Assembly: GCF_001578805.1 (NCBI RefSeq)
Contig: NZ_KQ969157.1
Span: forward strand, 151,377-193,705
Length of the DNA stretch: 42,329 nucleotides
DNA from: Streptococcus sp. DD10
GTDB lineage: Bacteria; Bacillota; Bacilli; Lactobacillales; Streptococcaceae
Direction: 5' to 3'
Below are positions 1 to 42,329 of this stretch, piece by piece (position 1 is the first letter of the stretch; each line of letters begins with the position of its first letter). A model generated the notes under the pieces. The model did not search any database and was not told the DNA's origin. It saw only the letters and a program-made list of their open reading frames with translations. Position numbers and translations under genes: made by a program.

Positions 1-2
1 GA

Positions 3-236
3 TATTACCACTTGTCTAATGATGCAGCAGAAGATACAACTTGGTATGACTTTGCGGTTGAAATCCTAAAAGATACAGATGTTGAAGTCAAACCTGTTGA
101 TTCAAGTCAATTTCCAGCTAAAGCTAAACGTCCACTGAACTCAACAATGAGTTTGGCTAAAGCCAAAGCAACAGGGTTTGTCATCCCAACATGGCAAGAT
201 GCTTTGAAAGAGTTTTACAAACAAGAAGTGAAATAA
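3..236 (+). CDS. rfbD: dTDP-4-dehydrorhamnose reductase, C-terminal fragment (5' end outside window)
   Basis: The frame is already open at the window edge (codons for YYHLSNDAAED...), so this is the end of a gene that begins upstream. The fragment, with YHLSNDAAEDTTWYDFAVEI and a tail reading RPLNSTMSLAKAK...PTWQDALKEF, is the typical C-terminus of RmlD/RfbD. That cytoplasmic NAD(P)H-dependent enzyme makes the last step of dTDP-L-rhamnose synthesis. Its position directly before a rhamnan locus fits, since dTDP-rhamnose is the donor used by the RgpA/B/F transferases downstream. A strong terminator follows. The identification rests on the C-terminal third only. Confidence 0.9.
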   Translation, partial: YYHLSNDAAEDTTWYDFAVEILKDTDVEVKPVDSSQFPAKAKRPLNSTMSLAKAKATGFVIPTWQDALKEFYKQEVK

Positions 237-265
237 GAATACTTAATGACCTTTTTACGTTAAAA

Positions 266-303
266 GAGAGAACAGGTGTCATAATGCTGTTCTCTCGTTT
301 TTC
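266..303 (+). terminator. Rho-independent terminator after rfbD
   Basis: A perfect 10-bp stem, GAGAGAACAG (266-275) with CTGTTCTCTC (287-296), has an 11-nt loop and is followed by a T-rich tract (298-302). It separates the rhamnose-precursor operon from the polysaccharide locus. Confidence 0.9.
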
Positions 304-313
304 ATTTAGAATA

Positions 314-322
314 TGATATAAT
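314..322 (+). promoter_or_regulatory. Extended -10 promoter for flippase operon
   Basis: TGATATAAT is a consensus TATAAT (317-322) with an upstream TG. There is no convincing -35. The expected transcription start is about 329, which lies after the ATG at 325 and so argues against that ATG as the start of the next gene. Confidence 0.65.
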
Positions 323-357
323 TAATGCAATATAGTTATCGAAAGAGAGTGAAATAT

Positions 358-1611
358 TTGAAAAAAGTAACTGCCCAAAAGGTTTTTTTCTGGAATATTT
401 TAGGAAGTATGTCTTCAGCTGCAGTTTCAGTTATACTTCTTTTTATTGTTACACGTGCTTTAAATAGTACTTCAGCGGATATATATAGTTTTGCTTATGC
501 AATTGCGAATCTTTTTGTTATTGTAGCAAGTTTTCAAGTTAGAGATTTTCAAGCAACGGATATAAGAGAAAAGTATTCTTTTGACACCTATTTCGTCACG
601 AGAATTATTTCTAATGTTGCAATGGTTCTTCTTTTAGTGACGTATTTAATTTTTAATACTAATACTCACTCAAATCTAGGGATAATTTTTTGGGTATCTT
701 TTTTCCGAGTTAGTGAAGCCCTATCAGATGTTTTTCAAGGATTGTTTCAGCAGAAAGAACGTCTGGATATTGCAGGGAAGTCACTTTTCCTGAGAAATAC
801 CATTTCAACAATCGTATTTGCTTTAACTTTAGTCATCTCTAAAAATCTATTGTGGTCTGTTATCGCACAAACCATCAGTTCATTTGTTTTTATTGCTCTA
901 TTTGATTATCCTAATTCAAAAGTCTTTCATTGCTTAAATCTTAAGAGTGTTAGGTTGAGTAATATCATCAATATATTAAAAGATTGTTTACCTTTGTTTA
1001 TTAATGCTTTTTTGTTGGTCTCAATTTATAATCAGCCTAAATATGCTTTGAATGATATTTATAATCAAGGTTTGATTGGAAATGGTGTTCAGCGAGATTT
1101 TAGTATTTTGTTTACACCAATTTTTGCCATGAATCTTATGATTGTGTTTCTTAGACCAATGATTACACAACTTGCAGTCTTTCTAGAAGAAAAGAAGATT
1201 TCTCATTTTGTCACTTACAAGAATAATCTCTTCAAAATTTTATTTGGAACTTGCATATTAATATTTCTAATTGGTGCTTTTATAGCCATCCCAGCTTTGG
1301 ATATTGTATATGGGACTAACCTTAAACAGTATCAGACGAGTTTTGTCGTCTTGTTGCTTGGAGGAATTGCGAGTACATTTTCAACTGTATGTGATAATAT
1401 TTTGACAATATTTAGGAAGCAACATTTTTTGGTTATTTCCTTTATTGTGGGTTATATTGTGTCAATCTTAACTGCCAAGCCTCTTGTGTCAAAATTTGAA
1501 ATTTTTGGAGCCTCATTATCATTTCTTTGTGCAATGATAGCGTGGCTACTTGCTTCCCTAGTAATTTATTTTTTAACGAATCCATATACTTTTATTAGAA
1601 AGAATAAGTAA
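358..1611 (+). CDS. Wzx-like polysaccharide flippase (MATE/PST-type membrane protein)
   Basis: A 417-aa polytopic membrane protein with roughly a dozen hydrophobic segments, of the polysaccharide-transporter (Wzx/RfbX) type. The N-terminus (KKVFFWNILGSMSSA pattern) is typical of flippases that turn undecaprenol-linked sugars over the membrane. I chose the TTG at 358: it has a purine-rich GAAAGAGAG ribosome site at 341-349, while the in-frame ATG at 325 sits upstream of the predicted mRNA start. The next gene begins 1 nt after the stop. By analogy with GacK of the group A carbohydrate locus it may flip a side-chain sugar-lipid made by the GacI-like enzyme downstream (inference). The DNA is clearly more AT-rich than the rgp core. 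Confidence 0.8.
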   Translation: MKKVTAQKVFFWNILGSMSSAAVSVILLFIVTRALNSTSADIYSFAYAIANLFVIVASFQVRDFQATDIREKYSFDTYFVTRIISNVAMVLLLVTYLIFNTNTHSNLGIIFWVSFFRVSEALSDVFQGLFQQKERLDIAGKSLFLRNTISTIVFALTLVISKNLLWSVIAQTISSFVFIALFDYPNSKVFHCLNLKSVRLSNIINILKDCLPLFINAFLLVSIYNQPKYALNDIYNQGLIGNGVQRDFSILFTPIFAMNLMIVFLRPMITQLAVFLEEKKISHFVTYKNNLFKILFGTCILIFLIGAFIAIPALDIVYGTNLKQYQTSFVVLLLGGIASTFSTVCDNILTIFRKQHFLVISFIVGYIVSILTAKPLVSKFEIFGASLSFLCAMIAWLLASLVIYFLTNPYTFIRKNK

Positions 1612-1612
1612 A

Positions 1613-2599
1613 ATGAAATTTACAATTGTGGTAGCTGCCTATAATGTGGCAGAGTATTTAGAAGAATGTGTTGATAGTCTTGCAGATCAAAATTTCCCTA
1701 ATTCTGAATATGAAGTTGTTATTGTTGATGATGGTTCTACAGATGGACAAACGAGTGAACTTTGTGATGAATTATCATCTAAACATGAAGTTGTTAGAAC
1801 TATTCATCAAGAAAATGGTGGCTTATCCTCGGCAAGAAATGCTGGAATAAAAGAATCTAAGGGGAATTATTTATTATTTGTTGATGGGGATGATTTTTGG
1901 AGTAATAAGAACTTTCTTGAAAAATTGTCCTCAAATATTGAAAAATATTGTAGTGATGTGGTGATTTTTCCATATGAAAAATATTATTCGAAATCAGAAA
2001 CTATTGAAATAAAGTTTGATAAAGTTCAGGTTTATGGAAAAATAGATACAAATATTTCTAATATAGTCTCTACGGGACTTTTTACTGCACCTGCTTGGAA
2101 TAAATGTGTAAAGAAGTCTTTGTTTGAAAATGGGTTGGATTTTCCTGTAGGATTACTTTCTGAAGATTGTTTATATTGTGCAGATGTATTAAAGAATATA
2201 GAATCATATTCAGTCTTGAACGAAATGTGCTATATGTATAGACAAAATAGACTAGGGAGCATTACAAATATTGTGAAAGAAAAAAATGTTCATGATATTT
2301 TAAAAAGTATCCACCTCGGCCTTATAGATTACGAAAAGTATAATAAAGATATTCAGATAGGATTGGAAGTTTATTTCTCAATTTCATATATTTCAATATT
2401 GCCATATGTGAATCAATACCTTTCAAATCCAGAAATCAAACGATTATTATTTAAGTATCGTTACTTGTTAAAATATTCTAGAATGTTAACTAACAAAGAA
2501 TTTAAATTAACAGGTTTGATTAGTCAAATGTTGGGTCTGAAAGTTTCAACTAAATTATTTGCCTATTTATTAAAATTCTATAAGAAGTATCGAGGATAA
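1613..2599 (+). CDS. Family 2 glycosyltransferase
   Basis: A 328-aa GT-A enzyme of the GT2 family. The N-terminal domain shows the opening strand TIVVAAYN, the nucleotide-binding VDDGSTD (38-44), the NGGLSSARNAGI segment (68-79) and the metal-binding DGDD (91-94). The C-terminal ~120 residues are variable and lack a clear membrane anchor but are basic and aromatic. It probably transfers a sugar to a lipid-linked intermediate at the cytoplasmic face; donor and acceptor cannot be read from sequence. It follows the flippase with a 1-nt gap, so it is almost certainly co-transcribed. It belongs to the AT-rich block, which suggests acquisition or exchange together with the flippase. Confidence 0.85.
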   Translation: MKFTIVVAAYNVAEYLEECVDSLADQNFPNSEYEVVIVDDGSTDGQTSELCDELSSKHEVVRTIHQENGGLSSARNAGIKESKGNYLLFVDGDDFWSNKNFLEKLSSNIEKYCSDVVIFPYEKYYSKSETIEIKFDKVQVYGKIDTNISNIVSTGLFTAPAWNKCVKKSLFENGLDFPVGLLSEDCLYCADVLKNIESYSVLNEMCYMYRQNRLGSITNIVKEKNVHDILKSIHLGLIDYEKYNKDIQIGLEVYFSISYISILPYVNQYLSNPEIKRLLFKYRYLLKYSRMLTNKEFKLTGLISQMLGLKVSTKLFAYLLKFYKKYRG

Positions 2600-2664
2600 A
2601 TTGTATTTTATAACTTTATTAAGAGATTGAATATTTTAAAAAGATATGTGAAAGGAAAAAATAG

Positions 2665-3381
2665 TTGAGAGTTTTAATGATAATTCCTGCCTACAATGAG
2701 GAGGAAAGTATTTTCGACACGGTATCAAGTATCTTGAATTACCGCAAGAAAGTTGATTTTGATTTGGATTATGTTGTTATCAATGATGGATCAACAGATA
2801 AGACAAAACAAATTCTGGAAGAGAACCATTTTAATGCTGTTAATCTCGTGATGAATCTTGGGATTGGTGGTGCGGTTCAAACAGGCTACAAATATGCACT
2901 AGAGCATGACTATGATGTAGCAGTTCAATTTGATGGCGATGGTCAACATGATATTGAATCCTTGTCAGATTTGCTAGAACCAATTCGAAAAAATGAAGCA
3001 GACCTAGTTATTGGTTCTCGCTTTGTTGGTGAGGTTAAGTCTGAATTTCAAACAACTTTTATGAGACGCTTCGGAATTAGTGTTATTTCCAATCTTATCA
3101 AATGGACAACTGGACAAAGAGTTTTAGATACAACTTCGGGTTACCGTTTGGTTGATAAATCTGTTATCAAACAATTCGCTAAACGTTATCCAATCAAGTA
3201 TCCAGAACCAGAGACTATTGTTCATATTTTGAAACGCAAATATCGAGTTGTTGAACAACCAGCAAATATGTTTGAACGTACTGGAGGTGCCTCTTCTATT
3301 ACGCCAATTAAATCTATTCGATATATGCTTGAAGTGTGTTCATCGATTGTTATTGCAGCATTTATGAAGGAGAGTGAATAA
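2665..3381 (+). CDS. DPM1-like GT2, probable sugar-phospho-undecaprenol synthase (GacI-like)
   Basis: A 238-aa GT2 protein of the dolichyl-phosphate-mannose-synthase group. It shows IIPAYNEE (6-13), NDGSTD (40-45), the LGIGGAVQTGYKYA segment (65-78) and DGDGQH (90-95). It starts at TTG 2665, with AAAGGA 8 nt upstream. The next gene, overlapping by 1 nt, encodes a DUF2304 protein; the same pair (GacI with GacJ) makes GlcNAc-phosphoryl-undecaprenol for the side chain of the group A Streptococcus carbohydrate. The probable role here is synthesis of a polyprenyl-phosphate sugar donor used outside the membrane. The sugar (Glc, GlcNAc or other) is not predictable. Composition is nearer to the core than the two upstream genes. 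Confidence 0.82.
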   Translation: MRVLMIIPAYNEEESIFDTVSSILNYRKKVDFDLDYVVINDGSTDKTKQILEENHFNAVNLVMNLGIGGAVQTGYKYALEHDYDVAVQFDGDGQHDIESLSDLLEPIRKNEADLVIGSRFVGEVKSEFQTTFMRRFGISVISNLIKWTTGQRVLDTTSGYRLVDKSVIKQFAKRYPIKYPEPETIVHILKRKYRVVEQPANMFERTGGASSITPIKSIRYMLEVCSSIVIAAFMKESE

Positions 3382-3737
3382 TGTCAGTTTTATCTATGGT
3401 GATGTTGATAGCTTCTATCTTTTTCCTTTATTTAGTCATTAGAAATATCAATAAGAATAATATTTTATTTGAACAGGCTTTCATGTGGATTGTCATCAGT
3501 CTGGTAATGATTATTATTTCCATTTTTGATGTTATTCCGGTTTATTTTGCAGGATTACTTGGATTTGAACTGACTTCGAATTTTTTGCTATCGCTTGCTA
3601 TTTTTTTCTTGTTGGTCATCGCTTTCCTACAAACCATGACTTTATCGAAACAAAAAGAGCAGATTAAGCATCTAGTTCAGGAATTATCTATTCTAAAAAG
3701 TCATGTAGAAGAGAAAGAGGAAAAGAATGAAGGATAA
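3381..3737 (+). CDS. DUF2304 small membrane protein (GacJ-like partner)
   Basis: A 118-aa protein with three hydrophobic segments (about residues 3-20, 31-50 and 62-83) and a charged C-terminal helix rich in K, E and Q with heptad-like spacing (about 88-118). This matches DUF2304 proteins. The start ATG overlaps the upstream stop by one base (TAATG) and is preceded by AAGGAG. In group A Streptococcus the homologous GacJ binds and stimulates GacI; strict coupling here suggests the same membrane-anchoring or activator role. It overlaps the next gene by 11 nt. Confidence 0.8.
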   Translation: MSVLSMVMLIASIFFLYLVIRNINKNNILFEQAFMWIVISLVMIIISIFDVIPVYFAGLLGFELTSNFLLSLAIFFLLVIAFLQTMTLSKQKEQIKHLVQELSILKSHVEEKEEKNEG

Positions 3738-4503
3738 TCATACTTGGGTAATTTGCGCTTATGGAGAAAGTGATTATCTTGAAACTTGTATTCAATCTTT
3801 GAAAAATCAAACTCTTCAATCTCAAATTATCTGTTATAGTTCAACGCCACTGGATTCGATTAAGGAACTTTGTCAGCGTTATGCTATCCCATTTTATACG
3901 AAACAAGGTGGGGGGATTGGCAAGGATTGGAATAATGCTATCTCTTTTGTAGAAACAAAATATGCTACGATCGCCCATCAGGATGACTATTATGAGCCAA
4001 GGTATGTAGAAAAAATATTGGCCAAGATGGAAAAAACTAGTGATGTTCTAATCGGATATTCTGATTATTTTGAAGAAAAAAATGGTCTTAAGATTCCTGC
4101 AAATACAAACCTCAAGATTAAAACTTTGATGCTAAAAACAATGAATCTTTTTCCTGGTAGTCATTTTTGGCGCAACCGCGTAATGGCTTTTGGTAATCCA
4201 ATTTGTTGCCCAGCTGTCACCTATAATCTTGAAAAATTGAAGAATTTCTATTTTGATGAGGGAATGAAGGTTAGCCTTGATTGGTATGCTTGGTATAAGA
4301 TTAGTGAATACAAGGGACGTTTTGTCTATGTGTCAGATAAGCTAATGTGTCACCGAATTCATGAGGAATCTGAGACATCTAAGACTATAGCGGATAATAC
4401 TCGTAGTAAAGAAGATTTGTATATGTACCAACTCTTTTGGCCAAAATGGATAGCAAATATCCTTATGAAACAATATGTAAAGAGTCAGAAGACAAATAAT
4501 TAA
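3727..4503 (+). CDS. GT2-like glycosyltransferase
   Basis: A 258-aa GT-A protein. The N-terminus (WVICAYGESDYLETCIQSLKNQ) is a divergent GT2 opening, and HQDDYYEPRY (about residues 85-94) carries the DXD-type metal motif. The usual DDGS loop is replaced by a divergent CYSSTPLDS. The family is typical of streptococcal wall-polysaccharide loci; donor and linkage are unknown. Its start lies inside the end of the DUF2304 gene, with GAGGAAAAG as ribosome site. A strong terminator follows, so it is the last gene of the first transcription unit. A side-chain or branch-decorating role alongside the GacI/GacJ-like pair is an inference from context. Confidence 0.75.
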   Translation: MKDNHTWVICAYGESDYLETCIQSLKNQTLQSQIICYSSTPLDSIKELCQRYAIPFYTKQGGGIGKDWNNAISFVETKYATIAHQDDYYEPRYVEKILAKMEKTSDVLIGYSDYFEEKNGLKIPANTNLKIKTLMLKTMNLFPGSHFWRNRVMAFGNPICCPAVTYNLEKLKNFYFDEGMKVSLDWYAWYKISEYKGRFVYVSDKLMCHRIHEESETSKTIADNTRSKEDLYMYQLFWPKWIANILMKQYVKSQKTNN

Positions 4504-4518
4504 TAGCTTTTATAATAG

Positions 4519-4547
4519 GCGGCCCTTGAGGGTCGCTTTTCTGTTTG
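4519..4547 (+). terminator. Rho-independent terminator ending the first unit
   Basis: GCGGCCC (4519-4525), loop TTGA and GGGTCGC (4530-4536) form a 7-bp GC-rich stem with one G-T pair, followed by TTTTCTGTTT. Confidence 0.88.
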
Positions 4548-4550
4548 TAT

Positions 4551-4579
4551 TAGGCAAAAAGCCTAGAAAATGGTATAAT
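4551..4579 (+). promoter_or_regulatory. Promoter of rgpA operon
   Basis: TAGGCA (4551-4556, 4/6 to consensus), a 17-bp spacer and an extended -10 TGGTATAAT (-10 hexamer 4574-4579). It lies just after a terminator and gives a leader of about 30 nt before rgpA. Confidence 0.75.
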
Positions 4580-4613
4580 TGGATAGACTGTGAATGATTT
4601 GAAAGGGAACTCT

Positions 4614-5762
4614 ATGCAAGATGTTTTTATTATCGGAAGTCGTGGACTTCCGGCTCAATATGGCGGTTTTGAGACTTTTGTGGACCAATTGGTCTCGCAT
4701 CAAGTTTCTCCAGATATCCAATACCATGTTGCCTGCCTTTCTAATGATCAAGCCTATTATCATTTTGACTACAAGGGTGTCGCTTGTTATACGATTAAAG
4801 CCCCTAAGCTTGGGCCTGCACGTGTCATCGCCTATGATATGATGGCTATCAACTATGCCTTGAAGTTCATTAAGAAACAAGGAATTGAACAGCCAATTTT
4901 TTATGTACTAGGAAATACAATCGGAGCCTTTGTGGCGCCTTTTGCGCGTAAAATCCATAAATTGGGCGGGCAGTTCTATATCAATCCAGATGGACTGGAG
5001 TGGAAGAGGGCCAAGTGGGCTAAGCCGATCCAAGCCTATCTCAAGTATTCTGAAAAGATCATGACGCGCCATGCTGATCTGGTAATTTCAGACAACCCTG
5101 GTATTGAGTCCTATATCAAGGAAGCCTACCCTTGGTCTAATACGACCTATATTGCCTATGGGACGGACTTGTCTCCGACCAGCTTAAATAGTCAGGATAA
5201 TAAGGTCCGAGAATTCTATCAGAAGTGGCAGACTCAAGAGAAAAACTATTACCTAATTTTGGGCCGCTTTGTCCCAGAAAATAATTATGAGACCGCCGTT
5301 CGTGAATTTATGGCCTCTTCTACCAAGAGGGATTTGGTGATCATTTGTAACCATGAAGGCAATCCTTATTTTGAAGAATTTCGAACTCGAACTGGATTTG
5401 ATCAGGATTCTCGTGTTAAGTTTGTAGGAACGGTCTATGATCAAGACCTCTTGAAGTATATCCGTAAAGAAGCCTTTGCCTATATCCATGGTCATGAAGT
5501 GGGCGGAACCAATCCTGGTCTCCTAGAGGCTCTCGCGCAGACGGATCTGAATTTAGTTTTAGGGGTCTCCTTTAACCAAACGGTCGCTAAGGACACGGCT
5601 CAATATTGGACTAAAGAAACTGGAAATTTGGCGCATTTGATTGACCAGGTCGATCCTTTAGAAGATGTATCTGAATGGGGTCAACGTGCCAAGGCCAATA
5701 TGAAGCAAAACTTTACATGGGAAAAAATTGTAGGTGAGTACGAGGAATTATTCTTATCATGA
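4614..5762 (+). CDS. rgpA: Rhamnosyltransferase RgpA (DUF1972 + GT4)
   Basis: A 382-aa GT-B enzyme. The N-terminal DUF1972 signature IGSRGLPAQYGGFET (about 7-21) is diagnostic of the RgpA/GacB/Cps2T rhamnosyltransferases, and a GT4 domain follows with HGHEVGGTNPGLLEALA near residues 292-308. By family it adds the first rhamnose to the GlcNAc-lipid primer at the cytoplasmic face, using dTDP-rhamnose. The start is ATG 4614 with AAAGGGA 5 nt upstream; the earlier in-frame GTG at 4590 has no ribosome site. Length matches RgpA of other streptococci. The stop overlaps the rgpB start (ATGA). This gene begins the core operon and has clearly higher GC than the genes before 2.6 kb. Confidence 0.92.
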   Translation: MQDVFIIGSRGLPAQYGGFETFVDQLVSHQVSPDIQYHVACLSNDQAYYHFDYKGVACYTIKAPKLGPARVIAYDMMAINYALKFIKKQGIEQPIFYVLGNTIGAFVAPFARKIHKLGGQFYINPDGLEWKRAKWAKPIQAYLKYSEKIMTRHADLVISDNPGIESYIKEAYPWSNTTYIAYGTDLSPTSLNSQDNKVREFYQKWQTQEKNYYLILGRFVPENNYETAVREFMASSTKRDLVIICNHEGNPYFEEFRTRTGFDQDSRVKFVGTVYDQDLLKYIRKEAFAYIHGHEVGGTNPGLLEALAQTDLNLVLGVSFNQTVAKDTAQYWTKETGNLAHLIDQVDPLEDVSEWGQRAKANMKQNFTWEKIVGEYEELFLS

Positions 5763-6700
5763 AAGTAAATATCTTGTTGTCCACCTATAATGGTGAACAG
5801 TATCTAAAAGAGCAGGTCAAAAGTATCCAAGACCAGACTTATCAAGACTGGCAACTCCTGATCCGAGATGATGGATCAAGAGATGGTACGGTGGAGATCA
5901 TTCAAGAGTTGGTTGCCCAAGATGAGCGCATTCGCTTTATCAACCAGGGAGCTATCGAAAATCTCGGTGTCATCAAGAGCTTCCATGCCCTCTTGAAATA
6001 TGAAGAAGCAGATTTTTATTGTTTTAGTGACCAAGATGATGTCTGGTTACCAGATAAGATTGCTCTTCAGGTAGCAGAAGCAGAGAAGCATCCTCAAGAA
6101 GAGCCTTTGCTGGTCTACACAGATTTAAAAGTGGTTGATGAAAACTTGAATGTGCAGCATGAAAGTATGATTCGCACCCAGTCTGATCATGCCAATACAG
6201 AACTGATTCAAGAACTGACGGAAAATACAGTAACTGGTGGGGTAGCCATGATTAACCACGCCCTGGCTGACTTATGGACGGGTCAAGAAAATCATGCACT
6301 CCTTATGCATGATTGGTATTTGGCCTTGTTGGCAACTGCCTTTGGGAGGCTCATCTATATCGAACAGCCAACAGAATTGTACCGTCAGCACAGTAGCAAT
6401 GTTCTGGGGGCTCGTACCCTTAGAAAACGGATCAAAAACTGGGTTCGCCCTCATGTTCTTTTTGCTAAATATTGGAATCTCATTGAGTCTAGTCAAGAAC
6501 AAGCAAAAAATCTATTGGATCTTCCGAACAGTCCCCAAACTAAAGAAATTATTGAAAACTTTGTCACCATTATGGATGTTCCACTAAAAGAACGTCTGAG
6601 ACGTCTTCGTCAGTATGGTTATCGGAAGAACCGTGCTTTTCACACTTTTGTGTTTATCAGCTTGATTCTGACAAAGTTTGCATATCGAGGTAAAAAATAA
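5759..6700 (+). CDS. rgpB: Rhamnosyltransferase RgpB (GT2)
   Basis: A 313-aa GT2 enzyme with NILLSTYNGEQYL (4-16), RDDGSRDGT (36-44) and SDQDDVWLPDK (90-100, DXD). This matches RgpB/GacC, which adds a rhamnose after RgpA. ATGA overlap with rgpA indicates translational coupling. The C-terminal basic segment (KKNRAFHTFVFISLILTKFAYRGKK, about 289-313) includes a hydrophobic stretch that may contact the membrane. The next gene starts on the last base of the stop codon. Confidence 0.9.
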   Translation: MKVNILLSTYNGEQYLKEQVKSIQDQTYQDWQLLIRDDGSRDGTVEIIQELVAQDERIRFINQGAIENLGVIKSFHALLKYEEADFYCFSDQDDVWLPDKIALQVAEAEKHPQEEPLLVYTDLKVVDENLNVQHESMIRTQSDHANTELIQELTENTVTGGVAMINHALADLWTGQENHALLMHDWYLALLATAFGRLIYIEQPTELYRQHSSNVLGARTLRKRIKNWVRPHVLFAKYWNLIESSQEQAKNLLDLPNSPQTKEIIENFVTIMDVPLKERLRRLRQYGYRKNRAFHTFVFISLILTKFAYRGKK

Positions 6701-7506
6701 TGTTTGACGTTTTTAGTCAGAAAAATCTAATTTTATTACGAGAATTAATTAAAACAGACTTTAAATTACGATACCAAGGATCAGCGATTGGTTATCTTTG
6801 GTCGATTTTAAAGCCCTTGATGACCTTTACGATCATGTATATTGTCTTCATCCGATTTTTACGTTTGGGTGGTGATGTGCCCCATTTCCCAGTTGCCCTC
6901 TTGTTGGCCAATGTAATCTGGGGATTCTTTTCAGAAGCCACATCTATGGGGATGGTGTCGATCGTTAGTCGAGGCGACCTATTGCGGAAGTTGAACTTCT
7001 CCAAATATATCATTGTCTTGTCTGCGATTTCAGGAGCAGCCATCAACTTTGTCATTAACCTTGTAGTGGTTTTGATTTTTTCATTCTTTAATGGGGTGAC
7101 ATTCTCTTGGACAGCTTTGATGGTGATTCCGTTGTTCTTTGAGTTATTCTTGATGGCGACAGGATGCGCTTTAATCTTAGCGACATTTTTTGTTCGTTTT
7201 CGCGATCTTGGACAAGTCTGGGAAGTACTCTTGCAAGCAGGCTTGTATGCGACGCCAATTATCTACCCGATTACCTTTATTGCAGACCGCAATCCATGGG
7301 CTGCTAAATTGGTCATGATGAATCCGTTGGCTCAAATTATTCAAGACATGCGTTATTTCTTGATTGATAAGGCCAACACTCCTGTCTGGCTTTTGGTGGA
7401 AAACAAGTTCTTGGTTTTGATTCCTTATGTTTTACCAGTTCTTATTTTTGTCGCTGGCTTTACTTACTTTAATAAGAATGCTAAGAAATTTGCGGAGATT
7501 CTCTAA
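6700..7506 (+). CDS. rgpC: Rhamnan ABC exporter, permease RgpC
   Basis: A 268-aa ABC-2 permease with six predicted membrane segments. The N-terminal amphipathic stretch (LILLRELIKTDFKLRYQGSAIGYLWSILKPL) is the standard signature of Wzm/TagG/RgpC polysaccharide exporters. It pairs with RgpD to move the lipid-linked rhamnan across the membrane. The start shares a base with the rgpB stop (TAATG) and has CGAGGT upstream. It overlaps rgpD by one base, as expected for a permease-ATPase pair. It belongs to the conserved higher-GC core. Confidence 0.93.
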   Translation: MFDVFSQKNLILLRELIKTDFKLRYQGSAIGYLWSILKPLMTFTIMYIVFIRFLRLGGDVPHFPVALLLANVIWGFFSEATSMGMVSIVSRGDLLRKLNFSKYIIVLSAISGAAINFVINLVVVLIFSFFNGVTFSWTALMVIPLFFELFLMATGCALILATFFVRFRDLGQVWEVLLQAGLYATPIIYPITFIADRNPWAAKLVMMNPLAQIIQDMRYFLIDKANTPVWLLVENKFLVLIPYVLPVLIFVAGFTYFNKNAKKFAEIL

Positions 7507-8708
7507 TGACAGATAAACAAATTGCAGTAAAAGTAGACCATGTCAGCAAGTACTTTAAGTTGCCAACAGAAGCAACCAATAGTCTTCGAACTGCCCTGGT
7601 CAATCGCTTCAAAGGCATTAAAGGATACAAAGAACAACATGTTCTTAAGGATATTTCTTTTGAAGTAGAAAAAGGAGACTTTTTCGGGATCCTCGGTCGA
7701 AATGGTTCTGGAAAATCGACTCTCTTGAAAATTATTTCTGAAATCTATGTTCCAGAAAAAGGTACTGTCACTATTGATGGGAAACTGGTGTCCTTTATCG
7801 AGCTTGGAGTAGGCTTTAACCCAGAACTGACAGGCCGAGAAAATGTCTATATGAACGGCGCCATGCTTGGCTTTTCAACAGCTGAAATTGATGCCATGTA
7901 CGATGATATCGTAGACTTTGCCGAGTTACATGAATTTATGAACCAGAAGCTTAAGAATTACTCATCAGGCATGCAGGTTCGTCTAGCCTTTTCGGTTGCG
8001 ATTAAGGCCCAAGGCGATATCTTGATTTTGGATGAGGTCCTTGCAGTAGGAGATGAAGCCTTCCAGCGCAAGTGTAACGATTATTTCCAAGAACGGAAAA
8101 AATCAGGGAAAACTACTATCCTGGTTACCCATGATATGGGAGCTGTCAAGAAATATTGTAACAAGGCCGTTTTGATTGAAAATGGTTTGGTGAAAGCAAT
8201 TGGTGATCCTTTTGACGTTTCTGACCAATATAGTTTTGACAATTTGGAATCGAGTTCCCATCATCATGGAAATGAAGACGAGGGTTTGGTCACAACGGAA
8301 GTTAAAGATTTTACAGCTAGATTGCTTTCTCCTAAGAAAGTAACTCCTGATGATGAGGTGGTGATTGAGTTTTCATTTGATCTATTAGATGATTCTGTGA
8401 ATCCACATATAGCCTTTTCATTTGTTGATATTTCTACTGGGAATGGGCTTTATAATGATAATTCCATGGATATTCCATTATCTGGTGTCGGACCTAAAAA
8501 AATCACCTATAAATGTAAACTACCGTACTTTAATCATGTGAAGTTAAGATTAGTAGCATTTTTAAGAGACGAAAATCAAGAAAACTTAGCAATATTGTCG
8601 ACAACGAACCCTCCAGTCTTTTCAATTGTTCGGGTAGTCGATCGAACAAATCGTTCAGAATTGGATTCTTCGACTGGTTTGTTGATCCGTCAAGGTAAGT
8701 GGGAATAA
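7506..8708 (+). CDS. rgpD: Rhamnan ABC exporter, ATPase RgpD with Wzt-like C-terminal domain
   Basis: A 400-aa Wzt/TagH-type ATPase. Walker A GRNGSGKST (64-72), signature YSSGM (152-156), Walker B DILILDE (171-177) and H-loop His209 are all intact. Residues about 255-400 form an additional beta-rich domain in the position of the Wzt carbohydrate-binding domain, which in known exporters reads the non-reducing end of the glycan. The ATPase part is core-like in composition (27-29 G/C per 60 bases around 8.0 kb). From about 8290 the DNA drops to 18-19 per 60, coincident with the start of the C-terminal domain. This suggests the recognition domain has been exchanged with the downstream GT4 gene (inference). 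Confidence 0.92.
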   Translation: MTDKQIAVKVDHVSKYFKLPTEATNSLRTALVNRFKGIKGYKEQHVLKDISFEVEKGDFFGILGRNGSGKSTLLKIISEIYVPEKGTVTIDGKLVSFIELGVGFNPELTGRENVYMNGAMLGFSTAEIDAMYDDIVDFAELHEFMNQKLKNYSSGMQVRLAFSVAIKAQGDILILDEVLAVGDEAFQRKCNDYFQERKKSGKTTILVTHDMGAVKKYCNKAVLIENGLVKAIGDPFDVSDQYSFDNLESSSHHHGNEDEGLVTTEVKDFTARLLSPKKVTPDDEVVIEFSFDLLDDSVNPHIAFSFVDISTGNGLYNDNSMDIPLSGVGPKKITYKCKLPYFNHVKLRLVAFLRDENQENLAILSTTNPPVFSIVRVVDRTNRSELDSSTGLLIRQGKWE

Positions 8709-8725
8709 TTTCTTTGGTGTAGGCT

Positions 8726-10384
8726 ATGAAAATTTTATTTGTTTCTCCTGTTGGAGCCATGTTTAGTGGAGCAGAAGTATCGATTGTGAACTTAATGAAA
8801 TTGTTGGTTCAGCAAGGTCACGAAGTTTATAACGTGATACCGGATAATTCTCCACACAGTGATAAAGACTACCTCCGTCATATGGATACAGCTGGAATTA
8901 AACTATTTCAGTTAAAAACGAATCAGTGGTGGTGGCCTGAGTCTAAAACGCTAGATATTTCGGATTTAGAAATCCAAACTTCTCAACAAAAGAATATTGA
9001 GGAAGTAAGAAAAATCATTCAGAATGAACAGATTGAACTGGTCATTTCGAATACAGTAAATGTGTTTCAGGGAGCTATGGCAGCTGCATGTGAAAAGGTC
9101 AGACATTTTTATATTATTCATGAATTTCCTTTTGGCGAGTTCGGTTATTATATGGACCTGATTCCCTTAATTGATGATTTGTCTGATAAAATTTTTGTAG
9201 TTGAAGGAGAATTGTACCAGACTCTAACGAATTATTTTACGACTGCCAAATTGATTCCGTTCATCCCTTATACAGAAGTTCAAGAGCGTCCTCTCAAGAA
9301 TTCGACCATTTTTCGCTTTGTATCTATTGGTGGGATTAACGAACGGAAAAATCAGCTTGAGTTGCTTGCAGCCTATAATCACTTAAATCGGAAGGAGATC
9401 GAACTGGTCTTCATCGGAGGATGGGATGAGCAGTACAAAAAGTTGATGGATGACTATATTCAAACTCATCATCTAGATCGTGTGACTTTTGTTGGTTTTC
9501 ACTCGGATCCATGGTCCTTGGTGACAGATAAAGATATCCTCGTCTTGCCTGCTAAATTAGAAACATTTTCTTTAGTATTTGTGGAATCAGTCCTCAATGG
9601 AGTTCCGGCAATCATTTCTGATAATTTAGGTCATTTGTCTTCGAGTAAATTTTTAGAATCTGGGAATTTATATCCACTAGGAGATAGAGATCTGCTAAGT
9701 CAACAAATGGCTACAGTGATTGATCATTTTGACGCCTATAAAGAAAAACAATTACTGGATCAAGAACTCGCTCGAAAGAAATATAATCTTAAGACAATTT
9801 ATGCTGTTTTTAAAGATAACATTGAAGAAGAAACACCTATTGTTAACCAAAAGCTATCCTCTAAGTATGCTCGATTTTTGGGGATGAAATTCAAGAATCG
9901 TGATATCGAAGTCATTGGTAAATCTCAAGTGGTAATTTCAGCTTCTAATGATGGGCTCCATTCAGCCTACCATGAAATAACAAAAGAGAGAATGGAAAAT
10001 AAGGGCTCCATTATCTTTCAGCTTGAAAATGAAAAGAGTCTAAAAATATTACTTTCAGAATTTCCTAGCTCCTATAAAGGATTGTCATTGATAGCATTGG
10101 AGGACCAGAGAGAAATTCCTCTTGTAACTTCAAATGGAATTGATTTTGAGGATGTTTTAGTTTTCTTTAATACTCATCCGCATGTTTTGTTTGATCTTTC
10201 GAATAGTTTAGGTAATCAATTTCAATTCTCCTATGAAAAAGATAGTGACGAAGAATTTAGTAGACACCTATTCAACTTACATGAGAATTATAAAAAATTA
10301 TCTCATGAATACAATTCCATCATCCATTCTCGCCGTTGGACGATTCCAACAAAGATCTTGAAATTCTTAAGAATAAGGAAATAG
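8726..10384 (+). CDS. GT4-type glycosyltransferase with extra C-terminal domain
   Basis: A 552-aa GT-B enzyme. The N-terminus KILFVSPVGAMFSGAEVSIVNL (2-23) is the GT4 acceptor-domain opening. The donor domain has SIGGINERKNQLELLAAY (about 197-214), a VTFVGFHSD turn and ETFSLVFVESVLNGVPAIIS (about 282-301), with the E-x7-E arrangement. Residues about 370-530 form a second, beta-rich region with no motif I recognise, and the tail SRRWTIPTKILKFL resembles the end of other streptococcal transferases. It takes the place held by rgpE in S. mutans but is not that family. It starts 17 nt after rgpD with a weak ribosome site. Lower GC than its neighbours, especially the last third. The transferred sugar is unknown. 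Confidence 0.8.
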   Translation: MKILFVSPVGAMFSGAEVSIVNLMKLLVQQGHEVYNVIPDNSPHSDKDYLRHMDTAGIKLFQLKTNQWWWPESKTLDISDLEIQTSQQKNIEEVRKIIQNEQIELVISNTVNVFQGAMAAACEKVRHFYIIHEFPFGEFGYYMDLIPLIDDLSDKIFVVEGELYQTLTNYFTTAKLIPFIPYTEVQERPLKNSTIFRFVSIGGINERKNQLELLAAYNHLNRKEIELVFIGGWDEQYKKLMDDYIQTHHLDRVTFVGFHSDPWSLVTDKDILVLPAKLETFSLVFVESVLNGVPAIISDNLGHLSSSKFLESGNLYPLGDRDLLSQQMATVIDHFDAYKEKQLLDQELARKKYNLKTIYAVFKDNIEEETPIVNQKLSSKYARFLGMKFKNRDIEVIGKSQVVISASNDGLHSAYHEITKERMENKGSIIFQLENEKSLKILLSEFPSSYKGLSLIALEDQREIPLVTSNGIDFEDVLVFFNTHPHVLFDLSNSLGNQFQFSYEKDSDEEFSRHLFNLHENYKKLSHEYNSIIHSRRWTIPTKILKFLRIRK

Positions 10385-10385
10385 T

Positions 10386-12131
10386 ATGCAACGTTTACTT
10401 TTATATGTCCACTTCAATAAGTTTAATTTTATTAGTGGACATGTACTTTACCAATTAGAAAAAATTCGCCCCTTGTATTCACGGGTGGTCTTTATCTCCA
10501 ATAGCCAACTACCAGAAGATGTGAAGTCTAATTTAGTAGCACAGCATCTGGTGGACGATATTCTAGAGCGTCAAAATAGTGGATTTGACTTTGCGGCTTG
10601 GAGGGATGGAATGAAGACAGTCGGCTTTGACCAACTGGCTCATTTTGATTCGGTCACCCTCATGAATGACACCTGCTTTGGACCACTTTGGGATCTAGAA
10701 CCAATCTATCAGCGGTTTGAAAATGATAGTGAAGTGGATTTCTGGGGAATGACCAATTACCGGAAAGACAAGGATTTTAACGAGCATATTCAGAGTTATT
10801 ATCTTAGTTTTAAAAAACAGGTGCTGACATCAAGTGCCTTCCATGAATTTTGGCAAGGTGTTCAGGACTTCACCAATGTTCAAGATGTGATTGATAACTA
10901 TGAAACCAAGGTCACAACGAATTTCTTGGATGCTAGTTTTCGCTATAAGACGGTCTTTGATACCATCCATGAAGACACCACAGGGATGCTCTATCCAGAC
11001 TTTTCTTACTACAATCCTACAGCGATTCTCAATCATAAGGTTCCTTTCATCAAAGTCAAAACCATTGCAAACAATGAAGGAATTATGCCTTATATTTTCG
11101 ACGAGTTGGAGCGTGTATCGAACTACCCATTAGACTTGATTCTCAACCACATGTCTATGATTGATCGTCCGGACTATCCTTATCTCTTGTCTCGTAAGTA
11201 CTTGAAAAACCAGGAATTAGCTGGAGAGTTCGGTAAAAAAGTTGCGGTTCATCTTCATGTCTTTTATGTGGACCTTTTGGAAGAATTTCTAGATGCTTTT
11301 CAAGCCTTTCATTTCGCTTATGACTTATGGATTACGACAGATGTAGAAGAGAAGAAGCAGGATATTGAGCAAATTCTTTCTAATCGGACACAAGATGCGA
11401 CGATTGTGGTGACTGGAAACATTGGACGGGATGTATTGCCAATGCTGTTCTTAAAAGAGCAACTCTCAAAATACGATTATGTTGGCCACTTCCATACCAA
11501 GAAATCCAAAGAAGCAGATTTCTGGGCAGGTGAATCTTGGCGCAAAGAATTGATTGAGATGCTAGTTAAGCCAGCGGATCAAATCCTTGCCAATATGGAG
11601 GCCAATCCAAAAGTCGGAATCACTATCGCAGATATTCCAACTTTCTTTCGTTACAATCGAATAGTAGTTGCTTGGAATGAGGCTCTTATTTCACCAGAGA
11701 TGAACAAGCTTTGGGAACGGATGGGAGCGACCAAGACGATTGACTTCAAAAATCTGAATACCTTTGTCATGAGTTATGGGACCTTTGTGTGGTTTAAATA
11801 CGATGCTTTGAAACCACTCTTTGATTTGAATTTGATAGCAGCAGATGTTCCAGCAGAACCTCTTCCTCAAAATTCGATGTTGCATGCGATCGAACGTTTG
11901 TTGATCTACATTTCTTGGGAACAAAAATATGACTTTAGGATCTCTCAAAATCCTCATGTCCTGACACCATTTATCGATAATAAGCAATTGAACAATCGTG
12001 AAGATCTTCAACCCCATACCTTTGTAGACTTTAATCAAATTGGGGGGATTAAAGGCGCCTTGAAGTATATCGTGATAGGACCTGCAAGAGCTGTGAAATA
12101 TATAGTGAAAAGAATGATAAAAAGAAAGTAG
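10386..12131 (+). CDS. rgpF: Rhamnan synthesis protein RgpF
   Basis: A 581-aa protein of the RgpF family (Pfam rhamnan synthesis F; GacG in group A). Recognisable parts are the N-terminus RLLLYVHFNKFNFISGHVLYQLE, the RQNSGFDFAAWRDGM segment (about 61-75), and in the second half IVVTGNIGRDVLPMLFL and YVGHFHTKKSKEADFW. It extends the polyrhamnose backbone at the cytoplasmic face. It follows the GT4 gene with a 1-nt gap. GC rises sharply at its start (29 of 60 bases near 10.6 kb against 18 of 60 near 10.15 kb), so it returns to the conserved core composition. Confidence 0.92.
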   Translation: MQRLLLYVHFNKFNFISGHVLYQLEKIRPLYSRVVFISNSQLPEDVKSNLVAQHLVDDILERQNSGFDFAAWRDGMKTVGFDQLAHFDSVTLMNDTCFGPLWDLEPIYQRFENDSEVDFWGMTNYRKDKDFNEHIQSYYLSFKKQVLTSSAFHEFWQGVQDFTNVQDVIDNYETKVTTNFLDASFRYKTVFDTIHEDTTGMLYPDFSYYNPTAILNHKVPFIKVKTIANNEGIMPYIFDELERVSNYPLDLILNHMSMIDRPDYPYLLSRKYLKNQELAGEFGKKVAVHLHVFYVDLLEEFLDAFQAFHFAYDLWITTDVEEKKQDIEQILSNRTQDATIVVTGNIGRDVLPMLFLKEQLSKYDYVGHFHTKKSKEADFWAGESWRKELIEMLVKPADQILANMEANPKVGITIADIPTFFRYNRIVVAWNEALISPEMNKLWERMGATKTIDFKNLNTFVMSYGTFVWFKYDALKPLFDLNLIAADVPAEPLPQNSMLHAIERLLIYISWEQKYDFRISQNPHVLTPFIDNKQLNNREDLQPHTFVDFNQIGGIKGALKYIVIGPARAVKYIVKRMIKRK

Positions 12132-12141
12132 AGTAAATTAT

Positions 12142-13629
12142 ATGGGAGTTATTGATAAGACCAAAATTAGAAATATTTTAATCGCTATTTTTTTAGTATT
12201 ATTTTCAAGGGTGTTTTTGGCTAGTTTATTTCAATTTACTATCAATCTTAAAATCATACTATTAATTATTAGTATTGTGATTTATTTTATTCTTTTTGAT
12301 CCAAAAGACAAAAAGAAATTGCCAATTAATGCTTTTTTTCTGATAATTATTTTCGGTAGTGTAATTTCAGTAGTGAAACCAGTCCAATATGGATTAGATG
12401 AAGAGTCTCATTTACCAAATGTAATTAGTATTTCTGATAGTCCTATTTTTAAATATTCTAATGAAAAATTGGAAGATTATAATTCAGTTTTCAAATATGA
12501 TGCACTAAGAAACCCTAGTAAAAAAGATGAAAATTATTGGTTCAATGTTGAACATAAAAAAAGTAAGATTAAAGGAGTAAAAGTTGGATTTGACAATCCG
12601 GCCTTCATTCCTAGTGCAATTGGATGGAATATTGGTAGATTAATCTCTAAAAAAGTGTATGTTTCTTATTATTTGGGTAGAATTTTCGAAGTAATAGCAT
12701 TTGCTATTCTAGTATTTATTGCATTAAAAATCAGCAAAGTTTATAGAGAAGCGATATATTTATTTGCTACATTTCCTGCAGTATTATACATCATAGCAGG
12801 TTATCATTATGATTATTTATATTTTGGAGCAACACTAATTAGTCTTGCTATATTGACAAATATACTATCTGGTGAAAATAAAATTGATAGAAAATATGCT
12901 TTTGTATTTCAATGTTCTACATTACTATTTTCATTTGCAAAATTTCCGTTTGTATTAATTGGAAGTCTATTTTCAATATTGCCTAATAAGTATTATCAGG
13001 ATAAATCGGTAAGAAAATTTAGTTCAATCTTGTTTGGTTTTAATTTATTAATTTCCTTTACATATGTTGGAATCATTAGATTGTTTGCTTCAGAAAATGC
13101 TTTGTCAGGCAAAGGCCCAGGACTATTATATTTTGTAACACATCCATTACCATTAATTAGAACTTTATTTTTGGCACCATACGGGATTATTCATGATTTT
13201 GTTTCTGAACCATTGAAATATGTTTCAGAATATTCCCCATTTTTGATTGCAGTTTCAACAGTTATTTTCTTTTTTGCAATGTTCGTAATTGTATTAAAAA
13301 ATAAATTTGAAATGCCAACATTTTTTAAATATTTTAGTTTTCTCTTACTTGTAGGAATTGCTTCATTAATAGTAATTGCTATTTCAGGAGATCCAAGGGT
13401 ATACCATAAAGGTGATATTACTGTAGGTGGTGTTCAAGGTCGATATTATTATTATATTCTGATGTTCTTGCCACTCTTTTGTGGTTCATGGTTTAGAAAA
13501 CTATTTGGTTTTATGGAAACAACAATTCAGAATGAAGATTCGAACTTTGAATGTAGCTTGCAGTATATGTTAGTGTATTTAAACATTTTAACAATAAGTA
13601 TTGGTATATATACTCAATTACAGGGATAA
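12142..13629 (+). CDS. DUF2142 polytopic membrane protein, probable GT-C glycosyltransferase
   Basis: A 495-aa protein with ten or more hydrophobic segments. The first large loop carries GLDEESH (84-90), equivalent to the acidic D/E-x-x-H loop motif of DUF2142 and GT-C enzymes. The late motif GGVQGRYYYYILMFLPL (about 427-443) is typical of DUF2142. GT-C enzymes use polyprenyl-phosphate sugars on the outer face of the membrane, so this is the natural candidate to use the donor made by the GacI/GacJ-like pair (inference; GacL does this in group A Streptococcus). The region is strikingly AT-rich (12 of 60 bases G/C near 12.4 kb). It starts 10 nt after rgpF with a weak ribosome site. Confidence 0.78.
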   Translation: MGVIDKTKIRNILIAIFLVLFSRVFLASLFQFTINLKIILLIISIVIYFILFDPKDKKKLPINAFFLIIIFGSVISVVKPVQYGLDEESHLPNVISISDSPIFKYSNEKLEDYNSVFKYDALRNPSKKDENYWFNVEHKKSKIKGVKVGFDNPAFIPSAIGWNIGRLISKKVYVSYYLGRIFEVIAFAILVFIALKISKVYREAIYLFATFPAVLYIIAGYHYDYLYFGATLISLAILTNILSGENKIDRKYAFVFQCSTLLFSFAKFPFVLIGSLFSILPNKYYQDKSVRKFSSILFGFNLLISFTYVGIIRLFASENALSGKGPGLLYFVTHPLPLIRTLFLAPYGIIHDFVSEPLKYVSEYSPFLIAVSTVIFFFAMFVIVLKNKFEMPTFFKYFSFLLLVGIASLIVIAISGDPRVYHKGDITVGGVQGRYYYYILMFLPLFCGSWFRKLFGFMETTIQNEDSNFECSLQYMLVYLNILTISIGIYTQLQG

Positions 13630-13652
13630 AAAATTTTTAGGAAGGATAAAAA

Positions 13653-16169
13653 ATGAAAAGAAAGAGGAAATTAGATTTTAGAGATTTTCTTTTTAAAATT
13701 TATAATAAAATAACAAGAACACAAAAGTATTGTATTGCTCTCTTTCTTTTATTTTTTATAAGCAACACTTTCTTAACACAAAATTTGATTTCTAAAGAAA
13801 TTAAATCGACAGGAACGGTATTATTTCTGGTTAATCAGTGTGGTATTTGGTTTGGAATTTCATTTTTAATTTTAGTTTTACTAATTTCACAATACACTTT
13901 AAAATGGATTTTTTTCCTTAAGATTTTAGTTTCATATGTAATCTATTTAATACTATCTTACTCGGTTGATGTTTCGCTTAATATCAATAATCCTAGTTAT
14001 AAGATTAATCATTTTGAAAAAAATATTTTTTGGCAATTTAATTCTCTATCTTTTGTTTTAACATTGTTAGTGATTTCTTATGTTTTGGGACAGATTAGAA
14101 AATCATATGATAATAAAGCAAACAGAAAAAAATTAGAACCTATTGGGAAATTGTTCGAATATGTCTTTCATTCTAGCGTAGTTTGTTCGTTCATTTTTAC
14201 TGATTCTAAAATTCCTTCTCTATTGTATCGTACAACATGGTATGTATCTGGAAAATTTGAGAAATTAGGAGCGGGAAAGTATTCCTTGAGCCAATTTTGG
14301 ATTTTAGAATTTTATTTGCTATTCTTAAGTATTTTCCTGACTTTAGTTGGCCTGCTTTTTGTTAAAGGACAAGTTGATGTAGTAAAAAATAGGTCTAGTT
14401 TTTCGCTAGCTATATTTACAAGTATTAGTCTTGCAATATTATTTAATGCAGGAATACAATTGGGGCTAGGTCATGGGGAACCTTTGGTTGGATACTCAAT
14501 ATTTCCTGGAGGTGTAATATTTCAGATATTATGTTTATCTTATCTGTTTATTTTTCTATATATAATCTTTAATAGATATTTATTTACGACAATATTGATT
14601 TTATTTGGTGGGGTTCTGTTTATTGTTGCTAATGCTATAAAATTTAGTATGCGTGCGGAACCAATTTTGTCAAGTGATTTGGTCTGGGTGTTTCAACCAT
14701 CTGTTTTATTTAGTTTTGTAGATGTCTCAGTTTTAATGACTGTGAGTATTTCCTTAGTGATTTTTACGTTAATTTATATAATTGGAAGGCGACATATTTA
14801 TCCATGTAGGATTATTCGCTCAACAATCTTAAGATTTGTTTTACTAGGACTTATGCTCTTATTGTCCATTAATGTTTATTCTATTTTTAAAAGAAAAGAT
14901 AACGGTAAAATTATAGATGATGTTCCGATTATTACCTTGCTAAATAATTTCCAAGATACAAAGTGGTTAGGGAATTCTATAAACGCTAGATATAGATCGT
15001 TGTCATATGTATGGTTGAATCAGATAACAAGTGATCCAATAATAGAACCTAAAGGATATAGTGAAGAAAAAATTAAGGAAATCGAGAAGAAATACAATCA
15101 AGTAGCATTAACAATTAATAAAAATAGAAATGAGTTAATTGTTAATCAAACGATTGTTTATGTTTTAAGTGAGAGTTTTGCTGACCCAGCAAGAATAGAG
15201 GGAGTAAATTTATCTAGAAACCCTATACCAAAAATTCAAGAAATTAAGACCAAGGTTACAAGTGGATTAATGCAATCGGATGGTTATGGTGGTGGAACTG
15301 CAAATATGGAGTTTCAAACATTGACGGGGTTACCTTTTTATAATATCAATCCTACAGTTTCTGTATTATACTCAGAGATTGCTCCTAAAATGAGAAGACT
15401 GATTTCAGTCAGTGATTCATTTAATAATAAAGAAGTTATTCATTTCGAATCTCCAATTAATTATTCTAGAAATGTAATTTACAATAGACTGAAATTCAAT
15501 AAATTTATAAGTATTGATGATAAAAAGAATTATGATTTAGGTTATCAAGAAGTGCATATAAGTGATGAATCTACGTATAAGGCAGTGTTGAAAGAGATGG
15601 ATGATAAAAAGAATCAGTTCTTTTCTGTCATTACGATTCAAAATCACTCTCCATTTATAGCAGGAGAACCTTCGGACTTAACAGCGACAGGCAACGGTTT
15701 TTCAGATGATGAAAATACCAAGCTAACGAATTATTCACGTCTTTTAACCTTTACTGACACCGCCACCCAATCCTTCCTGGAAAGTCTTTCTAAAATAGAT
15801 AAGAAGATTACAGTGGTATTCTATGGGGATCACTTGCCAGGACTTTATCCTGAGTCCGCCTTTAAGAATAATCCGGAGAGTCAGTATCAGACAGACTACT
15901 TTATTTGGAGTAATTTTGATGCACCGAAATTGAACTATCCTTTGGTCAATTCAAGTGATTTCTCTGCTATGGTCTTTGAACAGACCAATTCAAAAGTTTC
16001 ACCTTACTATGCCTTGTTGACAGAAGTATTGAAGAAAGCAAGTGTCGATAAAAAGGCCCTAGAAGGAGAAGCACAAGAGATTGCGGACGATTTAAAAATG
16101 GTTGAATATGACTTGATTAGTGGGAAAGGATACCTATCTAAAGGCTTCTTTAAAATTCCAACCACCTAA
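13653..16169 (+). CDS. LtaS/GacH-like polysaccharide glycerol-phosphate transferase
   Basis: An 838-aa protein with about eleven membrane segments (residues ~25-410) and an extracellular sulfatase-fold domain (~495-800). Catalytic elements of the LtaS/GacH type are present: Glu507 in VLSESF, nucleophile Thr549 in GGGTANMEF, His665 in QNHSPF, and Asp726/His727 in YGDHLPG. Architecture and length match GacH/SccH, which transfer sn-glycerol-1-phosphate from phosphatidylglycerol to side-chain sugars. The ribosome site is AGGAAGG. The DNA is very AT-rich until about 15650 (11 of 60 near 15.45 kb), then jumps to 26-27 of 60 for the last ~170 codons, pointing to a recombination junction inside the gene. 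The frame is intact throughout. Confidence 0.88.
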   Translation: MKRKRKLDFRDFLFKIYNKITRTQKYCIALFLLFFISNTFLTQNLISKEIKSTGTVLFLVNQCGIWFGISFLILVLLISQYTLKWIFFLKILVSYVIYLILSYSVDVSLNINNPSYKINHFEKNIFWQFNSLSFVLTLLVISYVLGQIRKSYDNKANRKKLEPIGKLFEYVFHSSVVCSFIFTDSKIPSLLYRTTWYVSGKFEKLGAGKYSLSQFWILEFYLLFLSIFLTLVGLLFVKGQVDVVKNRSSFSLAIFTSISLAILFNAGIQLGLGHGEPLVGYSIFPGGVIFQILCLSYLFIFLYIIFNRYLFTTILILFGGVLFIVANAIKFSMRAEPILSSDLVWVFQPSVLFSFVDVSVLMTVSISLVIFTLIYIIGRRHIYPCRIIRSTILRFVLLGLMLLLSINVYSIFKRKDNGKIIDDVPIITLLNNFQDTKWLGNSINARYRSLSYVWLNQITSDPIIEPKGYSEEKIKEIEKKYNQVALTINKNRNELIVNQTIVYVLSESFADPARIEGVNLSRNPIPKIQEIKTKVTSGLMQSDGYGGGTANMEFQTLTGLPFYNINPTVSVLYSEIAPKMRRLISVSDSFNNKEVIHFESPINYSRNVIYNRLKFNKFISIDDKKNYDLGYQEVHISDESTYKAVLKEMDDKKNQFFSVITIQNHSPFIAGEPSDLTATGNGFSDDENTKLTNYSRLLTFTDTATQSFLESLSKIDKKITVVFYGDHLPGLYPESAFKNNPESQYQTDYFIWSNFDAPKLNYPLVNSSDFSAMVFEQTNSKVSPYYALLTEVLKKASVDKKALEGEAQEIADDLKMVEYDLISGKGYLSKGFFKIPTT

Positions 16170-16176
16170 TCCCATT

Positions 16177-16235
16177 AAAGGGAGAGTCAGCAGTTGAAAA
16201 TCTTTGTGTTTTTAGCTATCGGACTCCCTTTTTTT
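16177..16235 (+). terminator. Possible long-loop terminator after the gacH-like gene
   Basis: AAAGGGAG (16177-16184) can pair with CTCCCTTT (16224-16231), followed by T to 16235. The 39-nt loop is long and the same sequence contains a small reading frame, so the call is tentative. Confidence 0.35.
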
Positions 16236-16271
16236 GCTTTTTATGCTAAACTAGTATATGAGGAGGTGTGA
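16194..16271 (+). CDS. Possible 25-aa membrane peptide upstream of ebsA-like gene
   Basis: TTG at 16194 is preceded by AAAGGGAGAG (16177-16186) with 7-nt spacing. It opens 25 codons, MKIFVFLAIGLPFFAFYAKL then VYEEV, a single hydrophobic helix with a basic start and an acidic end. Its last codons contain the AGGAGG that serves the next gene, which starts 2 nt after its stop, so translation could be coupled. Against it, AAAGGGAG and CTCCCTTT (16224-16231) can pair as a long-loop terminator before seven T, and a possible -10 lies within it. The T-rich DNA alone would give hydrophobic codons. Treat as a candidate only. Confidence 0.3.
   Translation: MKIFVFLAIGLPFFAFYAKLVYEEV
16244..16252 (+). 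promoter_or_regulatory. Possible extended -10 for the ebsA-like gene
   Basis: TGCTAAACT has hexamer TAAACT at 16247-16252 with an upstream TG. Transcription would begin close to the AGGAGG at 16261. No -35 is evident. Confidence 0.35.
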
Positions 16272-16273
16272 GC

Positions 16274-16750
16274 ATGATAAAGATACTTGGTCAGGTTCGC
16301 TATCATTGGCAACCGGAGTTCTCGGTGCTTGTTACTTACTGGTCTTTGTCAGTTATCCCAATTTTTATCGGACTGGCTCTTATGTATGAAAGTTCAAGTG
16401 TTTCAATGTTAGTACTCTTTTTCTTATTTCTTTTTATGGCCTTATTAGGTCTGGGAGTTCATCGGTATTTTACCATTTATGATAATGGCACTCTACGTAT
16501 TATAACTGCCAATCCGTTTACGCAGATGGATATCGAAATTGCGAGCATTGAAAAAGTAGAGGTTACCAAGACAGCGATAACCATTTTTCAAAAAGGAAAA
16601 GAAAAAGGCCGAACCTTTTGTATGAGGAAATGGCCTAAAAAGTATTTTGTGAATGCTCTAGCTTTAAATCCTTATTTTAAAGGAGAAGTAGAACTCCTAG
16701 ATCATCTGATTCATCTGGATTACTTTGAGGAATATTATAAGGGAAGATAA
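16274..16750 (+). CDS. EbsA-like membrane protein
   Basis: A 158-aa protein starting MIKILGQVRYHWQPEFSVLV. Two membrane helices (about 16-39 and 45-64) are followed by a short cytoplasmic PH-like domain with the conserved RKWPKKYFVNALALNPYFKGEVELL. This matches the streptococcal/enterococcal EbsA-like family, of unproven function despite the name 'pore-forming protein EbsA'. I chose ATG 16274: AGGAGG (16261-16266) is 7 nt upstream, whereas the in-frame GTG at 16268 is 1 nt from it. It converges with the ferredoxin gene with only 4 nt between stops. Confidence 0.8.
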   Translation: MIKILGQVRYHWQPEFSVLVTYWSLSVIPIFIGLALMYESSSVSMLVLFFLFLFMALLGLGVHRYFTIYDNGTLRIITANPFTQMDIEIASIEKVEVTKTAITIFQKGKEKGRTFCMRKWPKKYFVNALALNPYFKGEVELLDHLIHLDYFEEYYKGR

Positions 16751-16754
16751 AAAG

Positions 16755-16949
16755 TTAGTCTTTCAGCAATGCACGGGTGGGACATTCTTTGATTGCCTCT
16801 AGCAATTCCGGTGTTTCGATGATTTCTTCTACTAGTTTGTCACTATGACTAAATTTAACGATGCCATCATCATGATAATCAAAAATATCGGTATATGTTT
16901 GACAGAGTCCACAAGCAATGCAACGCTCAGGTTTCAAGGTTATTTTCAT
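16755..16949 (-). CDS. Ferredoxin, single [4Fe-4S]
   Basis: A 64-aa ferredoxin. Cys10, Cys13 and Cys16 (CIACGLC) and the distant Cys56-Pro57 are the four cluster ligands of the monocluster bacterial type. It is a cytoplasmic one-electron carrier; its partner is not indicated by neighbours. It is transcribed opposite to the surrounding genes. The start abuts AGAGGT with almost no spacing, and a -35/-10 pair puts the transcription start at or next to the ATG, so it may be translated from a leaderless mRNA. Confidence 0.9.
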   Translation of the reverse strand: MKITLKPERCIACGLCQTYTDIFDYHDDGIVKFSHSDKLVEEIIETPELLEAIKECPTRALLKD

Positions 16950-16955
16950 ACCTCT

Positions 16956-16984
16956 ATTGTAATCTGAAAGTCAAAAAAATACAA
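16956..16984 (-). promoter_or_regulatory. Ferredoxin promoter, start codon at predicted +1
   Basis: On the minus strand, TTGTAT (16984-16979), a 17-bp spacer and TACAAT (16961-16956). Only 6 nt separate the -10 from the ATG (16949). Confidence 0.55.
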
Positions 16985-17011
16985 GAAAAACCATCTAATA
17001 AAGGAGAAATG

Positions 17012-17410
17012 ATGAAAAAAAGAAGTAGTTCTAACGGGAATTGGATTAATATTTTATTTGTTGTAGTAACCTCAATTTCTGTAGTTGTCTTAGTAATTAT
17101 TGCGGCAATGTCGATTTATCTTTCAATCGGAGGAAGCAATGCAGAAACAGCTCGGCAAGGTTTTTATACAACTGATACACAAGCGAGTCAAACGTCAAGT
17201 TCTTCAGAACAACTAGCAGCTTCAGAGGAGGAAACGGCTTCCAGTTCAGACGCTAATGGTCAAACTATTACAGTTTTGGCTGGAGAAGGCGAGGCTTCTA
17301 TTGCTGATCGAGCGGGTATCTCGATTTCTGAATTAGAACGTCTGAATCCTCAACATATGACAACAGGTTCGTGGTATGCAAATCCTGGGGATGTCATTAA
17401 CATTCAATAA
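17012..17410 (+). CDS. Membrane-anchored LysM domain protein
   Basis: A 132-aa protein with a basic N-terminus, one membrane helix (about 12-39), a Ser/Thr/Glu-rich linker (about 50-82) and a C-terminal LysM-like domain (about 86-131: ITVLAGEGEASIADRAGIS...NPGDVINI). It is probably anchored in the membrane with the LysM part touching peptidoglycan. ATG 17012 is preferred over ATG 17009 because AAGGAG (17001-17006) is only 2 nt from the latter. It lies 9 nt before cmk, so the two are probably co-transcribed. The LysM motif is a little degenerate, so ligand binding is uncertain. Confidence 0.8.
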   Translation: MKKRSSSNGNWINILFVVVTSISVVVLVIIAAMSIYLSIGGSNAETARQGFYTTDTQASQTSSSSEQLAASEEETASSSDANGQTITVLAGEGEASIADRAGISISELERLNPQHMTTGSWYANPGDVINIQ

Positions 17411-17419
17411 GGAGTTGCA

Positions 17420-18097
17420 ATGAAAGAAATTCAAATTGCTATAGATGGGCCTGCATCTAGTGGAAAATCAACGGTTGCTAAAATTGTAGCTAAAGAGTTA
17501 GGTTACACTTATTTAGATACTGGAGCTATGTATCGGGCAGCGACCTATCTTGCTTTAAATAATGAGATAGATCTAGATGATGAAAGTGGGATTATTCACC
17601 AATTAGTAGAATTCCCAATTAGTTTTGGTCGAGATGAACAAGGACAACAGCTTGTATTTGTAGGTGATGTGGATGTAACACACCCCATTCGCGATAATCA
17701 AGTGACACAACATGTCTCAACAGTGGCAGCACTCCCTTTGGTTCGTGAGAAATTAGTTGAGATGCAGCAAATGATAGCTCACCAAGGTGGGATTATTATG
17801 GATGGACGTGACATTGGAACAGTTGTGCTACCAGAAGCAGAGCTAAAAATTTTCCTTGTGGCATCAGTTGAGGAGCGGGCTGAGCGTCGGTATAAGGAAA
17901 ATCTAGAAAAAGGTATTGAAACAAATTTAGAAACCTTGAAACAAGAAATTGCAGACCGTGATTACAAGGACAGCCATCGTGAGGTTTCACCTTTGAAACC
18001 TGCAGTGGATGCCATTCATTTTGACACGACTGGTGTGGGAATTGATGAGGTTGTGGCATTTATTCAAGAAAAAGCTAAAAAAATCCTTGACAAATAA
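17420..18097 (+). CDS. cmk: Cytidylate kinase
   Basis: A 225-aa (d)CMP kinase. P-loop GPASSGKST (10-18), DTGAMYRAA (33-41) and DGRDIGT (128-134) are the family's substrate and phosphate motifs, and the RYKENLEKG lid is also present. It phosphorylates CMP and dCMP for nucleotide and lipid precursor supply. AAGGAG lies just upstream. The 3' end of the gene contains the -35 box of the infC operon promoter. Confidence 0.96.
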
Positions 18098-18115
18098 ACT
18101 GAAACTTGATATCAT
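18087..18115 (+). promoter_or_regulatory. Strong promoter of infC-rpmI-rplT
   Basis: Perfect -35 TTGACA (18087-18092, within the end of cmk), 17-bp spacer, -10 TATCAT (18110-18115) with extended TG at 18107-18108. Predicted start about 18122. Confidence 0.82.
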
Positions 18116-18121
18116 AGAGAA

Positions 18122-18273
18122 GTTGAGAAAAGCAGAAGTGAGAGCTTCTCGCCTTGCGACTCGCGTTGCCTGGCCCTACGGATGAAAGTTTCGATGAAAC
18201 CATCATAGCGTGCGGGCTTGTGTAAACAGGTCCGCTCTTGTTTTTCTCTAAAATATATAAAGAGGTGAAAACC
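18122..18273 (+). ncRNA. Structured leader of infC operon with attenuator (candidate L20 leader)
   Basis: About 150 nt of untranslated leader lies between the promoter and infC. It contains a stem GATG/CATC plus GTTTC/GAAAC (18181-18204) and, after it, a terminator hairpin GCGGGCTTG (18212-18220) with CAGGTCCGC (18227-18235) followed by TCTTGTTTTT. In Firmicutes the infC-rpmI-rplT operon is controlled by L20 binding to such a leader, causing premature termination. Position and architecture fit, but I cannot confirm a match to a specific leader family. Confidence 0.7.
18212..18246 (+). terminator. Attenuator terminator in infC leader
   Basis: A 9-bp stem (two G-T pairs) with a 6-nt loop, followed by TCTTGTTTTTC. 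It lies upstream of the first gene of the operon and so can only act as an attenuator. Confidence 0.8.
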
Positions 18274-18795
18274 ATAGCAAAACAAGACTTGTTCATCAAT
18301 GATGAAATTCGTGTGCGTGAAGTTCGTCTGATTGGTCTTGAAGGTGAACAGCTAGGTATTAAACCCCTCAGTGAGGCACAAGCACTTGCTGATGAGGCGA
18401 ATGTTGACTTAGTTTTGATTCAACCCCAAGCCAAACCTCCTGTTGCAAAAATTATGGACTACGGTAAGTTCAAGTTTGAGTATCAGAAGAAGCAGAAAGA
18501 ACAACGCAAGAAACAGAGTGTTGTCACCGTTAAGGAAGTTCGTCTGAGTCCGACTATTGATAAGGGAGACTTTGAGACTAAACTTCGTAATGGACGCAAA
18601 TTCCTTGAAAAAGGAAACAAAGTAAAGGTATCCATTCGTTTCAAAGGACGGATGATTACCCATAAAGAGATTGGTGCCAAAGTATTGGCTGAGTTTGCAG
18701 AAGCAACTCAAGATATTGCTATCATTGAGCAACGTGCTAAAATGGATGGACGCCAAATGTTCATGCAATTAGCCCCAATCTCTGACAAGAAGTAA
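18274..18795 (+). CDS. infC: Translation initiation factor IF-3, probable ATA start
   Basis: IF-3 is recognised from [21 protein letters not shown] near the N-terminus and [17 protein letters not shown] in the C-terminal domain. It binds the 30S subunit and polices start-codon selection. No ATG is available. The in-frame GTG at 18265 begins on the last base of the AGAGG ribosome site (18261-18265) and a TTG at 18238 lies inside the attenuator. ATA at 18274 sits 8 nt after AGAGG and gives a 173-aa protein, the usual length. Use of a poor start (AUU in E. coli and Bacillus) underlies IF-3 autoregulation, so an AUA start is the best reading. Annotation pipelines may place the start at 18238 or 18265. 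Confidence 0.9.
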
Positions 18796-18827
18796 CTTGT
18801 CAAAAAGAAAGAAAGAGGAGAAATATC

Positions 18828-19028
18828 ATGCCAAAACAAAAAACACACCGTGCATCAGCTAAACGTTTCAAACGTACAGGTTCAGGTGGACTTAAACGCT
18901 TCCGTGCTTACACTTCACACCGTTTCCACGGGAAAACTAAAAAACAACGTCGTCACTTGCGTAAAGCAGGAATGGTACATGCTGGTGACTTCAAACGTAT
19001 CAAATCAATGCTTACTCAAATGCGTTAA
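18828..19028 (+). CDS. rpmI: 50S ribosomal protein L35
   Basis: A 66-aa, highly basic protein ([23 protein letters not shown]...) identical in layout to bacterial L35. GAGGAG precedes the ATG. It lies 32 nt after infC and is co-transcribed with it and rplT. Confidence 0.97.
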
Positions 19029-19078
19029 TTTGTTGTAAGTAAACGAGAATTTAAGAGAATTATTCGGAGGAAAAATAA

Positions 19079-19438
19079 ATGGCACGTGTTAAAGGTGGCG
19101 TTGTTTCACGTAAACGTCGTAAACGTATTTTAAAATTAGCTAAAGGTTACTATGGAGCAAAACACATCTTGTTCCGTACTGCAAAAGAGCAAGTAATGAA
19201 CTCTTACTACTATGCATACCGTGACCGTCGTCAAAAGAAACGCGACTTCCGCAAATTGTGGATCACTCGTATCAATGCGGCAGCTCGTTTGAACGGACTT
19301 TCATACTCACAATTGATGCATGGTTTGAAATTGGCTGAGATCGAAGTAAACCGTAAAATGCTTGCTGACTTAGCAGTTAATGATGCAGCAGCTTTCACAG
19401 CTCTTGCAGATGCAGCTAAAGCAAAACTTGGTAAATAA
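19079..19438 (+). CDS. rplT: 50S ribosomal protein L20
   Basis: A 119-aa L20 ([27 protein letters not shown]...). It is an early 23S-binding assembly protein and, in Firmicutes, the repressor of its own operon through the leader RNA. CGGAGG lies about 9 nt before the ATG. It is the last gene of the operon; a long terminator follows. Confidence 0.98.
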
Positions 19439-19447
19439 TAACAAACT

Positions 19448-19502
19448 GTTTCATTCTGACTCTTGTGGTTTCTACCACAGGAGTAGGAGTGAAACTTTTT
19501 TG
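19448..19502 (+). terminator. Terminator after rplT
   Basis: GTTTC (19448-19452) pairs with GAAAC (19491-19495), enclosing CTCTTGTGG/CCACAGGAG, followed by seven T. Confidence 0.9.
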
Positions 19503-19540
19503 CTCTTTATAAGCTAGCTATTTAATGAAAAATAAACATT

Positions 19541-19702
19541 TAATACTCTTTCTAAAATCTCTTCAAACCACGTCAGCTCTATCTGCAACCTCAAAACAGT
19601 GTTTTGAGCTAACTTCGTCAGTTCCATCCACAACCTCAAAGCATTGCTTTGAGCAACCTGCGGCTAGCTTCCTAGTTTGCTCTTTGATTTTCATTGAGTA
19701 TA
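19541..19702 (-). repeat. BOX element, boxC-boxB-boxA read left to right (minus orientation)
   Basis: Read on the minus strand, it begins TATACTCAATGAAAATCAAA (boxA), passes through GCTAGCCGCAGG, and ends with CGTGGTTTGAAGAG...AGAGTATT (boxC), the known ends of pneumococcal/mitis BOX repeats. The middle holds two related units, each with an inverted repeat (CTCAAAACA.TGTTTTGAG and CTCAAAGCA.TGCTTTGAG), which look like two boxB-type copies. A 62-codon open frame through it is an artefact of the repeat. BOX elements can form stable RNA and alter expression of neighbours. Confidence 0.85.
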
Positions 19703-20122
19703 AAGGTGAGTAGGAAAATATTCTGACTAATAAAAAGTAGTTCGTTTTCCATCATCTGAACAGATAATTAGGGAATTTTTGAAAAATGAAAAGAGAACAG
19801 GAGGTGTCAAGCAATAACTGCGTTCTGCAGTTATTATTACTCTTTATCGAAAGTTGGATGCTTTTTGTTTAGTTTTTTTAGAGTTGAGAAAGAAGCTAAA
19901 CTATTGGAGAGTTTTACTTTCTCTTTCCTTCTTTTCAATATTTAATGACGCTGACTAGAATTAGCATCTCATGATTGTGTTCTGGGGAAGCTTGTTAGGA
20001 AAAAATTAGTAAATAAACAGTATAGAAATAAAAAAATAGAAAAATTTTCTATTTTTTTATCTATAGGACATATTTTAATTGTTTTTTCTCGTATTTTGTT
20101 TGTTTTATAACCGCATTTAAAA
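19703..20122. other. Gene-free stretch with two palindromes
   Basis: No gene is supported here. Two hairpins stand out. AATAACTGC/GCAGTTATT (19813-19835, 5-nt loop) is followed by ATTACTCTTT. A 33-bp palindrome of ATAAAAAAATAGAAAA about a central A (20028-20060) is flanked by TATAG/CTATA. The second would act as a weak bidirectional terminator. The rest is AT-rich with no coding frame having a ribosome site. It could be a decayed mobile element or hold a small RNA. Confidence 0.5.
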
Positions 20123-20152
20123 TTGGAAAAAGATAATTAAATAGGGTATAAT
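20123..20152 (+). promoter_or_regulatory. Promoter of gloA-pgdA
   Basis: TTGGAA (20123-20128), 18-bp spacer, TATAAT (20147-20152). Confidence 0.7.
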
Positions 20153-20181
20153 GATAAGATAAAAAGAAAAGAGGTACAAAA

Positions 20182-20568
20182 ATGGCTTCAAAAATGTTAC
20201 ATACCTGTTTGCGAGTTGAAAATCTAGAAAAATCTATCGCCTTTTATCAAGATGCTTTTGGATTTAAAGAATTGCGTCGCAAAGATTTTCCAGACCATGC
20301 TTTCACTATCGTCTATCTAGGCCTTGAGGGAGATGACTATGAGTTGGAATTGACCTACAATTACGATCATGGCCCTTATGTGATCGGGGATGGTTTTGCT
20401 CATGTGGCTTTAAGTACGCCGGATTTAATAGCCTTGCATGCTGAGCATGATAGAAAAGGCTACGAGGTGACACAACCTAAGGGGCTTCCAGGAAATAAAC
20501 CTAATTACTACTTTATTAAAGATCCAGATGGTTATAAGGTTGAAGTAATTCAGGAAAAAACAGTGTAG
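20182..20568 (+). CDS. gloA: Lactoylglutathione lyase (glyoxalase I family)
   Basis: A 128-aa VOC-fold protein. The four metal ligands of glyoxalase I fall at the expected places: His7, Glu56 (in ELELTYN), His74 (GFAHVAL) and Glu121. Length and DYELELTYNYD match bacterial GloA, which isomerises the methylglyoxal-thiol adduct. Start at ATG with AGAGGT upstream. pgdA follows after 27 nt without a terminator, so they probably share a transcript. Substrate thiol is not established here; a paralogous VOC role is possible. Confidence 0.88.
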   Translation: MASKMLHTCLRVENLEKSIAFYQDAFGFKELRRKDFPDHAFTIVYLGLEGDDYELELTYNYDHGPYVIGDGFAHVALSTPDLIALHAEHDRKGYEVTQPKGLPGNKPNYYFIKDPDGYKVEVIQEKTV

Positions 20569-20595
20569 AAGAAGGTGAATCTGGAAAGTCTGTAA

Positions 20596-21981
20596 ATGAA
20601 AACTCAATTAGAAAAAAATTTAGTCTTGCTATTTATTAATCTTCTCTGTGTCGCTTTGATTCTCTTTTTAGGAGAGAGAGTCTACTATCAATTTCAGGAA
20701 CAGAACTATCAGTTGAAGCTTCATCATGCGATTCAGGATGGAAAGACGTTGACGATAGCTCAAAATAGTACGGAGCATGCTGGGTGGATAGGTGATAAGT
20801 ATGTTACCGCTTATTATCCTAGGATGGGAACAACTGAGTATGAGGTTGTTAAAAGTAGGATCGATGCCGAAACGATGGCTTTGCAAGTTGCACAACCTGA
20901 ACTGGCAGATGAATTAAGAGAAATCATCTTTTATGGGAGTGAGGAAGGTTCCTCTGAGTTAGTAAATCTGAAGCAGGTCAGTATCCAAAAGGTTTTGCAT
21001 AAAATTGATAATCGAAAGATTGGCTCGGCGGAAAAGGAGACGATCTCCAGTTTATACTTGAATGCGGATGGCCAAGAAATTACCTTAGCAAATCTATTTA
21101 TAAATCCTGAACTGGCTAAAAGTAGTATGGAAAATTTTATCCATCAACAGCTGATTTTTCGTGGACTTTCAGAAGATCAAGTTCAAGAGACCATTCGTGC
21201 ATTAGAAAGTCAAGAGCTATCGCAATGGCAATTTTCTTATAGAGATGCTACATTTGCTATCAAACTTCCTAATGCAACTGCTGGAGTTCTTAATATTGAT
21301 GTTCCTTTATCAGAGCTTTATAATACTATTGATAGCACTTATCTTCAAGGACAAGACTTGGAAAAATACCAAGCGTATGAGGAACAACGACATAAAAAAG
21401 CTGTAGCTCTCACTTTTGATGATGGTCCGAATGCAACAACGACGCCGCAAGCTTTGGATATCCTAAAAAAATATCATGCTAAAGCTACTTTCTTTATGGT
21501 AGGGAAAGCTATTGCTGGAAATGAAGCTATCGTTCAGCGAGTTTTGAAGGAAGGGCACGGAATAGGAAATCATACTTGGAATCATCCTGTTTTAACAAAG
21601 ATTAGTTTGGACCAAGCAGTAGAGGAAATTAATTCTACAACGGTTGCTCTTCAAAAAGCTGGAGTACAGGAAGTACATTTGATGCGCCCTCCTTACGGTG
21701 CGATTAGTCCTAGTATCCAGAGTGCAGTCGATCAATCTTTTATCATGTGGGATATCGATAGTCTGGACTGGAAGACGCATAATACCGCTGCAATTATGGA
21801 AGAAGTGAAAAAGACGCAACCCGGGTCAATTATCCTCCTCCATGATATTCATCAAACTACAATTGATGCTCTCCCGACCATCATTCAATATCTGAAAGAT
21901 CAAGGTTTTGAATTAGTAACAGTTGATGAACTGATGGGGAAAGGGTTAGAAAATCATAAGCTATATTACAGTCGAAATTAA
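20596..21981 (+). CDS. pgdA: Peptidoglycan N-acetylglucosamine deacetylase PgdA
   Basis: A 461-aa membrane-anchored protein. One N-terminal helix (about 9-26), a long extracellular region (30-265) and a NodB/CE4 deacetylase domain (266-450). Catalytic elements are intact: TFDDGP with Asp275/Asp276, metal ligands His326 and His330 (GNHTWNHP), RPPYG (364-368), Asp391, and LLHD His416. Numbering and architecture agree with pneumococcal PgdA, which removes acetyl groups from GlcNAc in peptidoglycan and protects against lysozyme. It is coupled to gloA. Confidence 0.93.
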   Translation: MKTQLEKNLVLLFINLLCVALILFLGERVYYQFQEQNYQLKLHHAIQDGKTLTIAQNSTEHAGWIGDKYVTAYYPRMGTTEYEVVKSRIDAETMALQVAQPELADELREIIFYGSEEGSSELVNLKQVSIQKVLHKIDNRKIGSAEKETISSLYLNADGQEITLANLFINPELAKSSMENFIHQQLIFRGLSEDQVQETIRALESQELSQWQFSYRDATFAIKLPNATAGVLNIDVPLSELYNTIDSTYLQGQDLEKYQAYEEQRHKKAVALTFDDGPNATTTPQALDILKKYHAKATFFMVGKAIAGNEAIVQRVLKEGHGIGNHTWNHPVLTKISLDQAVEEINSTTVALQKAGVQEVHLMRPPYGAISPSIQSAVDQSFIMWDIDSLDWKTHNTAAIMEEVKKTQPGSIILLHDIHQTTIDALPTIIQYLKDQGFELVTVDELMGKGLENHKLYYSRN

Positions 21982-22021
21982 AATAAAGCCATTGATAGAA
22001 TAGGTTTTTAAGTTCTAACGG

Positions 22022-22124
22022 ATACTCAATGAAAATCAAAGAACAAACTAGGAAGCTAGCCACATGCTGTATTTGGGGAAGGCAAGGCGAAGCTGACCTG
22101 GTTTGAAGAGATTTTTGAAGAGGA
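22022..22124 (+). repeat. BOX element, short boxA-boxC form
   Basis: It starts ATACTCAATGAAAATCAAAG and GGAAGCTAGCCACATG (boxA), passes GGCAAGGCGA and CTGACCTGGTTTGAAGAG (boxC), and ends near GAAGAGGATG. There is no boxB. Several bases differ from the other BOX copy (for example AAGCTGACC in place of ACGCTGACG), so it is somewhat decayed. Confidence 0.8.
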
Positions 22125-22147
22125 TGAAATGAGAAAATGCTGTATTT

Positions 22148-22200
22148 AAACTAAAAAAGTGTGAGTTCAGTTTTCTGCTGTTCTCACACTTTTTTAGTTT
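22148..22200. terminator. Bidirectional terminator between pgdA and helicase
   Basis: A perfect 18-bp inverted repeat, AAACTAAAAAAGTGTGAG (22148-22165) and its complement (22183-22200), with a 17-nt loop and T/A tracts on both sides. It serves the two convergent units. Confidence 0.88.
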
Positions 22201-22274
22201 AGGATGGCTGTCAATCAGTTTCAAGGCTGTGGTTTATGGATGATACAAGGGATAGAGTGTCACTCTTACTTACA

Positions 22275-23354
22275 TTAAAGGATATAGAGTTCATGATTTT
22301 TAAGGATAATTTCACGCACAGAACTGTATTTTTTGAGTGTTTTTAATTCTTCTGGGTGTGTAACGAGTGTGATAACATAGCCTTCTTTTCCCATCCGACC
22401 TGTTCGTCCTGAGCGATGAGTATATGTTTCTTTATCTCTTGGCACATCGTAATTAATGACACATTCGAGACTATCTATATCAATACCACGAGCTACTAGG
22501 TCTGTAGCGAGAAGTAGCGTAATTTCGTGTTCTTTGAAGCGTTCTAAGATAACCTTGCGCATTTTGACATTAACGTCGCTTGCTAAAGAGATTGCATTGA
22601 TGTGACGGTACTGTAATTTTTCTTCAGCACTACCCAAATCGGATAAGCTATTAAAAAAAATTAATCCACGAAAGTCTTCTACATGAGTAAGTTTTCGAAG
22701 TAGGTCAACCTTGTTCCGCTTTTCAACTTGTAGATAAAAATGCTGAATATTATCCAAAGTAAAATCGGAAATTTCAATTTTGACGGTATCATTTTTAATC
22801 TTATCTTGGTCAAATTGACTGGTTGCACTCATATAGATCATCTGATGATTGCAAGGAGCATAGTTGCTGATTTTTTCGACAAAGTGATACTGAGAGTCAC
22901 TCAATAGTTGATCAAATTCATCGAGAATAATCGTCTTGATACTCATCATTTTGATTTTTTTCAACTTGACCAATTCAAAGATGCGACCTGGTGTTCCAAT
23001 AAGGATTTCAGGGCCTTTTTTTAATCGTTCAATTTGGCGTTTTTGGCTTGAACCTGAAAGGAAGAGTTGTGCTTGTAACCCGATAGGATCCGCCCATTGT
23101 TTCGTTACCTCAAAAATTTGTCCGGCAAGTTCAGTATTTGGGGCTAAAATCAGTAACTGTTGGGCTTTTTTCATCTCAAGTTTTAAAAGACTAGGAAATA
23201 GATAGGACAGTGTCTTACCAGTTCCTGTTGGGCTGATTCCCAAAACATTTTTTCCGTTCATGATTGGCTCAAAAACTTGCTTTTGTATGTCTGTGAAATT
23301 TTCGAATCCAAGTTGTACTAATTGTTTTTTCCAAATATCAGGTAAGTGAAGCAT
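22275..23354 (-). CDS. DEAD-box-family ATP-dependent RNA helicase (DEFD variant)
   Basis: A 359-aa superfamily 2 helicase: Q-motif region FTDIQ (20-24), Walker A TGTGKT (43-48), TPGR (121-124), motif II DEFD (145-148), SAT (176-178), and in domain 2 ATDLVARGIDI and HRSGRTGR. It is a minimal two-domain helicase without a C-terminal RNA-binding tail. Motif II reads D-E-F-D in place of D-E-A-D. The start is the ATG at 23354, with GAGGAGG about 6 nt upstream; an in-frame ATG 30 nt earlier has no ribosome site. It overlaps the upstream gene by 17 nt, so they are translationally linked. Likely role in RNA unwinding or ribosome assembly. Confidence 0.9.
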   Translation of the reverse strand: MLHLPDIWKKQLVQLGFENFTDIQKQVFEPIMNGKNVLGISPTGTGKTLSYLFPSLLKLEMKKAQQLLILAPNTELAGQIFEVTKQWADPIGLQAQLFLSGSSQKRQIERLKKGPEILIGTPGRIFELVKLKKIKMMSIKTIILDEFDQLLSDSQYHFVEKISNYAPCNHQMIYMSATSQFDQDKIKNDTVKIEISDFTLDNIQHFYLQVEKRNKVDLLRKLTHVEDFRGLIFFNSLSDLGSAEEKLQYRHINAISLASDVNVKMRKVILERFKEHEITLLLATDLVARGIDIDSLECVINYDVPRDKETYTHRSGRTGRMGKEGYVITLVTHPEELKTLKKYSSVREIILKNHELYIL

Positions 23355-24327
23355 GGTATTCCTCCTCGAAATGGATGCCTGCATCTAGGCGCATAGTGAA
23401 AATCGTTTCATGGACACTGAGGGTGTCAGTCAGAAGAGTTGGATAGTGATCATTTTCCCCTTTCATGATTGTCGCAAAGGCAACGGCCTCTTCAAGCATT
23501 TGGTGAGGGGCCCTTTTAAGAGGGAGTTTGACTGTTTCCCCTTTATGATTTTGGAAAACAGCAGATTTGATGAATTCGATTCCATTGAGAGTCAGCGTTC
23601 CATCTTCAGTATAAATTTCTGCGACTAAGTTACTAGTGAGATTTTTCCCAGTAGAAATCGTAACTTGAAAACTTGGATAGATCAGTTGTCCTGTTCCGTT
23701 GAGATCAATGGTGTTGTCTAATTGCTGCGATTTATAAAAAGCTGTATTGGGTTTTCCAAAAAGGCGAACAGCTGCGTAGATGGGATAAATTCCAAGATCC
23801 ATAAGAGCGCCACCGGCAAAGTGATGGGAAAAGACATTTGGAATTTTTCCAGCTAAAAGATCTGGCATCTTAGATGAGTATTTAGCAAAGGTGAATTGTG
23901 CGCCTAGTATTGTCTTGTCTTTTAAAAAGGTTGCAATTTTCTCAAATGAATATTCATGATAATTTCTAGCAGCTTCAAAGACATAGACTTGTTGTTTTTG
24001 TGCTAACTCTCCTAATTTTTGCCATTGGGCTGGATGAATGACAGCCGGTTTTTCAATGATAGCATTCTTTCCTGCTTCTAAAACAAGTTTTGCTTGAAGG
24101 TAGTGGAGAGAGTTCGGACTTGCGATGTAGACGACATCTAAATCAGATTGAAGAAAAGACGTCAAATCATCAAAAAGAGCAATATTCTCATAATTTTTAA
24201 CAAACTGCTCAGCAGTTTCAAGACGTCTGGAGTATACAGCTGCTAACTGATATTCTTGACTGAGGGATGCGGCGTGGATAAAGTCATGGGAAATAGCTCC
24301 AGTACCGATTATTCCAAGTTTAAACAT
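23338..24327 (-). CDS. Gfo/Idh/MocA-family oxidoreductase
   Basis: A 329-aa NAD(P)-dependent dehydrogenase. Rossmann motif GIIGTGAIS (5-13), YIASPNSLHY and the conserved EKP (92-94) whose Lys takes part in catalysis, followed by GGALMDLGIYPIY in the C-terminal domain. Start at ATG 24327 with AAAGAGGTT upstream. Substrate is not predictable; relatives act on sugars, inositols or trans-dihydrodiols. It is the promoter-proximal gene of a two-gene minus-strand operon with the helicase, an odd functional pair. Confidence 0.88.
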   Translation of the reverse strand: MFKLGIIGTGAISHDFIHAASLSQEYQLAAVYSRRLETAEQFVKNYENIALFDDLTSFLQSDLDVVYIASPNSLHYLQAKLVLEAGKNAIIEKPAVIHPAQWQKLGELAQKQQVYVFEAARNYHEYSFEKIATFLKDKTILGAQFTFAKYSSKMPDLLAGKIPNVFSHHFAGGALMDLGIYPIYAAVRLFGKPNTAFYKSQQLDNTIDLNGTGQLIYPSFQVTISTGKNLTSNLVAEIYTEDGTLTLNGIEFIKSAVFQNHKGETVKLPLKRAPHQMLEEAVAFATIMKGENDHYPTLLTDTLSVHETIFTMRLDAGIHFEEEYHASLT

Positions 24328-24351
24328 ATGAACCTCTTTTCTATTCATTCT

Positions 24352-24360
24352 ATTATACCA
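24352..24360 (-). promoter_or_regulatory. Extended -10 promoter of the oxidoreductase-helicase operon
   Basis: Minus-strand TGGTATAAT (hexamer 24357-24352). No good -35. It is about 25 nt before the start codon. Confidence 0.65.
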
Positions 24361-24484
24361 TGAAAAATAAAAATTTAATTCGTAGGGAGTTTTCATTGGG
24401 AATAAATCGTTACGATGATATCAGTTAAGGAACTTACATTCAGTCAGTTGAAATAAAATTTCTATTTTAGATTTTTCTATTTTA

Positions 24485-24493
24485 TGGTAAAAT
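24485..24493 (+). promoter_or_regulatory. Extended -10 promoter of udk
   Basis: TGGTAAAAT, hexamer 24488-24493, about 30 nt before the udk ATG. No clear -35. Confidence 0.55.
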
Positions 24494-24522
24494 AGAAAGG
24501 ATAACAGTAAATGGAGTAGAAG

Positions 24523-25155
24523 ATGCAAAAAAAACCAATTATTATCGGTGTAACAGGTGGCTCTGGTGGAGGAAAAACCAGCGTATCAAGAGCAATTTTA
24601 TCTAATTTTCCTGATGCAAAGATAGCGATGATTGAACATGATTCCTATTATAAGGATCAATCTCACTTGACCTTTGAAGAGCGAATTAAGACGAATTACG
24701 ACCATCCGTTTGCCTTTGATACGGACTTGATGATTGAACAAATGAGTGAGCTTTTGGCAGGTCGTCCAGTGGATATACCAACCTATGACTATACAGAGCA
24801 TACGCGTAGTCAGAAGAGTTACCGTCAGGAACCTCAAGATGTTTTTATCGTTGAAGGCATTTTAGTTCTGGAGGATAAAAGATTACGTGATTTGATGGAT
24901 ATCAAGATTTTTGTTGATACAGATGATGATGTGCGTATTATTCGCCGGATTAAACGGGATATGGAAGAACGTGGACGGAGTCTAGATAGCGTTATTGACC
25001 AGTATTTGGGAGTTGTTAAGCCGATGTATCATCAGTTTATCGAGCCAACAAAGCGTTATGCTGATGTGATCATTCCTGAGGGAGTTTCAAATACAGTTGC
25101 AATTGATTTGATTAACACTAAGATTGCAAAAATCCTAGAAGAAGCAGAAGCGTGA
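24523..25155 (+). CDS. udk: Uridine kinase
   Basis: A 210-aa uridine/cytidine kinase. P-loop [12 protein letters not shown] (9-20), HDSYYKDQ (40-47), YDHPFAFD and [10 protein letters not shown] are the substrate-binding segments, and the [11 protein letters not shown] lid is present. It salvages uridine and cytidine to UMP and CMP. GGAG lies upstream of the ATG. A terminator follows. Confidence 0.97.
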
Positions 25156-25165
25156 TGAAGAAAGG

Positions 25166-25189
25166 AAGTCTGGTCAATCCAGGCTTTTT
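25166..25189 (+). terminator. Terminator after udk
   Basis: AAGTCTGG (25166-25173), loop TCAAT, CCAGGCTT (25179-25186), then T. The stem is compact, and read-through to the next gene is possible. Confidence 0.65.
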
Positions 25190-25198
25190 GAGGTCAGT

Positions 25199-25864
25199 AT
25201 GCTAAAAAAACATTCAGAAGTTCATAGTCATCTTTTAGCTTGTTTATTAACTTTTTGCGCTGGTTTTATTGATGCCTATACCTTTATAGAACGTGGAGGG
25301 ACGTTAGTAGCTGGTCAGACAGGGAATGTCGTCTTTTTATCTGTTGCCATTGTTCATGACCACTTGGGAGATATTGAGGTGAAACTTGTTACTTTATTGT
25401 GTTTTATGACGGGAATTTTCCTGATTACCTTAGTTCGGCCCAAATTAACCACCAGTAGAAGAAGACTCATTACCCTTGTTCCTTTAATAATACTTTGTAT
25501 CTGGGCAGGGTTTCAGCCTAAAAATAGCTGGAATATGCTGATTGTTCCACCACTGGGGTTCTGTATGGGGGTGGTTACAACAGCTTTTACAGAAGTGCGT
25601 GGACGATTTTATAATAATGCCTTTATGACAGGAAACCTTAAACGTATGATGATGGCTTTAGGAGAATATATTAGTGGTAGAGATAAAACGCAGTTAAGTG
25701 AGGCTCTCTTTTTATCACGGTTGGTTCTCAGTTTTGTTATAGGAGCAATCATTTCAGCGAAACTGACAAGTATTTATCGAATAGAAACGATTTGGTTAGT
25801 GGCGATACTTCTTATCGTGATTCTCCTGGCAGAACTCTTTATTAACAGAAGACTAAAAAATTAA
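25199..25864 (+). CDS. DUF1275 (YoaK-like) membrane protein
   Basis: A 221-aa protein with about six membrane helices. The N-terminal CAGFIDAYTFIERGGTLVAGQTGNVV and the later RGRFYNNAFMTGNLKRM are the DUF1275 signatures (G/A-F-x-D-A, QTGN and TGN). Function of the family is unproven. TGAGGT lies 4 nt before the ATG. It sits between udk and a tRNA gene with no obvious functional link. Confidence 0.85.
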   Translation: MLKKHSEVHSHLLACLLTFCAGFIDAYTFIERGGTLVAGQTGNVVFLSVAIVHDHLGDIEVKLVTLLCFMTGIFLITLVRPKLTTSRRRLITLVPLIILCIWAGFQPKNSWNMLIVPPLGFCMGVVTTAFTEVRGRFYNNAFMTGNLKRMMMALGEYISGRDKTQLSEALFLSRLVLSFVIGAIISAKLTSIYRIETIWLVAILLIVILLAELFINRRLKN

Positions 25865-25925
25865 TATTATTTTCACTGACTTTGGAATTGTTTTCAAATA
25901 AATTTTTCTTTTTTAAAAAAACTAT

Positions 25926-25953
25926 TTGAAGATTTCTTAAAATATGGTATACT
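25926..25953 (+). promoter_or_regulatory. tRNA-Ser promoter
   Basis: TTGAAG (25926-25931), 16-bp spacer, TATACT (25948-25953) preceded by TGG (extended -10). A small GACGT/ACGTC hairpin (25966-25981) lies in the transcribed leader. Confidence 0.7.
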
Positions 25954-25994
25954 AGATTAGCAAGCGACGTATGAAAACGTCTCCTGTTAATTTT

Positions 25995-26082
25995 GGAAGA
26001 TTACTCAAGAGGCTTAAGAGGCCGTGTTGGAAACGCGGTAGGCGTGTAATAGCGTGCGTGGGTTCGAATCCCATGTCTTCCG
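25995..26082 (+). tRNA. tRNA-Ser (anticodon GGA)
   Basis: An 88-nt class II tRNA. Acceptor stem GGAAGAT pairs with GTCTTCC and the discriminator is G73, as serine tRNAs have. The anticodon arm CCGTG-TTGGAAA-CGCGG shows anticodon GGA at 26029-26031. A long variable arm (GGCGTG...) and T-loop GTTCGAATC are present. It reads UCC and UCU codons. No CCA is encoded. Confidence 0.95.
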
Positions 26083-26087
26083 TTGTC

Positions 26088-26108
26088 GGTACCTTAGGGT
26101 ACTTTTTT
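26088..26108 (+). terminator. Terminator after tRNA-Ser
   Basis: GTACC, loop TTAG, GGTAC, then seven T. The short stem is typical of a stable-RNA terminator. Confidence 0.7.
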
Positions 26109-26114
26109 TGTAGC

Positions 26115-26145
26115 AAAAAACTGGTTGAAATAATATTCCAACCAG
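26115..26145 (-). terminator. Terminator of the metallophosphoesterase gene
   Basis: On the minus strand, CTGGTTG (26145-26139) pairs with CAACCAG (26127-26121), followed by TTTTTT (26120-26115). An outer GTAGC/GCTAC pair (26110-26114 and 26148-26152) surrounds it. Confidence 0.75.
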
Positions 26146-26199
26146 AAGCTACCTAAACAATCAGAAGATCGTTTAGGAGGAAAAAGATTAAGTAAAATA

Positions 26200-27057
26200 T
26201 TATAAATCTAGAATTGTTAGGGCATCTTGAAACTCTTTTTTTAGTTGCTTTTTCTTAAATTCTATAAACTCGGGTACGTGTTGGATTTTTCTATAACGTT
26301 TGTAGGGGTGGTAATCTTCTTTAAAGCGATAGGACGGGAAAGTTTTTAAAAAATCTTTGCAAAGTTCCCACTCACGGACATAGCCTAACGGGCGTGCATG
26401 GTAACGGATACCTTCAACCATCCTACTGCCAAAGCGATGGTGAGTATGGCCAAAAATCACATCAGTGATGGGGTATTTTTTAAAAACTGTATGGAAGTGA
26501 CGGCTCCCCAGAAAGGCGTTAAAGCGTTCAAAATAGGGATGATGCAGAATAAAATCATCATGGGGAACGAAGTGGAGGGAAAGGAGGATAGGGCTAGTCG
26601 TCTGCTGTAAAACCGACTCCAGCTGGCTTAAGATGTGATTTGTAATAGTAGGGTCACTCTCGGTTCTCTCTAACCTACGGTCAAACCAGTAAAGGAGCTT
26701 GTTTTTTAGGTGTTCTTCTTCAGATTTTTCAGGTACAAAACTATAGTCATACCAGCCAGATAGACTGACCAGCTGTCTATCCCCAAACTGTTGGATTTGA
26801 ATCTCTCTCTGTCTGATTTCTTCCTCGCTCATGCCCAACATGTCATGATTCCCTAAGTTATAACTGACTGGAAAATGGTGGCATAATTGGTTTATGAATG
26901 GCTGGCTGATATTTTTAAAATCATTGGAAATATCCCCAGCAATATGGAGGTGGTCAATATTTTCATCCTGCAAGGTTTGAATCAGAGTTTCAATCTCAAA
27001 GGCGCCAAACTGGTTCGAATCGATGTGCAAATCGCTCATAAATGCTAGTTTTGTCAT
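26200..27057 (-). CDS. Calcineurin-type metallophosphoesterase
   Basis: A 285-aa phosphoesterase. Metal ligands fall in the classic order: Asp9 and His11 (SDLH), Asp42 (GDISND), Asn70-His71-Asp72 (GNHD), a later LHFVPHDD and FGHTHHRFG. It is cytoplasmic (no signal peptide). Substrate is unknown; relatives cleave nucleotides, phosphodiesters or phosphoproteins. No ribosome site precedes the ATG and a TGCTATTCT box ends 6 nt before it, so translation may be leaderless. The start itself is well placed relative to the family. Confidence 0.85.
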   Translation of the reverse strand: MTKLAFMSDLHIDSNQFGAFEIETLIQTLQDENIDHLHIAGDISNDFKNISQPFINQLCHHFPVSYNLGNHDMLGMSEEEIRQREIQIQQFGDRQLVSLSGWYDYSFVPEKSEEEHLKNKLLYWFDRRLERTESDPTITNHILSQLESVLQQTTSPILLSLHFVPHDDFILHHPYFERFNAFLGSRHFHTVFKKYPITDVIFGHTHHRFGSRMVEGIRYHARPLGYVREWELCKDFLKTFPSYRFKEDYHPYKRYRKIQHVPEFIEFKKKQLKKEFQDALTILDL

Positions 27058-27128
27058 GAGAATAGAATAGCATAAAAAAGCTAGAAAAACTGAAATAAAG
27101 CCTGTATAAGAAATTTTTCAGCTTTTCA

Positions 27129-27137
27129 TGTTATAAT
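27129..27137 (+). promoter_or_regulatory. Extended -10 promoter of queG, 7 nt before ATG
   Basis: TGTTATAAT with hexamer TATAAT at 27132-27137. Transcription would start at about the A of the queG ATG (27145), implying a leaderless mRNA. Confidence 0.65.
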
Positions 27138-27144
27138 GTAGAAG

Positions 27145-28272
27145 ATGGACATCAAAGAAGAGATTAGGAATTTGGCCAAAGAAATTGGCATTTCAAAAAT
27201 TGGGTTTACGACAGCAGATGATTTTTCTTATTTGGAAAAATCCCTCCGACTTGCTGTAGAGGAGGGACGAAATTCTGGTTTTGAACACAAAAATATAGAA
27301 GAAAGAATAAAGCCGAAGTTGAGTTTAGCATCAGCTAAGACCATTATTTCAATCGCAGTCGCCTATCCTCATAAGTTAAAACAACAACCACAGAAAACTC
27401 AGTACAAGCGAGGAAAATTTACTCCCAATTCCTGGGGTTTAGATTACCACTATGTCTTACAGGATAAGCTAGAAAAGTTGGCTCGGGGTATCGAAGAGAT
27501 GACTGTTAACTTTGAATACAAGGGGATGGTTGATACAGGAGCGCTTGTTGATACGGCTGTCGCAAGAAGGGCTGGGATTGGATTTATTGGTAAGAATGGA
27601 TTAGTTATCTCTAAAGAATATGGCTCTTATATGTTTTTAGGTGAATTAATCACCAATTTGGAAATTGAACCGGATCAGCCTGTTGATTATGGTTGTGGTG
27701 ACTGCAATCGTTGTGTGGTGTCTTGTCCAACATCGTGCCTAATCGGAGATGGGACGATGAATGCTAAGCGCTGTTTGTCTTTTCAGACGCAAGACAAAGG
27801 AATGATGGATTTAGAATTTCGAAAGAAAATAAAGACGGTTATTTATGGATGTGATATTTGCCAGATTTGTTGTCCCTATAATAAAGGTCTAGATAATCCA
27901 CTAGCGACGGATATCGATCCAGATTTAGCACATCCTGAGTTGCTCCCTTTTTTAGAGTTGTCGAATGGTCAATTTAAAGAAAAATTTGGTATGGTTGCGG
28001 GCTCTTGGAGGGGAAAAAATATCTTACAACGAAATGCAATTATCGCTCTTGCTAACAGTCGAGACCGTTCAGCCATTCCTAAAATATTGCAGATAATTGA
28101 TACATCACAAAACAACATCCATATTGCAACAGCTATCTGGGCTTTGGGTGAAATTGTGAAAGAACCGTCTGATGAAATGCTTGAGCTGGTTATGCAGGTG
28201 AAAAATCCAACACCTGAAATTCAACAAGAGCAGGAGCGTTTTTTAAGGAAGTATGCGACTGATTTAGTATAA
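27145..28272 (+). CDS. queG: Epoxyqueuosine reductase QueG
   Basis: A 375-aa cobalamin-dependent iron-sulfur enzyme for the last step of queuosine synthesis in tRNA. VDTGALVDTAVARRAGIGFIGKNG (about 129-152) is the catalytic and cobalamin-binding segment. Two [4Fe-4S] sites follow: Cys184, 187, 190, 194 with partners at 236, 239, 242 and 243, plus Cys210. A C-terminal HEAT-like region (about 297-370) matches the QueG tRNA-binding end. No Shine-Dalgarno is visible; the promoter -10 ends 7 nt before the ATG. No other queuosine gene is in the window. Confidence 0.92.
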   Translation: MDIKEEIRNLAKEIGISKIGFTTADDFSYLEKSLRLAVEEGRNSGFEHKNIEERIKPKLSLASAKTIISIAVAYPHKLKQQPQKTQYKRGKFTPNSWGLDYHYVLQDKLEKLARGIEEMTVNFEYKGMVDTGALVDTAVARRAGIGFIGKNGLVISKEYGSYMFLGELITNLEIEPDQPVDYGCGDCNRCVVSCPTSCLIGDGTMNAKRCLSFQTQDKGMMDLEFRKKIKTVIYGCDICQICCPYNKGLDNPLATDIDPDLAHPELLPFLELSNGQFKEKFGMVAGSWRGKNILQRNAIIALANSRDRSAIPKILQIIDTSQNNIHIATAIWALGEIVKEPSDEMLELVMQVKNPTPEIQQEQERFLRKYATDLV

Positions 28273-28297
28273 AAAATCAGCAAATTACAGATCTATA

Positions 28298-28306
28298 TGG
28301 TATAAT
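28298..28306 (+). promoter_or_regulatory. Extended -10 promoter of prfB
   Basis: TGGTATAAT, hexamer 28301-28306. The -35 is weak. It is followed by AAAGGAG (28322-28328) and the prfB ATG at 28334. Confidence 0.7.
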
Positions 28307-28333
28307 GAAATGATAGACAGAAAAGGAGTACAT

Positions 28334-29429
28334 ATGGACATTTCAGAAATTCGTCAAAAAATTGACGCCAATCGTGAAAAATTAGCTTCTTTCAGGGGGT
28401 CTCTTTGACCTCGAAGGGTTAGAAGAGGAGATTGCTATCTTGGAAAACAAGATGACAGAGCCTGATTTTTGGAACGATAATATTGCGGCTCAAAAAACGT
28501 CGCAAGAGTTAAATGAAGTAAAAACAACTTATAACACTTTTCGTAAAATGGAAGAGTTGCAGGATGAGGTTGAAATTCTACTAGATTTCTTGGCAGAAGA
28601 TGAGTCTGTACAAGATGAATTAGTGGAGCAATTAGCTGAGTTAGATAAAATGATGACCAGTTATGAAATGACACTTCTTTTGTCAGAACCGTATGATCAC
28701 AATAATGCTATTCTTGAGATTCATCCAGGTTCAGGTGGTACGGAGGCTCAAGATTGGGGCGATATGTTACTTCGTATGTATACCCGTTATGGTAATGCTA
28801 AGGGATTTAAAGTGGATGTTTTAGATTATCAGGCAGGTGATGAAGCTGGTATCAAGTCGGTTACTCTTTCCTTTGAAGGGCCAAACGCTTACGGTCTACT
28901 TAAGTCAGAAATGGGTGTGCATCGGTTGGTGCGGATTTCGCCGTTTGACTCGGCTAAGCGACGTCATACTTCTTTTACATCTGTAGAAGTCATGCCTGAA
29001 CTAGATGATTCGATTGAAGTGGATATCCGTGATGATGATATAAAAATGGATACCTTCCGTTCAGGCGGAGCTGGTGGACAAAACGTCAATAAAGTTTCAA
29101 CTGGGGTACGATTAACTCATATTCCAACTGGAACTGTTGTACAGTCTACAGTAGATAGAACCCAGTATGGTAACCGAGATCGTGCAATGAAGTTGCTACA
29201 AGCAAAACTTTATCAAATAGAGCGAGAAAAAAAGGCTGCAGAGGTAGATTCGCTCAAGGGAGAAAAGAAAGAAATTACCTGGGGCAGTCAGATACGTTCT
29301 TATGTTTTTACACCGTATACAATGGTGAAAGATCATCGAACTAGTTTTGAGGTAGCACAAGTAGATAAGGTTATGGACGGTGACTTGGATGGCTTTATCG
29401 ATGCCTATCTTAAGTGGCGAATTAGCTGA
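28334..29429 (+). CDS. prfB: Peptide chain release factor 2, with programmed +1 frameshift
   Basis: Two frames join. ATG 28334 reads 24 codons ([20 protein letters not shown] then RGSL) to an in-frame TGA at 28406-28408. After a +1 shift at CTT-T, reading resumes with GAC CTC GAA (DLEGLEEE) to 29429, giving 364 aa. The shift site has AGGGGG (28394-28399) three nt before CTT TGA C, the classic prfB arrangement in which low RF2 slows termination at its own UGA. SPF (202-204) sets UGA/UAA recognition and GGQ (247-249) catalyses peptide release. ftsEX follows, as in many Firmicutes. Confidence 0.97.
28394..28409 (+). promoter_or_regulatory. prfB programmed frameshift signal
   Basis: AGGGGG-TCT-CTT-TGA-C: an internal Shine-Dalgarno-like block, slippery CUU and a UGA with following C. 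It provides RF2 autoregulation. Confidence 0.96.
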
Positions 29430-29479
29430 TTTTAGTAAAATTACTTGTCATAATAAAAATAGTTGAAAGGAACGAGAAA

Positions 29480-30172
29480 GTGTCAATCATTGATATGAGA
29501 GATGTTGTCAAAAAATACGACAACGGGACAACAGCTCTTCGTGGTGTGACCATTAAGATAGAACCGGGTGAGTTTGCTTATATTGTTGGTCCATCGGGAG
29601 CTGGGAAATCTACCTTTATCCGACTACTTTACCGTGAGGTCCAGTTGGATAAGGGAGATTTACAAGTTGCAGATTTTGATTTAAAAAAAATTAAGAAGCG
29701 CGATGTACCTTTACTTCGGCGAAATGTCGGAGTTGTTTTCCAAGACTATAAACTGTTACCTAAAAAGACTGTTTATGAGAATATTGCTTATGCGATGGAA
29801 GTTATTGGAGCTAAACGTCGTGATATTAAAAAGCGAGTAATGGAAGTTCTTGATTTAGTGGGGTTGAAGCATAAAGTACGCTCATTTCCAAATGAACTAT
29901 CTGGTGGAGAACAACAGCGGATTGCTATTGCTCGTGCTATTGTAAACAATCCTAAGGTTTTGATCGCAGATGAGCCAACAGGAAATCTAGACCCAGATAA
30001 TTCTTGGGAAATTATGAATTTATTGGAACGCATTAATTTACAAGGAACAACTGTCTTAATGGCAACTCATAATAGTCAGATTGTAAATACGTTACGTCAC
30101 CGCGTTATCGCTATTGAAAATGGTCGTGTGGTGCGTGATGAAGCGGAAGGAGAGTACGGATACGATGATTAG
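29480..30172 (+). CDS. ftsE: Cell division ATPase FtsE
   Basis: A 230-aa ABC ATPase. Walker A GPSGAGKST (37-45), Q-loop VVFQDYKLLP, signature LSGGEQQR (140-147) and Walker B VLIADEP (160-166). With FtsX it forms the divisome complex that activates peptidoglycan hydrolases (PcsB in pneumococcus). The start is GTG 29480, with AAAGGA 8 nt upstream. It overlaps ftsX by 8 nt. Confidence 0.96.
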   Translation: MSIIDMRDVVKKYDNGTTALRGVTIKIEPGEFAYIVGPSGAGKSTFIRLLYREVQLDKGDLQVADFDLKKIKKRDVPLLRRNVGVVFQDYKLLPKKTVYENIAYAMEVIGAKRRDIKKRVMEVLDLVGLKHKVRSFPNELSGGEQQRIAIARAIVNNPKVLIADEPTGNLDPDNSWEIMNLLERINLQGTTVLMATHNSQIVNTLRHRVIAIENGRVVRDEAEGEYGYDD

Positions 30173-31091
30173 AAGATTTTTCCGCCATCTATGGGAGTCC
30201 ATTAAAAGTTTAAAACGAAACGGCTGGATGACAGTGGCTGCTACTGGGATAGTAACCATAACCTTAACTTTACTAGCAATTTTTGCTTCGGTTATCCTTA
30301 ATGCGGCAAAACTTACACGAGATATTGAAAATAATGTACGCATTACAGTATATTTGCAAGTTGATACTCATGATAACAGTGAAGTTATCACAGTTGAAGG
30401 TCAAGAAAGAAGTAACGAAAATTTCCATAAAATTTATGACCAACTTCAAGGGTTATCAAATGTTAAGTCAGTAACTTTCTCAGATAAGAATGAACAGCTC
30501 AATAAATTGATTGAGACAATGGGAGATGACTGGAATTTATATTCTGGTGATGCCAATCCCTTATATGATGCTTATATTGTTGATGCGACATCACCTTCTG
30601 AGGTAGTGGCAGTTTCGGAAGCAGCAAAGACAATTGAAGGTGTAACAGAGGTGAATTATGGTGGGGCTAATACACAACGTCTTCTTTCACTAACAAATCT
30701 TATTCAAACATGGGGCTTGATTGGAGTAGGACTTCTATTTTTTATTGCTATCTTTCTGATTTCAAATACGATACGTATTACCATTATTTCTCGTAGCCGC
30801 GAGATTCAAATCATGAGATTGGTTGGTGCGAAGAGTAGTTATATTCGTGGACCGTTCTTATTTGAAGGTGCCTGGATTGGTTTAATTGGTGCGATTTTAC
30901 CATCACTGTTGGTTTACTTTGTCTATGACATGTCTTATCGTCAATTTAACCCTGGTTTGGTTGGTCAAAATCTTTCTATGATAACCCCTGACCTGTTTAT
31001 TCCAATTATGATTGGTTCCTTATTTGTTTTGGGGATGATTATCGGTTCTATTGGAGCACGGATTTCCATGAGACGTTATTTGAAAGTATAG
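30165..31091 (+). CDS. ftsX: Cell division membrane protein FtsX
   Basis: A 308-aa protein with an N-terminal cytoplasmic amphipathic segment (MIRRFFRHLWESIKSLKRNG), TM1 (about 22-44), a large extracellular loop (45-170) that in pneumococcus engages PcsB, and three further TM helices. RSREIQIMRLVGA is the coupling-helix region conserved in FtsX. The ATG overlaps the end of ftsE (ATGATTAG), so the pair is coupled. A terminator follows. Confidence 0.95.
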   Translation: MIRRFFRHLWESIKSLKRNGWMTVAATGIVTITLTLLAIFASVILNAAKLTRDIENNVRITVYLQVDTHDNSEVITVEGQERSNENFHKIYDQLQGLSNVKSVTFSDKNEQLNKLIETMGDDWNLYSGDANPLYDAYIVDATSPSEVVAVSEAAKTIEGVTEVNYGGANTQRLLSLTNLIQTWGLIGVGLLFFIAIFLISNTIRITIISRSREIQIMRLVGAKSSYIRGPFLFEGAWIGLIGAILPSLLVYFVYDMSYRQFNPGLVGQNLSMITPDLFIPIMIGSLFVLGMIIGSIGARISMRRYLKV

Positions 31092-31112
31092 ACTATAACT
31101 TTATAGAAATAG

Positions 31113-33155
<2,043 letters not shown>

Positions 33156-33162
33156 GTAAAAA

Positions 33163-34119
33163 ATGACAAATGTGATAAAAAAAGCACGACTGATATACAA
33201 CCCTACTTCGGGTCAGGAAATTATTAAAAAGAATATCGCTGAAGTTCTGGATGTGTTGGAAGATGTTGGTTATGAAACGAGTGCTTACCAGACGACACCA
33301 GATCCCCTTTCAGCACAAAAGGAAGCAGAAAGAGCAGCACTTGCAGGTTTTGATTTGATTATTGCAGCAGGTGGTGACGGAACGATAAATGAAGTTGTCA
33401 ATGGAGTGGCAGGTTTAGATAAGCGTCCTAAGATGGCTTTTATCCCAACCGGAACAACCAATGACTATGCACGGGCTCTCAAAATTCCAATGGGTGATCC
33501 AGTTGCTGCAGCCAGAATTATTGAAAAGAACCAAACGATAAAAATGGATATTGGACGTGCTTATGATGATAAATACTTTATCAATATCGCTGCTGCGGGT
33601 ACCCTAACGGAGTTGACTTATAGTGTCCCAAGTGAGGTCAAATCACGGCTTGGCTACCTTGCGTATGTAGCAAAAGGCGTAGAAATGTTTCCGAAAAGCA
33701 AGGGGAGAATGGTTCGAATTGAGCATGACGGTGGTGTATTTAAGGGAAGCGTCTCACTAATTTTTGTAGCTCTTACCAATTCAATTGGAGGTTTCGAACA
33801 ACTGGCTCCTGATACTAAGCTAGACGATGGGAACTTTAGTCTTATTTTAGTCAAAACGGATCGCCTTTTTGAAATGTTGAGCCTCTTAATTCAAGCTGTT
33901 AATGGTGGAAATCATGTTAATGATGCCAATGTAGAATATTTGAAAACTAGTAAAATTAAACTAGAAGTTTTAGATAAGGCTGAACCGTTTATGTTAAATC
34001 TTGACGGTGAATACGGTGGAGATACACCAGTCGAACTGCAGGTTTTACCAAATCATCTAGAATTTTTTGTAAATATGGATGAAATAAATAATGGAAATTT
34101 ACATCAAGGGAACAAATAG
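33163..34119 (+). CDS. dagK: Diacylglycerol kinase family lipid kinase
   Basis: A 318-aa DagK/YegS-type kinase: RLIYNPTSG (9-17), the nucleotide-binding GGDGT (70-74), PTGTTNDYA (95-103) and a C-terminal EPFMLNLDGEYGG segment with the conserved Asp-Gly-Glu. It recycles diacylglycerol, which is released when glycerol-phosphate transferases such as LtaS and GacH use phosphatidylglycerol. That is a functional echo of the gene ending at 16169, although they are far apart. It lies 7 nt after ligA and is probably co-transcribed. Ribosome site is weak. Confidence 0.88.
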   Translation: MTNVIKKARLIYNPTSGQEIIKKNIAEVLDVLEDVGYETSAYQTTPDPLSAQKEAERAALAGFDLIIAAGGDGTINEVVNGVAGLDKRPKMAFIPTGTTNDYARALKIPMGDPVAAARIIEKNQTIKMDIGRAYDDKYFINIAAAGTLTELTYSVPSEVKSRLGYLAYVAKGVEMFPKSKGRMVRIEHDGGVFKGSVSLIFVALTNSIGGFEQLAPDTKLDDGNFSLILVKTDRLFEMLSLLIQAVNGGNHVNDANVEYLKTSKIKLEVLDKAEPFMLNLDGEYGGDTPVELQVLPNHLEFFVNMDEINNGNLHQGNK

Positions 34120-34177
34120 CTTTCATGTTTTAAGCCTATCATTTGAAAAACGTGCTGAACTATCTATAGGCATTTCG

Positions 34178-34206
34178 TTGACGAAAGTTGGGAAAAAGAG
34201 TATAAT
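34178..34206 (+). promoter_or_regulatory. Promoter of the T-box/alaS operon
   Basis: TTGACG (34178-34183, 5/6), 17-bp spacer and consensus TATAAT (34201-34206). Confidence 0.88.
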
Positions 34207-34212
34207 AGAACA

Positions 34213-34388
34213 GTTGAGAATTGATTTTCAGTTATCTTAGTCCAGAGAAATGGCGGTGCTGCGAGCCATCTAAGTTTGGAAGTCATGCTACTCGATGTCA
34301 CAAATGCATAAGAATGAGAGAATGACAAGTTCATTGAATGAAGGTGGTACCGCGGTTTTTCGCCCTTCGTGATATGAGCTTGTCTTTT
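34213..34388 (+). ncRNA. T-box riboswitch, alanine-specific
   Basis: The leader contains the T-box core AAGGTGGTACCGCG (34341-34354), whose TGGT can pair with the ACCA end of uncharged tRNA with discriminator A, as in tRNA-Ala. Stem I shows AGAGA (34244-34248) and a downstream GCT followed by A (34287-34290), which is the likely alanine specifier codon. The terminator is GACAAGTTCAT (34324-34334) with ATGAGCTTGTC (34374-34384) plus GAAGG/CCTTC inside, then TTTT. Uncharged tRNA-Ala would favour the antiterminator and so expression of alaS. Confidence 0.93.
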
Positions 34389-34405
34389 GATTTTTGGAGG
34401 TGTTT

Positions 34406-34891
34406 ATGAAGACCTTTCTCGTGAAACAAAAGTTTCGTCTCGGTGGCGAACGCTTCGCTATCAAGGATGACAGGGGAGAAATCGCTTATCAGGTAGAGGG
34501 ATCCTTTTTTAAGATTCCTAAAACCTTTACCATCTATGATGTGGCTGGTCATCAAGTCAGTGAGATAAGTAAGGAGATTTGGACACTACTTCCTCGCTTT
34601 ACTATTCAGCTACGGGACGGTTCAAATTTTGTCATTCGTAAGAAGTTGACCTTCTGGCGAGATAAGTATACCTTTGATAATCTGGGTCTTCGTATCGAGG
34701 GCAATATCTGGGATTTGGATTTCAAACTATTGGATGACCGTGACCAACTCATTGCGGAGATTAAGAAAGAACTCTTTCACCTCACCTCGACTTACACCGT
34801 TACTGTCCTTGAGGATACTTATGCAGATCTAGTCATTTCCCTCTGTGTCGCCATTGACTATGTAGAAATGCTGGAAAGCGGATCGAATTAA
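34406..34891 (+). CDS. LURP-one-related (scramblase-like beta-barrel) protein
   Basis: A 161-aa protein, MKTFLVKQKFRLGGERFAIKDDRGEIAYQVEGSFF..., with the repeated beta-strand pattern of LURP-one/YxjI proteins (tubby-like barrel). No membrane segment. Function in bacteria is unknown. ATG 34406 has GGAGG 5 nt upstream. It lies between the alanine T-box and alaS with only 20 nt to alaS and no terminator, so it must share T-box control. Confidence 0.82.
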   Translation: MKTFLVKQKFRLGGERFAIKDDRGEIAYQVEGSFFKIPKTFTIYDVAGHQVSEISKEIWTLLPRFTIQLRDGSNFVIRKKLTFWRDKYTFDNLGLRIEGNIWDLDFKLLDDRDQLIAEIKKELFHLTSTYTVTVLEDTYADLVISLCVAIDYVEMLESGSN

Positions 34892-34911
34892 ACAAAAAAT
34901 AAGGAGAACTC

Positions 34912-37530
34912 ATGAAACAACTATCTAGTGCACAAGTACGCCAACTATGGTTAGACTTCTGGGCCAGCAAAGGCCACGCTGTAGAACCATCTGTTAGCTT
35001 GGTTCCAGTAAACGACCCAACTCTTTTGTGGATCAACTCAGGGGTTGCGACTCTTAAAAAATATTTCGATGGAACTGTCATTCCAGAAAATCCTCGGATT
35101 ACTAACTCGCAAAAAGCGATTCGTACTAACGACATCGAAAATGTAGGGAAGACTGCACGTCACCATACCATGTTTGAAATGTTGGGGAACTTCTCTATCG
35201 GGGATTACTTCCGTGATGAAGCCATCACTTGGGCTTATGAGCTCTTGACCAGTCCTGAGTGGTTTGATTTCCCAGCTGAAAAACTGTACATGACCTACTA
35301 TCCTGACGATAAAGATTCTTACAACCGCTGGATTGAAGTAGGAGTAGATCCAAGTCACTTGATTCCAATCGAGGACAACTTCTGGGAAATCGGTGCGGGA
35401 CCTTCTGGACCAGATACTGAAATCTTCTTTGACCGTGGAGAAGCCTTTGACCCAGAAAATATCGGTATTCGCCTGCTTGCAGAAGATATTGAAAACGACC
35501 GTTACATCGAAATCTGGAACATCGTTTTGTCACAATTTAACGCTGATCCTGCGGTTCCTCGTAGTGAGTACAAAGAATTGCCACACAAAAATATTGATAC
35601 GGGCGCTGGTTTGGAGCGTTTGGTGGCGGTGATTCAAGGAGCTAAGACAAACTTTGAAACGGACCTCTTCATGCCGATCATTCGTGAAGTGGAGAAATTG
35701 TCTGGTAAGGTCTACGATCCAGATGGCGACAACATGAGCTTTAAGGTCATCGCAGACCACATCCGTTCTCTTTCATTTGCCATCGGTGATGGTGCCCTTC
35801 CTGGAAATGAAGGTCGTGGTTATGTTCTTCGTCGTTTGCTCCGTCGTGCTTCTATGCATGGTCAAAAATTGGGCATCAACGAGCCTTTCCTTTACAAACT
35901 CGTTCCAACGGTTGGAAAAATCATGGAAAGCTACTACCCAGAAGTGCTTGAAAAACGGGACTTTATCGAAAAAATTATCAAGAGCGAGGAGGAATCCTTT
36001 GCTCGTACCTTACACTCAGGTCAACATTTTGCCCAAGGTATCGTAGCAGACTTGAAAGAAAAAGGTCAATCTGTCATTGCTGGTTCAGATGTCTTCAAAC
36101 TCTATGATACTTATGGATTCCCAGTGGAATTGACGGAAGAAATCGCTGAAGAAGCGGGCATGACGGTAGATCGTGAAGGTTTTGAAGCAGCCATGAAGGA
36201 ACAGCAAGAGCGGGCGCGTGCATCAGCTGTCAAGGGTGGCTCTATGGGCATGCAGAATGAAACCCTTCAAAACATCACTGTGGAAAGTGTCTTCAACTAC
36301 AATGCCAGCCAATTGCCTTCTAAGTTGGTGGCTATCGTAGCGGACAATGCTGAAGTAGAAGCTGTATCTGAAGGAACTGCCTCTCTTATCTTTGCAGAGA
36401 CTCCATTCTACGCTGAAATGGGTGGACAGGTAGCTGACCACGGACAAATCTTGGATGAGTCAGGTAAGGTCATGGCTACTGTGACAAATGTTCAAAAAGC
36501 TCCAAACGGACAAGCTCTTCACACTGTTGACGTCCTTGCACCGCTTGCCTTAAACCAAGAATATACGCTGGCAATCGATACAAATCGTCGTCACCGGGTC
36601 ATGAAAAACCACACTGCGACTCACTTGCTTCACGCGGCCCTTCACAATATCCTTGGACACCACGCAACACAAGCAGGATCACTTAACGAAGTCGAATTCC
36701 TTCGCTTTGACTTCACACACTTCCAAGCCGTAACTCCTGAAGAATTGCGCGCGATTGAAGAGCAAGTCAATGAGAAAATCTGGGAAGCTCTTGCGGTTAA
36801 GACCGTTGAGACAGACATTGATACTGCTAAAGAAATGGGAGCCATGGCTCTCTTTGGTGAGAAATACGGTAAAGAAGTCCGTGTTGTGACGATCGGTGAT
36901 TACTCTATCGAACTTTGTGGTGGTACCCACGTTGGCAACACTTCTGAGATTGGCCTCTTCAAGATTGTCAAAGAAGAAGGGATTGGATCAGGAACTCGTC
37001 GTATCTTGGCAGTGACTGGTAAGGAAGCCTTTGAAGCTTATCGTGAACAAGAAGACGCTTTGAAAGCTGTCGCAGCAACCTTGAAAGCCCCCCAACTCAA
37101 GGAAGTACCTCATAAGGTTGAAGGACTTCAAGAACAACTTCGTCAGCTCCAAAAAGAAAATGCTGAGTTGAAAGAAAAAGTTGCAGCAGCTGCCGCAGGC
37201 GATGTCTTCAAGGATGTGAAGGAAGTCAACGGACACCGTTACATTGCTAGCCAAGTTTCTGTATCAGATGCAGGCGCCCTTCGTACCTTTGCGGACAACT
37301 GGAAACAAAAAGACTACTCTGATCTTCTTGTCCTAGTTGCCGCTATCGGTGACAAGGTGAACGTTCTTGTAGCAAGCAAGACAAAAGATGTGCATGCAGG
37401 AAACCTTGTCAAAGAATTGGCTCCAATCGTTGATGGACGTGGTGGTGGTAAACCAGACATGGCCATGGCAGGAGGAAGCAACCAAGCCAAAATCCAAGAG
37501 CTGTTGGATGCAGTTGCAACTAAACTTTAG
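34912..37530 (+). CDS. alaS: Alanyl-tRNA synthetase
   Basis: An 872-aa AlaRS of normal length. N-terminal class II aminoacylation domain (about 1-240; [19 protein letters not shown] at ~305), editing domain with HTATHLLH (near 567) and CGGTH (near 668) metal-binding motifs, a helical coiled segment (~730-760), and a C-terminal DHHA1/C-Ala domain ending [12 protein letters not shown]. It charges tRNA-Ala and clears mischarged Ser/Gly. AAGGAG precedes the ATG. The codon choice is notably GC-richer and more biased than its neighbours, as in a highly expressed gene. Confidence 0.98.
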
Positions 37531-37608
37531 TTATTCTTATGATGGTAGGAAGAAAATCAGCGATTAAACTTGTTTTGATGATTCCAAGTTTTCAAGTGTA
37601 ATCAGTAC

Positions 37609-37643
37609 AAAAAGAGGTTAGGAAAAAATCCTAACCTCTTTTT
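37609..37643. terminator. Bidirectional terminator between alaS and ldh
   Basis: A perfect 15-bp inverted repeat AAAAAGAGGTTAGGA/TCCTAACCTCTTTTT with a 5-nt A loop, serving both convergent genes. The remaining ~150 bases before ldh (37644-37790) hold nothing I can identify. Confidence 0.92.
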
Positions 37644-37790
37644 GGGTAGTTAAATCAATAGAAATCCAGTTATTCATTTTGATATGGTTTGTTGAAAATA
37701 CTAAAACCCCCGTTTCCTGAAAGATTTTCAAGAAATAGAGGTTAGTTAATGACTTAAATAAAATAAGTAGTCAGTAATTAAAAGAATGAA

Positions 37791-38856
<1,066 letters not shown>

Positions 38857-38879
38857 GAAGAAACGAATATGGTTAATCA

Positions 38880-38893
38880 TGTAAACGTTTTTA
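38880..38893. promoter_or_regulatory. Candidate cre (CcpA) site between ldh and gyrA
   Basis: TGTAAACGTTTTTA differs from the cre pattern TGWAANCGNTNWCA at one position. It is centred about 66 bp upstream of the predicted ldh start, a location compatible with CcpA activation of ldh. One-mismatch matches occur by chance in AT-rich DNA. Confidence 0.4.
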
Positions 38894-38929
38894 TATACTA
38901 TCCCTAAAGATGAAAATAAAAGGGAAATG

Positions 38930-38938
38930 TGGTATAAT
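38930..38938 (+). promoter_or_regulatory. gyrA promoter
   Basis: TGGTATAAT with hexamer 38933-38938; possible -35 ATGAAA (38910-38915) at 17-bp spacing. Confidence 0.7.
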
Positions 38939-38975
38939 GATGAAGATATATCCAGAAAAGAAAGGCATTTTTAAA

Positions 38976-41444
38976 ATGCAAGATAAAAATCTAGTCAATG
39001 TTAATTTGACCAAGGAGATGAAGACCAGCTTTATCGATTATGCCATGAGTGTTATCGTAGCGCGGGCGTTACCAGATGTTCGTGATGGTCTTAAGCCGGT
39101 TCATCGTCGGATCCTCTATGGGATGAACGAGTTAGGTGTTTCACCAGATAAACCACATAAAAAGTCAGCACGTATTACAGGGGATGTCATGGGGAAATAC
39201 CACCCACACGGTGACTCTTCTATTTATGAAGCTATGGTTCGAATGGCACAGTGGTGGAGCTACCGTTATATGTTAGTTGACGGCCACGGGAACTTTGGCT
39301 CAATGGATGGTGATGGGGCCGCAGCACAGCGTTATACAGAAGCTCGGATGAGTAAGATTGCGCTTGAAATGTTGCGAGATATTAACAAGAATACTGTTAA
39401 TTTTGCTGATAACTATGACGCTAGTGAGCGGGAACCAGTTGTTCTTCCAGCGCGATTTCCTAATCTTTTAGTTAATGGTGCAACTGGAATTGCAGTTGGG
39501 ATGGCTACGAATATACCTCCACATAACTTAGGGGAAACAATTGACGCTGTTAAGCTTGTCATGGATAAACCAGACATCACCACTCGTGAACTTATGGAAG
39601 TGCTTCCTGGACCCGATTTTCCAACAGGTGCTTTGGTTATGGGGAAGTCTGGTATCCATAAGGCTTATGAGACAGGAAAAGGTTCCATTGTATTACGAGC
39701 TCGAACGGAAATTGAAGAAACAAAAACAGGACGTGAACGGATTGTCGTTACTGAATTTCCATACATGGTAAATAAAACCAAGGTGCATGAGCATATTGTT
39801 CGACTCGCAAATGAAAAGCGTATAGAGGGAATTACTGCTGTTAGAGATGAGTCCAATCGTGAAGGTGTTCGTTTTGTCATCGAGGTGAAGCGAGATGCTT
39901 CTGCAAATGTCATTTTAAACAATCTCTTTAAAATGACTCAGATGCAGACAAATTTTGGCTTTAATATGTTGGCCATCCAAAATGGTGTTCCAAAGATTCT
40001 ATCTTTGCGTGAAATCTTAGAGGCCTATATTGAGCATCAAAAAGAAGTTGTGACTAGACGAACTCTCTTTGATAAAGAAAAAGCAGAAGCTCGTGCTCAT
40101 ATTTTAGAAGGTCTCTTGATTGCATTGGATCACATCGATGAGGTTATTCGGATTATTCGTGCAAGCGAGACGGATGCAGAAGCTCAAGCAGAGTTGATGA
40201 GCAAGTTTAAGCTTTCAGAACGGCAAAGTTTAGCCATTCTTGATATGCGACTACGCCGTTTGACTGGCTTGGAACGTGATAAAATTCAGTCTGAATACGA
40301 TGAACTTCTAGCCTTGATTGCTGATTTAACTGATATTTTAGCTAAACCAGAGCGTGTTGTGACGATAATAAAAGAAGAGTTAGATGAAGTGAAGCGTAAG
40401 TTTAATGACAGTCGTAGAACAGAACTTATGGTTGGAGAAGTCCTTTCTCTTGAAGATGAAGATTTGATTGAAGAAACTAAGGTTCTCATTACACTTTCAA
40501 ATAAAGGCTATATCAAGCGTCTCGATCAGTCTGAATTTACAGCTCAAAGACGTGGTGGACGTGGAGTACAAGGTACGGGAGTTAAAGATGATGACTTTGT
40601 GCGTGAATTAGTTTCAACTAGTACCCACGATTATCTTTTCTTTTTTACAAATAAAGGTCGTGTCTATCGATTGAAAGGTTATGAGATCCCTGAGTACGGG
40701 CGTACTGCAAAAGGATTGCCTGTGGTTAATCTCCTTAAACTAGATGAAGGGGAGACGATTCAAACAATTATCAATGTTGAAAAAGAAAATCGCAAAGGGG
40801 CTTATCTTTTCTTTACAACTCGTCATGGTTTAGTTAAGCGGACAAGTGTTGCTGAATTTGCTAATATCCGACAAAATGGTCTTAAAGCTCTAAATCTTAA
40901 AGATGGTGATGAATTAATAAATGTTTTCTTAACATCAGACGACGCAGAAGTCATGATTGGCACGAAGTATGGTTACGCAGTTCGATTTAAAGTTGACTTG
41001 ATTCGAAATATGGGACGTTCGGCAGCTGGTGTTAAGGGTGTTAGTCTACGTGAAGGAGATGCGGTTGTCGGAGCAAGTACGATTCATTCTGATGATGAGG
41101 TACTCATTATTACAGAAAATGGCTACGGTAAGCGAACTTCAGCAACTGAGTATCCAACTAAAGGTCGAGGCGGTAAGGGGATGAAAACCGCCAATATCAC
41201 CGAAAAAAATGGTCCTCTTGCAGGACTCATAATGGTAAAAGGTGACGAGGATTTGATGATTATCACTGATACGGGAGTAGTGATAAGAACGAATGTCGCC
41301 AATATTTCACAAACAGGACGGGCCACTCTGGGAGTTAAAGTGATGCGTCTTGATCAAGAAGCTAAAATTATGACCTTCACCAGCGTTGCTGCGGAAGAAA
41401 AAGAAGAGAATGGGACAGAAAGTGAAAAAACAGAAAGTGAATAA
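38976..41444 (+). CDS. gyrA: DNA gyrase subunit A
   Basis: An 822-aa GyrA starting [16 protein letters not shown]. The start has AAAGG 10 nt upstream; an in-frame ATG at 38910 lies before the -10 and is excluded. Breakage-reunion domain with catalytic Tyr120 ([11 protein letters not shown]), six-bladed C-terminal beta-pinwheel with the GyrA-box [10 protein letters not shown], and an acidic tail. The quinolone-resistance region reads HGDSSIYEA with Ser81 and Glu85 (pneumococcal numbering), i.e. without the usual resistance substitutions. srtA follows after 2 nt. Confidence 0.98.
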
Positions 41445-41446
41445 TC

Positions 41447-42181
41447 ATGTCTCAAAAAAATAAAAAATCAAAACACCTACTTAGCAATGTTATTGCAAGT
41501 TTTCTACTCATATTGTCTCTTGGCTTAATCTTTAATACTTCTATTCGAAATACTCTCATGGCTTGGACAACGAACAAGTATCAGGTTAAGAATGTCTCGA
41601 AAGAAGAAATTGACAAAAATAAAGAAAGTCAAGCAACCTATAATTTTGAAGATGTTCAATCGCTTTCTACAGAGTCTGTCTTAAAAGCACAGTGGGAAGC
41701 ACAGCAGTTACCTGTGATTGGTGGGATTTCAATTCCAGATCTCAAGTTAAATCTTCCAATTTTTAAAGGACTTGAGAATGCTGGTTTATACTATGGCGCA
41801 GGTACAATGAAGGAAGGCCAACAGATGGGACAAGGGAATTATGCCTTGGCAAGCCATCATGTTTTTGGGATTACAGGAGCAAATGATATGCTCTTTTCGC
41901 CCCTTGAGCGTTCAAAAACGGGGATGAAGATTTATTTAACCGATAAAGAAAAAGTATACACCTACACTATTACAAGTGTTGAAACAGTAACACCGGATCG
42001 AGTAGATGTAGTTGAAGATATTGAAGGACAAACAGAGATTACTCTGGTTACCTGTGAGGATGCAGCAGCAACTTACAGAACCATTGTTAAGGGAACTTTT
42101 GATGGTGAGGTTGCGTATGATCAAGCCCCACAAGATGTTCTTGATTCCTTTAATACTAGCTATAACCAAATGCAATTGTAG
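41447..42181 (+). CDS. srtA: Sortase A
   Basis: A 244-aa class A sortase that anchors LPXTG proteins to peptidoglycan. N-terminal membrane helix (about 11-30), beta-barrel with catalytic His137 (ALASHH), Cys203 (TLVTCEDAAATYR) and Arg211, at the spacing seen in S. pyogenes SrtA. It starts 2 nt after gyrA and is likely co-transcribed; the gyrA-srtA linkage is typical for streptococci. Confidence 0.97.
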   Translation: MSQKNKKSKHLLSNVIASFLLILSLGLIFNTSIRNTLMAWTTNKYQVKNVSKEEIDKNKESQATYNFEDVQSLSTESVLKAQWEAQQLPVIGGISIPDLKLNLPIFKGLENAGLYYGAGTMKEGQQMGQGNYALASHHVFGITGANDMLFSPLERSKTGMKIYLTDKEKVYTYTITSVETVTPDRVDVVEDIEGQTEITLVTCEDAAATYRTIVKGTFDGEVAYDQAPQDVLDSFNTSYNQMQL

Positions 42182-42192
42182 TCAATATTTAG

Positions 42193-42220
42193 AGGCTGGG
42201 AACAGAGTGTCCAGCCTTTT
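42193..42220 (+). terminator. Terminator after gyrA-srtA
   Basis: AGGCTGG (42193-42199) and CCAGCCT (42211-42217) with an 11-nt loop, then TTTT. Confidence 0.85.
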
Positions 42221-42329
42221 ATGGAACTTAACGGTATAACGGAGTGATTTAATGTTCCGGTCCCATTTTAAGCTGTGTAGAGGTAGGTGGAAGTTTAAAA
42301 GATCAGAACTTTTTAAATTTTTCAACTTG
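42221..42329. other. Unassigned end of window
   Basis: No gene or known repeat is recognised. A minus-strand frame stays open from the window edge to about 42182, but it has no recognisable protein similarity and crosses the srtA terminator. Confidence 0.4.

Follow-up and report, generated by a model that had tools for sequence, protein, structure and literature searches.

The locus and the exchanged block

The window, as the whole 42,329-nt stretch of Streptococcus sp. DD10 (NZ_KQ969157.1) is called here and to which all coordinates refer, carries an rgpA-F rhamnan operon in which, by gene order, a glycosyltransferase (GT) slot gene lies between rgpD and rgpF. Positions 8198-10310 of the window are a two-part exchange block within this operon, made up of the C-terminal domain of the exporter ATPase RgpD (C-domain) and most of the slot gene:

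6700..7506, + strand: rgpC, exporter permease (ABC2_membrane); flank of the block, co-varies with rgpF
7506..8198, + strand: rgpD codons 1-231, ATPase domain (ABC_tran); conserved left flank, likely the left site of homologous exchange
8198..8205, no strand: left border of the exchanged block; in an alignment with nine loci, types II and III depart from type I here
8199..8708, + strand: C-terminal domain of RgpD (codons 232-400), exchangeable; its predicted model has the Wzt cap-reading fold, proposed cap reader
8726-10384, + strand: whole GT slot gene, 552 aa, GT4 by Pfam
8726..9850 (right limit approximate), + strand: catalytic GT4 part of the slot gene (Glycos_transf_1 1.7e-19, residues 187-333); proposed cap writer
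9887..10225 (approximate limits), + strand: accessory segment following the catalytic part; long GT2 slot enzymes have one too, the likeness being judged by eye
10290..10310, no strand: right border of the exchanged block, where local alignments resume
10310..10384, + strand: common GT tail, genus consensus SVIHSRRWTIPTKIINFFRRK; remains with the local flank during swaps
10386..12131, + strand: rgpF, rhamnan polymerase, right flank (Pfam RgpF 5.1e-172)

Three versions of the block (types I, II and III) are found between similar flanks, and unlike the GT4 enzyme of the window, the slot enzymes of types II and III are GT2, as is the majority. Set against ten close relatives that carry other versions (nine of type II, one of type III), the window has a mean DNA identity of 93% as far as rgpD codon ~231 (~8200; the range over the ATPase half is 89.5-97.4), of 51% in the remaining rgpD and 35% in the GT gene, and again of 90% in rgpF. 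Between the types, the C-domains share 33-37% of their amino acids and the ATPase halves 95-98%, and RgpF is 89-96% identical across types I-III of the parasanguinis group. An identity drop inside rgpD at the end of the ATPase and a recovery at the rgpF border had both been predicted from the window alone, and both are found, though the block is placed somewhat differently: its left edge had been expected at ~8290 (codon ~260) and lies at 8198-8205 (codons 231-234), and its right edge is not the rgpF start but ~10,290-10,310, as the last ~24 GT codons are common. The alignment resumes at 10290 for type III, at 10309 for seven of the nine close type II loci and at 10327 for the other two.

Repeated exchange and co-variation

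The block has been exchanged repeatedly between lineages. The sister genomes G203 (type I) and G100 (type II) are 98.7% identical at rpoB+gyrB and carry different versions, and on the rpoB+gyrB tree of 21 genomes there are six changes between types I and II, with the types clustered no better than shuffled labels. The same swap is seen in four more lineages outside the parasanguinis-type group (L022/L081, L027/L057, L061/L199, and L176 versus L171/L175/L183), with flanking proteins 80-97% identical. The original prediction that the RgpD C-domain and the adjoining GT are swapped as one cassette is thus borne out by the identity profile, by the sister genomes and by the joint change of both parts.

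This joint change is strict where the surroundings are conserved: of the 205 locus pairs whose flanks are at least 85% identical, C-domain and transferase both match in 95 and both differ in 110, with no mixed pair. This zero is valid only for pairs with conserved flanks, and among them, as anticipated, the two sets of types do not assort independently. For 103 loci, a single switch between GT4 and GT2 is needed on the C-domain tree, as against 12-21 on trees built from the ATPase half, rgpB, rgpC or rgpF. Over 99 loci, pairwise identities of C-domain and GT catalytic part are rank-correlated at 0.79, those of the C-domain and its own ATPase half at 0.14. With five flanking proteins or segments controlled for, the partial correlation of C-domain and catalytic part is 0.80 (74 loci); it is 0.76 when the parasanguinis-type group is left out (54 loci). 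By enzyme class, the partial correlation of the C-domain with the catalytic part is 0.43 for long GT2, 0.54 for GT4 and 0.77 for short GT2, and with the rest of the GT it is 0.25, 0.19 and -0.13, respectively. The GT4-linked C-domains form one clade (SH-aLRT 99, tree of 75 loci). Slot proteins were clustered on their catalytic parts; an earlier clustering had lumped GT4 and GT2 through shared parts.

With all classes included (150 loci), the C-domain tree needs eight label changes where the minimum is five, and GT4 needs two. In the loci L045 and L057, the C-domains resemble type II at 65-69% identity, with catalytic domains just 19-26% alike. At fixed cut-offs, 49 of the 2701 pairs from 74 loci combine a C-domain identity of at least 60% with a GT identity below 50%, and 662 show the opposite; these discordant pairs are taken as mainly reflecting unequal divergence rates. 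A second co-varying pair in the operon are rgpC and rgpF, which are separated by other segments and have a partial rank correlation of 0.60, while the intervening ATPase half shows little correlation with either (0.11 and 0.09). No useful groups came out when rgpC and rgpF were clustered by threshold.

Slot enzymes of the genus and the fold of the RgpD C-domain

In the genus sample of 150 loci, 77 slot enzymes are GT2 and 26 are GT4. The conserved tail is cationic and contains tryptophan (net charge +5 in the window), and its motif is found in 77 of 80 GT2 and 26 of 26 GT4 slot proteins. Tail identity modestly tracks that of the flanking rgpF, rgpB and ATPase half (0.32-0.38) and does not track the catalytic domain (0.09). 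As for a membrane-associated amphipathic helix at the C-terminus, the hydrophobic moment of the window's tail is no higher than that of shuffled sequences (1290 of 2000 as high). For the accessory segment, a local BLAST match of 32-34% between the window GT and 449-aa GT2 proteins extends over 114 aa and may include part of the common tail. In a crude test for a coiled coil in the region before the tail, the heptad contrast is rarely reached by shuffles in six proteins (4-24 of 300; L032, L054, L081, L010, L013 and L017) and often in the window GT (145 of 300), L036 (202 of 300) and L064 (66 of 300).

At loci in which rgpF was not detected, the slot is occupied by a protein of the LicD family, by one of the pyruvyltransferase family or by a third kind that is weakly GT-like, and the former two could add a chain cap. 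In 35 of the 150 loci the RgpD C-domain is present and rgpF directly follows rgpD, with no slot enzyme. In half of the first batch of such loci (7 of 14), a GT4 relative (47-50%) that lacks the tail motif lies elsewhere, starting 5.4-5.5 kb before the rgpD end or 4.2 kb after it; the other 21 no-slot regions start just 3.5 kb upstream, so that a displaced GT4 gene would be missed there. At loci with the displaced relative, the C-domain is nearest to GT2-linked C-domains, which would break a pairing of writer and reader if that GT4 were the capping enzyme. One universal pairing rule is not supported, given the 35 loci without slot enzyme, the seven with a displaced GT4 relative, and L045/L057. 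In an order-level search, matches were found in 23 of 198 genomes, three of them outside the genus.

The ATPase part of RgpD, and only this part, matches Aquifex aeolicus Wzt chains in phmmer searches (8dku_A, 5.3e-59; 7k2t_A, 1.4e-58). The C-domain was modelled alone (AlphaFold pLDDT 75.7); in a full-length model the ATPase part came out poorly (mean pLDDT 61.4). The best PDB matches of the C-domain model are the Wzt carbohydrate-binding domains 6o14, 8dky and 5hno, and 2r5o, of E. coli origin, also matches; one of the best-matching Wzt domains is bound to its own cap sugar. Foldseek ranks 1-5 are all Wzt domains or chains (E 6.6e-6 to 4.3e-5), followed by an unrelated chain at 5.7e-5, and VIA gave a Z of 12.7 over 122 residues (rmsd 2.7-2.8), with 11.7 for the first unrelated entry, a dextranase. 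Judged by its predicted model, the C-domain is therefore a C-terminal jelly-roll of the Wzt type, in agreement with the Wzt-like domain that had been proposed for this part of RgpD. A search of the window's genome for the Pfam family PF14524 (Wzt_C) finds nothing at E <= 0.001, and the isolated C-domain has no Pfam match at E <= 1.

Proposed writing and reading of a chain end

The co-inheritance of the slot enzyme with the recognition domain of the exporter is genetic evidence that both act on the same chain feature. Their joint swap suggests that the enzyme makes the chain end and the exporter tail recognises it, and that both must change together. This probably reflects a slot enzyme that caps the rhamnan chain and an RgpD C-domain that reads this cap, on the pattern of capped O-antigen export; the exchange is shown, and a capping activity, a cap chemistry, a cap reading and a selection for matching writers and readers are what we infer. 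The gene between rgpD and rgpF would add a cap to the rhamnan chain end, the C-domain would recognise it, and RgpCD would export finished chains only. An incoming enzyme with another donor would then produce chains unrecognisable to the resident exporter, and because such chains would escape recognition, enzyme and reader would be inherited together, by homologous exchange that uses the conserved rgpD ATPase half as its left arm and the conserved GT tail with rgpF as its right arm.

It is rather unlikely that a mechanical co-transfer accounts for the pairing, in which a diverged interior offers no homology for crossovers and no functional match is needed. The two segments are adjacent, and with 51% (C-domain) and 35% (GT) identity between conserved flanks, crossovers are confined to the flanks; as they depend on conserved sequence at both ends, in the ATPase segment and in the GT tail, the co-transfer could indeed be partly mechanical. 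However, GT4 and GT2 are different families, and still there is but one class change on the C-domain tree. Replacement of the GT alone seems possible, as L045 and L057 look like a case, but it is rare, and the co-variation of the non-adjacent rgpC and rgpF indicates that matched pairs exist in this operon without adjacency.

The slot enzyme is cast differently in the cited literature, as a side-chain enzyme in S. mutans, a backbone enzyme in S. pyogenes and a capping enzyme in Lactococcus. It might decorate or build the rhamnan inside the cell and the C-domain recognise the decorated polymer instead of its terminus, which we regard as improbable. S. mutans rgpE mutants are reported to lose their glucose side chains (PMC8327497), and S. 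pyogenes GacF is listed with the backbone rhamnosyltransferases (PMC8807736) and presumed to act in elongation (PMC6802508). The models in PMC8807736 and in the figure legend of PMC8327497, however, place side-chain addition after export, and the L. lactis rhamnan lacks a terminal rhamnose, a terminal GlcNAc or Glc having been suggested to finish the chain and to coordinate its export (PMC5596347). The LicD and pyruvyltransferase families in this slot are also more in keeping with a modified terminus than with a backbone sugar.

Tight co-variation would also result if the C-domain contacted the slot enzyme itself and both co-evolved whatever the glycan. Such a docking is very unlikely, as the modelled fold of the C-domain is that of sugar-binding Wzt domains, and the C-domain co-varies more with the catalytic part than with the accessory segment and tail, although docking may take place on the catalytic part.

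The proposed writing and reading of a cap has several close parallels. Caps are read by Wzt domains (PMC9445017), and the terminated O-polysaccharide systems covered in PMC11231755 are all described with such a domain on the exporter. RgpD shares the ATPase homology and, according to the model, the C-terminal fold with the Wzm/Wzt exporters (Aquifex aeolicus; the O12 Kdo-cap reader), and the exporter gene likewise adjoins a candidate terminator gene. They differ in that the substrate there is O antigen and here a Gram-positive rhamnan with a putative cap, that RgpD has no Pfam Wzt_C match, and that here the candidate writer and reader travel together, as a single small block between flanks that are otherwise conserved. 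WbdD-type terminators have a coiled-coil ruler and a membrane-proximal C-terminus (PMC11231755), and like the slot gene they combine a catalytic domain, a spacer and a conserved C-terminal segment with a polymerase gene next to them; in both cases several unrelated catalytic families occupy one position, here GT4, GT2, LicD and pyruvyltransferase. One Klebsiella terminator has an extra sugar-binding-like domain before the coil (PMC11231755), to which the accessory segment may correspond. Unlike in the WbdD type, no kinase or methyltransferase was found in the slot, and the heptad signal is present in six of the nine proteins tested, not in the window GT.

In the same slot of the rhamnan operon, RgpE of Lactococcus and Streptococcus thermophilus has been hypothesised to be a capping enzyme (PMC10821137, PMC9746298), and S. 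thermophilus strains with an rgpE homologue elsewhere (PMC9746298) resemble the loci without slot enzyme. The window enzyme is a GT4, most slot enzymes of the genus being GT2, and the RgpE proposals, in the parts drawn on here, make no tie to the RgpD C-domain; nor do the cited parts of the rhamnan literature state a mechanism by which RgpCD recognises finished rhamnan.

In the pneumococcal cps locus, serotypes switch by exchange of polysaccharide genes; by contrast, one border of the block lies inside an exporter gene, at the joint of ATPase and recognition domain. In the S. mutans c/e/f serotype region after rgpF, variable glycan genes are likewise replaced between conserved flanks, with rgpA-F reported to be conserved between serotypes (PMC8327497), which speaks against the reading proposed here; the S. 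mutans genes have also been reported to be expressed in E. coli (PMC4931226). It may tentatively be imagined that rhamnan export is gated by caps throughout Streptococcus, with nested matched pairs that are reshuffled independently (slot enzyme/RgpD C-domain inside RgpF/RgpC as polymerase/channel) and chemically diverse caps (sugars, a LicD-type phosphate group, pyruvate) plugged in by one-block exchange, so that strains with the same backbone would differ in unnoticed chain ends. If so, strains might differ at the chain end in a hidden antigen or a phage receptor, which would matter for rhamnan typing and for work on rhamnan-based vaccines.

There is practically no chance that no cassette exists and that GC fluctuation or uniformly fast divergence of C-domain and GT simulates one. 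The G+C signal is modest by itself and the block lies below both flanks in only 51 of 105 other loci, but the identity profile, with its steps from 93% to 51% and from 35% to 90%, the 92% that seven type I genomes average over the block, and the repeated exchange rule both out. It is the sequence comparison that is decisive, and G+C was dropped as a general marker of the block. In the window, the G/C counts given earlier are exact (29, 19, 18, 18 and 29 of 60 at lines 7981, 8401, 8521, 10141 and 10621), single 60-base lines being noisy (mean 23.5, SD 3.8 over rgpA-rgpF). Inside the block the mean is 21.2 and outside it 24.5 per 60 bases (35 versus 90 lines; Mann-Whitney p = 3e-6), and equally low G+C occurs in 4.4% of all segments of 2.1 kb along rgpA-rgpF. 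Third-position GC falls from 39.8% in the ATPase half of rgpD to 27.2% in the C-domain, is 32.6% and 27.0% in the GT gene, and reaches 50% in its last 24 codons and 41.1% in rgpF.

Exchange of a block within the rhamnan locus

The operon in the window is a streptococcal rhamnan operon, in which rgpA to rgpD are named from gene order and family, and rgpF from Pfam:

4590-5762: rgpA-type gene
5759-6700: rgpB
6700-7506: rgpC
7506-8708: rgpD (ATPase half, codons 1-231; C-domain, codons 232-400)
8726-10384: GT4-family glycosyltransferase gene, 552 aa, in the slot between rgpD and rgpF
10386-12131: rgpF
3' of rgpF: DUF2142 gene, then sulfatase-family gene

Searching 247 genus genomes for rgpD gave a match at E <= 1e-60 in 149, the window's genome counted; regions were fetched for the first 100 of the other 148 and then for the remaining 48, and seven further loci, found by searching 198 genomes of the order, brought the set to 155. 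Among these, L173, L196 and L209 had no slot gene found and three others came from outside the genus. The 150 genus loci (window counted) were classed by the gene after rgpD, with family labels from scans of single representatives, as GT2 (77), GT4 (26), rgpF directly after rgpD (35), a third kind with a sub-threshold glycosyltransferase match (6), pyruvyltransferase-family (4) and LicD-family (2).

The window was compared with twenty relatives in base-level alignments. Seven have the same block of C-domain and slot enzyme (type I), with a mean identity of 92-93% in every segment, nine close loci are of type II (RgpD 407 aa, GT2 449 aa) and one is of type III (GT2 336 aa); two more type II loci, one from a strain named S. 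gordonii, stand in remoter backgrounds (flank identity 80% and 68%), and the last, L068, differs from rgpC onward. The ten close type II and III loci match the window at a mean of 93% (90.7-95.2) between rgpB and rgpD codon 231, at 51% (47.4-52.4) across the C-domain and at 35% (30.4-36.3, a forced alignment) across the glycosyltransferase; the last 24 codons of that gene stand at 88% (79.7-95.9) and rgpF at 90% (82.9-93.6), so that identity falls inside rgpD and recovers in rgpF, as the original prediction of an exchangeable cassette had expected. At base level, divergence begins at 8198-8205 and ends at about 10,290-10,310; local alignments with the nine close type II loci stop on the left at 8243 in six and at 8533-8556 in three, and restart on the right at 10,309 in seven and at 10,327 in two.

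Among strains named as S. parasanguinis, 886_SPAR has type I, SK148 type II and 6.1 type III, and others have a fourth arrangement that differs from rgpC onward. The latter, found in S. parasanguinis-type genomes (L068, L117-L123), keeps rgpA and rgpB at 91-96% identity and has a short RgpF-like protein (286-289 aa) after rgpD in six of its eight loci. A tree of 21 genomes built from rpoB+gyrB requires 6 changes between types I and II, and 8 when the four types are taken together, against a shuffled mean of 8.4; G203 (type I) and G100 (type II) are sisters, 98.7% identical in these genes. Four further lineages outside this group show the same swap between conserved flanks, and it is practically certain that the block exchange itself is real.

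The prediction had started from a fall in G+C, and its base counts proved exact on recount: from the end of the ATPase half to near the end of the glycosyltransferase gene the block has a lower G+C content, and third codon positions show this best (27-33%, versus 40-41% in the ATPase half and rgpF). Taken alone the signal is modest, the block lying below both flanks in 51 of 105 other loci, and low G+C was rejected as a general marker of the block.

Co-variation across the locus

Over the 103 loci whose slot enzyme is a GT2 or a GT4, the label of enzyme class (GT4/GT2) changes once on the C-domain tree versus 12 times on the ATPase-half tree of the same gene, 17 times on that of rgpF and 21 times each on those of rgpC and rgpB (the latter with 99 rows), shuffled labels giving about 23. 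When every class is included (150 loci), 8 changes are required on the C-domain tree (5 at the least; 65.5 with shuffled labels), compared with 23 on that of the ATPase half, 33 on that of rgpC and 50 on that of rgpB (146 rows). Pairwise identities of the C-domain correlate at 0.79 with those of the catalytic part of the enzyme and at 0.14 with those of the ATPase half (99 loci). Conditioned on rgpA, rgpB, rgpC, ATPase half and rgpF, the correlation of C-domain and catalytic part is 0.80 (p = 0.003; first 74 loci, 299 permutations); the corresponding value is 0.76 without the parasanguinis-type group, and by class 0.69 within GT4 and 0.35 within GT2 (p = 0.001 each, 999 permutations).

The predicted co-variation was also borne out in 205 pairs with conserved flanks (rgpB, rgpC and rgpF each at least 85% identical): both segments are at least 70% alike in 95, both below 60% in 110 and none is mixed, the pairs being interdependent, as one species group supplies 20 of the 30 loci that take part in swapped pairs (flanks at least 80%). 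Such co-inheritance is expected from a writer-reader pair, in which the slot enzyme would write a chain-end cap that the C-domain would read for export. Recombination could also have moved the two segments together without any functional match, and because unlike blocks give no homology inside for a crossover, this accounts for much of the zero count of mixed pairs; as the whole explanation it is rather improbable.

Also rgpC and rgpF co-vary across the block (partial correlation 0.60, p = 0.002; again 0.60 when the parasanguinis-type group and three divergent rgpF are left out; plain correlation 0.47 in the larger set). The ATPase half, which lies between them, barely tracks either (0.11 and 0.09), suggesting that a match between channel and polymerase surrounds the one between reader and writer.

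Proposed writing and reading of a chain-end cap

In capped O-antigen export, as described in PMC9445017 and PMC11231755, a terminator puts on the cap and the Wzt domain lets capped chains alone through. Because the rhamnan of L. lactis lacks terminal rhamnose, the authors of PMC5596347 suggested that a terminal GlcNAc or Glc closes the chain and coordinates its export; RgpE was afterwards put forward as the enzyme for the terminal residue (PMC10821137, PMC9746298). The single elements are already known from Gram-negative systems; a literature search, which left most subscription journals uncovered and is therefore weak evidence, found no description of an RgpD C-domain exchanged with its adjoining enzyme.

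Pfam gave no match for the C-domain. A model of it by itself, from 17 sequences (pLDDT 75.7), has as top PDB matches the Wzt carbohydrate-binding domains of A. aeolicus, free and with bound cap sugar, and of the O12 Kdo-cap reader, with 2r5o lower. The predicted Wzt-type fold is well supported, but as sequence identity is 12-18% and other beta-sandwich proteins are close behind (Foldseek rank 6; Z 11.7 versus 12.7), the fold is no proof of cap reading. The C-domain tracks the catalytic part of the enzyme above the rest of it, and this speaks more for recognition of the product than for docking on the tail or the accessory segment.

Against a cap stand reports, in PMC8327497, that S. mutans rgpE mutants lack glucose side chains and that rgpA-F of this species is conserved across serotypes, the listing of GacF as a rhamnosyltransferase (PMC8807736), and the presence of the C-domain without slot enzyme in 35 of 150 loci. 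In seven of 14 such loci (first batch; the other 21 regions do not extend far enough upstream to show one) a GT4 relative without the tail motif lies elsewhere in the region and the C-domain is GT2-like. In L045 and L057 a different GT2 stands beside a C-domain that is still type-II-like. Given these points and the possible mechanical co-transfer, the writer-reader mechanism appears somewhat favoured, with considerable reserve. In L009 (G192), the rgpD reading frame encodes 435 aa and ends in a part similar to the accessory segment found in long GT2 slot enzymes, and the slot catalytic domain is absent before rgpF, which looks like an in-frame deletion joining the reader and writer genes.

Enzyme tail and surroundings of the locus

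A cationic tail motif is conserved in all 26 GT4 and all 77 genus GT2 slot proteins and absent from the three GT2 slot proteins from outside the genus. The tail tracks the flanks modestly and does not track the catalytic part; kept with the flank, it may tether the enzyme to the membrane or to RgpF. For the window's enzyme the analysis established no coiled coil and no amphipathic helix. In L010-L015, where no rgpF was found, LicD-family (L010, L011) and pyruvyltransferase-family (L012-L015) slot proteins end in a W-containing basic tail, preceded by a heptad signal in both loci tested (L010, L013).

From rgpA to rgpF (about 4455-12136), the window's DNA matches type I loci of the S. parasanguinis group at 92-93% identity. 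In rpoB+gyrB, the identity of its genome to the 20 others in the comparison does not exceed 83.1%, and the best-scoring rpoB matches in 246 further genomes of the genus are at 84%, so that a deep lineage seems to have acquired the rhamnan locus horizontally. A second variable stretch lies right of rgpF (12142-16169): the DUF2142 gene (27% GC) is found at 93-94% identity in the close relatives L003, L034 and L036 and was not found in L001, L002, L004 and L005, and the forms of the sulfatase-family gene share about 54%, 70% and 95% identity with that of the window.
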